Assembly: GCF_001423585.1 (NCBI RefSeq)
Contig: NZ_LMOP01000008.1
Location: forward strand, 1,377,118 to 1,441,117
Reading direction: 5' to 3'
From: Xanthomonas sp. Leaf148
GTDB lineage: Bacteria > Pseudomonadota > Gammaproteobacteria > Xanthomonadales > Xanthomonadaceae
DNA: 64,000 nt
Each line of letters begins with the position of its first letter. The stretch's first letter is position 1. Below are positions 1 through 64,000 of the stretch, piece by piece. The position numbers and the translations under genes are program-made. The notes beneath the pieces were generated by a model that worked only from the letters and a program-made list of their open reading frames with translations, searched no databases and had not been told where the DNA came from.

Positions 1-380
1 TACCACTCGCTACCAAACGCCGGCACCGAGAACACGCCCCAATGGATGAAGATGCCGAACTTGGCATTGTCGTACCACGCAGGCGATTGATACGCCTTCA
101 GCGCAGCCCAGTCGGGGCGGAACGGGCCCTTGCGCGCGCCGGCTTCGGCTTCGCGCACCAGACGCTCGCGTTCGGGCGCGTACTTGGCGGTGGCATCGAG
201 CCACTGCTGGTCGATGACCTCGGGGCTGAGCGTGGTGGCCGTGGCTGCAGTGGGCGATTGCGCGCTGAGCGTGGCAGCAGGCAACGCCAGCAGCAGACCG
301 AGCGCGAGCATTCGCGTTCTGGGTGCAGCTCCGGCGTGGCGGCGGGATGGAGCCGCATGGATGCGGCTATCGGTCGTCAT
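1..380 (-). CDS. Secreted GH29 alpha-L-fucosidase (5' part only)
   Basis: Only the first 126 codons are present; the gene runs off the left edge. The start at 380 has an AGAGGAG ribosome binding site 8 bases upstream. A long signal peptide follows, with a hydrophobic stretch near residues 24-40 ending in LSAQ. Around residues 103-126 is [14 protein letters not shown] then [10 protein letters not shown], the highly conserved N-terminal signature of GH29 alpha-L-fucosidases. The enzyme would remove terminal fucose from glycans in the periplasm or outside the cell. It lies downstream of a TonB receptor on the same strand but behind a terminator, so it probably has its own promoter. In X. campestris a comparable receptor/glucokinase pair borders the nix N-glycan degradation genes, which fits a fucosidase here. 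The exact nix name is not assigned. Confidence 0.88.
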
Positions 381-484
381 GGGAACTGCTCCTCTAAGCG
401 AAACGTGTCGGTCGCATGCAGCCGGCACGTGGATGGCAAAAGCGGGCCTGGCCATGCTCCCTCAACCGCGAAGGGGCGTGGCCA

Positions 485-534
485 GTACCACTCCTTGGTA
501 CAACATCGACCTGTGCGCTGCATGCAACGCACAG
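485..534. promoter_or_regulatory. Two inverted repeats upstream of the fucosidase gene
   Basis: GTACCA-N5-TGGTAC lies at 485-501. A near-perfect 24-bp palindrome lies at 511-534, with arms CTGTGCG...CGCACAG around TGCATGCA and one mismatched pair. Both sit between the terminator of the TonB receptor and the fucosidase start, where a promoter and operator are expected. No regulator can be assigned from sequence alone. Confidence 0.4.
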
Positions 535-537
535 GTC

Positions 538-576
538 AAAAAAAAGCGCGCCACCGTGGAGGGTCGGTGGCGCGCC
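538..576 (-). terminator. Rho-independent terminator of the TonB receptor gene
   Basis: On the minus strand a GC-rich stem (GGCGCGCCACCG pairing with CGGTGGCGCGC, about 8-nt loop) is followed by a run of eight T. It begins about 10 bp past the receptor stop codon. Confidence 0.9.
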
Positions 577-585
577 GGTGCTACA

Positions 586-3267
586 TCAGAACTTGAAGTT
601 GAGCTGGGCCTGATAGCCGCGGCCGTTCTTGTAGAACGCCGTGGGGGTATCGCGGGTGTTGCTGAAGACCCGGTAGGTGGAATCCAGCAGATTGGTCGCG
701 CCGACGGTGATGCCCATGTAGTCGGTGATCTGGTACGAGGCGTTCAGATCCAGCTGCTTGTAAGCATCTGCAAAGTCACGCGACTCCAGACGACCGATCT
801 GGGTGAAGTACTTCGAGCGGTAGCTGTAGTTCACACGCACCATCCAGTCGCCGTGTTCCCAGTAGGGGATCACGTTGTAGGTATCGCGCGACAGGTACGG
901 CAGATTCAGACCGGAGCTGGAGTCGGACTCGGCAAAGGTGTAGTTGGCCTGCAAACCGAAGCCCAGCCCGAAGCTCTGCTGGTAATTGACCGACACACCC
1001 TTGACCTTGGCATCGGACACGTTGACCGGTGTGGTCACCTGGTACAGGCCAGCGATGGCCGGCGGTGCCGGATTCAGCTGCTGGGTGACCGTGGTGTTGA
1101 CGATGTAGGAGCTGATGTCGCGATAGAACACTTCACCGGACAACATGCTGGACGGAGCGAAATACCACTCGGCCGCCAGATCGTAGTTGGTGGACTCGTA
1201 CGGCTTCAGATCCGGGTTGCCGCCGTTGGCGGTCAGGTTGCCGTTACCGCTGTTGACAGTGAACGTACCTGCCAGATCGGCGTAACGCGGACGGGCGATG
1301 ACCTTGGCCGCCGAGAAGCGCAGCACCGTGTCGTCGGTGATGTCGTAGGCGATGTTGAAGCTCGGCAACGCCTTGCGGTAGTCATTGGTTTCGGCCACGC
1401 GCTGGAAGCTGGTGCCGCCGTCATTGCTCTGCCAGAACTGCGACTTGTCGGTGGTGTCGACCAGGCGCACGCCGACGTTACCGCGCCACTTGCCGGTCTC
1501 GTAGTTCAACTGCGTGTAGACGTTCTGAGTGATTTCCTTGACGTCGAACGACGCGCCAAAATCGGTGCGGTATGGGCCCTGCGGCTGCGACAGCAAGTAG
1601 CTGCGCACGGCGCCCAGGTTGGCGGTTGGCCAGGTGGTCAAGTCGCCGCTGGCACCCAGGCCGTCGTACAGGCTGCTGGGTGTGGTGCCTGGGTTGAACT
1701 GCGTCAGCGACACCGGGTCGGTGGTGTTGATGCGGTTACCGCGCGCGTCGACGCCGTTGTTGTGGTTGATGTACTTGTAGCCGAACTGCAGCTTGGTGAA
1801 CGGGCCCCATTCCAGGTCGCGCGCGGCATCCCACTGGAAGTACTTTTCGTCGTCCTTGCTCTTCTGGTAAGCGATACCGCCGGCCTGCATGATGCCGGTG
1901 GTGGTGCCCGGGATATTGCCTTCCTGGCCCGGCGCCAGGCCGGCGGGGTTGCCCGGCAGTGCCCAGTTGGAGGCGCCGCCGTTGTCGTAGTTGACCGACG
2001 TATTGCTGCCGTCGAACGCGTAATTGTAGCCACCGTCCTGCATCAGGTACTTCATCAGGTATTCGGGGTTCTTGCCACCTGTGGCCTCGGTGTAGCCGGC
2101 CTGGGTGGTGAATACCCACTTCTCGCCGGACCAGTCGTGACGCAGGTTCAGGCTCTTGGTGGTGACGGTGCTCTCGCGGTAGTTGGCATCCAGCTGCGCG
2201 TACGGCTGACCGGCTGCGCCATCGCTGACCGTGGCCGAGGTCACCACGCCGTTCTGCACATTGGCCTGGGTGATCTTCTGGCGGTCGTCGTTACAGGCCG
2301 GGCACACATAACGCGCCTGGCTGAAGTTGTTGTACTTGCCCTTGATGTACAGACCGGTCAGGTTGAACTCGTTCTGCTCGTTGGGCTTCCACTGCAACGC
2401 ACCCTGCAGGCCGCTGCGCTCGCGGGTCTGCTGGAAGAACGCGCTGCTGATGCCGGCCGGCACGCGGGCGGTGGCCACATCGCTGCCGTCGCCGGTGATG
2501 GTGGCCGTCGGCGGAATGCCGGCGCCGGTGGTATAGCCGAAGTACTCGATACCGGCACGTGCCAGGTCCTGCTTGTCGTGCGTGGCGGAGATCAACGCGC
2601 CGAAGGTTTCGTCGTCGTTCTTCCAGCTCCACAGCGCCGAACCGCGCGGATTGCCTTCTTCGGAACGGTCGTTGTAGTTGTAGCCGACCGAGCCGCGAAT
2701 GGTGTTCTTGGGCAGGTCCAGCGGCTTGCGGGTGTGCACGATCACGGTGCCGCCGATCGAGCCTTCGTCGATGCGCGCTTCAGGGGTCTTGTAGACCTCC
2801 ATCAGGCCGATGATTTCCGGCGACAGCAGGGTGTAGTTGAAGGTACGGCCGCTGGTGTCGGTGGGATTGCCGCCCCAGTCGCCCGAGGCGATGGTCTGGC
2901 CGTTGAGCAGCACGCGGTTCAACGCCGGGTCGGTGCCGTTGATGCTGACCTTTTCGCCTTCGCCGAACTGGCGGTCGACGCTGATGCCCGGCAGGTGCGA
3001 CAGCGATTCGGCCGCATTGATGTCCGGAAACTTGCCGATGTCTTCGGCGCTGATCGCATCGACGATGGAGTTGGCCGAGCGCTTGACCGCCTGGCTCTTC
3101 TCCAGCGATGCGCGGTAACCGGTGACGGTGATGGTGTCCAGCTCGGTGGTGGCCGACGGCGTGGCGCCAGCCGGGGCTTGTTGTTCTTGTCCGGCAGCCA
3201 TTGCAGAGCCGGAGCAGTACAGAGCGGCGGTGATACAGAGTGCTAACGTCGTGGTGCGGCTGTGCAT
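586..3267 (-). CDS. TonB-dependent outer-membrane receptor, Xanthomonas/Caulobacter type
   Basis: An 893-residue protein with a signal peptide (residues 1-24, ending SAMAA). The plug domain begins TITVTGYRASLEKSQ, with EDIGKFPD and the DEGSIGGTVIVHTRKP plug-barrel junction. The C-terminus YQAQLNFKF ends on Phe, as expected for an outer-membrane beta-barrel. These traits match the large TonB receptor family often tied to carbohydrate uptake in Xanthomonas. It is divergent from glk across a 0.7-kb region with two LacI-type palindromes, and a fucosidase gene lies downstream, so its ligand is probably a glycan fragment. This arrangement resembles the receptor next to the nix N-glycan cluster and a GlcNAc-regulated glucokinase in X. 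campestris (recalled, not checked). Confidence 0.93.
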   Translation of the reverse strand: MHSRTTTLALCITAALYCSGSAMAAGQEQQAPAGATPSATTELDTITVTGYRASLEKSQAVKRSANSIVDAISAEDIGKFPDINAAESLSHLPGISVDRQFGEGEKVSINGTDPALNRVLLNGQTIASGDWGGNPTDTSGRTFNYTLLSPEIIGLMEVYKTPEARIDEGSIGGTVIVHTRKPLDLPKNTIRGSVGYNYNDRSEEGNPRGSALWSWKNDDETFGALISATHDKQDLARAGIEYFGYTTGAGIPPTATITGDGSDVATARVPAGISSAFFQQTRERSGLQGALQWKPNEQNEFNLTGLYIKGKYNNFSQARYVCPACNDDRQKITQANVQNGVVTSATVSDGAAGQPYAQLDANYRESTVTTKSLNLRHDWSGEKWVFTTQAGYTEATGGKNPEYLMKYLMQDGGYNYAFDGSNTSVNYDNGGASNWALPGNPAGLAPGQEGNIPGTTTGIMQAGGIAYQKSKDDEKYFQWDAARDLEWGPFTKLQFGYKYINHNNGVDARGNRINTTDPVSLTQFNPGTTPSSLYDGLGASGDLTTWPTANLGAVRSYLLSQPQGPYRTDFGASFDVKEITQNVYTQLNYETGKWRGNVGVRLVDTTDKSQFWQSNDGGTSFQRVAETNDYRKALPSFNIAYDITDDTVLRFSAAKVIARPRYADLAGTFTVNSGNGNLTANGGNPDLKPYESTNYDLAAEWYFAPSSMLSGEVFYRDISSYIVNTTVTQQLNPAPPAIAGLYQVTTPVNVSDAKVKGVSVNYQQSFGLGFGLQANYTFAESDSSSGLNLPYLSRDTYNVIPYWEHGDWMVRVNYSYRSKYFTQIGRLESRDFADAYKQLDLNASYQITDYMGITVGATNLLDSTYRVFSNTRDTPTAFYKNGRGYQAQLNFKF

Positions 3268-3601
3268 GGCTAAACCTCATTGGTTAGTGCTGTGAGTGCG
3301 CATGGCCCGTAGTGGGCACAACGCGCTCGGCGTGGCCGGCAAAACAACACGCCCTGACCGATCGCGGTGATCGCACTCCGTGCTCCGCAATGGCAGCAGG
3401 TGGCGTCGATGCGCGTGGTAGAGGAGGTGTCCCCCGTGTGGTGAAGCGGTGGAGCGAATGCGACATCGGCGAGTCGAACGTCGGATGACGCGCCACTCAC
3501 GAATCTGGCGTGGCAGGCGAGGGAAGCGCCGTTCTTCAGTACCGAACAGTTGCTGGCCCCTCCTGCCAGAACCCCGATTTGGATCGAGTCTCGCGTAGCG
3601 T

Positions 3602-3615
3602 TGACAGCGTTGTCA
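3602..3615. promoter_or_regulatory. LacI-type operator, NagR-box-like (site 1)
   Basis: TGACAGCGTTGTCA is a palindrome with one central mismatch, flanked by T and A that extend the symmetry. It resembles operators of LacI-family regulators such as NagR, the GlcNAc repressor of Xanthomonas and Shewanella (from memory). It lies 335 bp upstream of the receptor start. Confidence 0.65.
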
Positions 3616-3889
3616 ACACATCGTCACAGATCTCTGAAGCGCTTGCGATTGCGCTGCAATGCAGCATTTTTTGCGACGTGATCGTCGAAGTCGCTGAGAG
3701 CGTGCGCACATGCGGGATTCCGTCGCCAACCCTCAATTGGCGGCTTCTATGGCTGGACGGTGTTCCACTGGCACATGCGCGGTTTTTATGCGGAAATCCC
3801 CGTGATGCATGCGGATTTTTCGTGGATGATGGGCGGTGCGGGAGAATGCCCTGATCGTCGCCGCCACGGTTGCGTTACAGGGCGATTAC

Positions 3890-3903
3890 TGACAACGTTG
3901 TCT
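3890..3903. promoter_or_regulatory. LacI-type operator, NagR-box-like (site 2)
   Basis: TGACAACGTTGTCT is a nearly perfect palindrome and differs from site 1 at two positions. It lies 66 bp upstream of the chosen glk start and 288 bp from site 1, so it is placed to repress glk, possibly with DNA looping to site 1. Confidence 0.65.
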
Positions 3904-3968
3904 ACCCGCTGCCGTTCGTCGGACAACGGGACATGACGCCAGCCCGCTGCCACTTATCAGGAGAATGC

Positions 3969-4985
3969 GTGAGCGCAAGCAGCCCAATGGAAGCGGTGGC
4001 CTTTCCGCGCCCCGACACCTTCGTTGCCGCAGACGTGGGAGGGACGCATGTGCGCCTGGCGCTGGTCTGCGCAAGCACCGATACGCGCAAGCCGGTCACC
4101 GTGCTGGAGTATCGCAAGTACCGCTGCGCCGATTATCCGGGCCTGGCCGAGATCATGTCCGCGTTCTTTGCCGAGATGGGATGCGCGCCAGTGCGGCGCG
4201 GTGTGATCGCCAGTGCCGGTTATGCGCTGGAAGACGGTAGCGTGATCACCGCGAACCTGCCGTGGGTGCTGGCGCCGGAACAGATTCGCCGCCAGCTCGG
4301 CATGCAGGCGCTGCATCTGGTCAACGATTTCGAAGCGGTCGCTTACGCGGCCAATTACATGACCGGCAATCAGGTCATGCAGCTGTCCGGCCCCGCTCAG
4401 GGCGCGCCCGGCCCGGCGCTGGTGCTCGGTCCCGGAACCGGGCTGGGTGCGGCGGTGTGGATTCCCAACGGCGCCCACCCGATGGTGCTGCCGACCGAAG
4501 CCGGCCACGCCGCGCTTGCCGCCGCCAGCGATCTGGAAGTGGCCTTGCTGCAGGAACTGCGTCGCACGCGCACGCATGTGGGCACCGAAACCTTGTTGTC
4601 CGGTCCGGGCCTGTTGAACCTTTACACCGCGTTGGCCGCGCTGCGTAGCGAGCCTGCCCTGCATCAAGGCCCGGCCGATGTCACCGCCGCCGCATTGGCC
4701 GGCAACGACGTTCTCGCGCGCGATGCGTTGCAGGCGTTCTGCGGGTTCATGGGCAGCGTGGTCGGCGACATGATGCTGCTCTACGGCATCCGCAGCGGCG
4801 TCTATCTGGCCGGAGGATTCCTGCCGCAGATCGCCGAGTTCATTGCCTCCAGCGACTTCACCGCCCGCCTGCTCGACAAGGGCACGCTGCGGCCTGCCCT
4901 GGAGCAGGTGCCGGTCAGCATCGTCGAACACGGCCAGCTAGGCGTCATCGGCGCGGCCAGCTGGTTTTTGCAGCACGGCCGCTGA
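3969..4985 (+). CDS. glk: Glucokinase
   Basis: A 338-residue ATP-dependent sugar kinase of the Glk family, phosphorylating glucose or a related hexose such as GlcNAc after uptake. Visible motifs are the phosphate loop ADVGGTHVRLAL near residue 20, NDFEAVAYA, the second phosphate motif LVLGPGTGLGAAVW, and EAGHAALAA. The GTG at 3969 is chosen because AGGAG lies 5 bases upstream; an upstream ATG at 3933 lacks such a site. A LacI-type operator sits 66 bp upstream and the gene is divergent from a TonB receptor, so it probably belongs to a sugar-induced regulon. Its real substrate (glucose versus GlcNAc) cannot be read from the sequence. Confidence 0.92.
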   Translation: MSASSPMEAVAFPRPDTFVAADVGGTHVRLALVCASTDTRKPVTVLEYRKYRCADYPGLAEIMSAFFAEMGCAPVRRGVIASAGYALEDGSVITANLPWVLAPEQIRRQLGMQALHLVNDFEAVAYAANYMTGNQVMQLSGPAQGAPGPALVLGPGTGLGAAVWIPNGAHPMVLPTEAGHAALAAASDLEVALLQELRRTRTHVGTETLLSGPGLLNLYTALAALRSEPALHQGPADVTAAALAGNDVLARDALQAFCGFMGSVVGDMMLLYGIRSGVYLAGGFLPQIAEFIASSDFTARLLDKGTLRPALEQVPVSIVEHGQLGVIGAASWFLQHGR

Positions 4986-5000
4986 CGCACGACACACCAT

Positions 5001-5359
5001 AGGAGCGCACCTGGGCGCGATAGGGCGTTACCGGTAAGGCTTCTCGCGCCCGGGTGCGCTCCTACGCCGTGGTCGGGCGTCGTGCGCTTTGCAGTAATTC
5101 CACTCGTGCTGTGTCGGACCTATCGGCAATCGCATCGCCGCACGCCGTAGGAGCGCACCTGGGCGCGATAGGGCGTTACCGGTAAGGCTTCTCGGCCCGG
5201 GTGCGCTCCTACGCATTGGCCGGGCGTCGTGCGTCTTTGCAGTAATTCCACTCGTGCTGTATCGGGCCTCTCGGCAATCGCATCGCCGCATTCCGTAGGA
5301 GCGCACCTGGGCGCGATAGGGCGTTACCGGTAAGGCTTCTCGCGCCCAGGTGCGCTCCT
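5001..5359. repeat. Tandem array: three palindromes in a 148-bp unit
   Basis: A 62-63 bp hairpin occurs at 5001-5063, 5149-5210 and 5297-5359, with arms AGGAGCGCACC(T/C)GGGCGCGA and an inner TTACCGGTAA. The spacers between copies (about 5064-5148 and 5211-5296) are also near-identical and contain GCAGTAATTCCACTCGTGCT. The start-to-start distance is 148 bp both times. The third hairpin is a perfect inverted repeat; the second has lost two bases. The array lies between convergent glk and rsmE, the usual place for REP/BIME-like elements, and could terminate transcription from both sides. Confidence 0.92.
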
Positions 5360-5467
5360 ACGTGGGTTGCCGCCACCGTGGGGGATCGCCAATCGTTCGG
5401 TCACACGAGGCGCGACACTACCCGCACTCCGCATCAGCAGCCGCGATGTCCTAACAAGTCCTTGAAC

Positions 5468-6202
5468 CTACAGGTCCCCGAACCGCGCCTGCAACGCGGC
5501 GATGGCGGCCAGGCCGGCGGTCTCGGTGCGCAGGATGCGTGGGCCTAACTGCAGGCCGGTGAAACCGGCAGCGGCGAGCGTGGCGCGGTCGCGTGGCGAC
5601 CAGCCGCCTTCCGGCCCGATCGCCACGATGAGCCCCTGGTCGGCATCCGCACTCAGGGTGGACAGGCGATGCTCGCCCTGCGGGTCCAGGGTCAGCCGTC
5701 GCGCCTGCGGGTCGCTGGCCTGCGCGGCCTCTTGCAAGCCCAGTGGCGCGGCGACGGTCGGCACGCGTGCGCGGCCGGATTGTTCGCAGGCCGACACCAC
5801 CACACTGCGCCAATGCGCGATGCGTTTTTCCATGCGCGCTGCATCGAGCTTGACCTCGGTGCGCTCGGCGTTGACCGGCACGATGGCGGTGACGCCCAAC
5901 TCGGTGGCTTTCTGCAGGATCAGGTCCATTTTTTCGCCGCGCGCGATGCCCTGAAGCAGCGTGATGCGTAAAGGCGATTCGTTGGACAGCGCTTCCGCAC
6001 GCTCGACCAGCGCACGCGCTTCGCGCTTGCCAGCCACGGTGATTCGCGCGTGGTAGTCGCTGCCATCGCCATTGAACAGGATGCAGGCATCGCCCTCGCG
6101 CAGGCGCAACACGCGCAGCAGATGATTGGCGGACTCTTCGGGCAGGGTCACTTCCTGGTCGCACTGCAGCGGCAGCGCAACGTGGGACCGGGTCAGGCGC
6201 AT
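5468..6202 (-). CDS. rsmE: 16S rRNA m3U1498 methyltransferase RsmE
   Basis: A 244-residue SPOUT-class methyltransferase that methylates N3 of U1498 in 16S rRNA using SAM. The N-terminal PUA-like region contains NHLLRVLRLREGD. Family signatures are GEKMDLILQKATELGV, RSVVVSACEQSGR, the SAM-binding knot loop IGPEGGWSPRD and LGPRILRTETA near the C-terminus. The length is typical. Its start overlaps the 3' end of bioA by 10 bp on the same strand, so the two genes are probably co-transcribed and translationally coupled. Confidence 0.96.
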   Translation of the reverse strand: MRLTRSHVALPLQCDQEVTLPEESANHLLRVLRLREGDACILFNGDGSDYHARITVAGKREARALVERAEALSNESPLRITLLQGIARGEKMDLILQKATELGVTAIVPVNAERTEVKLDAARMEKRIAHWRSVVVSACEQSGRARVPTVAAPLGLQEAAQASDPQARRLTLDPQGEHRLSTLSADADQGLIVAIGPEGGWSPRDRATLAAAGFTGLQLGPRILRTETAGLAAIAALQARFGDL

Positions 6203-7611
6203 GCGACGGCCTCGTCGATGGCGTGACGGGTGGTTGCGGCAAGCAAGGCCAGTTGCGCCTCATCCACACAATACGGCGGCATCCAGTACAGCACGTCGCC
6301 CAGCGGGCGCAGCACCACGCCGCGCTCCAGCGCCGCGCGATACGCCTTCAATCCAACCCGTGCCGCAGCAGGGAAGGGAGTGCGTTTGTCGCCGCCCTGG
6401 GTCAACTCGAAGGCCACGATCATGCCGGCCTGGCGCACGTCCGCCACCGCGCTGTGCTCGCCGATCTGCGCAGCGAGGGCGCTCATGCGCGCGGCGGTGT
6501 GCTGGTTACGCGCAATCACGTCGTCGTCCGCGAAGATCTGCAACGTCGCCAATGCCGCCGCGCACGCCAGTGGGTTGCCGGTATAGCTGTGCGAATGCAG
6601 AAACGCGCGCTCGCGCGAATCGTCCAGAAACGCGTCGTACAACTGCTGCGTGGCCAGCACCGCCGACAGCGGCAGGAAGCCGCCAGTCAATCCCTTGGAC
6701 AGGCACAGTAGATCGGGCATCACGCCGGCCTGTTCGCAGGCGAACAGGGTGCCGGTGCGTCCGAAGCCGGTGGCGATCTCGTCGGCGATCAGGAACGCGC
6801 CATGCGCATCGCACAATTCGCGTGCGCGGCGCAGATACGCCGGGTGATACATGCGCATGCCGCCGGCGCATTGCACCCGTGGCTCCAGTATCAACGCGCA
6901 GATTTCGCCGGGCGACTGTTCGAACAGTGCCTGCAGTGCATCGGCCGCCTGCAGTGCGTAGTCTTCCGCGCTCTGGCCCGGCTCTGCCAGGTAAGCGTCG
7001 GGCGATGGCGCAAACAGCGATTGCAACAACAGCGGTGCATACACGCGCCGATACAACGGGATGTCGCCGACCGACAGTGCGCCGATGGTTTCGCCGTGAT
7101 ACCCGTTTTCCAACGCGATGAAACGCGTGCGGCGATGCTCGCCACGGTTGTGGAAATAATGGAAGGCCATCTTCAAGGCCACTTCGACGCCGGCCGAGCC
7201 GTTGTCGGCATAGAACACCTTGGACAGCGGTGCGCGGTCGGGCTGGCGCGGCGCAATCGCCAGCAGGCGCTCGGCCAGCTGCACTGCCGGCGCGTGGGTG
7301 AAGCCGGCCAGCATCACCTGCTCCAGGGTGCCGGCCTGCCGCGCGATGGCCGCGCCGATGCGCGGCTCGGCATGGCCGAACAGGTTGGTCCACCAGCTGC
7401 TGACCGCGTCCAGATAGCGACGGCCATCATGACCGATCAGCCACGCACCCTGGCCACCGGCGATGGGGACCAGCGGAAGCGTGTGCGGATGCTCGCGCAT
7501 CTGTGTGCACGGGTGCCACAGCACCGCAAGATCGCGTTGCCGCCAATGTTCGGCAGCTTCGGAGGCTGCAGGGTCTGCTAGGATTTCGGGCTCATGAACA
7601 TGTCGATGCAT
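6193..7611 (-). CDS. bioA: Adenosylmethionine-8-amino-7-oxononanoate aminotransferase
   Basis: A 472-residue PLP-dependent class III aminotransferase of biotin synthesis; it uses SAM as amino donor to make 7,8-diaminopelargonate. Family features are LWHPCTQM near the N-terminus, SSWWTNLFGH, NGSAGVEVALKMA, NGYHGETIGALSVG, IADEIATGFGRTG and the PLP lysine in LSKGLTGGFLPL. The N-terminus is about 20 residues longer than in E. coli BioA, so a later start is possible. The start lies 41 bp from divergent nudE. No other biotin gene is in this window. Confidence 0.95.
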   Translation of the reverse strand: MHRHVHEPEILADPAASEAAEHWRQRDLAVLWHPCTQMREHPHTLPLVPIAGGQGAWLIGHDGRRYLDAVSSWWTNLFGHAEPRIGAAIARQAGTLEQVMLAGFTHAPAVQLAERLLAIAPRQPDRAPLSKVFYADNGSAGVEVALKMAFHYFHNRGEHRRTRFIALENGYHGETIGALSVGDIPLYRRVYAPLLLQSLFAPSPDAYLAEPGQSAEDYALQAADALQALFEQSPGEICALILEPRVQCAGGMRMYHPAYLRRARELCDAHGAFLIADEIATGFGRTGTLFACEQAGVMPDLLCLSKGLTGGFLPLSAVLATQQLYDAFLDDSRERAFLHSHSYTGNPLACAAALATLQIFADDDVIARNQHTAARMSALAAQIGEHSAVADVRQAGMIVAFELTQGGDKRTPFPAAARVGLKAYRAALERGVVLRPLGDVLYWMPPYCVDEAQLALLAATTRHAIDEAVACA

Positions 7612-7652
7612 CTGCCTATTCTATCGGTCCGCTCCGCGGCTGCGTGCCACGC

Positions 7653-8201
7653 ATGAGCCCGCGTCTGCCGACCATCCACAAGATCACCGATCTTGGCGAC
7701 GGGCCGTTCCGTCGCCAGCAACTGGATCTGGAGTTTTCCAACGGGCAGCGCCGCCTCTACGAACGGCAACTCAGCCAGGGCCACGGTGCCGTGGTCGTGG
7801 TGCCGATGCTCGACGCGACCACCGTGCTGCTGGTGCGCGAGTACGCCGCCGGCGTGCACCGCTACGAGCTGGGTCTGGTCAAGGGGCGCATCGATGCCGG
7901 CGAGACCCCGGAGCAGGCGGCCGACCGCGAGCTCAAGGAAGAAGCCGGCTACGGCGCGCGCCAGGTTCAGGTGCTGCGCGCGATGACGCTCGCTCCTACT
8001 TATATGAGTCACCAATCCTGGTTGGTGCTGGCGCGCGACCTGTATCCCGAGCGCCTGGTCGGCGATGAGCCGGAAGAGATGGAAGTGGTGCCCTGGCCAA
8101 TTGCTCGTCTGGACGAATTGATGCTGCGCGACGATTTCTCCGAAGGCCGCTCGCTGGCCGCCTTGTTCATTGCGCGCGAGTGGCTGGAGCGCAACCCATG
8201 A
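7653..8201 (+). CDS. nudE: ADP-compounds NUDIX hydrolase NudE
   Basis: A 182-residue NUDIX hydrolase; NudE cleaves ADP-ribose, NADH and related adenine dinucleotides. The NUDIX box is intact in KGRIDAGETPEQAADRELKE followed by EAGYGA. The beta-strand MLDATTVLLVREYAAGVHRYELGL precedes it, and SHQSWLVLARDL follows. The length is close to E. coli NudE. ATG 7653 begins MSPRLPTIHKI, the conserved N-terminus; a longer upstream extension overlaps bioA and is rejected. The stop codon overlaps the cysQ start as ATGA, giving a two-gene translationally coupled unit. Confidence 0.88.
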   Translation: MSPRLPTIHKITDLGDGPFRRQQLDLEFSNGQRRLYERQLSQGHGAVVVVPMLDATTVLLVREYAAGVHRYELGLVKGRIDAGETPEQAADRELKEEAGYGARQVQVLRAMTLAPTYMSHQSWLVLARDLYPERLVGDEPEEMEVVPWPIARLDELMLRDDFSEGRSLAALFIAREWLERNP

Positions 8202-8998
8202 TCCGTATCCCGATGGAACTGCGCGAAACCGTGATCGCTATTGCTCGCGAAGCGGGTGAGGCCATCATGCAGGTGTACGCGCAGGACTTCGCGGTCGAGA
8301 TCAAGGACGATGCCAGTCCGTTGACCCAGGCCGACCTTGCCGCCAATCGCGTCATCGTCGATGGCCTGCGTCGGGTCACGCCCGACGTGCCGGTGCTGTC
8401 GGAAGAATCCGCGCACGTGGCCTGGGAAGAGCGGCAGTACTGGACCAGCTACTGGCTGGTCGATCCGCTGGACGGCACCCGCGAGTTCGTCAAACGCAAC
8501 GGCGAGTTCAGCGTCAACATCGCCCTCATCCACATGGGCGCGCCGGTGTTGGGCGTGGTGCAGGCGCCGGTCGATGGCCGGGTCTGGTACGCCGCACGCG
8601 GCGAGAACGCGTTCCGCCGCGACGGCGACCGCGACGAGATGCTGCACACCCGCACACCGGCCGCCACACCCTTACGGGTCGCTGCCAGCCGCTCGCATCG
8701 CGACGCGCGCACGGCGGCCGCGCTGGAGCGCATGGGGGAGATCGACGTGTTGGCGCAAGGCTCGTCGTTGAAGTTCTGCCGCATCGCCGAAGGCGACCTG
8801 GATGTCTATCCGCGCTTCGGCCCCACCTCCGAATGGGACACCGCAGCCGGCCAATGCGTGTTGCACGCCGCCGGCGGTGTGCTGCTGGCCGGCGGTTCCG
8901 GCAAGCCGTTCCGCTACAACCGCCGCGACACCTTGCTCAATGGCGACTTCATCGCGCTGGGCGATCCCAATCTGCCTTGGCGCGATTGGCTGGCCTGA
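8198..8998 (+). CDS. cysQ: 3'(2'),5'-bisphosphate nucleotidase CysQ
   Basis: A 266-residue Li+-sensitive inositol-monophosphatase-fold enzyme that converts 3'-phosphoadenosine-5'-phosphate (PAP) to AMP, recycling the by-product of sulfate assimilation and sulfotransferases. Metal-binding motifs are DDASPLTQADLAAN, VLSEES, VDPLDGTREFVKRNGEF and FGPTSEWDTAAGQ, with GSSLKFCRIAEGDLD before the last. It overlaps nudE by 4 bp (ATGA). An internal ATG at 8213 is also possible. The window also holds a sulfotransferase at 27.8 kb that would release PAP, but the genes are far apart. Confidence 0.95.
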   Translation: MIRIPMELRETVIAIAREAGEAIMQVYAQDFAVEIKDDASPLTQADLAANRVIVDGLRRVTPDVPVLSEESAHVAWEERQYWTSYWLVDPLDGTREFVKRNGEFSVNIALIHMGAPVLGVVQAPVDGRVWYAARGENAFRRDGDRDEMLHTRTPAATPLRVAASRSHRDARTAAALERMGEIDVLAQGSSLKFCRIAEGDLDVYPRFGPTSEWDTAAGQCVLHAAGGVLLAGGSGKPFRYNRRDTLLNGDFIALGDPNLPWRDWLA

Positions 8999-9177
8999 GC
9001 ATGCCCGCCTGCCGTGCGAATGTCGCACGCCAGGCAACGCGGATGTGCAAGGTCCTGATTGGCTGACCGGTACACTGCGGCGGCATCGCGCGTCGGAGTT
9101 GCTGCCACGCGCAATGCCGCACTGCGTCAGCGCTCTCGCCGCGAATGCGCCTTCCAACATCGCTCCAGGAACACACC

Positions 9178-10032
9178 ATGCTCCAGACTCCGCCCACCGG
9201 CGATATCCACCGCCTGCTGCAGTTGATGGCGCGCCTGCGCGACCGTGAGCACGGTTGCCCCTGGGATGTGCAGCAGAGCTTTGCCACCATCGCGCCGTAC
9301 ACCATCGAAGAAGCCTACGAGGTCGCCGACGCGATCGATCGCAACGACCTGCCCGGGCTGCGCGACGAGTTGGGCGATCTGCTGCTGCAGGTGGTCTTCC
9401 ATGCGCAGATGGCGTCCGAACAGGGCGCGTTCGACTTTGCCGACGTGGTCGCCACACTCAGCGACAAGCTGGTGCGCCGGCACCCGCATGTGTTCGCGGC
9501 GCAAGCGGCAGACGATGCGCAGGCGGTGAGCGCCAACTGGGACCAGATCAAACGCGAAGAACGCCGCGCCGCAGGACACCAGGACGACTCTGCACTGGCC
9601 GGCATCGCGCGCGGGCTGCCCGAGTGGCAGCGTTCCACCAAGTTGCAGTCGCGCGCGGCGCGGGTGGGCTTCGATTGGCCTGGTCCGACGCCGGTGCTGG
9701 AAAAACTGCAGGAAGAAATCGAGGAGCTGCGGGTGGAATTTGCCCGCGGCCCGGTGGCCGACAATCAGGCGCGCCTCGAAGACGAACTGGGCGATGTGCT
9801 GTTTGTCTGCGCCAATCTCGCGCGACACGCCAAGGTCGATGTGGGCGCCGCGCTTCGGCATGCCAATCTGAAATTCGAACGGCGCTTCCGTGCGATGGAA
9901 GCGCAGGCGCACGCGCAGGGCACCACCCTGGATGGGTTGTCGCTGGGCGCGCAGGAAGCGCTGTGGCAACAGGTCAAGCGTGACGAATCCGCCGCCGCGG
10001 TGCCGGATGCCGGCGCCGTGCCCGGCGCATGA
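9178..10032 (+). CDS. mazG: Nucleoside triphosphate pyrophosphohydrolase MazG
   Basis: A 284-residue all-alpha NTP pyrophosphohydrolase with two MazG domains; it hydrolyses (d)NTPs to monophosphates and can lower ppGpp. The first domain shows [17 protein letters not shown] and [10 protein letters not shown], with the metal-binding [15 protein letters not shown]. The second shows EEIEELRVE and [16 protein letters not shown] near residues 200-215. ATG 9178 follows a weak CCAGGA. A 4-bp ATGA overlap couples it to the ynfA-like gene. With nudE and cysQ just upstream this is a nucleotide clean-up cluster. Confidence 0.95.
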
Positions 10033-10364
10033 GCGCCGCGCTGACCACACTGTTGCTGTTTGTCGCCACCGCCGTGGCCGAACTGGTCGGCTGCTACCTT
10101 CCTTATCTATGGCTACGCAAAGGCGGCAGCGCGTGGCTGCTGCTGCCCAGCGCGCTGAGCCTTGCGATCTTCGTGTGGCTGTTGAGTCTGCATCCGACTG
10201 CCAGCGGACGCGTGTATGCCGCTTATGGCGGGGTCTATATCGCCAGTGCCTTGCTGTGGTTGTGGTGGGTGGACCGCATCACTCCGACGCGATGGGACCT
10301 GCTCGGCGCTGCCTGCTGTCTGCTCGGCATGGCCGTCATCATGTTCGCGCCGCGCAACGTCTGA
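10029..10364 (+). CDS. YnfA/UPF0060 family inner-membrane protein
   Basis: A 111-residue very hydrophobic protein with four predicted membrane helices. It carries the family signatures [34 protein letters not shown] and [19 protein letters not shown]. The family resembles small-multidrug-resistance-type transporters, but its function is not established. The start overlaps the mazG stop by 4 bp, so the genes are likely translated together. Confidence 0.93.
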
Positions 10365-10520
10365 GCCTGGCGGTCGTGTGATCCGCGTGCGCCGAGGCGC
10401 TTGCTGCCCGACGCGGCAATGGTCGCGAGCGCATTCCTGCACTGCATCCCCAAGCCGGCGACGGGCAGCGCGGGTGCATACTGCTGCAAGGATCGACTCG
10501 TCATATGCAAGGGGATGCAC

Positions 10521-11486
10521 ATGTTTCCGACTTCGTTTTTGGCCATGGCCGTTCTGGTCGCTGGCGTCATCGTGTTGTTCAAGACCGTGCGCATGGTGCC
10601 GCAGGGATTTCAGTGGACGGTGGAGCGCTTTGGCCGCTACACCCACACCCTGAGTCCGGGTCTGCACTTTCTGGTGCCGGTGGTCTACGGCGTGGGCCGC
10701 AAGATCAACATGATGGAACAGGTGCTGGACGTGCCCAGCCAGGACGTCATCACCAAGGACAACGCGGTGGTACGCGTGGACGGTGTGGTGTTCTTCCAGG
10801 TGCTGGATGCCGCCAAGGCCGCCTATGAAGTCTCCAATCTGGAGATCGCCAGCATCGCGCTGGTGCAAACCAATATCCGTACCGTGATCGGTTCGATGGA
10901 TCTGGACGAATCGCTGAGCCAGCGCGAAACCATCAATGCGCAGTTGCTGAGCGTGGTGGACCAGGCCACCAACCCATGGGGCATCAAGGTCACGCGAATC
11001 GAAATTCGCGATATCCAGCCGCCACGCGATCTGATCGACTCGATGGCGCGGCAGATGAAGGCCGAGCGCGAAAAGCGCGCGCAGATTCTGGAAGCCGAAG
11101 GCTCGCGTCAATCGGAGATCCTGCGCGCCGAGGGCGAGAAGCAGGCGGCCGTGCTCGAAGCCGAAGGCCGCAAGGAAGCCGCCTTCCGCGACGCCGAGGC
11201 CCGCGAGCGTCTAGCCGAGGCCGAAGCCCGCGCCACCCAGGTGGTGTCCGATGCGATCGCCAACGGCAGCGTGCAGGCAATCAATTATTTCGTCGCACAA
11301 AAGTATGTGGAGGCGTTCAAGGCACTGGCCACCGCGCCCAACCAGAAGTTCGTGCTGATGCCGATGGAATCCAGCGGCATCATCGGCTCGCTTGCCGGCA
11401 TCGCCGAACTGGCCAAGGAAGCGATGGGCAAGCCCGACGCGCCAGCCGTACGCATGCCGCCGATGCCGCCGCGCGCGGGAGGCTGA
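10521..11486 (+). CDS. SPFH/band 7 membrane protein (stomatin/QmcA type)
   Basis: A 321-residue slipin/QmcA-like protein. One N-terminal transmembrane helix (residues 3-20) is followed by a band-7 domain starting [16 protein letters not shown] and running through [18 protein letters not shown] and [14 protein letters not shown] long Glu/Ala/Arg-rich coiled coil follows (about residues 180-240, [20 protein letters not shown]), then a Pro-rich tail. ATG 10521 is preferred because AAGGGG lies 6 bases upstream; ATG 10515 is too close to that site. The NfeD-like gene follows after 3 bp. SPFH and NfeD proteins are usually paired and act in membrane-domain organisation or quality control. Confidence 0.9.
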
Positions 11487-11489
11487 GCC

Positions 11490-11924
11490 ATGCGCTGGGA
11501 CGTTGTGATCTGGGCGGTGTTGGCGCTGCTATTGATCGCCGCAGAGACGCTGGTGCCCGGCGCGTTTCTGCTGTGGATGGGGATTGCCGCCGCCGCCGTC
11601 TGCGTGCTCGTGCTGGCGCTGCCGGGCATGTCGCTGCTGGTGCAGATTGTGGCGTTCGTCGTGCTCAGCTTTGTGTCGGTGCAGGTCTATCGCACCTGGT
11701 TCCGCGGCAAGGGGCGGCAGAGCGATCGTCCCTTGCTCAACAGACGTGCCGAGCAATTGATCGGCCGTCGTGTGCTGCTCGATCAAGCCATCCACGATGG
11801 CCGCGGTCGCGCCAAGGTCGACGATGCGTTCTGGGTGGTCAGTGGTCCGGATCTGCCCGCCGGCGCGCCGGTGCGCATCGTCGGCGTCGATGGCATGACC
11901 TTGCAGGTGCAAGCCACCAGCTGA
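11490..11924 (+). CDS. NfeD-family membrane protein
   Basis: A 144-residue protein with two or three N-terminal membrane helices (IWAVLALLLIAAETLVPGAFLLW and the Leu/Val-rich stretch after it). A C-terminal OB-fold domain contains LIGRRVLLDQAIHDGRGRAKV and ends GVDGMTLQVQATS, as in NfeD/YbbK proteins. It begins 3 bp after the SPFH gene and is surely co-transcribed with it. The partner relationship is well established for the families; the biological role in this organism is unknown. Confidence 0.9.
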   Translation: MRWDVVIWAVLALLLIAAETLVPGAFLLWMGIAAAAVCVLVLALPGMSLLVQIVAFVVLSFVSVQVYRTWFRGKGRQSDRPLLNRRAEQLIGRRVLLDQAIHDGRGRAKVDDAFWVVSGPDLPAGAPVRIVGVDGMTLQVQATS

Positions 11925-12084
11925 TCGCCGAGCAAGGCGAGCAGCCCGGCCGCACATTGCTGCAGTGCGGCGTGCTTGTGCCCAATTGCACGGTTGGGCC
12001 GGTGCTGCGTCTGCGCAGTGACGCGGTTACCCGCAAGCACGGCCAGGCAGCGATAATGGGGATCTTTCCCTTGGACCGGCGCCC

Positions 12085-13194
12085 ATGACCCAGAAGACCA
12101 TCCTCAACGACACCCATCGCGCGCTCGGCGCCAAGATGGTCGACTTCGGCGGTTGGGATATGCCGATCCACTATGGCTCGCAGCTGGACGAACACCATCA
12201 GGTGCGTCGCGACGCCGGCATGTTCGACGTCAGTCACATGACCGTGGTCGATCTGCGCGGCGCACGCGTGCGCGAGTTCCTGCGCTACCTGCTCGCCAAC
12301 TCGGTGGACAAGCTCAAGGTGTCCGGCAAGGCGCTGTACACCTGCATGCTCAATCCGCAGGGCGGGGTGATCGACGACCTCATCGTCTATTTCATGACCG
12401 AAGATTTTTTCCGTCTGGTGGTCAACGCCGCCACCCGCGAAAAGGATCTGCAGTGGATCGGCGAACAGGCCGCACGCTTCGATGTACGCGTGGAAGAGCG
12501 CGCTGACTTCGCGATGATCGCCGTGCAGGGCCCCAACGCACGCGCCAAGGTCATCGAACTGGTCGATCCGGCCGACGCCACGGCAGCGAGCAAGCTCGGC
12601 CGTTTCGCCGCACTGCAGACGCGCTCGCGCGATGGCATCGACCTGTTTGTTGCGCGCACCGGCTACACCGGCGAAGACGGTTTCGAAATCGTGTTGCCGC
12701 AGGACGCGGCGGTTGCGTTCTGGAATGCGCTACTCGCGCAGGGCGTCAAGCCGGCCGGTCTGGGTGCGCGCGATACCTTGCGTCTGGAAGCGGGCATGAA
12801 TCTCTATGGGCAGGACATGGACGACGCGGTCACTCCTTATGAGGCTGCGTTGGCGTGGACGATCACCCTGGACGAAGGCCGCGACTTCATCGGTCGCACC
12901 GTGCTCGAAGCGCAAAAGGCACAGGGCGCACCGCGTCAACTGATCGGCGTGGTGATGGATGAGAAGGGCGTGCTGCGCCACGGCCAGAGCGTGTTCACCG
13001 CCAGCGGCGAAGGCGAGATCCTGTCCGGCACCTTCTCGCCGACGCTCGGCAAGGCGATCGCATTCGCACGCGTGCCGGCCGGCAGCATCGACGACCTGCG
13101 CGTGGACATTCGCGGCAAGCAGGTGCCGTTGCGCGCGGTGAAATTTCCGTTCGTGCGCGACGGTCAGGCGCAGCCCGGCGTTCTTGGTGACTGA
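12085..13194 (+). CDS. gcvT: Aminomethyltransferase (glycine cleavage T protein)
   Basis: A 369-residue T protein of the glycine cleavage system. It transfers the methylene group from H-protein-bound aminomethyl to tetrahydrofolate, releasing ammonia. Motifs are [42 protein letters not shown] and [20 protein letters not shown] with the folate-site [15 protein letters not shown]. The length matches the family. No glycine riboswitch is recognisable in the 160 bp upstream. gcvH follows 138 bp later on the same strand; gcvP is not in the window. Confidence 0.97.
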
Positions 13195-13332
13195 GTCGCA
13201 TGACGCCGGTCGCCGTCGGCCGGTCTCCTGTCACCGCATGCAACCCAGCCATACCGACATGCGTGCACCTGTCTTGTCGCGCGGTCTAAACTAACCACCT
13301 GTCCCCAACCCCAGTTTCCCCGGAGCACACCC

Positions 13333-13728
13333 ATGAGCGAGATTCCTGGCGACCTCAAGTTCCTCAAATCCCACGAGTGGGCCCGTGTCGAAAGCAGCGG
13401 CCGCGTGACCGTCGGTATTTCCGACCACGCGCAGGGCTTGCTGGGCGACCTGGTCTACGTCGAGCTGCCGAGCGTCGGCGACACCGTGCAGGTCGGCAAC
13501 GGCGCGGCGGTGGTCGAGTCGGTCAAGGCCGCATCCGATGTCTACAGCCCGGTCAGCGGCACCGTGGTCGAGGTCAACGGCGCGCTGAGCGACAAGCCGG
13601 AAACCATCAATGAAGATGCCTATGGCGAGGGCTGGATCTTCGTTGTCGAACTCGACGACAAGGAGCAGCTCAACGATCTACTGTCGCCCGACGACTACGC
13701 CGAGCTGCTCGAAGACGACGACCACTGA
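13333..13728 (+). CDS. gcvH: Glycine cleavage H protein
   Basis: A 131-residue lipoyl carrier protein that shuttles the aminomethyl intermediate between P, T and L proteins. The lipoylated lysine is K65 in [28 protein letters not shown] and [10 protein letters not shown] are typical of the family. The start has a CCGGAG site upstream, and a strong terminator lies 24 bp after the stop. Confidence 0.97.
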
Positions 13729-13752
13729 GTCCGTCTTCCCTGCTGCGCACCG

Positions 13753-13782
13753 ATGGCCGCTCCCAGAGCGGCCATTTTTTTT
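13753..13782 (+). terminator. Rho-independent terminator of gcvH
   Basis: A perfect 10-bp stem ATGGCCGCTC/GAGCGGCCAT with a 3-nt loop is followed by eight T. Confidence 0.95.
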
Positions 13783-14734
13783 GGCGCGCCGCCGCCGTGC
13801 GGTGTGCGTTCGAGATCGAGATCGAGGGGGCGGTGGGGCAGCCACCTGCACGGTGCTGACACTCGCAGGTTGGAAAGGCGGTTGGCGATGCGCTGACGCG
13901 ATGCGCGTGGAGGCATCCATGCGCGACCTGTCGCCGCACAACCGCCTGCATCCCGGTGCGCCGGATTTCTGACGTGAGTCGCTCGTGAGGGTCTGGGGTG
14001 TGCTCGGTGAAAAAAAATTCGACGCTCGCAACATGCATCGATGACCGATCGACGTTGCGCAACACGCTGTCGGCGATGCGCAAGCGCACCTGCATGGCGA
14101 TCGAACGGCGCAATAAGTTTGCGCATTTCTGCTCGTACGACGTCGGAAGCGGAGTTGTCGGATAAAAAATTTTCAGCTGGCGGACAGGCGGCAAGCGATG
14201 CCGCAACGCGCAGCGCATCGTCGCAGCGTTACCGCGGCCTGCATCGTGCGGATTTAGAGCGCTTGAAGAAAACAGCGGAAAAGAAGTGCTTTTTCGCTAA
14301 CGCTGTTGCGTGGGCGCGCGCTTCCAACCCATCCAGCTAGCCGCGCGCGGTGCGTTTGCCGGACGTCGATGGCGAACGTGGCGATGGTCGGCTGAAAAAA
14401 AAATGCAAAAGAGTGTTGACAGTAAAAAAAAGCGTGATTAGGTTTCGCCCAGCAGACATTGCTGCGAAAGAGAGTGAGCAGAATCGACATCGAGCCGACA
14501 CGCTTGTTCAAGACGTCCACCGAAGCACACTCAATGGTGGAGTCGGGTCCGCTTCTCTCCAAAAAAGCAGTTGTCGTTTCGACTACGCACCCGTGTCGCC
14601 GTTCGATGCGGGTGTTTCTGTATCCGTCCCGTCGCGCATTACCTGCGGACGGTACCCGACGACGGCATGCCGACGCGGGGTTTGGTTCAACTGGGCGTTT
14701 CACCTCCATAGTTCACTGACGAGGAGCCAATTAC
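13783..14734. other. Long A-tract-rich leader before the H1-like gene
   Basis: About 950 bp without a supported gene; open frames on both strands lack ribosome sites and domain signals. It contains A runs of 6-9 at 14010-14017, 14164-14169, 14395-14403 and 14424-14431, set against GC-rich DNA, which suggests intrinsic curvature. TTGACA at 14416-14421 is a candidate -35 element; no good -10 follows, the best being TTAGGT at 14438. A small hairpin with arms CACCCG and CGGGTG lies near 14590-14615. A long 5' untranslated leader of about 300 nt is possible. Confidence 0.5.
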
Positions 14735-15214
14735 ATGGCCACTAAAAAAGCTGCGAAAAAGAAACCCACCGCCAAAAAGGCAGTGAAGAAGACCGCCGCC
14801 AAGAAGGCGACCAAGAAGGTCGCTAAGAAGGCAACTGCCAAGAAAGCAGTGAAGAAGACTGCTGCCAAGAAGGCCGTCAAAAAGACTGCCAAGAAGGCAA
14901 CCGCCAAGAAAGCAGTGAAGAAGACTGCCAAGAAGGCAACCAAAAAGACTGCCGCCAAGAAGGCAGTGAAGAAGACCGCAAAGAAGGCGACCAAGAAGAC
15001 TGCCGCCAAAAAGGCCGTCAAGAAGGCCGCCAAGAAAGCAGTGAAGAAAACTGCCAAAAAGGCAGTCGCGAAGAAGGCGACCAAGAAGTCCGCCACCAAG
15101 AAGGCTGCTACCAAGAAGCCTGCTGTGAAGAAGGTCGCCAAGAAGAAGCCGGCCGCTCGCAAGAAGAAGGCCGCTCCGGTCGCGCTGCCCGCAACTCCGG
15201 CACCGCTGATCTGA
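14735..15214 (+). CDS. Histone H1-like Lys/Ala-rich nucleoid protein
   Basis: A 159-residue protein made almost only of Lys, Ala, Thr and Val in repeats such as KKTAKKATAKKAVKK, with a short tail ending PVALPATPAPLI. It has no acidic and no aromatic residues, so it is extremely basic. This matches bacterial histone H1-like (HctB/AlgP-type) DNA-compacting proteins; Xanthomonads carry such genes. A GAGGAG ribosome site lies 11 bases before the ATG and a strong terminator follows. Nucleotide repeats make the copy number prone to slippage between strains. Long open frames on the opposite strand are by-products of the repeats. Confidence 0.88.
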   Translation: MATKKAAKKKPTAKKAVKKTAAKKATKKVAKKATAKKAVKKTAAKKAVKKTAKKATAKKAVKKTAKKATKKTAAKKAVKKTAKKATKKTAAKKAVKKAAKKAVKKTAKKAVAKKATKKSATKKAATKKPAVKKVAKKKPAARKKKAAPVALPATPAPLI

Positions 15215-15243
15215 TCTGCAACACCCGATCGCCGTAAACATCG

Positions 15244-15282
15244 AGCTCTCTCCCCGACGCCCAGCGGGGAGGGAGCTTTTTT
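15244..15282 (+). terminator. Rho-independent terminator of the H1-like gene
   Basis: Stem AGCTCTCTCCCCG pairs with CGGGGAGGGAGCT (one mismatch) and is followed by six T. Confidence 0.93.
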
Positions 15283-15383
15283 ATTGCACGGCTCCGTGAC
15301 CACGTCCGATGCAGTGCGCGAATGCCGACCGTCATCGAGGCGACGTGGTTCGCGAGGTGGCACGGTCTGGAGCTGTAGCCAAC

Positions 15384-15411
15384 CGCCAACGCCAACGCCA
15401 ACGCCAACGCC
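15384..15411. repeat. Hexanucleotide microsatellite (CGCCAA)n
   Basis: Four full copies of CGCCAA plus CGCC in intergenic DNA. Copy number is likely variable between strains. Confidence 0.9.
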
Positions 15412-15667
15412 GAGAGCTTCTCAAAAAGAGAGTGCTGCGCGACGCATTGACGCGTCCGATGCATCACCCAAGGCTGCACTTGCGTTGAGGCGGCGATGCT
15501 TCCAACCCGTATCGGTATCGGCGTTCCCTAAGGATTGTTCGGCCACCACTTGTCCAGTCCGATTCCCTGGGCCGTTGGTCTGCCGGATGCAGCGATAGTT
15601 TGCCGCCGTCGCACTGCCCGACGCCCGTCTCTCGACCACGCGACAGCCAGATGATTTAGACAGCTAA

Positions 15668-15804
15668 CAACACGACTGTGCTCACCGGCAGGCGGGCGCG
15701 GCCGGTGCTCGGTGCCGCATGGACCACACGTCCACTGCGGTTCTGAGTACGCCGTCCACACCCACCAGACGACTGCTCGCGACGTGTTGTTAGCGCTCTT
15801 GGTC
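15668..15804 (-). repeat. Dispersed repeat, copy A
   Basis: The reverse complement of this stretch matches 37562-37697. The best-aligned 105 nt (15668-15772 versus 37593-37697) show 84 identical bases by hand count. In the shared frame both encode SSGGCGRR.Q.R and VVHAAPSTGRA.L.VSTVVL. No start codon with a ribosome site is evident, so it is recorded as a repeat and not as a gene. Confidence 0.8.
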
Positions 15805-16110
15805 CGATACGTTGTGGTGCAGGGTGTCGTGGATCCAGCAATGACGCGTGCGGCAGCCTGACGGCGCCTGCACCTCTCGCGTCGATCCGCTGCCGAGCAA
15901 CCGCATCCACTCTCTACATGCAAAGGCGACGTGCAGCGGCGACGAACTAAGCCCAGCGGTGCGCCGCAGATGCAGTATCGCGTTGCAGCGTTGGTCTCAT
16001 GCACGCCGAGCACGACAAGCACGCCCCAAGCACGCCAAGCACGCTGCCCGGCACACGTCTGGCGCCAGGGCGTTCAAACCACCTGCAGACTCCAGCGATC
16101 AGAAACAACA

Positions 16111-16130
16111 CAGGCGGCCAAGGCCGCCTG
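16111..16130 (-). terminator. Probable terminator of the serine hydrolase gene
   Basis: CAGGCGGC pairs with GCCGCCTG around a 4-nt loop, followed on the minus strand by TGTTGTTTC. The T-tract is weak. It lies 40 bp past the stop codon. Confidence 0.65.
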
Positions 16131-16170
16131 GGTTTCAGCATGCACCGCTACGGTGCCGGCGCTTCGCCCC

Positions 16171-17550
16171 TTAGCGCGGCGATGCCACCGACTTGCCCGA
16201 CGACGCGCCCTTGCCAGCCGGGTCGGCCTTCTCTGCCAGCATGTTCTCGCTGCCGAAGTCGCCGTCCACATCGATGTCCAGCCAACGCTTGGTCGGCAAA
16301 CCGAGGGCGCGGTCCAGAATGGTCGGCAGCATGCCGGAGGGCAGGCCGCTTTCGCCATTCCACATGATGGCGATGCCGACGTCGCGCTCGGGCAGCAACG
16401 CGACCAAGCCGCGGTAACCCTGCACCGCACCGGCATGGAAGACCACCTGGTGGCCCGCATAGTCGAACACGCGCCAGCCCAGCGCGTAGCTGGCCGCGTC
16501 CACGCGCTCGTGGCGCCAACCCGAACGCATTTCACCCGGCGTGGAAATCAGTGGCGCGTGCAATGTCGCCAGCAGCGGCGCAGGCAACACGTCGGTGCGA
16601 TGGCCGGTATGTGCGAGCAGCCATTGCGCCATGTCGCTGGCGCTGGCATTGACGCCGGCAGCAGGAGCAAGACGGTAGTAAGTGGGCTTGGGCGTGAGCG
16701 ACACCCAGCCGTTGCGGCTGCGCACGTGCGGGCGTGCCCAATGCGGACTGGCCTGGATGCCGGCCAGACCCATGCTGGCATCGTTCATGCCGAGCGGCTT
16801 GAAGATGCGGCGCTCCACCGATTGCTCGTAAAAACTGCCGGAGGCGGCGAAGACCACATCGCCGACCAGACTGAAGGCCACGTTCTGATACGCATAGCAA
16901 TCGCCTGGCGCACACCGCAGCGGCGCGGCAGCCAGCTTGTGGCTCAGCGAGTAATAGTCGACGTTGGATTCGATATCGCGGTCGTAGGCATTGCGGGTCA
17001 GGCCGACGCGATGACTGAGCACCTCGGCGACAGTGAGCTGCCGGGTGGCGACGTTGTCGCTCAGCTGGAAGCCGGGCACGTAGTCGACCACCTTGCTGTC
17101 CCAACGCAACACGCCATCGTTGACCAGCAGGCCAGCCATGGTGCCGGCGAAGGCCTTGGACAGCGACGCCAGGCGGAACACGGTATGCGCATCGACCGGT
17201 TGCGGGTGATTGACGTCGGTGACGCCATAGCCGCGCGCGCTGAGCACTTTGCCGCCCTGCACGATGGCCATCGCCATGCCGGGTACGCGGTTGCCGTAGG
17301 TCAACTGGTCGGCCATCGATTCGAATGCCGCCACGTCGAAGCCGGCGTCCGGCGCCAACACGCTGCTGGCCGGCAACGAGGTGCGATACGGAAGCGGGGC
17401 GGTGGGCGACTGCGCGACGGTCGCCGGCTGCAGCGCGTAAGCGGTGGGCGCGGGCGTCTGTGCCGTGGAAGAGAGGGCCAGAGGCAATAACGCCCCGAGC
17501 AGCCCGATGGCCAACGGACGGAACCGTCGGCGCCTGCGCATTACTGTCAT
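16171..17550 (-). CDS. Exported serine hydrolase, beta-lactamase class C / EstB family
   Basis: A 459-residue protein. The start at 17550 gives an Arg-rich n-region followed by a hydrophobic signal peptide (about residues 1-30, ending SSTAQ). The catalytic SxxK is in FRLASLSKAFAG near residue 130, YxN is in YAYQNVAFSLVG, and the third-box HxG is in FHAGAVQGYRG. These define the serine beta-lactamase-like superfamily, which includes class C beta-lactamases, DD-peptidases and esterases; the substrate cannot be predicted. It is transcribed alone, with a terminator downstream. Confidence 0.88.
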   Translation of the reverse strand: MTVMRRRRRFRPLAIGLLGALLPLALSSTAQTPAPTAYALQPATVAQSPTAPLPYRTSLPASSVLAPDAGFDVAAFESMADQLTYGNRVPGMAMAIVQGGKVLSARGYGVTDVNHPQPVDAHTVFRLASLSKAFAGTMAGLLVNDGVLRWDSKVVDYVPGFQLSDNVATRQLTVAEVLSHRVGLTRNAYDRDIESNVDYYSLSHKLAAAPLRCAPGDCYAYQNVAFSLVGDVVFAASGSFYEQSVERRIFKPLGMNDASMGLAGIQASPHWARPHVRSRNGWVSLTPKPTYYRLAPAAGVNASASDMAQWLLAHTGHRTDVLPAPLLATLHAPLISTPGEMRSGWRHERVDAASYALGWRVFDYAGHQVVFHAGAVQGYRGLVALLPERDVGIAIMWNGESGLPSGMLPTILDRALGLPTKRWLDIDVDGDFGSENMLAEKADPAGKGASSGKSVASPR

Positions 17551-17881
17551 GGTTGTCCCGCCTGTTCCACTGCTTGGAGCGATTCTAGCCCCGCGCTTCG
17601 CAATAGCACAAACTGCCGGAAGATGAATGGGCATCATATTGATCCTATTGACGATTTGGGTTCAGAAATCGGGCTGCTCAGGGCCGTGGCGACGCCACGC
17701 AGGGTGCATGCGAAGCGGGTTGCAAGTGCCGTGCCGGGGCAGCCCACGCGCGCGTCGCAGCGTCCTGCCTCCGCCGCTGGTGGTGCTGCGCCGCATCGGC
17801 TAACTTGCGCGCTACTTCGTCAGGTGCTGCCGCCGCCATGCTCTTGTTGTCGGGCTCGTTCGCACGGGCGATGTTGAAGCC

Positions 17882-19252
17882 ATGACCCGTCCCTTTGCCC
17901 CGCGCTCGGCGGCTGGCCGTCTGGGCGCTGCGCTGCGCAGTTCGCCACCGCTGGCATGGTCGTTCCTGTATTTCTTCTGCCTGCTCAGCGGTTACTACGT
18001 GCTGCGTCCGGTGCGCGAGGCGATGGGTGCATCGTCGGATGTGGCCGCGTTGTTTCCGGCCGGCATGATCGGCTTCTTTGCCGCGCACGGCATGCCGCTC
18101 AAGGACTTCACCTTGCAGGTGCTGTTTACCTGCACCTTCCTGATCATGCTGCTACTGCAGCCGGTGTACGGCGTGGTGGTCAGCCGCTATCCGCGGCGCG
18201 TGTTCCTGCCGCTGGTCTACGGGTTCTTCATTGCGACCCTGCTGCTGTTCTACGTGCTGTTCGACAGCGGCGTGCCAGGGCGCGGGATGGCGTTCTTTTT
18301 GTGGCTCACGGTCTTCAACCTGTTTGCCGTGGCGGTGTTCTGGAGCTTCATGGCCGACGTCTTCAGCAATGCCGAAGCGCGCAACTACTACGGCTATATC
18401 GGTGCGGCCGGCACCCTGGGCGCGTTTCTCGGGCCGATCCTCACCCGCACCTTGGTCGAGCGCATCGGCATTGCGCACCTGATGCTGGTGTCGGCCGGGT
18501 TCCTGACGGTCTGCGTGGTCTGCGTATTGCGTCTGCGCTTGTGGGCGGTGGCGCGCGAGCAGGAGCGTCAACTGGACTCCGGCGAGGTGCCGATGGGCGG
18601 CGACGTGCTCGGCGGCCTCAAGCTGATCGTGCGCGAGCCGTTGCTGCGCTGGCTGGCGTTGATGACGTTATTCGGCGTGGGCGTGGGCACCTTGCTCTAC
18701 AACGAGCAGGCGGCGCTGGTACGGCGGCTCTATACCGATGCGGCGGCCAGCACCGCGTACTACGCCAGTATCGACCTGGCGGTCAACGCGCTCGCACTGG
18801 TGCTGCAATTGCTGGTGACGCGCGCGCTGTTGTCGCGCTTCGGCATCGCACCGGCGCTGCTGATTCCGGGGGTGGCCATCACCTTGGGGTACGCGGTGCT
18901 GGCAGCCTCTCCGCTGCCGCTGATGATCGCCATCGTGCAGGTGATCACGCGTTCCAGTGAGTTTGCACTGGCCAAGCCGGCGCGCGAAACCTTGTACACG
19001 CGAGTCAGCCGCGAATGGCGCTACAAGGCCGGTGCGGCGATCGACACGGTGGTCTATCGCGGCGGCGACCTGAGCTTTGTGTGGATCCACAAGCTGGTAT
19101 CGGGCTTGGGCTCCACCGCGGTGTTCGGGGTTGGTCTATTGGCGGCGGTGGGCATGACGCTGGGCACGTTCGGCCTGCTGCGCGAAGCACGCAAGTTGCC
19201 TGCAGAGCGCGACGGTGTGGCGGATGGGCGCGCAGCGGAGTCGCAGGGCTGA
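17882..19252 (+). CDS. Major-facilitator / NTP-NDP exchanger-like transporter
   Basis: A 456-residue inner-membrane protein with about 12 hydrophobic helices. SGYYVLRPVREAMG near residue 40 and NYYGYIGAAGTLGAFLGPILTR are typical of the bacterial family annotated as MFS or ATP:ADP antiporter (TlcC)-like. SSEFALAKPARETLYTRVSREWRYKAGAAID in the C-terminal half is also conserved there. In free-living bacteria these proteins have no proven substrate, and nucleotide exchange should not be assumed. It is monocistronic; no partner gene is adjacent. Confidence 0.82.
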   Translation: MTRPFAPRSAAGRLGAALRSSPPLAWSFLYFFCLLSGYYVLRPVREAMGASSDVAALFPAGMIGFFAAHGMPLKDFTLQVLFTCTFLIMLLLQPVYGVVVSRYPRRVFLPLVYGFFIATLLLFYVLFDSGVPGRGMAFFLWLTVFNLFAVAVFWSFMADVFSNAEARNYYGYIGAAGTLGAFLGPILTRTLVERIGIAHLMLVSAGFLTVCVVCVLRLRLWAVAREQERQLDSGEVPMGGDVLGGLKLIVREPLLRWLALMTLFGVGVGTLLYNEQAALVRRLYTDAAASTAYYASIDLAVNALALVLQLLVTRALLSRFGIAPALLIPGVAITLGYAVLAASPLPLMIAIVQVITRSSEFALAKPARETLYTRVSREWRYKAGAAIDTVVYRGGDLSFVWIHKLVSGLGSTAVFGVGLLAAVGMTLGTFGLLREARKLPAERDGVADGRAAESQG

Positions 19253-19571
19253 CCCGCGTCACATGTTTGTAGCTGTGTTGTCGCTGCGCAGGGCGGCCTT
19301 GCCGGGACATCTATGGAACGATGGCGCGCGCATAGTTGGGCGGCCAGGTGCTGACGCGTGGTAGTGCTTGTACGGGGTGTCTATCCCGTGACTGCGCGCG
19401 CACTCCGCAGCCAGCGGATGACAACCAGCACGCGACATCGATCATCACGCGTGGGCCAGTGCTGCGCTGGTGACGTCATCTCGTTCAAGGCACGATCTCT
19501 GTGCGTGTTGCCAGACAGCCGGAGCGGCATCGCGGCTATGCTTGCCGCCACGTCCACACGACTTTCTTGCC
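19253..19571. other. Intergenic, nothing recognised
   Basis: About 320 bp. I see no gene, strong terminator or repeat here. Confidence 0.4.
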
Positions 19572-19925
19572 ATGTCCCTGTTCGCGATCATCGCCGGCAT
19601 CCTTGTCGGCCTGCTGCATGTCTACATCCTGGTACTAGAGATGGCGCTGTGGACGCACCCGTTGGGCTTGAAGACCTTCCGCAACACATTGGAGAAGGCA
19701 CAGGCCACACGCGTGCTGGCAGCCAACCAGGGCCTCTACAACGGCTTTCTCGCCGCAGGTCTGCTCTGGGGCGCGCTGGCGGCACGGGTCGATGTGCTGA
19801 GCTTTTTCCTGGGCTGTGTGGTGGTAGCGGGGTGCTACGGCGCCTACAGCGTCAACCGCCGCATTTTCTTCGTGCAGGCGGTGCCCGCGTTGATCGCGCT
19901 CGGGTTGGTGTGGCTACCACACTGA
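19572..19925 (+). CDS. DUF1304 family small membrane protein
   Basis: A 117-residue protein with four predicted membrane helices. The family signatures LVGLLHVYILVLEMALW, NQGLYNGFLAAGLLWG and the end helix IFFVQAVPALIALGLVWL are clear. Function is unknown for the whole family. ATG 19572 begins MSLFAIIAGILVG; upstream in-frame sequence lacks the character of coding DNA. It is convergent with fadE. Confidence 0.9.
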   Translation: MSLFAIIAGILVGLLHVYILVLEMALWTHPLGLKTFRNTLEKAQATRVLAANQGLYNGFLAAGLLWGALAARVDVLSFFLGCVVVAGCYGAYSVNRRIFFVQAVPALIALGLVWLPH

Positions 19926-20111
19926 GGCGTCTGTTGGCAGGGTGTTTGCCTCTCGTCAGCAGGCTTGCCCGCGATGCGGCATCACCGGTCACGCCGCTTC
20001 GTGGGCAAGCCCACGCCTGCAAGACAGCCACCTGAGACTGATAGTTCGGCAGCCCATGGCTGCTCGCATCTGCTCACAGCGTAACCGGGTGATGGGCGGC
20101 CCCCGCAAACA

Positions 20112-20140
20112 ACGACGGCGGGCTAAAAGCCCGCCGTCGT
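20112..20140 (-). terminator. Terminator of the fadE operon
   Basis: A perfect 13-bp stem ACGACGGCGGGCT/AGCCCGCCGTCGT with a 3-nt loop lies 24 bp past the fadE stop. On the minus strand it is followed by TGTTTGC, so the T-tract is short. It may also act on DUF1304 transcripts from the other side. Confidence 0.8.
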
Positions 20141-20163
20141 CGCTGACAACCTTGGCACGAACC

Positions 20164-22638
20164 TTACGCGGCTTCGCGCGGCTGCTGCGCCTGCGGCTTG
20201 TCGTAGAAGCTCGCCGCACGCAACTCGTGCGGATCGAAGTCGTCCACGGTGATGGTGTCCATCATGATCTCGCGCAGCTCTTCCAGCAGCTTGCGCTCGT
20301 CCACGGTGAGCACGCCCTCGGCCACCGCTTCGTCGAGCTGTGCACTGAAGTCGAGGGCTTCGATGCCCTTGGTCTTGAGCGCCTTCAGGAACTTGCGTTC
20401 CACCGGCTCGGCCATCACCGCCTTGGCCAGATAGCTGGAAATGCGGCCACCCGGGTTGTTGGCGCACGGGGTCAGAAACACACCCTGTGCCAGGCGATCG
20501 CGCGCTTCGTTCGGGGCCATCAGGATCGATGCCACACGGTGTCCCAGGCGGTCGCCCGGCGCTTCGGCACGACGGCCCAGCGGGAAGATCAACACCCACA
20601 TCAGCCAACCCACCGGGCGGATCGGGAAGTTACGCAGCGCCGCCGATAGCGAGGTCTCGATCTTGTGCACGCTGTCGTGGAAGGCCCAGGCCAGCAGCGG
20701 CTGGTCGGCCGCCGGCGCGCCTTCGTCGTGATACCGCTTGAGCATCGCGCTGGTCATGTAGATATGGCTCAGCACATCGCCCAGCCGACCCGACAACGAC
20801 TCCTTGAACTTCAACTTGCCGCCCAGCATCAGCATCGACACGTCGGCCATCAGGGCCAGGTTGGCCGAGTAGCGATCCAGTTTGCGGAAAAAGCGACGCG
20901 TGTATGCATCACCCGGCGCTGCGCCGATACGCGCACCGGTCAGACCGAACCAGAACGAACGCACCGCATTGGAAATGCCGAAGCGGATGTGCCCGAACAG
21001 GCTCTGGTCGAACTCTTCCAGACCACGGCGCGTATCCGGATCCTGCGCCGCCTTCATTTCCTTCATCACCCACGGATGGCACAGGATGGCGCCCTGGCCG
21101 AATATCAGCAGACTGCGGGTCATGATGTTGGCGCCTTCCACGGTCACACCGATCGGTGCAGCCTGCCAGGCGCGGCCGGCGAAGTTGCGCGGCCCCAGAA
21201 TGATGCCCTTGCCGCCGATCACATCCATCATGTCGCTGACCACTTCGCGGCCCATGGTGGTGCAGTGGTACTTGGCGATCGCCGACGGCACCGACGGCAC
21301 GTCGCCACGATCCACCGCTGCGGCAGTGGCCTGTGCCAGCGCACTGATCGCATAGGCCTTGCCGCCGATCCGCGCGAGCGCTTCTTCCACGCCCTCAAAG
21401 CGGCCGATCGACAGACCGAACTGCTTGCGGATGCGCGCATACGCACCGGTCACCACCGCGGCGTACTTGCCGCCACCGCTGGCGGTGGAGGGCAGGGTGA
21501 TCGAACGACCCACTGCCAGGCACTCGTTGAGCATGTTCCAGCCCTTGCCCACCATCTCCACGCCGCCGATCAGCTGGCTGAGCGGAATGAACACTTCGGT
21601 GCCACGGATCGGGCCGTTCTGGAAGGTGGAATTCAGCGGGAAATGACGGCGGCCGATTTCCACTCCCGGGGTCTCGCGCGGCAGCAGCGCCAGGGTGATG
21701 CCGATGTCCTTCTTGTCGCCGATCAGGCCGTCCGGGTCATAGGCGCGGAACGCCAGGCCGATTAGCGAAGCGACCGGTGCCAGGGTGATGTAACGCTTGT
21801 CGAAGGTGAGCTTGACGCCGAGCACGTTGGCGCCATTCCACTCGCCCTTGCAGACGATGCCGTAGTCCGGGATCGAGGTCGCATCCGAGCCGGCAAACGG
21901 GCCGGTCAGACCGAAACACGGTACTTCCGCACCAACGGCCAGACGCGGCAGGTAATAGTCTTTCTGTTCCGGGGTGCCGTAATGCAGCAGCAGCTCACCG
22001 GGCCCGAGCGAGTTCGGCACACCGACGGTGGAGCTGACCACGCTGGAGATCGACGACAGCTTCTGGATCACCTTGTGGTGCGCCAGTGCACTGAAACCCA
22101 GACCACCGTATTGCTTGGGAATGATCATGCCGAAGAACTTGTTCTTCTTGATGTAGTCCCACAGCTCCGGCGGCAGATCGGCATGGACGTGGGTGATTTC
22201 CCAGTCGTTGACCATCTTGCACAGCTCTTCCACCGGGCCATCCAGGAACGCCTGCTCTTCGGCGGTCAACTGCGGCTTGGGGTAGTTGAGCAGCTTCTGC
22301 CAATCCGGGTCGCCGGTGAACAGCTCGCCCTCGAAACCGACCGAGCCGGTCTCCAACGCAATGCGCTCGGTCTGCGACAGCGGCGGCAATACCTTGCGGA
22401 AAAAGCCCATCAACGGCGTCGTCAGCAGCGGCTTGCGCAGGAACGGCAACAGCACCGGAGCGGACACCAGCACCACCAGTGCGGCGGCGGCGATGGTGGC
22501 GGTGAGATTGGCACCCAGCAGCCAGCACGCCACCAGCACGCAGGCGCTGATCGCAACCCAGGTGGCAAGGCGCATGCGGTGATAGGCAGCGATACCCGCC
22601 GCCAGGATGACGAGGAGGAACGGTGCAACGATGCTCAT
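20164..22638 (-). CDS. fadE: Acyl-CoA dehydrogenase FadE
   Basis: An 824-residue FadE-type acyl-CoA dehydrogenase catalysing the first, FAD-dependent step of fatty-acid beta-oxidation. Three N-terminal membrane segments (MSIVAPFLLVILAAGIAAYH and the next two) are followed by the catalytic domain with FFGMIIPKQYGGLGFSA, PCFGLTGPFAGSDATSIPDY, VTVEGANIMTRSLLIFGQG and a C-terminal DUF1974 region. The start at 22638 is chosen because it overlaps the upstream hydrolase stop by 4 bp; a longer in-frame extension would lie inside that gene. It forms an operon with the hydrolase, divergent from a TetR-type regulator. Confidence 0.95.
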   Translation of the reverse strand: MSIVAPFLLVILAAGIAAYHRMRLATWVAISACVLVACWLLGANLTATIAAAALVVLVSAPVLLPFLRKPLLTTPLMGFFRKVLPPLSQTERIALETGSVGFEGELFTGDPDWQKLLNYPKPQLTAEEQAFLDGPVEELCKMVNDWEITHVHADLPPELWDYIKKNKFFGMIIPKQYGGLGFSALAHHKVIQKLSSISSVVSSTVGVPNSLGPGELLLHYGTPEQKDYYLPRLAVGAEVPCFGLTGPFAGSDATSIPDYGIVCKGEWNGANVLGVKLTFDKRYITLAPVASLIGLAFRAYDPDGLIGDKKDIGITLALLPRETPGVEIGRRHFPLNSTFQNGPIRGTEVFIPLSQLIGGVEMVGKGWNMLNECLAVGRSITLPSTASGGGKYAAVVTGAYARIRKQFGLSIGRFEGVEEALARIGGKAYAISALAQATAAAVDRGDVPSVPSAIAKYHCTTMGREVVSDMMDVIGGKGIILGPRNFAGRAWQAAPIGVTVEGANIMTRSLLIFGQGAILCHPWVMKEMKAAQDPDTRRGLEEFDQSLFGHIRFGISNAVRSFWFGLTGARIGAAPGDAYTRRFFRKLDRYSANLALMADVSMLMLGGKLKFKESLSGRLGDVLSHIYMTSAMLKRYHDEGAPAADQPLLAWAFHDSVHKIETSLSAALRNFPIRPVGWLMWVLIFPLGRRAEAPGDRLGHRVASILMAPNEARDRLAQGVFLTPCANNPGGRISSYLAKAVMAEPVERKFLKALKTKGIEALDFSAQLDEAVAEGVLTVDERKLLEELREIMMDTITVDDFDPHELRAASFYDKPQAQQPREAA

Positions 22639-23558
22639 GGTCTTGCTCCAGTGACATGCTCGGTGATGTTGGACGCTGCAATGGTGCCAACCGAGGGCAG
22701 TGCGTCCAGATAATGCAACACGGTGGCGGTAAAGGTGGTGTTGTCGTCGCCTGCCAGCATGTGCGTGGCGTCGGCCAGCTGCACGTGCTGCGCATGCGGG
22801 GCGATCGACAAGAATTCGGTGATGTTGTCCGGCGTGACCAGATCGCTGCGCCCGCCGCTGATCAACAGCATCGGGCAACGCACCTGCGCTGCGGCTTCCA
22901 ACAAGGCGTGCTGCTGCAACTGCGCATCCTGACCGGCCAGTTCGTCGACCAGGCGAGGGTCCCAGTGCCAATGCCAACGTCCATCTGCGCGTTGACGCAG
23001 CAATGCTTGTAACTGATGCGCAGTCTTGCGCGGGCGATGCGGCAGATACGCGGCAATTGCATCGGCCGCCGCATCCAGCGAGGCAAATCCATCCGGATGC
23101 GCGGTCATGAAGCGCAGGATGCGCTCCACGCCCGTGGTGTCCCAACGCGGGGTGATGTCGACCAGCACGATCGCGCGGAACAGCCCCGGCCAGCGCGCCT
23201 CGGCAAGCAGCCCGAACAGGCCGCCCATCGAGGCAGCGACCAGCACCGGCGGCTCTGGCTGCTCGCCGGCCAACACAATCAGGTCGTCGGTGAATTGGGT
23301 GGGCGAGTAGGGCAGATCGGCCTCGTTGAAGCCCGAGTCTCCATGCCCGCGTGAGTCGTACGACAGCGCGCGGTAACCGGCCTGCGCCAGCGCGGTTGCC
23401 GTCGCTTCCCAGGCATGCCGCGTCTGCCCAAACCCATGCGCCAGCAGCACCGTGGGTGCGTGCTGCGCACCCCGCATCGACACGGCCAGCTCTACGTCGC
23501 CAGCGCTAACGCGCGACATGGTCGCAATGGGGGCAAGCGTAGAGGGAGATGTAACCAT
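22635..23558 (-). CDS. Alpha/beta hydrolase
   Basis: An alpha/beta-fold hydrolase of up to 307 residues. Visible are the oxyanion region LLAHGFGQTRHAW, DSRGHGDSGF, the nucleophile elbow LVAASMGGLFG (Ser), an acidic residue in ISGGRSDLVTPDN and the His in ADATHMLAGDD. Two starts are possible: 23558, whose ATG lies inside the palindrome at 23555-23572, or 23519 (MSRVSAGDVELAV), which would leave the palindrome as an operator in the leader. The 3' end overlaps fadE by 4 bp, so it may act on acyl esters or thioesters in the same pathway (inference). Confidence 0.85.
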   Translation of the reverse strand: MVTSPSTLAPIATMSRVSAGDVELAVSMRGAQHAPTVLLAHGFGQTRHAWEATATALAQAGYRALSYDSRGHGDSGFNEADLPYSPTQFTDDLIVLAGEQPEPPVLVAASMGGLFGLLAEARWPGLFRAIVLVDITPRWDTTGVERILRFMTAHPDGFASLDAAADAIAAYLPHRPRKTAHQLQALLRQRADGRWHWHWDPRLVDELAGQDAQLQQHALLEAAAQVRCPMLLISGGRSDLVTPDNITEFLSIAPHAQHVQLADATHMLAGDDNTTFTATVLHYLDALPSVGTIAASNITEHVTGARP

Positions 23559-23572
23559 ACCTAATGGTATGG
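23555..23572. promoter_or_regulatory. Candidate TetR operator 1
   Basis: CCATACC-TAAT-GGTATGG is a perfect 7-bp inverted repeat at the 5' end of the hydrolase-fadE operon, facing the divergent tetR gene. Related CGTATGG half-sites occur at 23602 and 23676. Confidence 0.65.
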
Positions 23573-23591
23573 ATGCGGGACACCTGCTGTC

Positions 23592-23614
23592 AATACTCCC
23601 TCGTATGGAGTGTT
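23592..23614. promoter_or_regulatory. Candidate TetR operator 2
   Basis: AATACTCC-N7-GGAGTGTT is an inverted repeat with one mismatched pair in the same divergent region. Its spacer contains CTCGTAT, sharing the CGTAT core with site 1. Confidence 0.5.
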
Positions 23615-23694
23615 AAGCCCTTGAATCATGGCAGTTGTCTGTCATTTTTGTGATGCATACTGCAACTGACCCAGGCGTATGGTTAAATCGCGCC

Positions 23695-24303
23695 ATGAAC
23701 GACATCACCGAATCCAACCCCACCACGCCCCGTGCCAGTTCCGGTCGCGGTAATCGCCTCAGCGCGGACGATTGGGCGCAGGCGGCGCTGGACCTGATCG
23801 CCGAACAAGGCGTGAGTGCCGTCGCTGTCGAGCCATTGGCGCGTCGTCTCGGCGTCACCAAGGGCAGCTTCTACTGGCATTTCCCCTCGCGCGACGCCCT
23901 GTTGCAGGCCGCCCTGGAGCGCTGGGAAATCTTCGAGCAGAAGGAAGTCTTCGGCAGTCTGGAAGACGTTCCCGATCCCAGCGCCCGTCTGCGCGCGCTG
24001 TTTCAGCTGGTCGCCCACGAAGTCAAACCGCACGTCATCTACAGCGAACTGCTCAAGGCACTCGACCACCCGGCCGTGCGTCCGGTCATCGACCGCGTCT
24101 CGCAACGCCGCCTCGACTATTTGATCGCCTCGTTCCGCCAGGCCGGCCTCAGCCGCACCGACGCCCAGCATCGCGCCCGCCTCGCCTACGCGGCTTACGT
24201 CGGCTTCCTGCAGTTATCGCTGCAACTGCAGCAACCCAAACAGGCCCGCGAAGAATTCGAATCCTACGTCGAGCATGTGATTCAGACGTTGATTCCTGGG
24301 TAG
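23695..24303 (+). CDS. TetR/AcrR-family transcriptional regulator
   Basis: A 202-residue regulator. The N-terminal helix-turn-helix spans about residues 20-66: WAQAALDLIAEQGVSAVAVE, RRLGVTKGSFYWHFPSRDAL. A variable ligand-binding domain follows. ATG 23695 starts MNDITESN; the longer upstream extension has no ribosome site. It is divergent from the hydrolase-fadE operon across a region with two inverted repeats, so it probably represses that operon, with a fatty acyl-CoA as plausible inducer (inference). Confidence 0.9.
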   Translation: MNDITESNPTTPRASSGRGNRLSADDWAQAALDLIAEQGVSAVAVEPLARRLGVTKGSFYWHFPSRDALLQAALERWEIFEQKEVFGSLEDVPDPSARLRALFQLVAHEVKPHVIYSELLKALDHPAVRPVIDRVSQRRLDYLIASFRQAGLSRTDAQHRARLAYAAYVGFLQLSLQLQQPKQAREEFESYVEHVIQTLIPG

Positions 24304-24649
24304 AAGAGCCATCACTCAGCTGGGCGCCAGCGCTGGTTAGCTAGCGAATCAGTGCAATCATCGCATCACCCTCATGACACCGGTAGGCATCAGCTTCCGA
24401 ACTCAGCTGCATATGGGCGCAGTTCCACACTGTTAGCGGCCGATCGGCGCACTACTTAAATGGTCTCTTAAAGAGACTGTTATTTTCATTCTTGCGCAAA
24501 ATTCACGACAAGACAATTTCTTGTTAACGCATCTTTAATTTTTCCAAGTTGATAGCTACTATCGGCGTCACCTTCGTTTTGGGTTCGTTTTTCGATCCCT
24601 CGAACGGTTGTTCATCACGCCACTATCAAGATCTCGGAGAGAGAGCTCA
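24304..24649 (+). promoter_or_regulatory. AT-rich leader and promoter region of TonB receptor gene
   Basis: About 345 bp, much richer in A and T than its surroundings from 24450 on. It holds a perfect 15-bp inverted repeat GTCTCTT-A-AAGAGAC (24463-24477), CAAGA-N5-TCTTG (24509-24523), and GATAG-CTA-CTATC near 24551. These may be binding sites or transcript hairpins; no regulator is assigned. GGAGAGAGAGC lies just before the receptor start. Confidence 0.5.
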
Positions 24650-27610
24650 ATGATTTACAAGACCAGCAAGCTTCGCGATGCGATTTCGTTCGCTATCGCG
24701 GTTGGCGCTTCCGCCTCGGCACTGCCGTCAACGGCAATCGCCCAGGACGCGGGGGCGACCAACCTCGATCGCATCGAAGTCACCGGCTCGCGCATTCGCC
24801 AGGTGGATACCGAAACGGCCCAGCCGATTTTGACAGTTAGCCGCGCTGACATTGAAAAGCAGGGTTTTTCGTCGGTCGCCGACATTTTGCAGAACATCAG
24901 TGCTGTGGGTACCCCGCCAATCAGTCGCGCTTCGCCGCTGTCTTCCGGCGAAGCAGTTGGTGGCACGTACATCAGCCTGCGCGATCTCGGCGCCGCACGT
25001 ACGCTGGTCTTGGTCAATGGTAAGCGTCTGGGGATCACCACGGACGGTCTGCAGGACATCTCGACCGTTCCAGTGTCGTCGATTGATCGAATCGAGGTGC
25101 TGAAGGATGGCGCTTCTTCGATTTACGGTTCCGATGCAATTGCTGGTGTCATCAACATCATCACCCGTACCAATTTCGATGGCGCGACCGGCAGTGTTTA
25201 CTACGGCCAGTATTCGCAGGGCGATGGTGAAACGACCAATGCGGACTTCGTGATGGGCGTGACGGGCGAGCGTGGAACGCTAACCGTCGGCATCGAATAC
25301 GCGAAGGAAAACAAGGTTGCGGCTTCTGACCGTCCTTACTCTGAATTCCCGCGCTCGTCTAATCATCCGGATTTTGGTTGGACCGCAGTCGGTGAGTTCG
25401 GTGGTTTCGTGAGCCGCCCGGGTGACGCGCTTCCTAACGTCCGCTATCCGGCAGCAAGCGCAGCCAACCCCAACCGCGAAGTGCGCGTTTTGGTGCGCGA
25501 CGGTGGAAACCCCGACAACCCGGCTGACTACCGTCTTCAGAATACCGATCAGACTGTCACCCAGGACAAGACCAACACCAATCGCTGGACCGACCTGCGC
25601 ACTCCGCAGGAACGCCGCTCGTTGTTCGTCGATGGCTCTTACGACCTGACCGACAACGTGCGTTTCCGCACCAACGTGCTGTACAGCAATCGTGACTCGG
25701 AGCGCCAGATTGCGGGTTATCCGTACCAAGCGCTTGCATTCGGGTCACCGATGTCGGTGGACAGTGCGTTCAATCCACTGAATCGCGAAATTCCGAATTG
25801 GTGGCGTCGTACGACGGAAGTGCCGCGTACCACGCGTGCCGAACTGACCACCTACCGTTTCTCGGGCGCATTCGACGGGTCGTTCAATGTCGGCGACCGC
25901 ATCTTCGACTGGGATGTGGGCTATCTCTACAACAACAACAAGCTGGTGCAGAGCGGTTACGGTGATCTCAATCTGACTTCGTTGCGTGCTGCTGTGGGTC
26001 CGTCCTTCATCAACGCGTCCGGTGTCGCACAGTGCGGCTCGGCTGCGGCCCCGATCGCGCTGGCACAGTGCGTGCCATTCAACCCGTTCATTGCTGCCGG
26101 CCTGTCCGGTCCGGGTGCTTTGACCGGCAACCAGGCTCTCCAGGATTTCCTGATCCCAACCACGCATGCAACTGCGGACACCAAGACCAAGGTGATCTCG
26201 GCCAACCTCTCTGGCAGTTTGTTCACCCTGCCGGCCGGCGATCTTGGTTTTGCAGTGGGCGCTGAGCAGCGCAAGGAAGAGGGTGAGTTCAGCCCTGACG
26301 CGCTCGCTCAGTCGGGAAATACCTCCGGTTTGGCCAACTTCCCCACCGGCGGCAGTTACAAGGTCGAGGAAGTGTATGCAGAGTTCAACGTGCCGCTGTT
26401 AGCCGACCTGCCGTTCGCTCGCGAGCTTGGCCTGAGCATGGCGACACGGTACTCCGACTACAACACCTTCGGTGACACAGTGAACAGCAAGTTTGGCTTC
26501 AAGTGGAAGCCGATCCAGTCGTTGCTGGTCCGTGGTACCTGGGCTGAAGGTTTCCGCGCCCCGACCATTTCCGATCTTTACGGTGGTGGTTCACAGTCTT
26601 TCGATTCCTACACCGACCCCTGCGATGTGCAGTTTGGTGCCTCGCGTAATAGCCCTGCAGTTCGAGCACGCTGTGCTGCCGCGTTGCCGGTCAATGCCAA
26701 TACGTTCCGTCAGCAGGCCCAGGGTTTCGTGCCGACCACGGCAGCGTCCTCGCAGACACCTCTGGCGTTCCTGTCGGGCTCCAATGAAGAACTGACCCCG
26801 GAAACTTCTACCTCCAAGACCTTGGGTTTCGTATGGAGCCCGGGCTTCGTAAACGGCCTGAACGTGTCGCTCGATTGGTGGCAGATTCGCGTGGAAAACA
26901 CCATCATCGGTGACACGGCAAATCTGATCCTCAACGATTGCTACATCAACGGCATCACCGAGCGTTGCAACGCGTTCACCCGTGATCCTGTGAGCGGCAT
27001 CGTCAACACCTTGAATCGTACTTCGATCAATGCCGGCTACCGTGAGGTTGAGGGTTATGATCTGGATCTCGGTTATCGCCTGGCCACCGACTCGCTCGGC
27101 ACCTTTGGCGTCAAGTGGACAACCACTTACACCAGTCGCGACGACTTGGTGACCACCCGCACGTCCGTTACTAATCCGAACCCGCTGACGGGGGTGGGCT
27201 GGGCTGGAACGACTACGGGTACGCACTTCCGCGTTCGATCCAATGTTGCACTCAATTGGGATAAGGGCGACTTTGGTGCAAGTTGGACAATGCGTTACTT
27301 CTCCGGTTTGAAGGAATCTTGCCTTAGCGCGTCCCTGTTCCCGGACGAGTGCAGTGATCCCAACTATCGCGCGCCGAACAATCAAGGCGTTTCGATTGGC
27401 AATCCAACCAATGAGCGTGGCGCGACCGTCTTCAACGATGTTCAGGTCCGTTGGAATGCTCCGTGGAACGCGACGATCTCCGCAGGCGCAAACAACGTGT
27501 TTGATCGTGTTGGTCCGACCTTGTACAGTCAGCCTAGCGCCAACGTTTCTTACTTTGGTGGCTTCGACATCGGTCGCTTCCTGTACATGCGTTATACCCA
27601 GCGTTTCTGA
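24650..27610 (+). CDS. TonB-dependent receptor (island receptor 1)
   Basis: A 986-residue outer-membrane receptor. The signal peptide (MIYKTSKLRDAISFAIAVGA to IAQDA) is followed by the TonB-box-like LDRIEVTGSRIR. The plug contains GKRLGITTDGLQD, VLKDGASSIYGSDAIAGVIN and IITRTNFDG; a large barrel then ends YMRYTQRF with a terminal Phe. GGAGAGAGAGC precedes the ATG. The N-terminus (SKLRDA), plug and leader resemble receptor 2 at 30.2-33.2 kb, so the two are paralogs. It is followed by a terminator and then a sulfotransferase gene. The ligand is unknown; pairing with modification enzymes suggests a peptide or specialised metabolite (inference). Confidence 0.93.
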   Translation: MIYKTSKLRDAISFAIAVGASASALPSTAIAQDAGATNLDRIEVTGSRIRQVDTETAQPILTVSRADIEKQGFSSVADILQNISAVGTPPISRASPLSSGEAVGGTYISLRDLGAARTLVLVNGKRLGITTDGLQDISTVPVSSIDRIEVLKDGASSIYGSDAIAGVINIITRTNFDGATGSVYYGQYSQGDGETTNADFVMGVTGERGTLTVGIEYAKENKVAASDRPYSEFPRSSNHPDFGWTAVGEFGGFVSRPGDALPNVRYPAASAANPNREVRVLVRDGGNPDNPADYRLQNTDQTVTQDKTNTNRWTDLRTPQERRSLFVDGSYDLTDNVRFRTNVLYSNRDSERQIAGYPYQALAFGSPMSVDSAFNPLNREIPNWWRRTTEVPRTTRAELTTYRFSGAFDGSFNVGDRIFDWDVGYLYNNNKLVQSGYGDLNLTSLRAAVGPSFINASGVAQCGSAAAPIALAQCVPFNPFIAAGLSGPGALTGNQALQDFLIPTTHATADTKTKVISANLSGSLFTLPAGDLGFAVGAEQRKEEGEFSPDALAQSGNTSGLANFPTGGSYKVEEVYAEFNVPLLADLPFARELGLSMATRYSDYNTFGDTVNSKFGFKWKPIQSLLVRGTWAEGFRAPTISDLYGGGSQSFDSYTDPCDVQFGASRNSPAVRARCAAALPVNANTFRQQAQGFVPTTAASSQTPLAFLSGSNEELTPETSTSKTLGFVWSPGFVNGLNVSLDWWQIRVENTIIGDTANLILNDCYINGITERCNAFTRDPVSGIVNTLNRTSINAGYREVEGYDLDLGYRLATDSLGTFGVKWTTTYTSRDDLVTTRTSVTNPNPLTGVGWAGTTTGTHFRVRSNVALNWDKGDFGASWTMRYFSGLKESCLSASLFPDECSDPNYRAPNNQGVSIGNPTNERGATVFNDVQVRWNAPWNATISAGANNVFDRVGPTLYSQPSANVSYFGGFDIGRFLYMRYTQRF

Positions 27611-27634
27611 TAAGCAGTTCGGTTGCTTGACTTA

Positions 27635-27664
27635 AGCTACGCCCCCGATTTCGGGGGCGTAGCT
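27635..27664 (+). terminator. Terminator of island receptor 1
   Basis: A perfect 14-bp inverted repeat, AGCTACGCCCCCGA and its complement, with almost no spacer; T-rich sequence follows only after about 10 nt (GTTTTTAAA). Confidence 0.8.
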
Positions 27665-27826
27665 GTCTATGCGTTTTTAAATCAGCATCTGAGCTAGTAG
27701 GGCTCAGGCAAAGTTTTTAAACTCGGTTGAGGCTCTAATGTCTGCGGCGAATTCGCAGTATTCGTTTCAACAAGACGCATGAAGCTATGCGCTTTCTTAT
27801 CCGCCGCAATGTGAGATCATTCGGTG

Positions 27827-29617
27827 ATGCTTACGTTGCTGTCTGATCACCAAGAAAAAATGCAGGCCTGGATTCGTGACGAGGTCGTGCCCGATCTCTC
27901 AAGTGCAGCTGCTTGGTCGCGATTTGCAGAAGAGTTGCATAATGGCAAGTTACTGCTTGATGCTTGTCATGCTTATTGGCATCTGGCAAGTCTTCAGCTC
28001 AGTGAGCCCGCATATCTGATAAACATCGGCAATTTGCTGCTTGAGCTAGAGGACTTCTCGGGTTCGCTGGTAGCCTATGAAGAGGCTGTGCGGCGAGGTG
28101 CTGGGGATGAAGTGGCTTGTCATTTGGGAAAAGGGCTGGCACTGCTTTATCTGCAAAGGTACCAGCAGGCAGAAATAAGTCTTCGAAATGCTTGGCAGCA
28201 GGAGCCAGAGGCATGTGATGTTGTTCTGGCTTATTCGCAATGCTTGATGGAGCTTGAGCGATTCGACGAGATGAAATCTTGTCTTGCTCGCCTTGAGTAT
28301 TACGAAATGTCGCGTGCGCAGCGTGAAAGCTTCGCTTGGTTGCTTGCGAATTGCGGTGAAGAGCCGCGCGCGTTGGTTCTGTATAAAGATCTTCTTGATG
28401 ATACGCACGCAACGAGTGAGTTGCGGATGCAGCTTGTTCTTTTGCTTGAGAGACTTAATCGTGTGGAGGAAGCTGAAGGTTATCTGCAGCATCGAAGCGT
28501 TATTGGGAGCGAAATGTCGCCAATGAAGGCGCTCGCATTGGGGCGAATATTTCGTCGGAAAATGAAATACGAATGCGCTGAAAAATGCCTAGCTTCCGGC
28601 ATTGCAATGGTTGGAGATGGAGCAATTGGAGCGCTGCTGGAGTTCGAGCGCGCCAAGAATGCTGATGCTGGTAGCCGCTTTGACGAAGCGATGGCCGCGT
28701 TGAATCGCGGGCATGTACGCGCTGTTGCGGCATACAACCAGCGGTTTCCAGGGCAGTTGGCTGATAACGCCCTGAGATGGTTGGAAGAATCGTTGGCGAA
28801 TCCTGTTCCTTTAGCTTGGCGTAATTTAAGAAGGGGTGAGCGTTCGGAAGATCCGACATTTCTCGTGGGCTTCCCGCGATCAGGTACAACCTTGCTAGAG
28901 CGCATATTGGACGCGCACCCAGGTTTTGCGGTATTGGATGAGCGTCCGGCGTTAGAAGAGGCCATCGCTAGCCTGCGCTCAAGTAAGCATTTTGCCGAAC
29001 CGCAACTAGATGATTGGCTGACTGCACTCTCTGACGATCAGATCGGTCGGGCGAGAGGTTGTTATTATGCAGTTGCCGCCAAATACATCTCTCTAAAGCC
29101 GAGTCTGATCGATAAGTACCCTTTGAATCTGACGCGAGTTCCTTACATTGCGCGAATATTTCCGCGTGCGAAGTATATTTTTCTCTTGCGGGACCCCCAC
29201 GACTGCGTGCTGAGCTGTTACATGCAGGCATTTGGCATGCGTGGAGGTGCTCTTTCATTTGCAACGTTGGAAGCTTCCGCGGAGACTTATGTAAATGTGA
29301 TGTCTCACTGGGAGCGTCATAGAGCATTGGCAAACGCCCATGTCCAGGAGGTTCGTTACGAAGATCTGGTGAATGACATGCCTTTGCATGTCTCTGCACT
29401 CTTAGACTTCCTGGAGTCAGAGTGGGACGACGCCATGGCAAATTTTCGGGAGCATGCCATGTCGCGATCGACACGAATCAACACGCCGAGTTATGCCCAG
29501 GTTATCGAGCCGATCAATGGTCGAGCAATTGGGCGGTGGGAAAATTATCGACACCATTTCTCGCAGCGTACGCTAACTCTTCTCGCGCCATGGCGTCGCC
29601 GTTATGGCTACGATTAG
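27827..29617 (+). CDS. TPR-containing sulfotransferase
   Basis: A 596-residue protein. Residues 1 to about 330 are helical TPR-like repeats (INIGNLLLELEDFSGSLVAY, LGKGLALLYLQRYQQAE). A sulfotransferase domain follows, with the PAPS 5'-phosphosulfate loop FLVGFPRSGTTLLERIL near residue 350 and the 3'-phosphate site KYIFLLRDPHDCVLSCYMQ. YEDLVNDMP and GRAIGRWENYRHHF are typical of the family. The substrate is unknown; related TPR-sulfotransferases resemble tyrosylprotein sulfotransferases. The start is uncertain: GTG 27824 or ATG 27827. Base composition is clearly lower in GC than neighbours (27 of 60 G+C at 28561-28620), suggesting transfer. It ends exactly where the convergent oxygenase ends. 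Confidence 0.88.
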   Translation: MLTLLSDHQEKMQAWIRDEVVPDLSSAAAWSRFAEELHNGKLLLDACHAYWHLASLQLSEPAYLINIGNLLLELEDFSGSLVAYEEAVRRGAGDEVACHLGKGLALLYLQRYQQAEISLRNAWQQEPEACDVVLAYSQCLMELERFDEMKSCLARLEYYEMSRAQRESFAWLLANCGEEPRALVLYKDLLDDTHATSELRMQLVLLLERLNRVEEAEGYLQHRSVIGSEMSPMKALALGRIFRRKMKYECAEKCLASGIAMVGDGAIGALLEFERAKNADAGSRFDEAMAALNRGHVRAVAAYNQRFPGQLADNALRWLEESLANPVPLAWRNLRRGERSEDPTFLVGFPRSGTTLLERILDAHPGFAVLDERPALEEAIASLRSSKHFAEPQLDDWLTALSDDQIGRARGCYYAVAAKYISLKPSLIDKYPLNLTRVPYIARIFPRAKYIFLLRDPHDCVLSCYMQAFGMRGGALSFATLEASAETYVNVMSHWERHRALANAHVQEVRYEDLVNDMPLHVSALLDFLESEWDDAMANFREHAMSRSTRINTPSYAQVIEPINGRAIGRWENYRHHFSQRTLTLLAPWRRRYGYD

Positions 29618-30280
29618 TCAGCGTTGCGGGAAGCGGAGGTAGGTGGAAAGTATGTATTTGTCTCCACTATGCGGTGGCCTGCCTTGGTGGGCGTACATCC
29701 AATATGGTGGAAACATTAAAAGCCTGCCGGCTCTCGGTTCGACGCCGTAGTTCAACCCTGGAAACCAAGTTTCGCCGCCTTCCGATACATTGTTGAGATA
29801 CCATAGAAAAACCATGTATCGATCGGATACGTTGTTTATGGAGTCGAAATGTGTCTGGAAGCGTTCATCGCTTCCTGCACGATAGCGCTTGAGAATCAAC
29901 GGGCTTAGTAGCGGGCTGTCGGGGACAGCAATGTCTAGGTCTACTTCCGTGTTGTAGCGCTTGAGCTCCTCGCTGATCAGCGAGCGGAAGAATCCAAGAA
30001 AAGCACTATCGGACAATTTGGAGATGTCCAATTCCGTCCAGGAACTTTCTTCCAGACCTTGGCGAATGCCCTGGCCATTTCTTTCGTGAAATTCGCTGAG
30101 CGCCTCAAAAGAGTCGACCAGTTTGGCGCACAATTGTGCTGACAAACTATTGTCTTTTATTCGAATGAAATGCCGAAGGTGACCCGGAGAGGAGGATGCC
30201 GCAGAAGCGGCATCCTCCTTTTCCTTTTTCAGATCAGAATCGTGCAGTCCAGCGCATCCAGTAGTACCTGCCGATGGCAT
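29618..30280 (-). CDS. 2-oxoglutarate/Fe(II) oxygenase, prolyl-4-hydroxylase type
   Basis: About 220 residues if ATG 30280 is used. The conserved core begins FIRIKDNSLSAQLCAKLVDS near residue 38. The iron ligands HxD are in FQTHFDSINN and the distal His is in MYAHQGRPPHSGDKYILSTYL, with the Lys that binds 2-oxoglutarate. YMVFLWYLNN and GGETWFPGL are typical of the P4H family. The start is unclear: ATG 30280 overlaps the end of receptor 2 by 47 bp, and no standard start lies between the receptor stop and the conserved core. Low GC (27 of 60 at 30001-30060). The substrate is unknown; peptidyl proline or a small metabolite are options. Confidence 0.82.
   Translation of the reverse strand: MPSAGTTGCAGLHDSDLKKEKEDAASAASSSPGHLRHFIRIKDNSLSAQLCAKLVDSFEALSEFHERNGQGIRQGLEESSWTELDISKLSDSAFLGFFRSLISEELKRYNTEVDLDIAVPDSPLLSPLILKRYRAGSDERFQTHFDSINNVSDRYMVFLWYLNNVSEGGETWFPGLNYGVEPRAGRLLMFPPYWMYAHQGRPPHSGDKYILSTYLRFPQR
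30190..30230 (+). terminator. Strong hairpin; plus-strand terminator, intercistronic on the minus strand
   Basis: A perfect 13-bp stem AGGAGGATGCCGC/GCGGCATCCTCCT with a 4-nt loop is followed on the plus strand by TTTCCTTTTT. In that direction it is a good intrinsic terminator, about 570 nt beyond the sulfotransferase stop. On the minus strand it lies between receptor 2 and the oxygenase core, with no T-tract after it. Confidence 0.8.
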
Positions 30281-33161
30281 CGTAGGTCCGCAAGTCGGTG
30301 GAGGCATTGAAGCCGGAATAAACCAGTGGCGGCTGCCGATCTGCCAGGTTGCGAACACCGATTTGAATCGTACTGTTGTTCAACGACTCAAGGCGATACC
30401 CGAGCTGGAAGTCCGTCTGGGTGTAGGAGGGGACCTGACGCTTGGCCACGTAGCCGTCTGTACCTACTTCGGCGACGTCCGGTGCCTCGTTGACGTGGTG
30501 GACATACCGAGTTGTCAGGCTTGCATTTAGATTGCCATAGGTCCAGGTCAAATCGTTAAGCGCGCGCCAGCGCGCGATATTCCCGAAGCCCGAAGATGCA
30601 GAGTCAACGAACGTGCCGGCGAGTCCCTTGCTTTCCGGAATGCCTGGGAATGCTCCCACGTCGCTGGTCGGGTCTCCTGACAACAGACGAACGTCGTACT
30701 GACGGATATATGTTGTATCGAGATTCCACGAAAGCTTGCCCCACGCAGCTTCCTGAGTGGTGTAGCGGAACCCGAGATCGACGCCGCTGGTCCGCAGCTC
30801 ACCAAAGTTGCCAATCACGTTCGTCATTTGCGCAACGTCACCTGCTTCGTCGCGAATGAAGGTGTCGCAGTAGCGGCCGAATTGGTAGCACTGGTTCAGC
30901 ATAACGGTTTCTGGAAGATTGGTAATGAACTGATCCAGGCTTACGCGCCAGTAGTCAGCGGTTACGCTAAACCCTTCGAGCCAGCTCGGGCTATACACGA
31001 AACCATATGTGAAAACATCGCCTTCCTCTGGTTGAAGGTTCGGGTTTGAGACCTGGAAAGAGGTTACCTGGTTGTTGCTCTGACGGAAGGATCCGTCAGG
31101 CGCAACACCTGCACAGGCGCGCGGGTCGGCCGTCGTCTGGCCCGAGTAACCGTTACAAGGATCGACATAGCTATTTGCGCTTGGCGCTGTAGGTGAAAAC
31201 AGGTCGCCAATCGTAGGTGCGCGGAAGACGTCTGCATAGGTGCCGCGGATCAACAGATCGGAGAACGGCTTCCATTCCAGCCCGATTTTCGAGTTGTTGG
31301 TGCCGCCGAAATTTGAGTAATCCGAGTAACGGGTTCCCAGTGTCAGATTGAGCTTCTCTGCGAAAGGTGCGTCGGTCAACAATGGGATCAGTAATTCAGC
31401 GTAGATTTCGTTGACGTCAAACTTCCCAGAAATATCACCAAACGTACATGCTTCCTGCGTGGTCAAGCAGACAGTTTCGCCAGGCGGAATGATCGTGAGG
31501 AAATCGCTGGTCGAACTTGCTGACTCTTCGCGTCGCTCCACGCCAACCGCCAATGAGACGGTTCCTGCGGGGATATCAAATAGGTCACCTGTCGCGTTGG
31601 CATTGAAAACCTTAAGAGTGTTTTCGTTGGTATTGGTAATCGTTGGATTGATCAGGCCAAGCGCAGTCAACTGAGCCTGGCCTACAGCCGTGCTTGCATT
31701 GGGTGCGGGGCCAAGGAAGTTGACCGGCAAGCAGCCATTGATGGCCGTGGCCGGGTTACCTGGCGTCCGGACGCAAATAGGATTTCCGGTTGCAGGATCG
31801 ATCATGGACGGGCCAAGTGCCGCCGTGAGGCCAGGGCTGAACAAATACCCTTTCACCGAGGATGACTGTGGCGAACGGCCGTACCCGTACGACGCATCCC
31901 AACTCCAGCTGCTGTCACCAAACGCACCGCGAAGGCCTCCGGTAATCTGGTAGGTCTCCGTTACGAAGCGGGTTGTGCGCGTGGGGATGAAGTCACGAAG
32001 ACGCAGGCGCGCGTCCGTGATATCGACCCCGAAGGGGTTGTAAAGACTATCTGCGCTGATCGGAACGTCATCGACTGCAGGTCGGCCATCAAACGGCAGA
32101 GGTGCCAGTGCAAAGGAGGACTCGGTCCGCAGCCACGAGCCAAGCACAAACGCTTCGACGTTGTCACTCAGCTTGTAAGTGCCGTTCATGAAGAGGCTGG
32201 TCCGCTCCTGCGGTGTCAGCGTCAAATTTCCATCGGCCTGATAGTTGTAAACATCGGTTTGCGGGTTGAAGCAACGAAAGTCCGACGGTGACGAGCCAGG
32301 ACGTCCATCGATTCGCGTAAGAGTAACGTTCGCGCCAGCGCCACAATTGGGATCAGATAAATTGACGCCAGCAGCATTCCCACGCGGCACGACATAGCGG
32401 CCAGTCAAAATGCGGCTGGTCCCACCAATGCCTTTCTCGCCAGCGTAGAGTTGATAGGGCTGGCTTGAGTAGGTTCGATCTGCCGCACGTACTTCTTCTG
32501 CTTTGTCGTAGCTTGCGCCTAGCATCAGGCTGCCATGATCGTTTGTCATGCCGAAGACGGCGTCATACCGCTCAGTCGACGCGTCACCACGTGACGATGT
32601 TCCGTAGTAGGCGCTTGCTTCAACGCCGTCGAAATTTTTGCGAAGAATGAAGTTGACGACGCCGCCAATTGCGTCAGAGCCGTAGATTGCCGATGCGCCA
32701 TCCTTCAGCACCTCGACGCGCTCAATGAGACCTAGAGGGATGGAGTTGATGTCCACCGCGCCGTTCGCATTGCTGACAGTGCCAATCCATCGCTTACCGT
32801 CGACCAAGACGAGTGATCGGTTGACGCCAAGTCCGCGCAGATCAATTGTAGCCGCGCCCGCGCCGCCGCCATTGTTGACCTGAGGATTGGTAGCGGCGCC
32901 GGCAATGGCAGGCGTGCGCTGGAGAAATTCGCCGACCGTTGCCGCGCCGGAACTCTGGATCGTTTGACGATCAATCACGAATACGGGGCTAGAAGTCTCC
33001 AGATCAGCGCGCTTGATGCGTGATCCGGTCACTTCAATTTTGTCGAGGTTGGTTGTTGTACCAGCGGATGTGTCCTGTGCGAAGGATGTTGATGAATAAG
33101 CTCCTCCGACGACAAGCGCAAGTACAACGGCGTCACGCAGCTTGCTTGACGTGCACTTCAT
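30234..33161 (-). CDS. TonB-dependent receptor (island receptor 2)
   Basis: A 975-residue outer-membrane receptor. The start at 33161 is chosen for the GGAGAGAGAGC site and the signal peptide MKCTSSKLRDAVVLALVVGG ending FAQD. TonB-box-like LDKIEVTGSRIKR, the plug GEFLQRTPAIAGAA, ERVEVLKDGASAIYGSDAIG and GVVNFILRKNFDG follow; the barrel ends YWMRWTARF. It is paralogous to receptor 1 (same leader, SKLRDA, plug). The oxygenase gene follows closely on the same strand, so the two are probably one transcript, with a hairpin in between that may give unequal expression. Confidence 0.93.
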   Translation of the reverse strand: MKCTSSKLRDAVVLALVVGGAYSSTSFAQDTSAGTTTNLDKIEVTGSRIKRADLETSSPVFVIDRQTIQSSGAATVGEFLQRTPAIAGAATNPQVNNGGGAGAATIDLRGLGVNRSLVLVDGKRWIGTVSNANGAVDINSIPLGLIERVEVLKDGASAIYGSDAIGGVVNFILRKNFDGVEASAYYGTSSRGDASTERYDAVFGMTNDHGSLMLGASYDKAEEVRAADRTYSSQPYQLYAGEKGIGGTSRILTGRYVVPRGNAAGVNLSDPNCGAGANVTLTRIDGRPGSSPSDFRCFNPQTDVYNYQADGNLTLTPQERTSLFMNGTYKLSDNVEAFVLGSWLRTESSFALAPLPFDGRPAVDDVPISADSLYNPFGVDITDARLRLRDFIPTRTTRFVTETYQITGGLRGAFGDSSWSWDASYGYGRSPQSSSVKGYLFSPGLTAALGPSMIDPATGNPICVRTPGNPATAINGCLPVNFLGPAPNASTAVGQAQLTALGLINPTITNTNENTLKVFNANATGDLFDIPAGTVSLAVGVERREESASSTSDFLTIIPPGETVCLTTQEACTFGDISGKFDVNEIYAELLIPLLTDAPFAEKLNLTLGTRYSDYSNFGGTNNSKIGLEWKPFSDLLIRGTYADVFRAPTIGDLFSPTAPSANSYVDPCNGYSGQTTADPRACAGVAPDGSFRQSNNQVTSFQVSNPNLQPEEGDVFTYGFVYSPSWLEGFSVTADYWRVSLDQFITNLPETVMLNQCYQFGRYCDTFIRDEAGDVAQMTNVIGNFGELRTSGVDLGFRYTTQEAAWGKLSWNLDTTYIRQYDVRLLSGDPTSDVGAFPGIPESKGLAGTFVDSASSGFGNIARWRALNDLTWTYGNLNASLTTRYVHHVNEAPDVAEVGTDGYVAKRQVPSYTQTDFQLGYRLESLNNSTIQIGVRNLADRQPPLVYSGFNASTDLRTYDAIGRYYWMRWTARF

Positions 33162-33299
33162 GGGCTCTCTCTCCGTGTAACGGTTAGGTTGGCCTGGCAG
33201 GCGGGTCCGAAACAGCGGTCCCAAAGCGTCAGGGTGAACCGATGGTATATGGCTGTCCCTAAAAATTAAAGTCCCGTTAAATTTTGCTCCCATGAACGA

Positions 33300-33327
33300 A
33301 AACGCCACCATATGTGAAGGTGGCGTT
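33300..33327 (-). terminator. Terminator downstream of the 33.35-34.22 kb gene
   Basis: A 9-bp stem AACGCCACC/GGTGGCGTT with a 9-nt loop, followed on the minus strand by a short T run (TTTTCGTT), 22 bp past the stop. Confidence 0.75.
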
Positions 33328-33349
33328 ATGACTTCAGAATGGAAGAAAA

Positions 33350-34219
33350 TTAAAGGTCTTGCTCATACCTGACATAAGGAATGGTGCCGTCGCTGTTGCT
33401 CTCGTTGTTGGGAGCGAACGGGTTCTTGCCGCGGGAGATGACGTTCTCCGCGCCCACTGTCAACTGCCCGCTCCAGGGGGTGCGCCAGGTCAGGCCAAGG
33501 CCCAGGCCTTCCCATTTTTCCGGCTGGCCGGGGACATCGACGACGCGGCCGATGACATTGGCGCTGAAGGCGCCGTAGCCGCCACCGACGCTGAGCGTCT
33601 TGCTGTCCCACTGGTCGGCGATGGCCGGGGAGACGTCAGCCAGCGGGACCAGACGCGCACGGGCGTAGGTGCCGCCAATCGAGACAAAGCCTTCGCGCCC
33701 GATGTTCTTCTGGCCGAAAACGGTCAGGTCGTTTTGCTCCACGCGGGTCAACGGTGCCTTGCCGGCGCCGATCAGCCAGGCGGGCAGGGTGTCGCGACCG
33801 GCACCTGCGGTGACGCCGACGCGGCCACTGCCACGGTTGAAGCCCAGCGTGCCGGAGACGCGACGCGACGCGGCAGCGCTGTCTTCTTCATCGTCGCCGA
33901 TGCCGGCCAGCAGGCAGTGACTGGCGAGGCCGCTGATGTTGGTGCCACGGCTGCTATTGCAGAGCAGGCCTAAGGAATCGCCCGAGGTCATGCCAAGCGC
34001 AGCATCCAGCGAATTACGGCCGAAATGCCAGCGCGCGCCGGCCTTCTGCTCGCCGGTGGGTTCCAGGTACAGAAACGCTTCCACCTTGCCGCTGCCCTTG
34101 TTCCACACCGGCAGGATGGTGCTCTCGCGCAACTGCTGGGATGCCGACTGCGCATGCACACCCGTAGCTGCCGCAAGGGCAACCAGCAAAGCGAGCGGAA
34201 GGCGCAGAAGGTGTCGCAT
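33350..34219 (-). CDS. Exported, probably outer-membrane protein of unknown function
   Basis: 289 residues with a clear signal peptide (MRHLLRLPLALLVALAAATG ending VHAQ). The mature part alternates hydrophobic and polar residues and is rich in Gly, Ser and Asn (SGTLGFNRGSGRVGVTAGAG, LSVGGGYGAFSANVIGR), as in small beta-barrels. It has two Cys residues (LLCNSS, SHCLL) and an acidic patch IGDDEEDS. I do not recognise a domain. It stands alone between hslO and the island, with its own terminator. Confidence 0.7.
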   Translation of the reverse strand: MRHLLRLPLALLVALAAATGVHAQSASQQLRESTILPVWNKGSGKVEAFLYLEPTGEQKAGARWHFGRNSLDAALGMTSGDSLGLLCNSSRGTNISGLASHCLLAGIGDDEEDSAAASRRVSGTLGFNRGSGRVGVTAGAGRDTLPAWLIGAGKAPLTRVEQNDLTVFGQKNIGREGFVSIGGTYARARLVPLADVSPAIADQWDSKTLSVGGGYGAFSANVIGRVVDVPGQPEKWEGLGLGLTWRTPWSGQLTVGAENVISRGKNPFAPNNESNSDGTIPYVRYEQDL

Positions 34220-34339
34220 ACCAGAGTTCAGACCCTAGGGGCAGTTGTTAAGTTCCCGAGAGCGGGCAGTGAGAATGCTAGGGCGTTTATGATTATTTAA
34301 CAAGTGGTCACGTTCCCCAGAACGCACCGCCGATGCTAT

Positions 34340-35230
34340 CTATTGCAACCGTTCCGGCGCCTGCTGAGAGGGCTGCGCCGTGCTGAAAAGTACGGCCAAC
34401 TCGGTCAACGGAAAGTGATACTCGCGGCCACAGAACTCGCACCGCACTTCCACCTCGCCGGTTTCTTCAGCGGCTGCGCGCGCCTCTTCTTCACCCAGCG
34501 ATTCCAGCATCGACGCGACCCGCTCGCGGGAGCAGGAGCAACCGAAGCTGAGCGGCTTGCCGCCCAACAACTGCGGGTCTTCTTCGTGGAACAGGCGGTG
34601 CAGCAGGTCTTCGCCGGCCACCGACAGCAGCTCGGGTGCGCCGAGGGTGTCGAACAGAGCGCCGATGCGGGTCCAGCCGTCGTTGTCGCCTTCGTCGCCA
34701 GGCAGTTTCTGCAGCAGCAGGCCGGCGGCGTGATCCGGGCCAGCGGCCAGCAACAGGCGGGTCGGCAGCTGCTCGGACTGCTTGAAATAGGTTTCGAAGG
34801 CTTCGGCCAGATCCGGGGCCTGCATGCCGACCAGGCTCTGGTAGCGCTGCGGTTCGCGCGGGTCCAGGCCGGGGTTTTCGATGGTGATCGCCAGCAGGGC
34901 GGCCTCGCCCAGCTCACGCAGGTCGGTGGGCGCGTCGGCACCCTCGGCCAGTTGCACGATGCCGCGCAAGGTGCCCGCGGCCGTGCATTCGGCAAACAGG
35001 GTGCGCAGGGTATCGTTGCCGCGCAACTGCACCGACAGACGCCCGTCGACCTTGGTGTGGCCGGTGAACAGGGCGGCCGCCACCGCGGCTTCGCCCAGCA
35101 GCTGGCGCGCGGCAGGAGGGTACTCGGCGGCGCCCTGGACGTCGTGCCAGGCCTTGGTCAGACGCACGTGGACACCGCGCACGCCGGCGGCAGGCAGCAG
35201 GAAACGGGAAAGCTGATCGTGATCGGTCAT
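34340..35230 (-). CDS. hslO: Redox-regulated chaperone Hsp33
   Basis: A 296-residue heat-shock protein 33, a holdase activated by oxidation. The N-terminal domain contains [27 protein letters not shown] and [11 protein letters not shown]. The C-terminal zinc centre CxC ([10 protein letters not shown]) plus CxxC ([12 protein letters not shown]) is intact, so redox switching should work. The length is normal. It is divergent from mtgA with about 75 bp between the starts. Confidence 0.96.
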
Positions 35231-35305
35231 GGAGACATCGGACGTAAGGGACGCTGGTTGCCGGATAATGCGGCAGGCATCGGGATTGAAGGTCGAAGCG
35301 AACTA

Positions 35306-36043
35306 ATGGGGACGGATGCATTGGATGGCAAGCAGGTGACAGCACCGCGGCGCCGACGCTGGCTGCGCTGGATCCTGGCGGCGCCGCTGCTGTTCGCGGC
35401 GGCGAGCGTGTTGCAGGTGCTGGTGCTGCGGGTGGTCGACCCGCCGATCAGCAGCATGATGGTCGGGCGCTACCTGGAGGCCTGGGGCGAGGGGAACGGG
35501 AGTTTTTCCCTGCACCAGCAGTGGTGCGATTACGATCAGATCGCCGCCAGCCTGCCGATTTCGGTGGTCGCTGCCGAGGATCAGCAGTTTCCGATGCATC
35601 ACGGTTTCGATCTGCAGGCCATCGAGAAGGCGCGCGATCACAATGCGCGCGGCGGGCGTGTGCGCGGCGCCAGCACGATCAGTCAGCAGGTCGCCAAGAA
35701 TGTCTTTCTGTGGCAGGGCCGCAGTTGGGTGCGCAAAGGCCTGGAGGCCTGGTACACCGTGCTGATCGAGCTGTTCTGGCCCAAGCAGCGCATTCTGGAG
35801 ATGTACCTTAACGTGGCCGAATTTGGCGACGGGGTCTACGGCGCGCAGGCGGCTGCGCGGCAGTTCTGGGGGAAGGATGCGGCTGGCCTGTCGCCGGCCG
35901 AGTCGGCGCGCCTGGCCGCGGTATTGCCCTCTCCACGCCGGTACGATGCGCGCCGGCCGGGTGCCTATGTGCAACGACGCACCGCCTGGATCCAGCGGCA
36001 GGCGCGTCAGTTGGGCGGCGCCGCGTACCTGCAGGCGCGGTGA
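35306..36043 (+). CDS. mtgA: Monofunctional peptidoglycan transglycosylase
   Basis: A 245-residue GT51 enzyme polymerising lipid II into glycan strands at the inner membrane. One N-terminal membrane helix ([20 protein letters not shown]) precedes the GT51 domain, with the catalytic Glu in [16 protein letters not shown], then [37 protein letters not shown] and QFWGKDA. It has no transpeptidase domain, as expected for MtgA. The start is ATG 35306 (MGTDALDG); the GT2 gene follows after 1 bp. Confidence 0.95.
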
Positions 36044-36044
36044 G

Positions 36045-37091
36045 GTGAGCGCCATCGACACCGCCCAATTGCCGGCCGCCACCGAGCGTCTCACGGTGGT
36101 CATCGCGGCGTTCAACGAAGAAACAAGCATTCCGCTGTTGCATCCGCGCCTGTGTGCGGTGCTGGCGGACTTGCATGGCTTGCAGACGCGCGTGCTGTAT
36201 GTCGACGACGGCAGCACCGACGGCACCTGGGATGTGCTGCGGGCGCTTGCCGAATCCGATACGCACGTGAGTGCGCTGCGGCTGTCGCGTAACTTCGGCA
36301 AGGAAGTGGCGGTGTCCGCAGGCCTGGACCATGTGCTGCCGGGTGCGGTGGTCCTGCTCGATGCCGATGGCCAGGATCCGCCGGAATTGATTCCCGAATT
36401 CGTTGCATTGTGGCGTGCCGGATACGACAACATCTTTGGCACGCGCGTCTTTCGCGAGGGCGAGAGTTGGCTCAAGCGTGGCGCCGCACATGCGTTTTAT
36501 CGGGTGATTCGGCGTTTGTCGCGCACTCCGATTCCAGCCGATACCGGCGACTTTCGACTGCTCTCGCCCCGCGTCGTGCAAGCCTTGCAGCAACTGCGCG
36601 AACGCCACCGGTTCATGAAAGGCTTGTTCGGCTGGGTGGGGTTTCGACAGGTGGCATTGCCGTACCGACGCTCGCCGCGCCTGTCCGGGCGTAGCAAGTT
36701 CACCGTGTGGCGGTTGTGGAATTTCGCGCTCGACGGTATCACCAGTTTTTCCACGGTGCCGCTGCGCGCGGCGACCTACCTGGGCCTGATGACCGCGCTT
36801 GCTGCCTTCCTGTTCGGGGGCTGGGTGGTGGTCAAGGCGGCGCTGATGGGCGACCCGGTGGCCGGTTGGCCGACCATGATGTCGGTGATCCTGTTTCTGG
36901 GCGGCATCCAGCTGATTGCCTTGGGGTTGATCGGCGAATACCTGGGCCGGCTGTACGACGAGGCCAAACAGCGCCCGTTGTATTTGGTCGATACCCACCG
37001 CGGCGCGGTGGGAGTAGTCTGCGACGACCAGACCAAGCGCGGAGCGGGCCATGCAGACCGTACGACAGCTGTTGGGGACCAAACAGGTTGA
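36045..37091 (+). CDS. GT2 glycosyltransferase, GtrB/DPM1-like with C-terminal membrane helices
   Basis: A 348-residue polyprenyl-phosphate sugar transferase. The GT-A domain shows LTVVIAAFNEETSI, VLYVDDGSTDGTWD, VVLLDADGQDPPELI, DTGDFRLLS and RSPRLSGRSKF. Two C-terminal membrane helices (LGLMTALAAFLFGGWVVV; MMSVILFLGGIQLIALGLIG) precede EYLGRLYDEAKQRP, the family end motif. It would transfer glucose or a related sugar to undecaprenyl phosphate. The GTG start comes directly after mtgA; the last 41 bp overlap the CBS gene. Sugar and acceptor are unknown. Confidence 0.9.
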   Translation: MSAIDTAQLPAATERLTVVIAAFNEETSIPLLHPRLCAVLADLHGLQTRVLYVDDGSTDGTWDVLRALAESDTHVSALRLSRNFGKEVAVSAGLDHVLPGAVVLLDADGQDPPELIPEFVALWRAGYDNIFGTRVFREGESWLKRGAAHAFYRVIRRLSRTPIPADTGDFRLLSPRVVQALQQLRERHRFMKGLFGWVGFRQVALPYRRSPRLSGRSKFTVWRLWNFALDGITSFSTVPLRAATYLGLMTALAAFLFGGWVVVKAALMGDPVAGWPTMMSVILFLGGIQLIALGLIGEYLGRLYDEAKQRPLYLVDTHRGAVGVVCDDQTKRGAGHADRTTAVGDQTG

Positions 37092-37479
37092 GGTATTCGC
37101 AGTTGCGGCCGATGCCGCGGTGATCGAGGCGATCCGGCTGATGGCTGAAAAGGGCATCGGTGCGGTCTTGGTGATGGATGGCCAGCGACTCGCCGGCATC
37201 GTGTCCGAGCGCGATTACGCGCGCAAAGTGGTGCTGCGCGATCGCTCGTCGTCCACCACCAGCGTGGCGGAGATCATGAGTTCTCAGGTAGTGACGGTGT
37301 CTCCATCGGAGACCGTTGAGCGCTGCATGCAGTTGATGACCGACGGCCGCTTTCGGCATCTTCCGGTGGTCGAGAACGGCCGCGTGCACGGCGTGATCTC
37401 CATCGGCGATCTGGTCAAGGCGGTGATCGAAGCGCAGCGGCAGGATATCGACCAGTTGCAGCGCTATATCGCCAGTTGA
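37051..37479 (+). CDS. CBS-domain pair protein
   Basis: A 142-residue cytoplasmic protein consisting of two CBS motifs: residues about 8-60 (AVIEAIRLMAEKGIGAVLVM) and 75-130 (VVTVSPSETVERCMQLMTDG, RFRHLPVVENGRVHGVISIG). CBS pairs bind adenosine nucleotides and act as energy or redox sensors. There is no attached catalytic domain. The start overlaps the end of the GT2 gene by 41 bp, so it is read from the mtgA-GT2 transcript. Confidence 0.92.
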   Translation: MQTVRQLLGTKQVEVFAVAADAAVIEAIRLMAEKGIGAVLVMDGQRLAGIVSERDYARKVVLRDRSSSTTSVAEIMSSQVVTVSPSETVERCMQLMTDGRFRHLPVVENGRVHGVISIGDLVKAVIEAQRQDIDQLQRYIAS

Positions 37480-37561
37480 GCGTTAACCCGGTTGGCGGCA
37501 GGTCTAGTCTGCCAGCCGGCTGATCTTGCCAGTGGGGTCGGCGCATGCACGTCGAGTGCAG

Positions 37562-37697
37562 CCTAAGAGTGCCTAAAAAATGTAGCGAGTACTCGTCAGG
37601 TGGGTGCGGACGGCGCGCTCAGGACCGGCATGTACCAGTGGTACATGCCGCACCGAGCACGGGTCGTGCCCTCCTGGTGGTGAGCACAGTCGTTCTG
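37562..37697 (+). repeat. Dispersed repeat, copy B
   Basis: Matches the reverse complement of 15668-15804. This copy contains a perfect palindrome at 37626-37650 with arms CGGCATGTACCA and TGGTACATGCCG. It lies between the convergent CBS and AsmA genes. The shared frame can be read from an ATG at 37545 but runs into AsmA, so it is not called as a gene. Confidence 0.8.
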
Positions 37698-37731
37698 TCA
37701 GCGGCTCCAAGCGTCACACGACCCAGCGCGA

Positions 37732-39696
37732 TCAATGCACGTACTTGCCGCCGCAATCGCTGTCCTTGCCCGGGCCGGGTTCGAAGGTGGCAAGCAATGC
37801 TGCGGGCGGTGCAATGGTGGCGAGTGCGACAGCAATCGCGCCGCGTAGCCCGAGTGCCTTGAAATCCGGGCGGAAGCTCGGGTCCTTGAAGGTCCCGGCA
37901 ATCCGCAACGGCGAACGCAGGCTCAGAATGCTGCGATCTTTCGGGCGTGGGCGCAGCAGCAGATCGAGCGTCTCGTTCTTGAGGCTGATGCTGCCCTCGC
38001 CGACGATGATGGTGTCGGTGCTGTCGAACGCCAGGGCACGCGACTGCATGAGTCCGTCCTTGACGCCGAAATCGCCGAACATGCAACGCACCGGGATCTG
38101 ACGATCTTTGATGATCAAATACTTCAGCGATTCGGCGATGTCCAGACCGGCCAGTTCCATGATCAGGTTGCCGACATGACCGCGGCCCATGCCAACGCCA
38201 ATCGAGCCGTCGGCGCTGCCGAGCATCGCCGCAATCGAATTGCCGCGGCCACGCAGGTCCAGCTCACCACCGATCGCGCCTGAGGCCTGTTTGGCGAGTG
38301 TGGCGTCTGGAAATAGCCGGTCCAGCCGAATGCCGCGAATGCCGGCCTTCAGCTGCGTGGTGATGACGGGGTTGCGCGCATCCATGCGGATGGTCGAACG
38401 GATGTCTCCGCCGGCCACGCCGAAGTTGAGCGGGTCCAGTTGCAACAGGCCATCCTTCAACGTCAACGATGCATCCATGTCGTCCAGTGGCCAGGACGGT
38501 GCATTGATGCGCTGCGCGCGCCAACGCACCTGCGCATCCATCGCGCGCAGTTTGGACAGATCGTAGGGCGTGGTCGGCAGGATGCGCGCGCTGGCGGCAA
38601 GTTGCGCCGCCTGCTTTTTCTGCTCGGCATTGGCCGATTCGTTCGCGCCGGTCTTGGGCGGTGCACCGACAAAGCCGGCCAGATCGTCGAAATCCAGCCG
38701 TTTGGATGCGAGATCGGCACGCAGAAACGGGCGTTTGTTGCGCAGGTCCACCTCCGCCGTGCCGGACAGATCGCTATCGCCGGCAGTGCCGGTGAACGTC
38801 TCGTAGCGCCATACATCGCCATCGCGGCGCAGGTGGCCGTCGAGTGTGTACGGCGGCGTGGATGGCATGGCGACGCCGGTCAGCGGATACAGGTCTTCCA
38901 TATCCTGGCCGCTGAGCGCCATCTGCAAATTGAAGACGCGGAACTGAAACGGATTGGTCAGCGTGCCGCGCACGTGCGTACGGGTGGCGCCGGCACTGCC
39001 GCGCAAATCGATGCGGAAGGGATGTTCGCTCTGGCTCAACTCAAGCGGCGAGGCGGTGTTGCCTTTCAGCGTAAACGGGTAGCCCTTCCAGCGGCCCTTG
39101 CCGTCGATGCCGATCGGCGCTGCACGCTGGTCGCTACGCGGAGGCGCCAGACTGTCGATGGCCACATCGATATTGGAGCGCATGGCATCGTCGATGTATT
39201 GCAGCCGTCCCTTGGTCACCAGCAGCCGTCCGAGCCGCGGCATGCTGCCATCGCCTTTCTGGGTATCGAACACCCAGTTGCCCGGATGCGTCTCATCGCC
39301 CGCTTCCAGCAGAACGGTGGGCTGATCGAGGCGAATTTCCGGCAGCCGCACCTTGCCGCGCAGCAGGGGCCACAGCTCGACATCGATCTCGGCAGCGTTC
39401 AGTTCTGCCATCGCGCCGCGCTTGGACCACGCGGCATTGCCCAGCTGCAAGCGCTCGCCACGAACGGTGATGGTGCGGCCCAGGTCCACATCCAGATGTC
39501 CCAGATGGAAAACGCGGCCGGTCTTGGCGCTGACCATGCGTTCGACCGGGCCGCGTAGCCAGTTCCAGTCGAAGAGCAGCAGCAGGACCGCCACGATGGC
39601 GATAACGCTGCCGAGCCCGATCAGCCAGCGTCGACGGCGCGGTATGCGGGCGGAAGGGGTGACAGCAGTCGGGGGCGCGTTGTTCACGCGACCCAT
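37732..39696 (-). CDS. AsmA-family protein
   Basis: A 654-residue AsmA-like protein. One N-terminal membrane helix (LIGLGSVIAIVAVLLLLFDW) anchors a large periplasmic domain. FHLGHLDVDLGRTITVRGER, LPEIRLDQPTVLLEAG and the C-terminal repeat-like region with GGDIRSTIRMDARNPVITT and GEGSISLKNETLDLLLRPRP are typical of the family. Related proteins help move phospholipids across the envelope or affect outer-membrane assembly. It is in the same orientation as the hemolysin III gene upstream, 42 bp apart. Confidence 0.9.
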   Translation of the reverse strand: MGRVNNAPPTAVTPSARIPRRRRWLIGLGSVIAIVAVLLLLFDWNWLRGPVERMVSAKTGRVFHLGHLDVDLGRTITVRGERLQLGNAAWSKRGAMAELNAAEIDVELWPLLRGKVRLPEIRLDQPTVLLEAGDETHPGNWVFDTQKGDGSMPRLGRLLVTKGRLQYIDDAMRSNIDVAIDSLAPPRSDQRAAPIGIDGKGRWKGYPFTLKGNTASPLELSQSEHPFRIDLRGSAGATRTHVRGTLTNPFQFRVFNLQMALSGQDMEDLYPLTGVAMPSTPPYTLDGHLRRDGDVWRYETFTGTAGDSDLSGTAEVDLRNKRPFLRADLASKRLDFDDLAGFVGAPPKTGANESANAEQKKQAAQLAASARILPTTPYDLSKLRAMDAQVRWRAQRINAPSWPLDDMDASLTLKDGLLQLDPLNFGVAGGDIRSTIRMDARNPVITTQLKAGIRGIRLDRLFPDATLAKQASGAIGGELDLRGRGNSIAAMLGSADGSIGVGMGRGHVGNLIMELAGLDIAESLKYLIIKDRQIPVRCMFGDFGVKDGLMQSRALAFDSTDTIIVGEGSISLKNETLDLLLRPRPKDRSILSLRSPLRIAGTFKDPSFRPDFKALGLRGAIAVALATIAPPAALLATFEPGPGKDSDCGGKYVH

Positions 39697-39738
39697 GGTT
39701 GGCGATGGCTCGTGACCGGCGCGCGAACGCGACGACGA

Positions 39739-40383
39739 TCACACCACCTGTTCGATCACCGCAACGAAGTGGCAGGCACTGCCGGCCAGCACGAACAGAT
39801 GCCAGATCGCGTGGAAATAGCGCTGGGTGTCGCGTTGGTAGAAGTAGGTGCCCAAGGTGTAGAAGAGCCCACCAGCGAGCAACCAGCACAGCGACCAGGT
39901 GTCGACCGAACGCAACAGCGGTTCGATCGCCACGACGATCAGCCAGCCCATTGCCAGATACAGCACGGTGGACAGCAACCGAAAGCGGCCGGTGAAAAAC
40001 AGTTTGAAGATCACCCCGGCCGCGGCGATGGTCCAGATCGCGGCAAACAATCCCCAGCCCCAGGAACCACGCAGATTGATCAGCGTAAATGGCGTGTAGG
40101 TGCCGGCGATCAGCAGGTAGATCGCGCAGTGATCGAGCACCTGCAGGCGTGCCTTGGCGCCGGCATGCGGGATGGCGTGGAACAGCGTGGAGGCGACGTA
40201 GAGCAGCACCAGCGTGGCGCTGAAGACGATGGAGGTGGCCAGCTGCCAGCCATCGCCATAGATGGCTGCCAGCGTGATCAGCACCGAGCCACCGGTCAAT
40301 GCGGCAATGGCGCCCAGGCCATGGGTCAGCGCACTGGCGATTTCGTCGCGCAGGTCGGTCGAGGGGGAGGCGTCTGCATTCAT
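39739..40383 (-). CDS. Hemolysin III / YqfA (PAQR) family membrane protein
   Basis: A 214-residue protein with seven predicted membrane helices. Family motifs are DEIASALTHGLGAIAAL, STLFHAIPHAG with the conserved Ser and His, LDHCAIYLLIAGTYTPF and YFHAIWHLFVLAGSACHF, which includes the metal-ligand histidines. The start at 40383 (MNADASPS) is preferred over a longer form. Despite the name, most members are membrane-homeostasis proteins and not toxins. Confidence 0.93.
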   Translation of the reverse strand: MNADASPSTDLRDEIASALTHGLGAIAALTGGSVLITLAAIYGDGWQLATSIVFSATLVLLYVASTLFHAIPHAGAKARLQVLDHCAIYLLIAGTYTPFTLINLRGSWGWGLFAAIWTIAAAGVIFKLFFTGRFRLLSTVLYLAMGWLIVVAIEPLLRSVDTWSLCWLLAGGLFYTLGTYFYQRDTQRYFHAIWHLFVLAGSACHFVAVIEQVV

Positions 40384-40457
40384 GCCAAAAATGTAGCGCA
40401 ACTGCGAGCAATTCGCATCGCCAGCAGTCGCGTAGCGTTTTTCCCGTTAAGCGCGGC

Positions 40458-42062
40458 TCAATCGATGGCCTTGGCGTGCGCATGTTCGCGCGTCGCCGAG
40501 AAGCGCACATCCGGCGCACGTTCCTGCGCCAGCTGCAGGTTGACGCGCGTGGGGGCGAGATAGACCAGCTGGCCGGCCGCATCGATGCTCAGATTACCGG
40601 CGTTTTTCTCGCGGAATTCCTCAAGCTTCTTGGCGTTTTCGCACTGCACCCAGCGCGCGGTAGTGACGCTCACCGGCTCGAAGATCGCATCCACGCCGTA
40701 TTCGTCCTTGAGCCGGTAGGCCACCACGTCGAACTGCAGCACACCCACCGCGCCCAGGATCAGGTCGTTGCTCATCAACGGGCGGAAGAACTGTGTGGCG
40801 CCTTCTTCGGACAGCTGCGCCAGGCCCTTTTGCAACTGCTTGAGCTTGAGCGGGTCGCGCAGGCGCGCGCGGCGGAACAATTCCGGCGCGAAGTTCGGAA
40901 TGCCGGTGAACGACAGCGATTCGCCTTCGGTGAAGGTATCGCCGATGGAAATGGTGCCGTGGTTGTGGATGCCGATCACATCGCCCGGCCAGGCTTCGGC
41001 GGCGATCTCGCGGTCGGAGGCCATAAAGGTCAGCGCGTTGGCGAGCTTGACGTCCTTGCCGCTACGCACGTGCAAGGTCTTCATACCTGCGGTGAACTTG
41101 CCCGAGCACACGCGCATGAAGGCTACGCGGTCGCGATGCTGCGGGTCCATGTTGGCCTGGATCTTGAACACGAAGCCGCTGAGTTTGGCTTCGGTGGCTT
41201 CGACGCGGCGGCCGGTGGTGTCGCGCGCCTGCGGCGGCGGGGCGTGTTCGATGAAGAAGTCCAGCAGCGGCTGCACGCCGAAATTATTGACGCCGGAGCC
41301 AAAGAACACCGGTGTCTGCTGGCCGGCGCGGTAGGCGTCCACATCGAAGGCGTTGCTGGCGCCTTGCACCAGTTCCAGCTCGTCGCGCAGTTCGGCCAGC
41401 ATCTGCTCGCCGATCTTGGCGGCAAGGCCGGGTGCATCCAGCGACGGGAAGATGGTCGAATCCTGACGGGTGAAGTTGCGCCCCTGTTCGTACAGATGCA
41501 CCTCGCCGGTGATCAGATGCACCACGCCCTTCAGTCGCTGGCCCATGCCGATCGGCCAGGTCACCGGTGCGCACTGGATGCCGAGCACGGTTTCCACTTC
41601 ATCCAGCAGGTCGATCGGGTTCTTGCCCTCGCGATCGAGCTTGTTGATGAAGGTCATGATGGGCGTGTCGCGCAGGCGGCAGACTTCCATCAACTTGATG
41701 GTGCGTTCTTCCACGCCCTTGGCGACGTCGATCACCATCAGCGCCGAATCCACCGCGGTGAGCACGCGATAGGTGTCCTCGCCGAAGTCGGCGTGGCCGG
41801 GGGTGTCGAGCAGGTTGATCACCTTGCCCTCGTACGGGAACTGCATCACCGAGGAGGTCACCGAGATGCCGCGCTCCTTTTCCAGCGCCATCCAGTCCGA
41901 GGTGGCATGGCGCGCGGCCTTGCGGCCCTTCACCGAGCCGGCCATCTGGATCGCGCCGCCGAACAACAGCAGCTTTTCGGTCAGCGTGGTCTTGCCGGCG
42001 TCGGGGTGGGAAATGATCGCGAAGGTGCGGCGGCGCGCGGCTTCGTTGGAGACTTCGGACAT
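40458..42062 (-). CDS. prfC: Peptide chain release factor 3
   Basis: A 534-residue translational GTPase that recycles RF1/RF2 after termination. G1 is [19 protein letters not shown]3 is [14 protein letters not shown] and G4 is [10 protein letters not shown]. The RF3-type domain II contains [16 protein letters not shown], and the C-terminal region contains [18 protein letters not shown]. The length is normal. Confidence 0.97.
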
Positions 42063-42191
42063 GGGCGGGGGCGCGCCCGGTCGGACGCCTGCGGAAACTG
42101 AGGAAGCCGGTGATTATAGCGGCTTCGGCGCAGGGGGCTTTTATGGACCCGCGGCCAGGCGGCATCGGGCCGCTGTGCCGGCGGCGGCGCG

Positions 42192-43145
42192 CTACGGGGC
42201 CGGCGAGGGAAAGTGCAGCTCGCCTTGCGGGCCCAGCATCCGGAACGGCACCGACACCAGCTGCAGATCGGCGTTGCGCTGCACCGAAAAATGCAGGTGC
42301 GCGGCGGTGCTGTAGCCGGTAGTGCCGGAGGCGCCCAGCCGCTCGCCGGTGCCGACCCGCTGGCCGGGGCGGACCGCTACCCCGTTCGGGGCCAGATGGG
42401 CATACAGCGCCATGCTGCCGTCGGCGTGCAGCACCCGCACCAGGTTGCCGCCGCCGGCGCTGGGGTCGTGGGCGCTGCCTTCGGCAACGTCCTGGCGTAT
42501 TTCCATGACTATGCCCTCGCGCGCCGCCAGCACCGGTGTGCCCTGCGGCAGGGCGAAGTCCACTGCATACCAATTGGGCAGGTCGGCATGGCTGAACTGG
42601 CCGCCGAAGCCTTGATCCACCTGCACCGGTGCGTCGCGGAACGGCAGCTGGTAGCGCACCGGCGGCGGCTGCGCCAGCGGATCGCCGGGCACCATGTCGA
42701 GTTTGAGTCCCAGCCCGCCCAGCGTGCGCTGGTTGCTGGCCGGGTACAGCCGTGCCAGCAGGCGCCGCTCGTTTGCCGCCAGCAACATCGTCAGCGGCAA
42801 CTGCGGCACGGCGCGGTAATCCTCGCTGGGCGGCGCACTCAGCCGGACCTGCGCAGGTCCGGCCAGCGGGTTGGTCACCCACGCCAGATAGACCGGCGCC
42901 TGCCATTCCAGTTGCAGGGTCGGGCCGGTGCCGGTTGAGGCAATGGTCGTTTGCGCCGGCGTGGTGGCAGGTGAGGCGGGTGCCGCGCCGCCGTTCCAAT
43001 GCCAGCGCTGTTGCGCAGCGGCGGGCGGCGCACCTGCCAGCAGGGCGGCGACCAGCAACGGAGCAAGTGCGGGCGAAAGAAGGCGAAAGACGCGGTAGTG
43101 CACGCGATTGGCTTGAGCGAGCGGGGGCGCAAGTATGCGGCCCAT
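42192..43145 (-). CDS. Exported M23 (LytM-type) metallopeptidase
   Basis: A 317-residue protein. The start at 43145 gives a signal sequence (LLSPALAPLLVAALLAGAPP, ending AAAQQ). An N-terminal beta-sandwich-like region is followed by the M23 domain from about residue 190. Possible zinc ligands are the H and D of FSHADLPNWYAVDFA and the HLHF near the C-terminus; TPVLAAREGIVMEI and ALYAHLAPNGVAV are typical. It is probably a cell-wall endopeptidase. It is divergent from the SAM riboswitch and metX. Confidence 0.9.
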   Translation of the reverse strand: MGRILAPPLAQANRVHYRVFRLLSPALAPLLVAALLAGAPPAAAQQRWHWNGGAAPASPATTPAQTTIASTGTGPTLQLEWQAPVYLAWVTNPLAGPAQVRLSAPPSEDYRAVPQLPLTMLLAANERRLLARLYPASNQRTLGGLGLKLDMVPGDPLAQPPPVRYQLPFRDAPVQVDQGFGGQFSHADLPNWYAVDFALPQGTPVLAAREGIVMEIRQDVAEGSAHDPSAGGGNLVRVLHADGSMALYAHLAPNGVAVRPGQRVGTGERLGASGTTGYSTAAHLHFSVQRNADLQLVSVPFRMLGPQGELHFPSPAP

Positions 43146-43232
43146 CACGGTATTCGGTGGTATCGAATGAAAATATATCTTTCCATCCGCATGAAGCGAT
43201 TGACATCGCAAAAGTGCGGTGGCATCTTAGCC

Positions 43233-43352
43233 TCACCATCGAGACCGGCGGAGGGACAGGCCCTTTGATGCCGGGGCAGCCAGCGGAGCGCGCAAGCGCC
43301 CGCGTTTGGTGCCAAATCCTGCGGGGACCTCCGCGTCCGCCGAAAGATGGTT
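43233..43352 (+). ncRNA. SAM-I (S-box) riboswitch upstream of metX
   Basis: The P1 helix pairs ACCATC (43235-43240) with GATGGT (43346-43351). Core motifs in order are GAGACCGGCGGAGGGA, GGCCC, TTGATGCCGGGGCAGCC (kink-turn and P2), a P3 hairpin GCGGAGCGC/GCGCCCGC with a GCAA loop, GGTGCCAAATCCTGC, and AAGATGG closing P1. This is the conserved SAM-I aptamer. It would turn off the met operon when SAM is abundant. Downstream, GAGCT-N7-AGCTC (43381-43397) could be part of the expression platform. Confidence 0.92.
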
Positions 43353-43424
43353 CGAATCGTGCCTTGCGCACCTCGAACGCGAGCTCCCGCGAAGCTCGAT
43401 GGCCGATCCACCCCGGATATCGCC

Positions 43425-44456
43425 ATGAGCCTCGTGACCACAGCATCGCCAACTATCACTGATTACCTGGATACACCTGCCGCCGACATCGACGGCGCCA
43501 TCGCGTTGCGCGGCGACATTGCCGTGTCGTTGCCAATGCGCCATGCCGGTGTGCGCGAGGTGCGCCTGCGCTACGAGTTGATCGGCGCTGCCAATGCGCC
43601 GGTGGTATTCGTTGCCGGCGGCATCTCTGCCCATCGGCATCTTGCGGCCAGCGATGTGTTCCCCGAAAAGGGCTGGGTGGATGGCCAGGTCGGTGCGGGC
43701 CGAGCGCTGGATCCTGCATCGCGCCGTCTGTTGGCATTCGACTTTCTCGGTGCCGATGGCACGCTGGATGCGCCGATCGATACCGCCGACCAGGCCGACG
43801 CGATTGCGGCGCTGCTGGACGCGCTGGGAATCGCCCGCCTGCACGGCTTTGTCGGTTACTCGTATGGCGCGCTGGTCGGGCTGCAATTCGCCACCCGTCA
43901 TGCTGGCCGCGTGGGCACCTTGATTGCGGTGAGCGGGGCGCATCGCGCGCATCCCTATGCCGCGGCATGGCGCGCACTGCAGCGCCGCGCAGTGGCGCTG
44001 GGCCAGCTGCAGTGCGCGGAAAATCATGGGCTGGCGCTGGCGCGGCAGTTCGCGATGCTCAGCTATCGCACGCCGGAAGAATTCAGCGAGCGCTTCGATG
44101 CGCCGCCGGAAGTGATCAATGGCCGCGTGCGCGTGGCCGCCGAAGACTATCTGGATGCCGCCGGTGCGCAGTACGTGGCGCGCACGCCGGTTACCGCATA
44201 CCTACGCCTGTCCGAATCCATCGACCTGCACCGTATCGACCCGGCGCAGGTGAGCGTGCCCACCGTCGTGGTGGCGGTGGAAGGCGATCGCCTGGTGCCG
44301 TTGGCCGACATGGTCAGCCTGGTCGAAGGTCTTGGCCCGCGCGGCAGCCTGCGTGTGTTGCGCTCGCCATATGGCCACGACGCCTTTCTGAAAGAAATCG
44401 ATCGCATCGACGCGATCCTCACTACTGCCCTTCGCATCACCGGAGAAACCGCATGA
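43425..44456 (+). CDS. metX: Homoserine O-acyltransferase (MetX type)
   Basis: A 343-residue alpha/beta-hydrolase-fold enzyme activating homoserine for methionine synthesis. The nucleophile Ser is in FVGYSYGALVGLQF; the Asp is in VVVAVEGDRLVPLADM and the His in SPYGHDAFLKE. FVAGGISAHRH and FDFLGADGTLD line the active site. Whether it uses acetyl- or succinyl-CoA cannot be told. The ATG at 43425 is the start: a longer frame beginning at 43347 lies inside the riboswitch. The stop overlaps the metB start (ATGA). Confidence 0.92.
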   Translation: MSLVTTASPTITDYLDTPAADIDGAIALRGDIAVSLPMRHAGVREVRLRYELIGAANAPVVFVAGGISAHRHLAASDVFPEKGWVDGQVGAGRALDPASRRLLAFDFLGADGTLDAPIDTADQADAIAALLDALGIARLHGFVGYSYGALVGLQFATRHAGRVGTLIAVSGAHRAHPYAAAWRALQRRAVALGQLQCAENHGLALARQFAMLSYRTPEEFSERFDAPPEVINGRVRVAAEDYLDAAGAQYVARTPVTAYLRLSESIDLHRIDPAQVSVPTVVVAVEGDRLVPLADMVSLVEGLGPRGSLRVLRSPYGHDAFLKEIDRIDAILTTALRITGETA

Positions 44457-45670
44457 GCTATCGTGACCCCGCCGACGCCCCTTGTACCGCCGCCACTGCC
44501 GCCGTGCGCGCGGGCATCGACCGCGATACCGCCTACGGTGCGGTGACCCCGCCGATCGTGCTGTCGTCGAACTTTTCCTTCGATGGGTTCGGCAACAAGC
44601 GCCAGTACGACTACACCCGCAGCGGCAACCCCACCCGCGATCTGCTAGGCGAAGCGTTGGCCGAGCTGGAAGGCGGCGCGGGTGGGGTGATCACCTCCAC
44701 CGGTATGGGCGCGATCAATCTGGTGCTCAATGCGCTGTTGCAGCCCGGCGATACGCTGGTGGTGCCGCACGATGCCTACGGCGGCAGCTGGCGTCTGTTC
44801 AATGCGCTGGCCAAGAAGGGCCATTTCGCGCTGATTACTGCAGACCTCACCGACCCGCGCTCGCTGGCCGATGCATTGGCGCAGTCGCCCAAGCTGGTGT
44901 TGATCGAAACCCCGTCCAACCCGCTGCTGCGCATCACCGATCTGCGCTTTGTCATCGAAGCGGCGAAGAAGGTGGGTGCGTTGACGGTGGTCGACAACAC
45001 CTTCCTGTCGCCGGCGCTGCAAAAACCGCTGGAATTCGGCGCCGACGTGGTGCTGCACTCCACCACTAAATACATCAACGGCCATAGCGATGTGGTGGGC
45101 GGTGCGGTGGTGGCGCGCGATGCCGAGCTGCATCAGCAACTGGTGTGGTGGGCCAATGCGCTGGGCCTGACCGGCTCGCCGTTCGATGCTTTCCTCACCT
45201 TGCGTGGCCTGCGCACGCTGGATGCGCGTCTGCGCGTGCACCAGGAAAATGCCGATGCGATCGCTGCGTTGCTGGACGGGCACGCGGTGGTCAACCAGGT
45301 GTATTTCCCGGGACTGGCATCGCACCCGGGCCATGCGCTGGCGGCGCGTCAGCAGAAGGGCTTCGGCGCGATGATGAGTTTTGAATTGAATGGTGGCGAA
45401 GCGGCGGTCCGCGCCTTCGTTGATGGGCTGCGCTACTTCACGCTGGCCGAGTCGCTGGGTGGAGTGGAAAGCCTGATCGCGCATCCGGCTTCGATGACGC
45501 ATGCGGCGATGACCGCCGAGGCTCGTGCGGCGGCCGGAATTTCCGATGGTTTGTTGCGGTTGTCGATCGGGATCGAATCGGCCGAAGACCTGCTGATCGA
45601 CCTGCGCGCCGGTCTGGCGCGTGCCGAAGCGACCCTGACTGCGGCCTCCCGCAAACAGGTCGACGCGTGA
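44453..45670 (+). CDS. metB: Cystathionine gamma-synthase / O-acylhomoserine sulfhydrylase type PLP enzyme
   Basis: A 405-residue Cys/Met-metabolism PLP enzyme. Motifs are YDYTRSGNPTRDLLGEALAE, the PLP-stacking region STGMGAINLVLNAL, ETPSNPLLRITD, VDNTFLSPALQKP, the PLP lysine in LHSTTKYINGHSDVVGG, and SLGGVESLIAHPASMTHA. It would convert O-acylhomoserine plus cysteine to cystathionine, or use sulfide directly. It is translationally coupled to metX (4-bp overlap) and to the homoserine dehydrogenase downstream. Confidence 0.92.
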   Translation: MSYRDPADAPCTAATAAVRAGIDRDTAYGAVTPPIVLSSNFSFDGFGNKRQYDYTRSGNPTRDLLGEALAELEGGAGGVITSTGMGAINLVLNALLQPGDTLVVPHDAYGGSWRLFNALAKKGHFALITADLTDPRSLADALAQSPKLVLIETPSNPLLRITDLRFVIEAAKKVGALTVVDNTFLSPALQKPLEFGADVVLHSTTKYINGHSDVVGGAVVARDAELHQQLVWWANALGLTGSPFDAFLTLRGLRTLDARLRVHQENADAIAALLDGHAVVNQVYFPGLASHPGHALAARQQKGFGAMMSFELNGGEAAVRAFVDGLRYFTLAESLGGVESLIAHPASMTHAAMTAEARAAAGISDGLLRLSIGIESAEDLLIDLRAGLARAEATLTAASRKQVDA

Positions 45671-46755
45671 GCAGCGTATTGCCTGTTTCGCGACGTGCAT
45701 CCGCGGCGACGGTCACCCCCACGCCACGTTTGGCATTGCTGGGTACCGGCACCGTGGGCCGCGCCTTCGTGACGCGCTACACCGCCCTGCAGCAACGCCA
45801 GCTGCGGTTGCCGCGCTTCGATTGGCTGGCCAACTCACGGATCGCTCAGGATTGTGGCGTGAGTGCGGAGCAGGCATTGCTGCAGGCCAACGCCGCGCCG
45901 CGTGGCCAGGCGGTGTTGCAGCCGTGGGCCGAAACCGTGGCGCTGCGCGCTGGCGACGTGCTGGTGGATGCCACGGCCAGCGATGTGGTGGCCGATTGGC
46001 ATGTGGAGTGGTTGGGGCGCGGCGTGCATGTGGTCACTGCCAACAAGCTGGGTCAGGGCACGGCGTTATCGCGTGCGCAGGCGCTGCTTGCCGCCCGCCA
46101 TGCCAGCGGTGCGCATTACGGCGACAGCGCCACCGTGGGCGCCGGGTTGCCGGTGTTGAGCAGCGTGCGCGCACTGGTGGCAGGTGGCGACCATATCCAT
46201 TCGATCGAGGGCGTGCTGTCGGGATCGTTGGCATGGCTGTTTCATCGCTACGACGGCAGCGGCGCGTTTTCGCAATGCGTGCGTGAGGCGGTGGCAGCGG
46301 GGTATACCGAGCCGGATCCGCGGATCGATCTGTCCGGTGAGGATGTGCGGCGCAAGCTGTTGATCCTGGCGCGTGCGGCCGGTTGGCAATTGGAGGCCGA
46401 ACAGGTGCATGTTGAGTCGCTGGTGCCCACCGGCCTGGCCAGCGTGCCGATCGCTGAACTGGACGCGCGATTGGGCGCGCTGGATGCCGAGGTGGGCGCG
46501 CGTTGGCAGCAAGCACGCGCAGCAGGGCGGTGTCTGCGCTTTGTAGGCCGCGTGGACGCGCATGGCGCAAGCGTGGGTCTGCGTGAGCTTGCGCTGGACC
46601 ATCCCTTGGCCGGTGGCGCCGGCACCGACAACCGCGTCGCCATCAGTAGCGACCGTTATCGCGAGCAGCCGTTGTTGATCCAGGGCCCGGGTGCGGGTGC
46701 GGAGGTCACTGCGGCCGCGTTGCTGGACGATGTACTGCGGATCGTGGCTGGCTGA
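45667..46755 (+). CDS. hom: Homoserine dehydrogenase (single-domain)
   Basis: A 362-residue NAD(P)-dependent enzyme reducing aspartate semialdehyde to homoserine. The Rossmann motif LALLGTGTVGRAFV starts near residue 22. VTANKLGQG, ATVGAGLPVLSSVRAL, EGVLSGSLAWLFHRY and AAGYTEPDPRIDLSGEDVRRK are the family signatures. There is no aspartokinase or ACT domain, so it lacks the usual threonine feedback module. GTG start, 4-bp overlap with metB. As third gene of the riboswitch operon it likely feeds the methionine branch. Confidence 0.93.
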   Translation: MSSVLPVSRRASAATVTPTPRLALLGTGTVGRAFVTRYTALQQRQLRLPRFDWLANSRIAQDCGVSAEQALLQANAAPRGQAVLQPWAETVALRAGDVLVDATASDVVADWHVEWLGRGVHVVTANKLGQGTALSRAQALLAARHASGAHYGDSATVGAGLPVLSSVRALVAGGDHIHSIEGVLSGSLAWLFHRYDGSGAFSQCVREAVAAGYTEPDPRIDLSGEDVRRKLLILARAAGWQLEAEQVHVESLVPTGLASVPIAELDARLGALDAEVGARWQQARAAGRCLRFVGRVDAHGASVGLRELALDHPLAGGAGTDNRVAISSDRYREQPLLIQGPGAGAEVTAAALLDDVLRIVAG

Positions 46756-47119
46756 TTTGGGGAGTGGGGTCGCGAGACGTGCGGCATCTCCCGCAGGCGT
46801 GCCCGGGTTATGTGCAGGCGTCTGGGTTGTTGGCGGTCGAGGACGAGAGAACGTCTGCGCGTTCTCTGGGTCTTGTCGCTTGACCGGCGTGTGTGCGGCT
46901 CCCGGCGCTGTAACGCGCCTCGTCGCTCGCATCTCGTCGCTCGCATGACGACGATTCAGTCACGACAAGCATCTGACCGATTCGATCGCGGTGGCCTGCA
47001 GCCGTCTTCTGCGGTACTCGTCTGACCAACGCTGCGCGATGGCCGCAACCGGGAGCAATCCGGCTGCGGTTCGCACAAGGCAATCATCCACGGCATCGGT
47101 CTGCCGCGCGCTGCGGCGA
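46756..47119. other. Intergenic with a duplicated 14-mer
   Basis: About 360 bp between convergent genes. The only structure noticed is a perfect tandem duplication of CTCGTCGCTCGCAT at 46919-46932 and 46933-46946. No clear terminator with a T-tract is seen. Confidence 0.5.
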
Positions 47120-48115
47120 TTACGGCGTGAGCGCCTTCAACAGCGCAGCGTTGAAACGCGCCGGGTCCTGCACCTGCGGCGAGTGCCCCAAGTCTGCAAA
47201 TTCGATCAAGGTCGCATTCGGAATGGCCGCAGCTGCCTGCTTGCCCAGTTTGGTGTAATCGCCGACGCGCGCCTTGACCTCTGGCGGTGCGGTGTCCTTG
47301 CCGATTGCGGTGCGGTCCTTGAGACCGATGAATAGCGTGGTCGGCACCGCCAACTTGGGCAGCTCATAGACGACCGGTTGGTTGAAGACCATGTCGTAGG
47401 TCAGGGCCTGATTCCAGGCGACCGCCTGTTTGCCGTTGCCCAGCGACATGCCGGCCTGCATGCGCGCCCAGCGTTCGAATTCGGGCTTCCATTGACCGGC
47501 GTAGTACACGTCCATCTGGTACTTCTTGATACGGTCGAAGCTGATCTTGAGTTCGTTGTCGTACCAGGCATCCACGCTGCGCCACGGAATGCCGGCGGCC
47601 TTCCAGTCTTCCAGGCCGATCGGGTCGACCAGGGCGAGGTGTTCGGTGGCCTGCGGGTACATTAGCGCGTAGCGGATCGCGAGCATGCCGCCCATCGAGT
47701 GGCCGACGACCACGGCGCGGTCGATCCCAAGCTTTTGCAGTAGCGCGTGTGTGTTGTCGGCGAGCTGCGCAAACGAGAACTGGTAGGCCGCCGGCTTGCT
47801 CGATTTACAGAAGCCCACCTGATCCGGCGCGATCACGCGGTAGCCGGCCTTGCTCAAGGCTGCGATGCTGGATTCCCAGGTGGCCGCGCAGAAATTCTTG
47901 CCATGCAGCAGCACGGCGGTGCGTCCGTTCGGCTTGCCGGTGGGGGCGACATCCAGATACGCCATTTCCAGCGCTTGCTGCTGCGACGTGAACGCGTAGG
48001 TCTTGACCGGGTAGGGGTAATCGAAGCCTTCCAGACGCGGGCCGTAGCTGGCTTGCTGGGCCATCAGCGGGCCGCAGGCCAGGGACAGTGCGAGTGCACA
48101 GGCGAGGTGTCGCAT
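47120..48115 (-). CDS. Exported alpha/beta hydrolase
   Basis: A 331-residue protein with a signal peptide (MRHLACALALSLACGPLMAQ). Fold motifs are TAVLLHGKNFCAATW, VIAPDQVGFCKSSKP, the nucleophile elbow VVGHSMGGMLAIRYAL, an acidic residue in LFIGLKDRTAIG and the His in FADLGHSPQVQDP. It resembles periplasmic epoxide-hydrolase or haloperoxidase-like esterases; the substrate is unknown. It is a single gene. Confidence 0.88.
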   Translation of the reverse strand: MRHLACALALSLACGPLMAQQASYGPRLEGFDYPYPVKTYAFTSQQQALEMAYLDVAPTGKPNGRTAVLLHGKNFCAATWESSIAALSKAGYRVIAPDQVGFCKSSKPAAYQFSFAQLADNTHALLQKLGIDRAVVVGHSMGGMLAIRYALMYPQATEHLALVDPIGLEDWKAAGIPWRSVDAWYDNELKISFDRIKKYQMDVYYAGQWKPEFERWARMQAGMSLGNGKQAVAWNQALTYDMVFNQPVVYELPKLAVPTTLFIGLKDRTAIGKDTAPPEVKARVGDYTKLGKQAAAAIPNATLIEFADLGHSPQVQDPARFNAALLKALTP

Positions 48116-48688
48116 CGTGTTTCTCCATCCGGGATCCGTCCAGGAAGGCTACACGGCGCACCGTGGTGGAGGCGTGGATCCAGGCGTTGCCGCGGCGAGG
48201 GCGCGCGTTGTGGTGGAAGCCGAGGGTGTGTGCGGGTTGTCCTCATCCGCCCTTCGAGCAGCTTCGCGCGTGGCGGGATGGGCAGATGCCGTCTTGCTGT
48301 TTTCGCTGCTGCGGTTTCAGCTAACTCCAGACAGTGCGTTGGTGTCTTGAGCCGTGCGAACGAGGCGCGCGCTGTCGCTGGTCTTCTCAGGACAAGCTGA
48401 CGTGCAGTGTGACTTTTCGCAAGAAGCGCAGGTGCGATTTAGCGCTGTTGTTTGCCAGACGTGCAGGGCGGCAGCGTGATGCGGACGTGGGTGTCGCACT
48501 GCGTGGTCAAGATGCCGCTTTGCGCTGCGGTTCGGGCAGCAAGCGCGCGGACGCGGCGCTTGCTGCATCGCGCAGACCGACCACGCCGTGCGCTCACCGC
48601 GGCGCGCCCAGCCCCTGCATTCGGCTACGACGCGCAAATGCATTCCAGTGCTGCGTACAGACGCCGCATCAAAATGCCACCGGCAGAC
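48116..48688. other. Intergenic, nothing recognised
   Basis: About 570 bp between two same-strand genes. Open frames on both strands have arginine/alanine-rich shadow character and no ribosome sites. I see no repeat or RNA gene. Confidence 0.45.
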
Positions 48689-50071
<1,383 letters not shown>

Positions 50072-50157
50072 GGGTGCCGGAGAGGTGAGCGTAAAGGCGG
50101 CTATTCTAGTCGTTCGACGATTGCGGCACGGCTGCAGCGCAGCATGAGACCTGTTCG

Positions 50158-50391
50158 ATGGCCCTGACCCTGTACCAGCGCGACGATTGCCACCTCTGCG
50201 ACCTGGCGGTGGAAGTACTGGCGCAGGCGCGTGCCGGCGAGTTCAGTAGCGTGTTTATCGACGACGATGTGGCGCTTGAGGCCGCTTATGGCGCACGTGT
50301 GCCGGTGTTGCGCGACGTGCACGGACGCGAGCTGGACTGGCCGTTCGATGGCGTGCGGTTGCGCGCGTGGTTGAACGCCGGTACACGCTGA
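50158..50391 (+). CDS. Glutaredoxin-like DUF836 family protein
   Basis: A 77-residue thioredoxin-fold protein. [20 protein letters not shown] contains the redox-type CxxC (CHLC), followed by the cis-Pro motif ARVPVLRD. Members are probable thiol-redox proteins of unknown partner. Compact and complete. Confidence 0.9.
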
Positions 50392-50499
50392 TGCGGCGTG
50401 TGCGCATGCGATACGCGCCAGCTTATGGATTTGGAGCGACTGAAGACGACTTCACGCCGGTCTGGTGCGGAGCTGCGGGTCTGCGACTTGGCTGCAGGG

Positions 50500-50603
50500 T
50501 CCTTGCCCGCGCACCCTCGCGGGACACGCTGCAAGTACGTCCTTGTAAGCGCTTACGCGGCATCCATGCCGCGTAAGGTCCCGCGACGGTGGGCGGGCAA
50601 GGA
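50500..50603. repeat. Nested palindromic intergenic repeat
   Basis: Outer 26-bp arms (50500-50525 and 50578-50603) beginning TCCTTGCCCGC pair with two mismatches. Inside is a perfect 12-bp palindrome CTTACGCGGCAT/ATGCCGCGTAAG (50552-50577), next to CAAGTACGTCCTTG, itself partly symmetric. The internal sequence around GCAAGTACGTCC resembles palindromic elements common between Xanthomonas genes (from memory). It would form a large cruciform or hairpin. Confidence 0.9.
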
Positions 50604-50728
50604 ACAGTCGAGAGTGTCGGGGTGCACGGCTTTAAAAAAAGCCAACGACTCACTCGCTGGAGCGGTGTCCTTGCAGATTGCGGCACCGTGTGGCGGCATG
50701 GATACACGGACGTATTCGCGGCGTGTCC

Positions 50729-50754
50729 CGCGAGCGGTGAGGGTACCGCTCGCG
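50729..50754. repeat. Inverted repeat, remnant of the same type of element
   Basis: CGCGAGCGGT and ACCGCTCGCG form a perfect 10-bp stem with a 6-nt loop. GTCCTTGCAGATTGCGG just upstream (about 50668) and GATACACGGACGTATT look like degenerate parts of the neighbouring element. Confidence 0.75.
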
Positions 50755-50857
50755 CGGCCGACTCGGCGTTTGACCTGGGCTTTTGACTGCATCTAACAAG
50801 ATGCGGCTAACACACGATTCTTGTCGGCCGACCGTTCAAGGTGTCAGCCGCATTGAT

Positions 50858-51442
50858 TCAGCGGCACCACTGGTCCTCGCACGGCACACCATCGTGGTCG
50901 CCGTCCATTACGGTATTTGGGCAGTTCTGCAGTACGTAAGTAGCTTCGGCGCAGGAACTCATCTGTGTGCAACGCGTGCGCCCGCCACAGCTGTATTGCG
51001 CGGTGGGCGCAGACGCGGGAGTGGTTGCTACGGACGGCGTTGGCGACGACGTTTGCTCCAATGCCGGTGTCGGGGTGAACACATCGATCAAGTAATCGCG
51101 CTGCTGATAGGCAAACGCCCCGCAACCGAGCGCCAGCATCATGAGCAAGGCCTTGCCAAGCCCGATCTGCCCTTTTGCCGGCGGCGTGCGTGTCGTATTG
51201 CGTCGTGCAGGGGCGTTGTGTTTTGGCGCGTGCGTACCGGCACGCACGACCCGCACCGCGCGCGGGCGACCATCCGGACCCGGCTCGGTTTCGAAAGAGA
51301 CCACTTCGCCGATACGTGGCGCCTCGGCGCTGCGCGCAAACGCAGAAATGTGCGCGAACACGTCATCGCCCGGTTGAGCAGGGGTGATGAAGCCGAAGCC
51401 ACGGTCGGTATTCCAGCGGGTCAACGTTCCATGTGTGCGCAT
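50858..51442 (-). CDS. Cold-shock domain, membrane helix, excalibur domain fusion
   Basis: A 194-residue protein. Residues 1-66 form a cold-shock domain: HGTLTRWNTDRGFGFITPAQ with RNP1-like GFGFI and DDVFAHISAF. A basic linker follows, then one membrane helix (LGKALLMMLALGCGAFAYQQ, about residues 96-115) and a Ser/Thr/Pro linker. The C-terminal excalibur calcium-binding domain has YSCGGRTRCTQMSSCAEA and the DxDxDG motif DGDHDGVPCEDQWC. The cold-shock part would be cytoplasmic and the excalibur part periplasmic. I am confident in the three parts; the joint function is unknown. Confidence 0.88.
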   Translation of the reverse strand: MRTHGTLTRWNTDRGFGFITPAQPGDDVFAHISAFARSAEAPRIGEVVSFETEPGPDGRPRAVRVVRAGTHAPKHNAPARRNTTRTPPAKGQIGLGKALLMMLALGCGAFAYQQRDYLIDVFTPTPALEQTSSPTPSVATTPASAPTAQYSCGGRTRCTQMSSCAEATYVLQNCPNTVMDGDHDGVPCEDQWCR

Positions 51443-51505
51443 TGGCGGCGTCCCTGAGTGGACGCCAAGTCTAGCTGTCGTGCGGTGTCATCCGGCATGC
51501 GGGCA

Positions 51506-51542
51506 TAAAAAAGCGGCGGACCCGACGAGGTAGTCCGCCGCT
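51506..51542 (-). terminator. Terminator of the YceI-cytochrome b561 operon
   Basis: A perfect 10-bp stem AGCGGCGGAC/GTCCGCCGCT with an 11-nt loop, followed on the minus strand by TTTTTTA. Confidence 0.93.
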
Positions 51543-51573
51543 CAGTGGCCGCGTCCGGTTGCGGCCTGTGGCC

Positions 51574-52143
51574 TTACTTCGCCTTCAACACGACCTTGGT
51601 GCTGATCGCGGTTTCGTTGGGGATGGTCTTGGTGTCGGCCCAGTCGCCACCGCCCACGCCGAAGTCCAGCCGCTTCACCAATGCCTTGCCGGCCAGCACG
51701 GGCTGCGCGCCCGGTGTCCAGGTAAAGGTCAGCGTGACCGGCTTGCTGACGCCGCGCAGTTCCAGGGTGCCGTCGGCCGCGTACTGATTGCCGCCGAGCG
51801 CACGAAACTTGTCGGCGCGATAGCGCGCGGTGGCGAACTTGGCGACGTTGAAAAAGTCCGGGCCTTGCAGGGTCGAATCGCGATCGTTATTGCCGCTGAT
51901 CGCGCTGGCCAGCGGGATGCGCACATCGAGCTTGGCCGCGGCCAGATTGGCCGGATCGAAACTCAGCGTGGTATCGAAACCGGGGAACTTGCCGGTGAAT
52001 ACTTCGCCGTCGTACTTGCTGGCGAACACCAGCGACGAGCCGGGCGCCTGGACGTAGTCGGCGGCCAGCACCGGCGCGGTGGCGAAGGTGGCGACCAGCG
52101 ACGCGGCGACCAGCAGGGGAGAGGCGAACAACTTGGAAGACAT
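51574..52143 (-). CDS. YceI-family periplasmic lipid-binding protein (1)
   Basis: 189 residues. The signal peptide (SPLLVAASLVATFATAPVLA) precedes a lipocalin-like YceI barrel: SSLVFASKYDGEVFTGKFPG, ATARYRADKF, GTLELRGVSKPVTLTFTW and LDFGVGGGDWADT. YceI proteins bind isoprenoid or amide lipids; several are encoded with cytochrome b561. It is the last gene of a three-gene minus-strand operon. Confidence 0.93.
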   Translation of the reverse strand: MSSKLFASPLLVAASLVATFATAPVLAADYVQAPGSSLVFASKYDGEVFTGKFPGFDTTLSFDPANLAAAKLDVRIPLASAISGNNDRDSTLQGPDFFNVAKFATARYRADKFRALGGNQYAADGTLELRGVSKPVTLTFTWTPGAQPVLAGKALVKRLDFGVGGGDWADTKTIPNETAISTKVVLKAK

Positions 52144-52152
52144 GGGAAATCC

Positions 52153-52716
52153 TTAAGGTTTGGAGGACAGCCAGCCGCGCGGCAACATCCGCGCCAGGGT
52201 GGCATCACGCTGGAAAATGTGGTGGTACAGCGCAGCGCCGGCGTGTGCCAGCACGACAGCGATCAACAGCCAGAAGCCCCACTCGTGGATGGCATGGGAG
52301 GTGGCGCGTAGCTGCTCGTCCGGGCCGCTGAGTTTGGGCACCGCGAACAGGCCGAACCAGCGGAACGGGCGCAAGCCGCTGCTGGAGTCGTACAACCAGC
52401 CAGAGAGCGGCATGGCGAAGATCATTGCGTACAGCAGCCAGTGGGTCAGCCCGGCGATCCGTTCCTGCCAGCGCGGGGTGCCCGCCACCGGCGGCGGCGC
52501 GCCTGCGTACAGACGCCAACCCAGCCGCGCGATCACTAGCGCCAGCACGGTCAGCCCCACCGATTTGTGCGCGGTATAGACCCAGAAGTATTTCGGTGTC
52601 TTGGGCAGTTCGCCCATGGTCAGGCCGACGATGCCCAGCACCAGAATCAGCAAGGCGATCAGCCAATGCAGGGTCTGGCTGACACCGCCCCAGCGCTCGT
52701 TGTTTTTCAGGCTCAT
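52153..52716 (-). CDS. Cytochrome b561
   Basis: A 187-residue inner-membrane di-haem cytochrome with four helices. Haem-ligand candidates are the His of SQTLHWLIALLILV, the His of VYTAHKSVGLTVLAL, the His of IAGLTHWLLYAMIF and the His of LLIAVVLAHAGAALYHHIF. PLSGWLYDSSSG is typical of the family. It probably oxidises quinol. It lies between two YceI genes, overlapping the upstream one by 4 bp. Confidence 0.93.
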   Translation of the reverse strand: MSLKNNERWGGVSQTLHWLIALLILVLGIVGLTMGELPKTPKYFWVYTAHKSVGLTVLALVIARLGWRLYAGAPPPVAGTPRWQERIAGLTHWLLYAMIFAMPLSGWLYDSSSGLRPFRWFGLFAVPKLSGPDEQLRATSHAIHEWGFWLLIAVVLAHAGAALYHHIFQRDATLARMLPRGWLSSKP

Positions 52717-53375
52717 GTTCCCGATTCCTGGCCGGCGGGCGCGTCAGTGGTGGCAGGTTCGGCTTGCGGTGGCGCTGCGTCGTCGTCGGCACGGCCTTCG
52801 CGCACGGCTTCGGCTTCAATGCGCAGTTCCACGCTGTCGCCGATCATCGATTTCCACGCATCGATGCCGAACTCCGCCCGACTCAGCGTGGCGGTTGCCG
52901 AGAACCCGACAGTGCGGCGAAACGGCGGCAGCGGATGGCGTTTGAGTGCGTTGAGGGTGACGTCCAGGGTCACCGGGCGGGTGACGCCGTGCAGGGTCAG
53001 GTTGCCGGTGACCTTGGCGTGGTTCTCGCCGCTGGCCTCCACGCGCGTGGAGACGAAATGCGCGTCGGGAAAGCGCTCGGCGTCGAGTAGGTTACGTGCC
53101 AGGGTGGCCTCGTTCCACTTGGCATCGCCCAGGTCGGCGCGGTGCAGCGGCACGGTCACGTCCAGCCGCGCGGCTGCCCAGTCGTCCGGGTCGAACACCA
53201 GGGTGCCGCTACTGCCCGACACGGTGCCCAATGCCTTGGAAAAGCCGGCATGTTCGACCGCAAACAACACGCGGGTGTGCACCGGATCCAGCGCATAGCG
53301 TACCGGTGCGGCGGAGGCGGCCAGGCTGGTCAATGCCAGAGCGGGAAGGAGCAACAGGCGGGCGAGGGGTGTCAT
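52713..53375 (-). CDS. YceI-family periplasmic lipid-binding protein (2)
   Basis: 220 residues with a signal peptide (LLLLPALALTSLAASAAPV). The YceI barrel shows YALDPVHTRVLFAVEHAG, GTLVFDPDDWAAARLDVTV, FVSTRVEASGENHAKVTGNL and LHGVTRPVTLDVTLN. A C-terminal charged, Pro-rich extension (EGRADDDAAPPQAEP) goes beyond the usual length. It is the first gene of the operon; the end overlaps the cytochrome start by 4 bp. Confidence 0.92.
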   Translation of the reverse strand: MTPLARLLLLPALALTSLAASAAPVRYALDPVHTRVLFAVEHAGFSKALGTVSGSSGTLVFDPDDWAAARLDVTVPLHRADLGDAKWNEATLARNLLDAERFPDAHFVSTRVEASGENHAKVTGNLTLHGVTRPVTLDVTLNALKRHPLPPFRRTVGFSATATLSRAEFGIDAWKSMIGDSVELRIEAEAVREGRADDDAAPPQAEPATTDAPAGQESGT

Positions 53376-53471
53376 GGGCGGATTCTAGACACATCCCGGC
53401 GCTGCGCGGGCGGCTTGCGCTTGCAACGATCCATTGCGAGCATGCCGGCTGGACGTGGAAAGGATTCCCGC

Positions 53472-56400
53472 ATGCGCGGTCTGTTATTGGGGTTGCTCGT
53501 TGCGTTGATGGCGTTGATGGCGTTGCCGGCCCTGGCCGAGGTGCCGGCCATCCCGCGCTTTCGCATCGTGGGTGCCGCCGAAGGGCTGCCCTCGACCATG
53601 ATTACCGCAATCGCACAGGATCGTGCGGGCTATCTGTGGATGACCACCACCGATGGCCTGGTTCGGTATGACGGCGCCGAGTTCAAGGTATGGCGTAACG
53701 ATCCGACCGATCGCTACTCGCTGCGCAGCAATAACCTGCAGGCGATGTATATCGACGACCAGGATCGCATCTGGCTGGCGCTGGCGGGTGCCGGGTTGAC
53801 AATGCTGAGCGCCGATCGCAACAAATTCACCGCCTATCTGCCCGACGACGTTCCCGCGCTGTCGTTGGGAGATATCTATGCCATTGCCGGCCGCGGCGAT
53901 GAGATATGGCTCGGCATGTCGACCGGGAATGTCTTGCGCCTGGATGCCAAGGGAAATTTCAGCTCACTCGATCTGTCCAAGATGGAAGACCCACTAGACC
54001 CCAATCCGGTCTATGCCCTGGCCCTGGACGACCGTGAGCGCATGTGGATCGGGACGCTCGGCGGTTTGGCGTACTACGACGGGCTGGCCTTACACCGCGT
54101 GCGACCGGATGGCGATGCCGGCGGCATCAATGCGCTGCAGTGGGTAGGCCAGCGGCTGTGGAGCTCCTCGGACACCGGGTTGCGCTACATGGATTCCTCC
54201 GGTGGGTGGCATACGCCCACCTGGGCCTCGATGTTTGCGACAGGCAATCGGGTCTGGACGGTGGCCGATGCCGGAGATGGCGAATTCTGGCTCGGCACCG
54301 AGCAGGGGCTATGGCACACCCGCGCCGGTCATCCACCGACGCCGGTCAACAACGGGGATGAACCGTTGGTCTCCAATCGTCATGTCACCACCATCTGGCG
54401 AAGTCCGCATGGAGGGATCTGGGTGCCCCTGCATGGCCGCGGGCTTGCCTACCTGCGCGAGGACTGGCATCGGACGGCAGCTTTCAAGCAGGTCAACGAT
54501 CAGGGCAAAGGCATCTCTTGCAGTCTTGCGTTGGCCAATCGCTCTGGTGGTCTGTGGCAATTCGACAGCAGTGGCAGGTTGCTGCGCTACGACACGTCGT
54601 CTGGTGCCTTGGTGCAGACCGGAATCCAGCATCCGGATTTGCGTGAGATGGCAATCACCTCCGCACTGGAAGACAGTCGCGGGCAGCTCTGGCTTGGTAA
54701 CGGACGGCATGCACTGTCGCGTCTGGATCTGACCACTGGTGGGCTGACCCATTTCACCGGGGATGGACCCGACGAGGCGGTGTTCTGGATCGGGGAGCCG
54801 GGCGATGGCACCGTGTGGACAGCGTTCGAGCAAGTGATCCAGCGACGCGACCTCGTCAGCGGGCGCGTCCTGGAGACGATCTCCCAAAACGATCTGCATG
54901 GCCTGAAGGAGTTGCCGTACTACCAGATCAGCCTGGGGCCGGATGGGCGCGCGTGGATCAGCGGTACTGGCGGAGTGTATGCCTGGCATGCCGACACCCA
55001 TCGATTCATGCTGGTGCCGGGGCTGGATGTCAACTTTATCCAGCGCTTTGTCGTCAAGGATCGCAATCGCATCTGGCTTTACCGCCCCGGTAGCATCGAG
55101 CACTGGGAGCAACGTAATGGTGTCTGGAAACGGGGAGGCCGCATTCGCGCTGCCGAAGGATTTCCTGCCATGGATGCCTACGGTCTTGAGCTGGATGCGC
55201 TTGGGCGTGTGTGGATGTCCGGCCCGCGTGGCCTATGGCGTATCGACCCCCGCACAACCCCTGCCAAGATCCGCAGTTTCAGCGCACGTGACGGATTGAC
55301 CAGCCAGGAGTTCAGTCGCCGCTGTCTGCTGATGTCCAACAACGGTGTGTTGGTGGGCGGGACCGCCGACGGATTCACGCTGCTGATCGATACCAATGCG
55401 CCAGACGTTCCCTCGTTTACCCCGCAGATGCGACTGGAAGCGGTGAGTGTCCAGCAGGGCGATCGACGTCGCGCCTTGCCGATTGGCGGTGGTTTTTCGC
55501 TGGTACCGAGCGATCGTCAGTTGCGCATCAATATGCGGCTGCTGTCTTTCATCGACCCGATGGCGAACCGTTACCGCACGCGATTGAACGGCTTCGACAC
55601 CGATTGGGTCGAGCATGGCGCCGCGGGCATGCGCGAATTTTCATCGTTGCCGCCGGGCAATTATGTGCTTGAGATGCAGGGTGTCGATCCACTTGGCAAT
55701 GCATCGCAGGTGCAATCGTTGCAGTTCTCGGTGCTGCCACCCTGGTGGCGCAGCGATATCGGTATTGCAGTGATCTGCATGCTCGGCCTGCTGCTCAGTG
55801 CACTGCTTGCCGCGGCCTACCGGCATCGTGTGCGCATGCGGGCGCAGTGGCAGCTGGCCCAACACAAGCGCGAGTTGGCCGAGCAGGCGTCGTTGGCCAA
55901 GACCCGCTTTTTGGCGACCTTGGGGCATGAGGTGCGCACGCCGATGACCGGTGTGCTGGGGATGAGCGAGCTGTTGTTGCAGACACCGCTGGATGCGCGC
56001 CAGCAGGGCTACGCCGGCGCGATCCAGTCGGCCGGCAAGCACTTGCTGCGACTGGTCAACGATGCCCTGGATCTGGCGCGGATCGAAGCAGGCAAGCTGC
56101 CGCTGGACAATCGCGATTTCGATCTGCGCCTGTTGATCGGGCAAGTGGTCGAACTGGTTCGTCCCAGTGCCGAGCAGAAGCAGCTGGCGTTCGCGTGCGA
56201 ACTGGATGACGCGCTGCCGCCGGCACTGCATGGCGATGCCAGTCGGGTGCAGCAGATTCTGCTCAATCTGCTGTTCAATGCGGTCAAGTTCACCGAGCGC
56301 GGCGGCGTGCATTTGCGCGTCTCGGCGTTACCGCAACGTCCTGCACAAGGCATTCGGGTGGAGGTGCGCGACACCGGCCCCGGCATGAGCGTCGAGCAGC

Positions 56401-57038
56401 GTGGGCGCCTGTTCCAGCGCTTCGAACAGGCCGAAGGCGCACTGACCCTGGCCCGGCATGGCGGCAGTGGGCTGGGCCTGGCGATCTGCCGTGAGCTTGC
56501 TGCGGCGATGGGCGGCGTGGTGAGCGTGGACAGCGAATTGGGGCAGGGCGCGTGCTTCGTGGTGGAGCTGCCGCTGCGTTGGGTGGCGACGTTGCCTGCG
56601 GCGGCACCAGCTCCAGCACGCGCGGTCGCTGCCCGGGATCAGGCACCGCTGCAGTTGCTGCTGGTGGAAGACGACCCGACCGTGGCGCAGGTAATCGTGG
56701 GGTTGCTGCAGACGCGCGGGCACCAGGTCACCCATGTCTTGCATGGGTTGGCCGCCTTGGCCGAGGTAAGCACGCGGAGCTTCGACGCCGGATTATGCGA
56801 TCTGGATCTGCCCGGCCTGGACGGTGCCGCGCTGGTGGCGCAACTGCGCGCGCGGGGGGTGCGCTTCCCGATCGTGGCGGTGACCGCGCGGGCCGACGCC
56901 GATGCCGAGCCGCAGGCAATGGCGGCTGGCTGCAATGGTTTCCTGCGCAAGCCGGTCACCGGTGAGCTGCTGGCGAACGCCCTGGCAAGGGCGCTTGCCG
57001 ACGCAGCCGACTCGCCGGACGACAGCGCCGCCGACTAG
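53472..57038 (+). CDS. Hybrid sensor histidine kinase with periplasmic propeller (copy 1)
   Basis: 1188 residues. Signal peptide 1-22; periplasmic two-component beta-propeller repeats up to about 680 (AIAQDRAGYLWMTTTDGLVR, DRERMWIGTLGGLAYYDG); a Y_Y_Y domain (FDTDWVEHGAAGMREFSSLP); one membrane helix about 760-783. HisKA has the phospho-His at H819 (FLATLGHEVRTPMTG). HATPase_c has LLFNAVKF, DTGPGMS and GGSGLGLAICRE. A receiver domain has phospho-Asp D1110 (CDLDLPGLDG) and the Lys in FLRKPVT. There is no DNA-binding domain. GGAAAGGA lies just before ATG 53472. It is first of three tandem paralogs. Confidence 0.93.
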   Translation: MRGLLLGLLVALMALMALPALAEVPAIPRFRIVGAAEGLPSTMITAIAQDRAGYLWMTTTDGLVRYDGAEFKVWRNDPTDRYSLRSNNLQAMYIDDQDRIWLALAGAGLTMLSADRNKFTAYLPDDVPALSLGDIYAIAGRGDEIWLGMSTGNVLRLDAKGNFSSLDLSKMEDPLDPNPVYALALDDRERMWIGTLGGLAYYDGLALHRVRPDGDAGGINALQWVGQRLWSSSDTGLRYMDSSGGWHTPTWASMFATGNRVWTVADAGDGEFWLGTEQGLWHTRAGHPPTPVNNGDEPLVSNRHVTTIWRSPHGGIWVPLHGRGLAYLREDWHRTAAFKQVNDQGKGISCSLALANRSGGLWQFDSSGRLLRYDTSSGALVQTGIQHPDLREMAITSALEDSRGQLWLGNGRHALSRLDLTTGGLTHFTGDGPDEAVFWIGEPGDGTVWTAFEQVIQRRDLVSGRVLETISQNDLHGLKELPYYQISLGPDGRAWISGTGGVYAWHADTHRFMLVPGLDVNFIQRFVVKDRNRIWLYRPGSIEHWEQRNGVWKRGGRIRAAEGFPAMDAYGLELDALGRVWMSGPRGLWRIDPRTTPAKIRSFSARDGLTSQEFSRRCLLMSNNGVLVGGTADGFTLLIDTNAPDVPSFTPQMRLEAVSVQQGDRRRALPIGGGFSLVPSDRQLRINMRLLSFIDPMANRYRTRLNGFDTDWVEHGAAGMREFSSLPPGNYVLEMQGVDPLGNASQVQSLQFSVLPPWWRSDIGIAVICMLGLLLSALLAAAYRHRVRMRAQWQLAQHKRELAEQASLAKTRFLATLGHEVRTPMTGVLGMSELLLQTPLDARQQGYAGAIQSAGKHLLRLVNDALDLARIEAGKLPLDNRDFDLRLLIGQVVELVRPSAEQKQLAFACELDDALPPALHGDASRVQQILLNLLFNAVKFTERGGVHLRVSALPQRPAQGIRVEVRDTGPGMSVEQRGRLFQRFEQAEGALTLARHGGSGLGLAICRELAAAMGGVVSVDSELGQGACFVVELPLRWVATLPAAAPAPARAVAARDQAPLQLLLVEDDPTVAQVIVGLLQTRGHQVTHVLHGLAALAEVSTRSFDAGLCDLDLPGLDGAALVAQLRARGVRFPIVAVTARADADAEPQAMAAGCNGFLRKPVTGELLANALARALADAADSPDDSAAD

Positions 57039-57120
57039 GGGCAAGTGTGCTGGAGCGGGTAAAGTGCAGTCCGGCCGGGGAGTGCGCGCGATCGCGCAAG
57101 TGGCCGCGACAAGGACGACC

Positions 57121-60100
57121 ATGAAGACGCTAGTGCGGTGTTTGCTGGCATCCATGCTGCTGCTGTTTGGCATGGATGCGGTGGCAGTCAATCAAATCGA
57201 GACGCCGCGGATGCGCCGGTTCGGGCCAGCCGAAGGTCTGCCTTCGCGCATGGTGCTGGCAATGGCGCAGGATCGGCAGGGCTATGTCTGGGCGGCGACC
57301 AGCGACGGCCTGGCGCGTCATGACGGTATCGGCCTGGAGGTGTGGCAGCACGACCCGCACAATGCCCGCTCGATTCCCGGCAACGAGGTGGAAACGCTCC
57401 TGGTCGACGATCGCGACCGGGTGTGGTTGGGCGTCAACGGCTCGCCACTGAGCATGCTGGATGCGGACCGTGCGGCATTCACGACCTTTCCGGACATTGC
57501 GCAAGCCTGTGTCGGGCAGGTCTGGGCGCTGGCGCAGGCGCAGGGTGCGTTGTGGATCGGCAGCAGCGGCGGTGGCCTGTGCCGTCGTGAGGAAAATGGC
57601 CGCATCACCGTCTTCCGTGCCACGCCCGACGCAGTGGACGGGCTGCCCAGCGACACCATCATGAGCATGCTCACCGATGCACGCGGCCGCTTGTGGATCG
57701 GTACCGCGGGCGGGTTGGTGATGCGCGACGGCGAGCGCTTCGTACGCGTCGCACCCGACCGCCTGAGCGCGACTGTCTTCAAGCTCAGCAAGGATCCGGA
57801 CGGCACGCTGTGGGTGGGAAGCGGCAAGGGCCTGTATCGGGTGACACCGGCCGGTGTGTTCGAACCCGCACCCTGGGAAGGAGCTTCCAGCGTACGTGCC
57901 GGCAGCGTGGTGCACGACGTGCATGGTGGTTACTGGGTGGGTGCGGCCGATGGATTTTTTCGCGTTGCGCCGGGCGAGACCAAACTGCGCGTCATGGAAG
58001 GCGATCGGGGCAGCGGCTTTCTCACCGCCCACAGCGGCGTGCTCGATGTGATGCAGGACCGCCAGGGCGGTTTGTGGTTGGGGCTGATTTCGCAGGGGTT
58101 GGCCTATCTGCCGCCGGACTGGCGGCGTTTCTCCACGATCCTGCAGGCGCAGGGCAAGCCGCTGGAAAGTCTGTACCTGATGAACGCGGCCGCTGACGGC
58201 GACAGCTTCCTGGTGACGACCGGCGAAGGGGTGTATCGCGTCGGCGATCAAGGCGAGATCGTCCCCGTGCTGCATAGCGATGTGCTGGGAGGCGGCAGCG
58301 TGCAGTCGGTGCTGCCGGCCGGCGACGGCAGCCTGTGGGTGGCGCTGCAGAACGGCGTGACCCGCTATCAGCCCAAGACCGGAGAAAAACACCCACTGGC
58401 AATGCAGATCGACACCTCCGACGCGCATCGCGTGGAGCTGATGACGCCGGGCATCGATGGCGAGTTCTGGTTGTCGATCGTCGAAGGCGGCGTGCAGCGG
58501 CGTGCGGCCGATGGCCGCCTGCTGGCCACCTTTCGCTTCGGTACCGACCTCAGCGAAGTGGGAGGCATGGTGCAGCAACTGCTCGTGCGCCCGGATGGCT
58601 CGGCATGGGTGGCCGCCGGTGACGGGCTGTGGGTCTGGCAGGGCGAGCGCTTTCGCAAAGTGATCGGCGGCGCCGACGCTGCGTCTGAAGTCTATGCGTT
58701 GGCGTTCGTGTCGCCGCGCGAGTTCTGGGCCGGGCGGCCTGGGGCGATCGAGCGCTACCGCTGGGATGGCCGGCAGGCACATCTGCTGGAGCGGGTGGGC
58801 CACGCGCAGGGCATGCCCTCCACCGAGATTCGCGGCCTGGCGCTGGGCGGCACCGACACCGTCTGGGCGACCACCTCGCGCGGTCTGTACGCCTACCGGC
58901 GCGGGCAGCCGCAGGTGCGCATGTTCGGGCAGCGCGACGGCCTGCCGGACAGCGAATTTTCGATGCGCCCGCCGGTGACCGGACCCGGCGGGCAGGTGTT
59001 GGCATTGACCACCAGCGGCATCGTGTTGTTCGACCCTGCGCAGCCATTCGCGCCGGCACCGGTGGCGCGGCTGGTGATCGAATCGGTGCAGGTCCGCCGC
59101 AACGATGCCGAGCGTCCGCAGGCACTGCCGCACAAGGGGACGATCGTGCTGCATGCACGCGATCGCGATCTGCGCATCAGCGCGCGGTTGTTGTCGTTCG
59201 TCGATCCTGCCTCTGCGCGCTATCGCTACCGTGTGGAGGGTTACGACGCGGGGTGGGTGGAGCAGGGCGCTACCGGCGAGCGCGTGATGTCGCGGCTGCC
59301 GCCCGGCGACTACCGCATCGACGTGCAGGCGCGTGCCGGCGACGGCGACTGGATCGCCGCACCTTCGCTGCACCTGCAGGTGCGTCCGCCGTGGTGGCTG
59401 AGTACGCCAGCGCAATTGGTTGCGGTGCTGCTGGGCGTGCTGCTGCTTTGCCTGGGCGTGTGGGGCTGGCGGCGACGCGTGCGGCGCCAGCAGGAGTGGG
59501 TGCTGGCGCAGCAGCGCCAGCAACTTGCCGAGCAGGCTTCGATCGCCAAGTCGCACTTTCTGGCCACGCTGGGGCATGAGGTGCGTACGCCGATGACCGG
59601 TGTGCTGGGCATGAGCGAGCTGTTGCTGGCCACGCCGCTGGATGCGAAACAGCGCAGCCATGTCGATGCGATCCGCAAGGCCGGTGCGCATCTGCTGCGG
59701 CTGGTCAACGATGCGCTGGATCTGGCACGGATCGAAGCGGGCAAACTGGAATTGATGCAGCAGCCGTTCGATCCATCGCAGCTGACCCAGGACCTGGCCG
59801 ACTTCATGCAGCCCATCGTCGAGGCGCGCGGGCTGCGGTTTCATTACCGCAATCAGCTGCCCGCCAATCTGTCGGTGATGGGCGACGCCACGCGCGTGCG
59901 GCAGATCCTGATCAACCTGCTCGGCAATGCGATCAAGTTCTCCGAGCGCGGTGAAGTGGGGCTCTCCGTCAGCCGGCATGGCGACTGCCTGCGCTTCAAG
60001 GTGCGCGATTCCGGCCCCGGCATCGGGCCCGAGCAACAGAAGCATCTGTTTCAACGCTTCGAACAGGGCGAAGGCGCGCGTACCAGCTCGCGCTATGGCG

Positions 60101-60669
60101 GCAGTGGGTTGGGGCTGGCGATCTGCCAGGAGCTCACGGTGGCGATGAAGGGCCAGATCCGTGTCCGCAGCCGACTCGGCGTCGGGACCCAGTTCACTGT
60201 GGATCTGCCGTTGCCGATCGATCGGTCGGCCCCGCGCAGTGCTGCGGGCGAAACACGCACGCTGGCCGGCGCGCCGCTGCGCATCCTGCTGGTGGAAGAC
60301 GACCCCACCGTGGCCGAAGTGATCAGCGGGCTGTTGATCGGGCGCGGCCATCGCGTGGTGCATGCCGCACACGGTCTGGCGGCATTGTCCGAAGCGGTCG
60401 ATGGCGGCTTCGATGTCGCGTTGCTGGACCTGGATCTGCCGGGCCTGGACGGTTTTGCGCTGGCCTCGCAACTGCGCCGGCTCGGTCACGGCTTCCCGTT
60501 GCTGGCGGTCACCGCACGCGCCGATGGCGATGCCGAACGCCAGGCGCAGATCGCCGGTTTCGACGGATTCCTGCGCAAACCGGTGACAGCCGACATGTTG
60601 ATCGAGGCGATTGCGGCGGCATGCGCAACGGCGCGCTCGCGCGATCAGTCCATGTCTATGCCAGGCTGA
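57121..60669 (+). CDS. Hybrid sensor histidine kinase with periplasmic propeller (copy 2)
   Basis: 1182 residues with the same layout as copy 1: signal peptide 1-23; propeller repeats (MAQDRQGYVWAATSDGLARH, DARGRLWIGTAGGLVMRDG); Y_Y_Y domain (YRVEGYDAGWVEQGATGERV); membrane helix after LQVRPPWWLS; HisKA with H819; HATPase_c with LLGNAIKFSERG, DSGPGIG and GGSGLGLAICQEL; receiver with D1103 (LDLDLPGLDG) and FLRKPVT. It begins 82 bp after copy 1 ends, with no terminator seen, so it may share its transcript. The sensed ligand is unknown. Confidence 0.93.
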   Translation: MKTLVRCLLASMLLLFGMDAVAVNQIETPRMRRFGPAEGLPSRMVLAMAQDRQGYVWAATSDGLARHDGIGLEVWQHDPHNARSIPGNEVETLLVDDRDRVWLGVNGSPLSMLDADRAAFTTFPDIAQACVGQVWALAQAQGALWIGSSGGGLCRREENGRITVFRATPDAVDGLPSDTIMSMLTDARGRLWIGTAGGLVMRDGERFVRVAPDRLSATVFKLSKDPDGTLWVGSGKGLYRVTPAGVFEPAPWEGASSVRAGSVVHDVHGGYWVGAADGFFRVAPGETKLRVMEGDRGSGFLTAHSGVLDVMQDRQGGLWLGLISQGLAYLPPDWRRFSTILQAQGKPLESLYLMNAAADGDSFLVTTGEGVYRVGDQGEIVPVLHSDVLGGGSVQSVLPAGDGSLWVALQNGVTRYQPKTGEKHPLAMQIDTSDAHRVELMTPGIDGEFWLSIVEGGVQRRAADGRLLATFRFGTDLSEVGGMVQQLLVRPDGSAWVAAGDGLWVWQGERFRKVIGGADAASEVYALAFVSPREFWAGRPGAIERYRWDGRQAHLLERVGHAQGMPSTEIRGLALGGTDTVWATTSRGLYAYRRGQPQVRMFGQRDGLPDSEFSMRPPVTGPGGQVLALTTSGIVLFDPAQPFAPAPVARLVIESVQVRRNDAERPQALPHKGTIVLHARDRDLRISARLLSFVDPASARYRYRVEGYDAGWVEQGATGERVMSRLPPGDYRIDVQARAGDGDWIAAPSLHLQVRPPWWLSTPAQLVAVLLGVLLLCLGVWGWRRRVRRQQEWVLAQQRQQLAEQASIAKSHFLATLGHEVRTPMTGVLGMSELLLATPLDAKQRSHVDAIRKAGAHLLRLVNDALDLARIEAGKLELMQQPFDPSQLTQDLADFMQPIVEARGLRFHYRNQLPANLSVMGDATRVRQILINLLGNAIKFSERGEVGLSVSRHGDCLRFKVRDSGPGIGPEQQKHLFQRFEQGEGARTSSRYGGSGLGLAICQELTVAMKGQIRVRSRLGVGTQFTVDLPLPIDRSAPRSAAGETRTLAGAPLRILLVEDDPTVAEVISGLLIGRGHRVVHAAHGLAALSEAVDGGFDVALLDLDLPGLDGFALASQLRRLGHGFPLLAVTARADGDAERQAQIAGFDGFLRKPVTADMLIEAIAAACATARSRDQSMSMPG

Positions 60670-61104
60670 GCTGGCGCACAGCGCTCACCGCGCACGGCCT
60701 GCTTCAGTGCCATGACGGAGATGGCACTAAAGCACTGGAGTTGGCCCGCATCGGGATGGGCATGCGGGCAGTGGGCCGCACATCGACGCTGCCTAGCAGC
60801 GCGCGCCACGGGTTTGCCAGCCCGGCCGCGCATGCCTTGTGATCTGCCGGGCAACGGCAGTTGGCCGAAGCTTGAGCCCATGGCCTGGCGGTCCAGGTGC
60901 CGCTGGCGATGCTGCAATCTGGCCAAATGACCATGGTGCCCATCCTGCGTGGGCTCGACACCCTATGCCGCTAGCCGCTAGCCGCTAGCCGCGGCGTTGC
61001 GATCGAACTGCTGGCGCTGCTGGACCGGCTGCTTGAGGCCGCTTGGGCTTGCCCGCGTACCGCGCGGCCCGCACTATGCGGCGACTTGTCGTGAAACGTA
61101 TCCA
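60670..61104. other. Gap between kinase copies 2 and 3
   Basis: About 435 bp without a supported gene or terminator. It contains a 7-bp tandem repeat (GCCGCTA, three copies plus a partial) at 60967-60992. The longer gap suggests that copy 3 has its own promoter. Confidence 0.5.
60967..60992. repeat. Heptanucleotide tandem repeat (GCCGCTA)3
   Basis: Three perfect copies and a partial fourth, about 115 bp upstream of kinase copy 3. Repeat number may vary between strains. Confidence 0.85.
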
Positions 61105-64000
61105 GTGCGCCTTTTTTTGTCTTTTCTCTATCGGTTATCGGTCTTGCTGCCGCTTGGCTTGTGCATCGGTGTGCCAACCGCATTGGCAGTACGCGCACCG
61201 GTGACTCCGGTGCCTACCCAGATCACGCTTGCGGATGGGCTGCCGTCGGAGACCATCAACGAACTCGCCGAAGACAAGCAGGGCTATCTCTGGCTTGCCA
61301 GCGACGATGGTCTGGCCCGATTCGATGGGCGCAACTTCCGCATCTGGCGCATGGAAGAAGGGCTGCCCAGCAATGCGGTCTGGACGGTCTGCATCAGCGC
61401 CGACAATCGGGTGTGGATGGGCTTCGAGAACGGCGGTGCCGGTTTCCTGGAGAACAAGACGCGCATCTTCACGCCGTTTGAGAGCCCGCAGTTTCCGGAG
61501 TTGCGCGAAATCACGGTGTGGGCATTGGCGCAGACCCCGAACGGCGACATCTGGCTGGGCACCGCAACCCATGGTCTGTATCGGCGGCGACCCGATGGCA
61601 GCGTGCAGCGCTTCTCCTCTGTACCGGGCGATGACACGAGCCTGCCGGCTGACAGCGTCATGGGGTTCGAGGTGGCGCCAGATGGAACGTTGTGGATTGG
61701 CACTCCCGGTGGGGTCGCACGCTGGAACGGCACGCGGCTGGAGCGTGTAGCGCTTCCCGGAAACTCCCAGGCCGTCAACCGGCTGTACCTGGAGCGTAGC
61801 GGCGACACACTGTGGGTGTCGGATGTTACTGGCGATTTTTTCGGGGTGAAGGCCAATGGTCAGGTCCGTCCCCAGCCATGGCGCGACATCTCGCGCAAGC
61901 AACGCATCCTGGGCGTGCTGCTGCATGATCGCAGTGGGCGGTACTGGCTGGACGCCAATGGTGGCATTGGCTTGGCGGTTACAGAGCAAAACATTCGTAA
62001 CGTGCCGATCTACAGCTTTTCGGCACACGGCCTGGTCGAGCGGAACTGGATCTCCGCCTACGAAGACCGCGAAGGTGGACTGTGGTTTGCGGCGCTCGAA
62101 GGAGGGCTGTGGCACCTGCCTCCCCACTGGGACATGTTTGCCGTGCTGTCTCACCATAGCAACGCTCTGCAGTCGCCGGCCAATCCGTCCATCACGGCAA
62201 CGACGCAGGCGGCCTCTGGCGGCATCTGGTTGACGGGCACGAAAGGCGTGCTGGAATACCTCGACCCGGCAACCGGGAACCTGCGGCAAGAGCGGCCCAT
62301 GATCGGCAAGTACGTTGCCGCGGACTACATGCTCGAAAGCCGGGCCGGCTACGTCTGGATTGGGGTCCACGACGAATTGGTACGGTATGACCCGCGCTCG
62401 CGCCAGGTCAAACGCTGGCAGTTGGGTAGCAATGTCGATGCCGATGCGTCCCTTGAGCGGGCAGGTCGGATGGCCGAGGATGCGCAGGGGCGACTGTGGG
62501 TCACCGTTGTGCAGCAGGGGCTGCAGATCAGAAGCGAGGAAGGGCAATTGCTTCGGACCATCGTCGAAGGCAGTCATGGGCTGGAAGCGTTGACCATTCT
62601 CGACATCCGCGCGGGTCCGGATGGACAGATCTGGCTTGCCAACAATGCCGGGTTGCGGCGCTGGGATCCGGCTGCCGACCGTTTTGTGCCGGTGCGCGGC
62701 GCGCCAACGCTGCCAACGCAGGTCTTTCGTCTCGCAGAAGGCAACATCGTCTGGATCGGATTGACGGGGCAGATACGGCGCTACCTCTGGGATGGTCGGC
62801 AGCTCAAGCATCTGGACACGGTGGGGAAAGATCAGGAATTCCCGATGGTGGCGCCGAACGGCTTGGTGGTCGATGCCAAAGGTGTGGCCTGGGTGTCGAG
62901 TCAGCGCGGCTTGATCCGTATCGATCCCGGCAGCAAGCTGGTGCGGGTGTATGGGGTACACGACGGGCTTCCAAGCCCGCAATTGCAGCCCAACACCCTG
63001 GTGCAGGCGACGGGCGGGCAGATCGTTGCAGGTTCTCCCGACGGCGTGGTGGTGTTCGATCCCACTGCCATGCGCCCCAACACCCGCAGGCCGCCCCTGC
63101 TGATCGAGCGGGTTGGCCTGCGACGTGGCGAACGTGGGTTGGATGTCACCGGGCAGGAGCCGTTGAGGATGCAGGACGACGACCGCGACCTGCACATCGT
63201 GGCGCGTATGCCCACCTTTACCCACCCGGAATCGTCCAGCTACCGCTTCCGTCTGAGCGGCTACGACCCGGACTGGATCGACGTCGGTCCCAGCGGTGAA
63301 CGTCTGTTCTCGCGGCTGCCGTCGGGTGACTACACCCTGGACGTGCAGGGGCGTACCGCCGATGGCATCTGGTCGGCGACCCAGACATTGAAGTTTCAGG
63401 TCCTGCCGCCGTGGTGGCGTAGCCCGTGGGGGCTGCTGCTGCTGGTCACCTTGGCAGTGTGCGTGGTGGTGGCAGCGGTGCTGTTGTATCGTCGGCGATT
63501 GCGCCGGTTGAATGCCTGGCAGTTGGCGGTGCACAAGCAGGAATTGGCCGAGCAGGCGTCGCTGGCCAAGACCCGCTTTCTTGCCACGCTGGGGCATGAA
63601 GTGCGTACGCCGATGACCGGTGTGATGGGCATGAGCGAGCTGTTGCTCAAGACGCAACTGGATCACCGGCAACGCAGCTATACCGAATCCATCCGTCGTG
63701 CCGGTGCGCACCTGTTGCGGTTGGTCAACGATGCGCTGGACCTGGCGCGCATCGAATCCGGGCGCCTCGAGCTGGATCAGCAGCCGTTCTCGTTGCGTCA
63801 GTTGGTGGCCGAGGTCGAAGCGTTGATGGCGCCGCTCGCACAGGAGCGTGGCCTGCGTTTCAGCCTGGAAGTGGGCCTGCTCGGGGACATCACCGCCAGC
63901 GGCGACCCTACCCGGATTCGGCAGATTCTGCTCAATCTGCTCAGCAACGCGATCAAGTTCACCGAGCGCGGTGTGGTCGGTTTGAAGTTGACCACGCTGG
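61105..64000 (+). CDS. Hybrid sensor histidine kinase with periplasmic propeller (copy 3, cut by the window edge)
   Basis: 965 codons are visible and the frame is open to the right edge. GTG 61105 gives a signal peptide (MRLFLSFLYRLSVLLPLGLC); the frame is open back to 60982 but lacks a better start. Propeller repeats include ELAEDKQGYLWLASDDGLAR and VAPDGTLWIGTPGGVARW. The Y_Y_Y domain has FRLSGYDPDWIDVGPSGERL and a membrane helix follows LQVLPPWWRS-type sequence. HisKA has H831 (FLATLGHEVRTPMTGVMGMS), and HATPase_c begins with QILLNLLSNAIKF. A receiver domain is expected beyond the edge by analogy with copies 1 and 2. The length before the His is 12 residues longer than in both others. Confidence 0.9.
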   Translation, partial: MRLFLSFLYRLSVLLPLGLCIGVPTALAVRAPVTPVPTQITLADGLPSETINELAEDKQGYLWLASDDGLARFDGRNFRIWRMEEGLPSNAVWTVCISADNRVWMGFENGGAGFLENKTRIFTPFESPQFPELREITVWALAQTPNGDIWLGTATHGLYRRRPDGSVQRFSSVPGDDTSLPADSVMGFEVAPDGTLWIGTPGGVARWNGTRLERVALPGNSQAVNRLYLERSGDTLWVSDVTGDFFGVKANGQVRPQPWRDISRKQRILGVLLHDRSGRYWLDANGGIGLAVTEQNIRNVPIYSFSAHGLVERNWISAYEDREGGLWFAALEGGLWHLPPHWDMFAVLSHHSNALQSPANPSITATTQAASGGIWLTGTKGVLEYLDPATGNLRQERPMIGKYVAADYMLESRAGYVWIGVHDELVRYDPRSRQVKRWQLGSNVDADASLERAGRMAEDAQGRLWVTVVQQGLQIRSEEGQLLRTIVEGSHGLEALTILDIRAGPDGQIWLANNAGLRRWDPAADRFVPVRGAPTLPTQVFRLAEGNIVWIGLTGQIRRYLWDGRQLKHLDTVGKDQEFPMVAPNGLVVDAKGVAWVSSQRGLIRIDPGSKLVRVYGVHDGLPSPQLQPNTLVQATGGQIVAGSPDGVVVFDPTAMRPNTRRPPLLIERVGLRRGERGLDVTGQEPLRMQDDDRDLHIVARMPTFTHPESSSYRFRLSGYDPDWIDVGPSGERLFSRLPSGDYTLDVQGRTADGIWSATQTLKFQVLPPWWRSPWGLLLLVTLAVCVVVAAVLLYRRRLRRLNAWQLAVHKQELAEQASLAKTRFLATLGHEVRTPMTGVMGMSELLLKTQLDHRQRSYTESIRRAGAHLLRLVNDALDLARIESGRLELDQQPFSLRQLVAEVEALMAPLAQERGLRFSLEVGLLGDITASGDPTRIRQILLNLLSNAIKFTERGVVGLKLTTL

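Follow-up and report, generated by a model that had tools for sequence, protein, structure and literature searches.

Two TonB-dependent receptors, a sulfotransferase and an oxygenase lie side by side between two border genes in Xanthomonas sp. Leaf148. This arrangement raises the question of whether the four genes belong together and, if so, what the two enzymes modify. Here 'the window' refers to the whole stretch of 64,000 nucleotides analyzed, and all coordinates are positions in it.

The island and its site in Xanthomonas

The left border of the site is a TetR-family regulator (23635..24303, + strand; Pfam TetR_N), which is outside the module described below. Next come receptor 1 (rec1; 24653..27610, +; 985 aa) and a TPR-sulfotransferase with a tyrosylprotein-sulfotransferase-like catalytic domain (ST; 27824..29617, +; 597 aa; Sulfotransfer_3 and TPR). 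On the opposite strand are a prolyl-4-hydroxylase-like 2OG-Fe(II) oxygenase (OX; 29618..30280, −; 2OG-FeII_Oxy_3) and receptor 2 (rec2; 30234..33161, −; 975 aa), followed by the right border, an XOO1806-family protein (33350..34219, −; NCBIfam NF052276). The order and strands of the four inner genes agree with those reported in an earlier note on this DNA. ST and OX lie tail to tail with zero gap between their ends. For OX, ATG 30280 is the best choice of start codon, its Met being almost unchanged across 43 aligned sequences; with this start, OX shares the last 47 bases of rec2.

Both receptors match PF07715 (Plug) and PF00593 (TonB barrel) above the cut-off. They had been called paralogous, which holds in this wide sense, but past residue 182 they are only 20–44% identical per stretch.

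The low GC content, previously read from two 60-base samples, is true of the entire block, with 0.549 at 24304-33349 versus 0.648 in the remaining window. The 1-kb segments from 24001 to 33000 range from 0.51 to 0.60, and the others from 0.61 to 0.71 except 14001-15000 (0.55). Low GC was rejected as proof of recent transfer, because the core genes are below their neighbours' GC in many other genomes too, and GC alone is thus not relied on.

That the block was acquired as a unit, as the earlier note had suggested, is best shown by the mosaic start of rec2 and by patchy presence at one site. The TetR regulator is present in 35/35 Xanthomonas genomes, and so is the XOO1806-family gene (35/35). 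The site between them is variably occupied, by the module in six genomes and by one other receptor in 25, and ST was found in only six of the 35. In two of the 35 (L141, 97%; L163, 91%), rec1 is the sole receptor at the site, without ST, OX or rec2; rec1 is a passenger separable from the module.

The mosaic junction of rec2 is near 33053. According to blastn and stretch-wise identities, its leader and signal-peptide segment (33053..33280, −) is like the resident receptors of other Xanthomonas. A genome with an empty site (L160) retains a 94-base relic of the rec2 leader. Because rec2 is a mosaic, the module was swapped in at this fixed Xanthomonas site.

Recurrence of rec2, ST and OX in other genomes

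Among 297 genomes of the family, 36 contain OX (44 genes), and all 44 are within 6 kb of ST (24 within 50 bp). A TonB receptor is contained in 64 of the 79 named ST loci (63 of them within 2.5 kb) and in 95 of 108 further ST loci (93 within 2.5 kb). When tables were compared by eye, the 19 best rec2-like receptors across the 297 genomes were every one beside ST. Gene order differs widely among the loci, and module genes occur in Silanimonas, Dokdonella, Vulcaniibacterium, Luteimonas and many MAGs. Among 20 comparison receptors taken as module-free, four have a nearby ST-family gene of another subtype.

Thus, rec2, ST and OX are a recurrent module, found in a subset of Xanthomonas and in many bacteria related to it, and their grouping is not by chance. 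The earlier note held that chance would be the explanation if ST and OX homologs lacked repeated association with such receptors elsewhere; the neighbourhood survey found the enzymes and a receptor together repeatedly. The idea that these are neighbouring genes without a functional link does fit rec1, which is indeed separable, but for ST, OX and rec2 it is refuted by the 44/44 and 93/108 counts above together with the many gene orders, and is next to impossible. The proposed one-to-one matching of receptors and enzymes (rec1 with ST, rec2 with OX) was also rejected, because other genomes put both enzymes with rec2, and rec1 also occurs alone.

The families that recur most beside the core are ASPH and XOO1806. 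ASPH-type proteins (TPR and Asp_Arg_Hydrox, by domain profile) occur in 29/79 named ST loci, and the XOO1806 family is one gene away from the core in 23/88 loci. At the named loci, the gaps up to 3 kb from the core contain no small ORF that is widely shared; the largest group comprises 6 loci and lies in flanking genes. No published account of a rec2-ST-OX module was found in the literature covered, which takes in few subscription journals.

OX presence is coupled to receptor residues

Residue counts were made on receptors of at least 850 aa, aside from seven distant sphingomonad-type receptors; L077 was omitted from the earliest comparisons and included in later counts. Receptors with OX have P356 in 59/59, D358 in 58/59 and R250 in 58/59. 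Among those without OX, D358 and R250 are each kept in 5/81, and P356 is retained in 50/81. Unlike P356, P354 is variable in receptors with OX (48 P, 10 A, 1 S). When 191 columns conserved in receptors with OX were compared by Fisher test, the top four associated with OX were D358, R250, P356 and Y439. In rec2, P356 and D358 belong to the motif A-P-L-P-F-D (A353-D358; 32088..32105, −), R250 (32412..32414, −) tracks OX jointly with D358, and Y439 (31845..31847, −) tracks OX better than ST. By strand pattern only, the stretches with these four residues read as three successive outer loops.

The joint presence of P356 and D358, a criterion stated in advance, was then applied to 82 new receptors at most 95% identical to earlier ones (11/93 were removed as >95% identical; new receptors nearly identical to one another stayed in). 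Both residues are kept in 12/12 new receptors with OX in the region (11/12 as scripted; L190 has an alignment gap and was read from the sequence). Without OX in the region they occur in 1/70, and in 0/61 where the genome also lacks OX. The single exception, L213, lies close to the end of a contig, and OX is present on another contig of that genome. In L046, too, the motif is present, and OX is absent at the locus but found elsewhere in the genome. OX in trans does not keep the motif, however, which is absent in eight new receptors and in L130 despite OX elsewhere in the genome. Two further loci deviate: L092 has OX nearby, yet its motif reads APLPLI, and L077 keeps the entire motif though no OX was found.

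On the tree, from which L213 (contig end) and L281 (divergent) were left out as in the phylogeny-aware analyses, OX changes 7 times and D358 4 times, and the coupling test is limited because these changes are few. L046 aside, OX is missing from the locus in five lineages; four of them lost D358, and the fifth is L077 with its entire motif. One of the four comprises 46 receptors, and its three basal members (L103, L114 and L129) keep an aligned Asp and R250 and have lost P356.

Phylogeny-aware fits were weak. The first set gave p of 0.014-0.02 for R250 and D358. With the combined set and 85 columns, R250 ranks 2 (p = 0.0016), D358 6, P356 11 and Y439 16, and none of these four is significant once corrected for the 85 columns; Y374 (LR 159.7) was set aside as a numerical failure. 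A link between OX and these receptor residues is shown, with few independent losses and with phylogeny-aware tests that fail correction. The same coupling would be expected if these residues bind a ligand made by OX.

Asp/Asn columns of the receptors are weakly associated with ASPH. Asp358 was rejected as an ASPH target, as Gly is there in Dyella-type receptors with ASPH nearby.

Candidate substrates of ST and OX

Protein-tyrosine sulfotransferases are the best solved relatives of ST in the PDB (E of 1.7e-17 to 3.9e-16). In 12 ST sequences, RSGTT, Asp372-Glu373, Lys431, Arg456 and Ser464 are invariant, and so is the Glu aligned with the Glu-Glu pair of TPST. In TPSTs, these are the 5′-phosphosulfate loop (RSGTT) and the catalytic residue (Glu). 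For OX, the HxD, the distal His and Lys are invariant in 43 sequences, and its 7 PDB profile matches are all prolyl hydroxylases (prolyl 4-hydroxylases). A Pseudomonas prolyl hydroxylase hydroxylates EF-Tu (PMC4543633).

We conceived that ST and OX modify the rec2-type receptor polypeptide itself, and we tentatively favor this as the most likely reading, with modification of a ligand as a close rival. By analogy, the solved relatives of both enzymes, which act on polypeptides, and the occurrence of Asp_Arg_Hydrox with TPR in some loci count for a receptor substrate. Both enzymes would be cytosolic and would meet the receptor chain while it is still unfolded, before export; no export signal was seen when the ST and OX sequences were read by eye. 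They may dock onto the receptor via the TPR part of ST. OX would likely hydroxylate Pro356 in the A-P-L-P-F-D loop, and TPR-Asp/Asn beta-hydroxylases, where present, would add a third modification. The modified loops would point outward and alter the binding specificity of the receptor. The fuller proposal is rather doubtful: outer loops would carry hydroxyproline at Pro356 as well as sulfotyrosine, the transferable module would encode both the receptor and the enzymes responsible, and exchanging the receptor at one chromosomal site would import its modification chemistry.

No Tyr that tracks ST was found among the receptor columns. Nor do ST-linked receptors show an enrichment of acidic-Tyr sites, at 1.70 per 1000 aa against 1.07, 4.48 and 2.95 for the three groups compared. 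Tyr439 was rejected as a general ST target, since Leu, Phe, Glu or Ser is there in ST-linked receptors.

Alternatively, the enzymes could tailor the ligand of the receptor, for example a sulfated and hydroxylated peptide or small metabolite that is released and retaken, with R250, P356, D358 and Y439 recognizing the hydroxylated form. We regard this as a serious possibility, if short of an even chance. TonB receptors bind ligands by their outer loops, and the OX-linked residues are in stretches read as such loops. A peptidase-like gene is near the core in two loci (X-Pro dipeptidyl-peptidase in L074; DUF885 in L067). A Pontixanthobacter table of numbered gene clusters includes a run with lasso-peptide B2, sulfotransferases and aspartyl beta-hydroxylase (PMC10040529). 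On the other hand, no small ORF near the module is widely shared at the named loci, and the commonest neighbours of the core are ASPH and XOO1806. The last option of the earlier note, that the enzymes act on compounds from the host or bound by the receptor, is close to this alternative.

The enzymes might instead work in the cytosol on a nutrient imported by the receptor, as first steps of its use. In favor of this, 8/9 loci of sister receptors that lack ST contain a gene for a catabolic enzyme, GH127 beta-L-arabinofuranosidase, one or two genes away from the receptor. It is nevertheless improbable, because sulfation with PAPS is anabolic and costly, relatives of ST and ASPH use polypeptides, and no GH127 match at E<=1e-20 is among the called genes of the module loci searched, which are those before the 108 later ones. 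As for the ligand of rec2, the GH127-linked sister receptors hint at hydroxyproline-rich plant glycoprotein material.

Another reading is a system like PSY or RaxX, a likeness drawn in the earlier note, with a sulfated, hydroxyproline-bearing peptide that mimics a plant hormone. Besides the likeness of ST to protein-tyrosine sulfotransferases, it could draw on PSY1, which bears sulfotyrosine, hydroxyproline and arabinosylated hydroxyproline (PMC10043930). It is highly improbable, with no peptide gene by the module (no small ORF nearby is widely shared at the named loci), ST in only 6/35 Xanthomonas, and module genes in the four other genera named above and in many MAGs. To our knowledge, the habitats of Vulcaniibacterium and Dokdonella are not plants.

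If ST and OX do modify the receptor, it would be a new bacterial means of tuning receptor recognition, via the receptor's own co-encoded enzymes. Outer-membrane receptors would then join the few bacterial proteins with side-chain hydroxylation or sulfation, and recognition of ligands, phages or bacteriocins could hinge on the supply of oxygen, 2-oxoglutarate and PAPS. We know of no substrates for the large set of bacterial TPR-sulfotransferases; the module would be a testable home for them, and A-P-L-P-F-D a defined candidate peptide.

Among known systems, RaxX-RaxST is the sulfated peptide system of Xanthomonas and likewise has a sulfotransferase gene, whereas ST lacks an adjacent shared peptide gene and is paired with a TonB receptor. 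GH127-linked TonB loci have receptors close to rec2 in sequence (43-45%), but the module receptors have ST and OX instead, and GH127 was not found in the module loci searched. The resemblance to ASPH comes from the TPR and Asp_Arg_Hydrox proteins of some ST loci, which are bacterial, and ASPH is absent from the four genes of the island. ST is like the animal TPST1 and TPST2 in its catalytic domain, full length in the PDB alignment, with the RSGTT loop and Glu, Lys, Arg and Ser, but differs in having a TPR part in front, in belonging to a bacterial receptor module and in that no receptor Tyr tracks it. The systems closest to OX are the Pseudomonas EF-Tu enzyme and prolyl 4-hydroxylases, the latter sharing with it 2OG-FeII_Oxy_3, HxD...H and Lys, but OX is a subfamily of its own, always near ST in the family survey, and its predicted substrate is the loop of an outer-membrane receptor.

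The four-gene island and the spread of its module

The earlier note had arranged four genes as an island, and gene and domain calls in the window bore this out: receptor 1 (24653-27610, +), a TPR-sulfotransferase (ST; 27824-29617, +), a prolyl-4-hydroxylase-like 2OG-Fe(II) oxygenase (OX; 29618-30280, -) and receptor 2 (30234-33161, -). GC content is 0.549 in 24304-33349 versus 0.648 in the remaining window. The Rfam sRNAs sX9 (15719-15795, +, and 37571-37646, -) and Xoo2 (51507-51584, -) give the window a Xanthomonas-like character; a SAM riboswitch lies at 43233-43353 (+). Directly 3′ of receptor 1, a GC-rich inverted repeat and, after it, a T-rich stretch were noticed by eye at 27636-27663, and the letters were verified. 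Together they look like a receptor 1 terminator, which would set receptor 1 apart from ST.

ST joins a TPR part to a Sulfotransfer_3 domain. Among solved structures in the PDB it best matches protein-tyrosine sulfotransferases (E 1.7e-17 to 3.9e-16); one polyketide-synthase domain also matches, more weakly. OX is a 2OG-FeII_Oxy_3 protein, and every PDB match is a prolyl 4-hydroxylase. When 43 OX sequences were aligned, the iron and 2-oxoglutarate residues were invariant and the start Met at 30280 was nearly so, a start that makes OX and the 3′ end of receptor 2 overlap.

ST is present in 70 of 297 family genomes (E ≤ 1e-30) and, at E ≤ 1e-20, in 6 of the 35 Xanthomonas genomes searched. From 365 confirmed stretches in a named-genome scan, 79 loci were kept, including X. 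pisi, X. codiaei, X. cucurbitae and X. melonis as well as several Stenotrophomonas, Pseudoxanthomonas, Luteimonas, Silanimonas, Dokdonella, Dyella and MAGs. L096, a locus from the record named Xanthomonas sp. NCPPB 1128, holds a more distant version of the module (a receptor 2-type TonB receptor, ST and OX) in a different gene order. A TonB receptor occurs in 64 of the 79 loci, within 2.5 kb of ST in 63, and OX in 49. Module gene orders differ widely among loci, which argues against mere inherited synteny. With OX as query, all 44 matches, in 36/297 genomes, lie within 6 kb of ST and 24 within 50 bp. With receptor 2 as query, the 19 top-scoring receptors all adjoin ST (tables compared by eye), and the next-ranked match (G158:C19:211721) is not beside ST. 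The initial observation is confirmed, and the gene grouping is real and widespread.

Other genes accompany the module. A domain profile detects a TPR-Asp/Asn beta-hydroxylase (ASPH; PF05118) in 29 of the 79 loci, and locus L042 has a methyltransferase gene between OX and an ASPH-type gene. In the genome from which the window comes, a second and distant TPR-sulfotransferase-like gene (L034, 8296-9888, +) adjoins a TonB receptor gene on the opposite strand, and many of 108 later loci (e.g. L204, L215, L228, L252) carry one to several extra such paralogues beside the module. At L051, L060, L068 and L118, ST, OX or the receptor is fragmented with the other module genes intact, as if by module decay or poor assembly.

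Receptor residues tied to the adjoining oxygenase

A first comparison took 60 module receptors, of which 47 have OX at their locus (OX+) and 13 do not (OX-), and covered the 191 columns in which conservation among OX+ receptors reaches 90% or more. The most OX-tied columns (receptor 2 numbering) were D358 and R250 (each 46/47 OX+ versus 5/13 OX-), P356 (47/47 versus 7/13) and Y439 (47/47 versus 8/13). The motif is A-P-L-P-F-D, and OX- receptors mainly read APLPFF, APLPLI, APAVYG or APSLAD.

The P356+D358 prediction was fixed before 108 further ST loci were fetched, from which 82 new receptors were kept. The pair is present in 12/12 new OX+ receptors versus 1/70 new OX- receptors; the 12 include L190, which reads SILAPLPFDGRP, and the automated count was 11/12. 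Of the 70, nine come from genomes in which a search found OX elsewhere; the one receptor that has the pair, L213, is among them. The pair is absent from 8 of these 9, and the link is therefore to the adjoining OX rather than to any OX in the cell; it occurs in 0/61 receptors whose genomes lack OX. For both sets combined, with L190 corrected, OX+ receptors have P356 in 59/59, D358 and R250 in 58/59 each and Y439 in 57/59, versus 50/81, 5/81, 5/81 and 9/81 in OX- receptors.

Six genomes (G361, G546, G597, G551, G463, G586) have two module-type receptors, one with an adjoining OX and A-P-L-P-F-D and the other with neither, as natural internal controls (e.g. L194/L290, L196/L294, L193/L295; the L193 receptor nearly duplicates an earlier one and lies outside the 82-receptor counts).

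On the receptor tree, OX- receptors form two large lineages (27 and 46 receptors), Silanimonas, an L106/L117/L130/L206 group, L077 and L046. The motif is kept in L046, whose genome has OX elsewhere, and in L077, for which OX was not found; in the other four lineages D358 is replaced by differing residues, save in three basal members of the 46-receptor lineage, which keep the aligned Asp and Arg and have lost P356. L092, which falls inside the L106 group, reads APLPLI despite a nearby OX. R250 and D358 rank high in phylogeny-aware tests, not significantly after correction for column number. The case that OX and the receptor face with R250, P356, D358 and Y439 belong together is thus good but not decisive. 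Short turns (NDHG, SDN, GDSS) lie between long loops in the strand pattern read from sequence, and by this pattern R250, P356-D358 and Y439 would fall in three successive outer loops.

A receptor-exchange site in Xanthomonas

A TetR gene (23635-24303, +) and an XOO1806-family gene (33350-34219, -) flank one site in 35/35 Xanthomonas genomes. The site holds the module in 6, receptor 1 alone in 2 and one other TonB receptor in 25 (in two pieces in L164); L160 is without a receptor, and in L158 the site contains about 9 kb of different sequence that includes receptor pieces. The sequence of receptor 2 is mosaic: its first 30 residues are 57-74% identical to resident receptors versus 31% to the Stenotrophomonas module receptor L059, and from residue 31 onward identity to L059 is 69-92% per stretch, with DNA similarity beginning near codon 37. 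The receptor-less site (L160) retains 94 bases of leader. Given this varied occupancy, the mosaic and the leader remnant, the locus is a receptor-exchange site, which the module most likely entered by recombination near the resident receptor's start.

The XOO1806-family protein is encoded one gene from the core in 23/88 loci (e.g. L078, L083, L106, L130) and adjoins different receptor kinds at the Xanthomonas site; it may be a receptor partner. In one Xanthomonas island an additional 5.5 kb (L162, 4099-9647) separates receptor 1 and ST, and the matching locus L057 has a 684-aa ORF in this insert.

Substrate and ligand of the module

We tentatively predict, as the most likely function, that the receptor is matured by its own ST and OX. 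In the named loci, the gaps within 3 kb of the core yielded no small ORF shared widely enough to be a candidate peptide substrate, which favors the receptor as the shared polypeptide, although a substrate may be encoded elsewhere. Among ST-linked receptors, no Tyr tracks ST and acidic Tyr sites show no enrichment, and no clear receptor Asp/Asn matches ASPH. Tailoring of the ligand by the enzymes is a close rival, and the coupling of OX to receptor residues would be just as expected for loops that bind an OX-made ligand.

A lead on the ligand comes from 20 receptors chosen for comparison as module-free, 4 of which lie near an ST-family gene that belongs to a different subtype (Pfam checked for one). 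Nine of the 20 make up one clade near the module receptors, and 8 of these nine loci (L166-L170, L172-L174) carry a gene for a GH127 beta-L-arabinofuranosidase no more than two genes from the receptor; the ninth is on a short contig. L166 belongs to the window's own genome. According to PMC7263609, such enzymes function in the breakdown of arabinosylated hydroxyproline-rich plant glycoproteins, and these neighbors may point to the ligand. Two other comparison receptors (L175, L171) adjoin gamma-glutamyltranspeptidases or an M61 peptidase.

A published description of the receptor-ST-OX module was not found in the literature searched. Table 2 of PMC10040529 gives a series of numbered Pontixanthobacter gene clusters, with lasso peptide biosynthesis B2, a pair of sulfotransferases and an aspartyl beta-hydroxylase among the entries, and these suggest a possible related use of such enzymes on a peptide.
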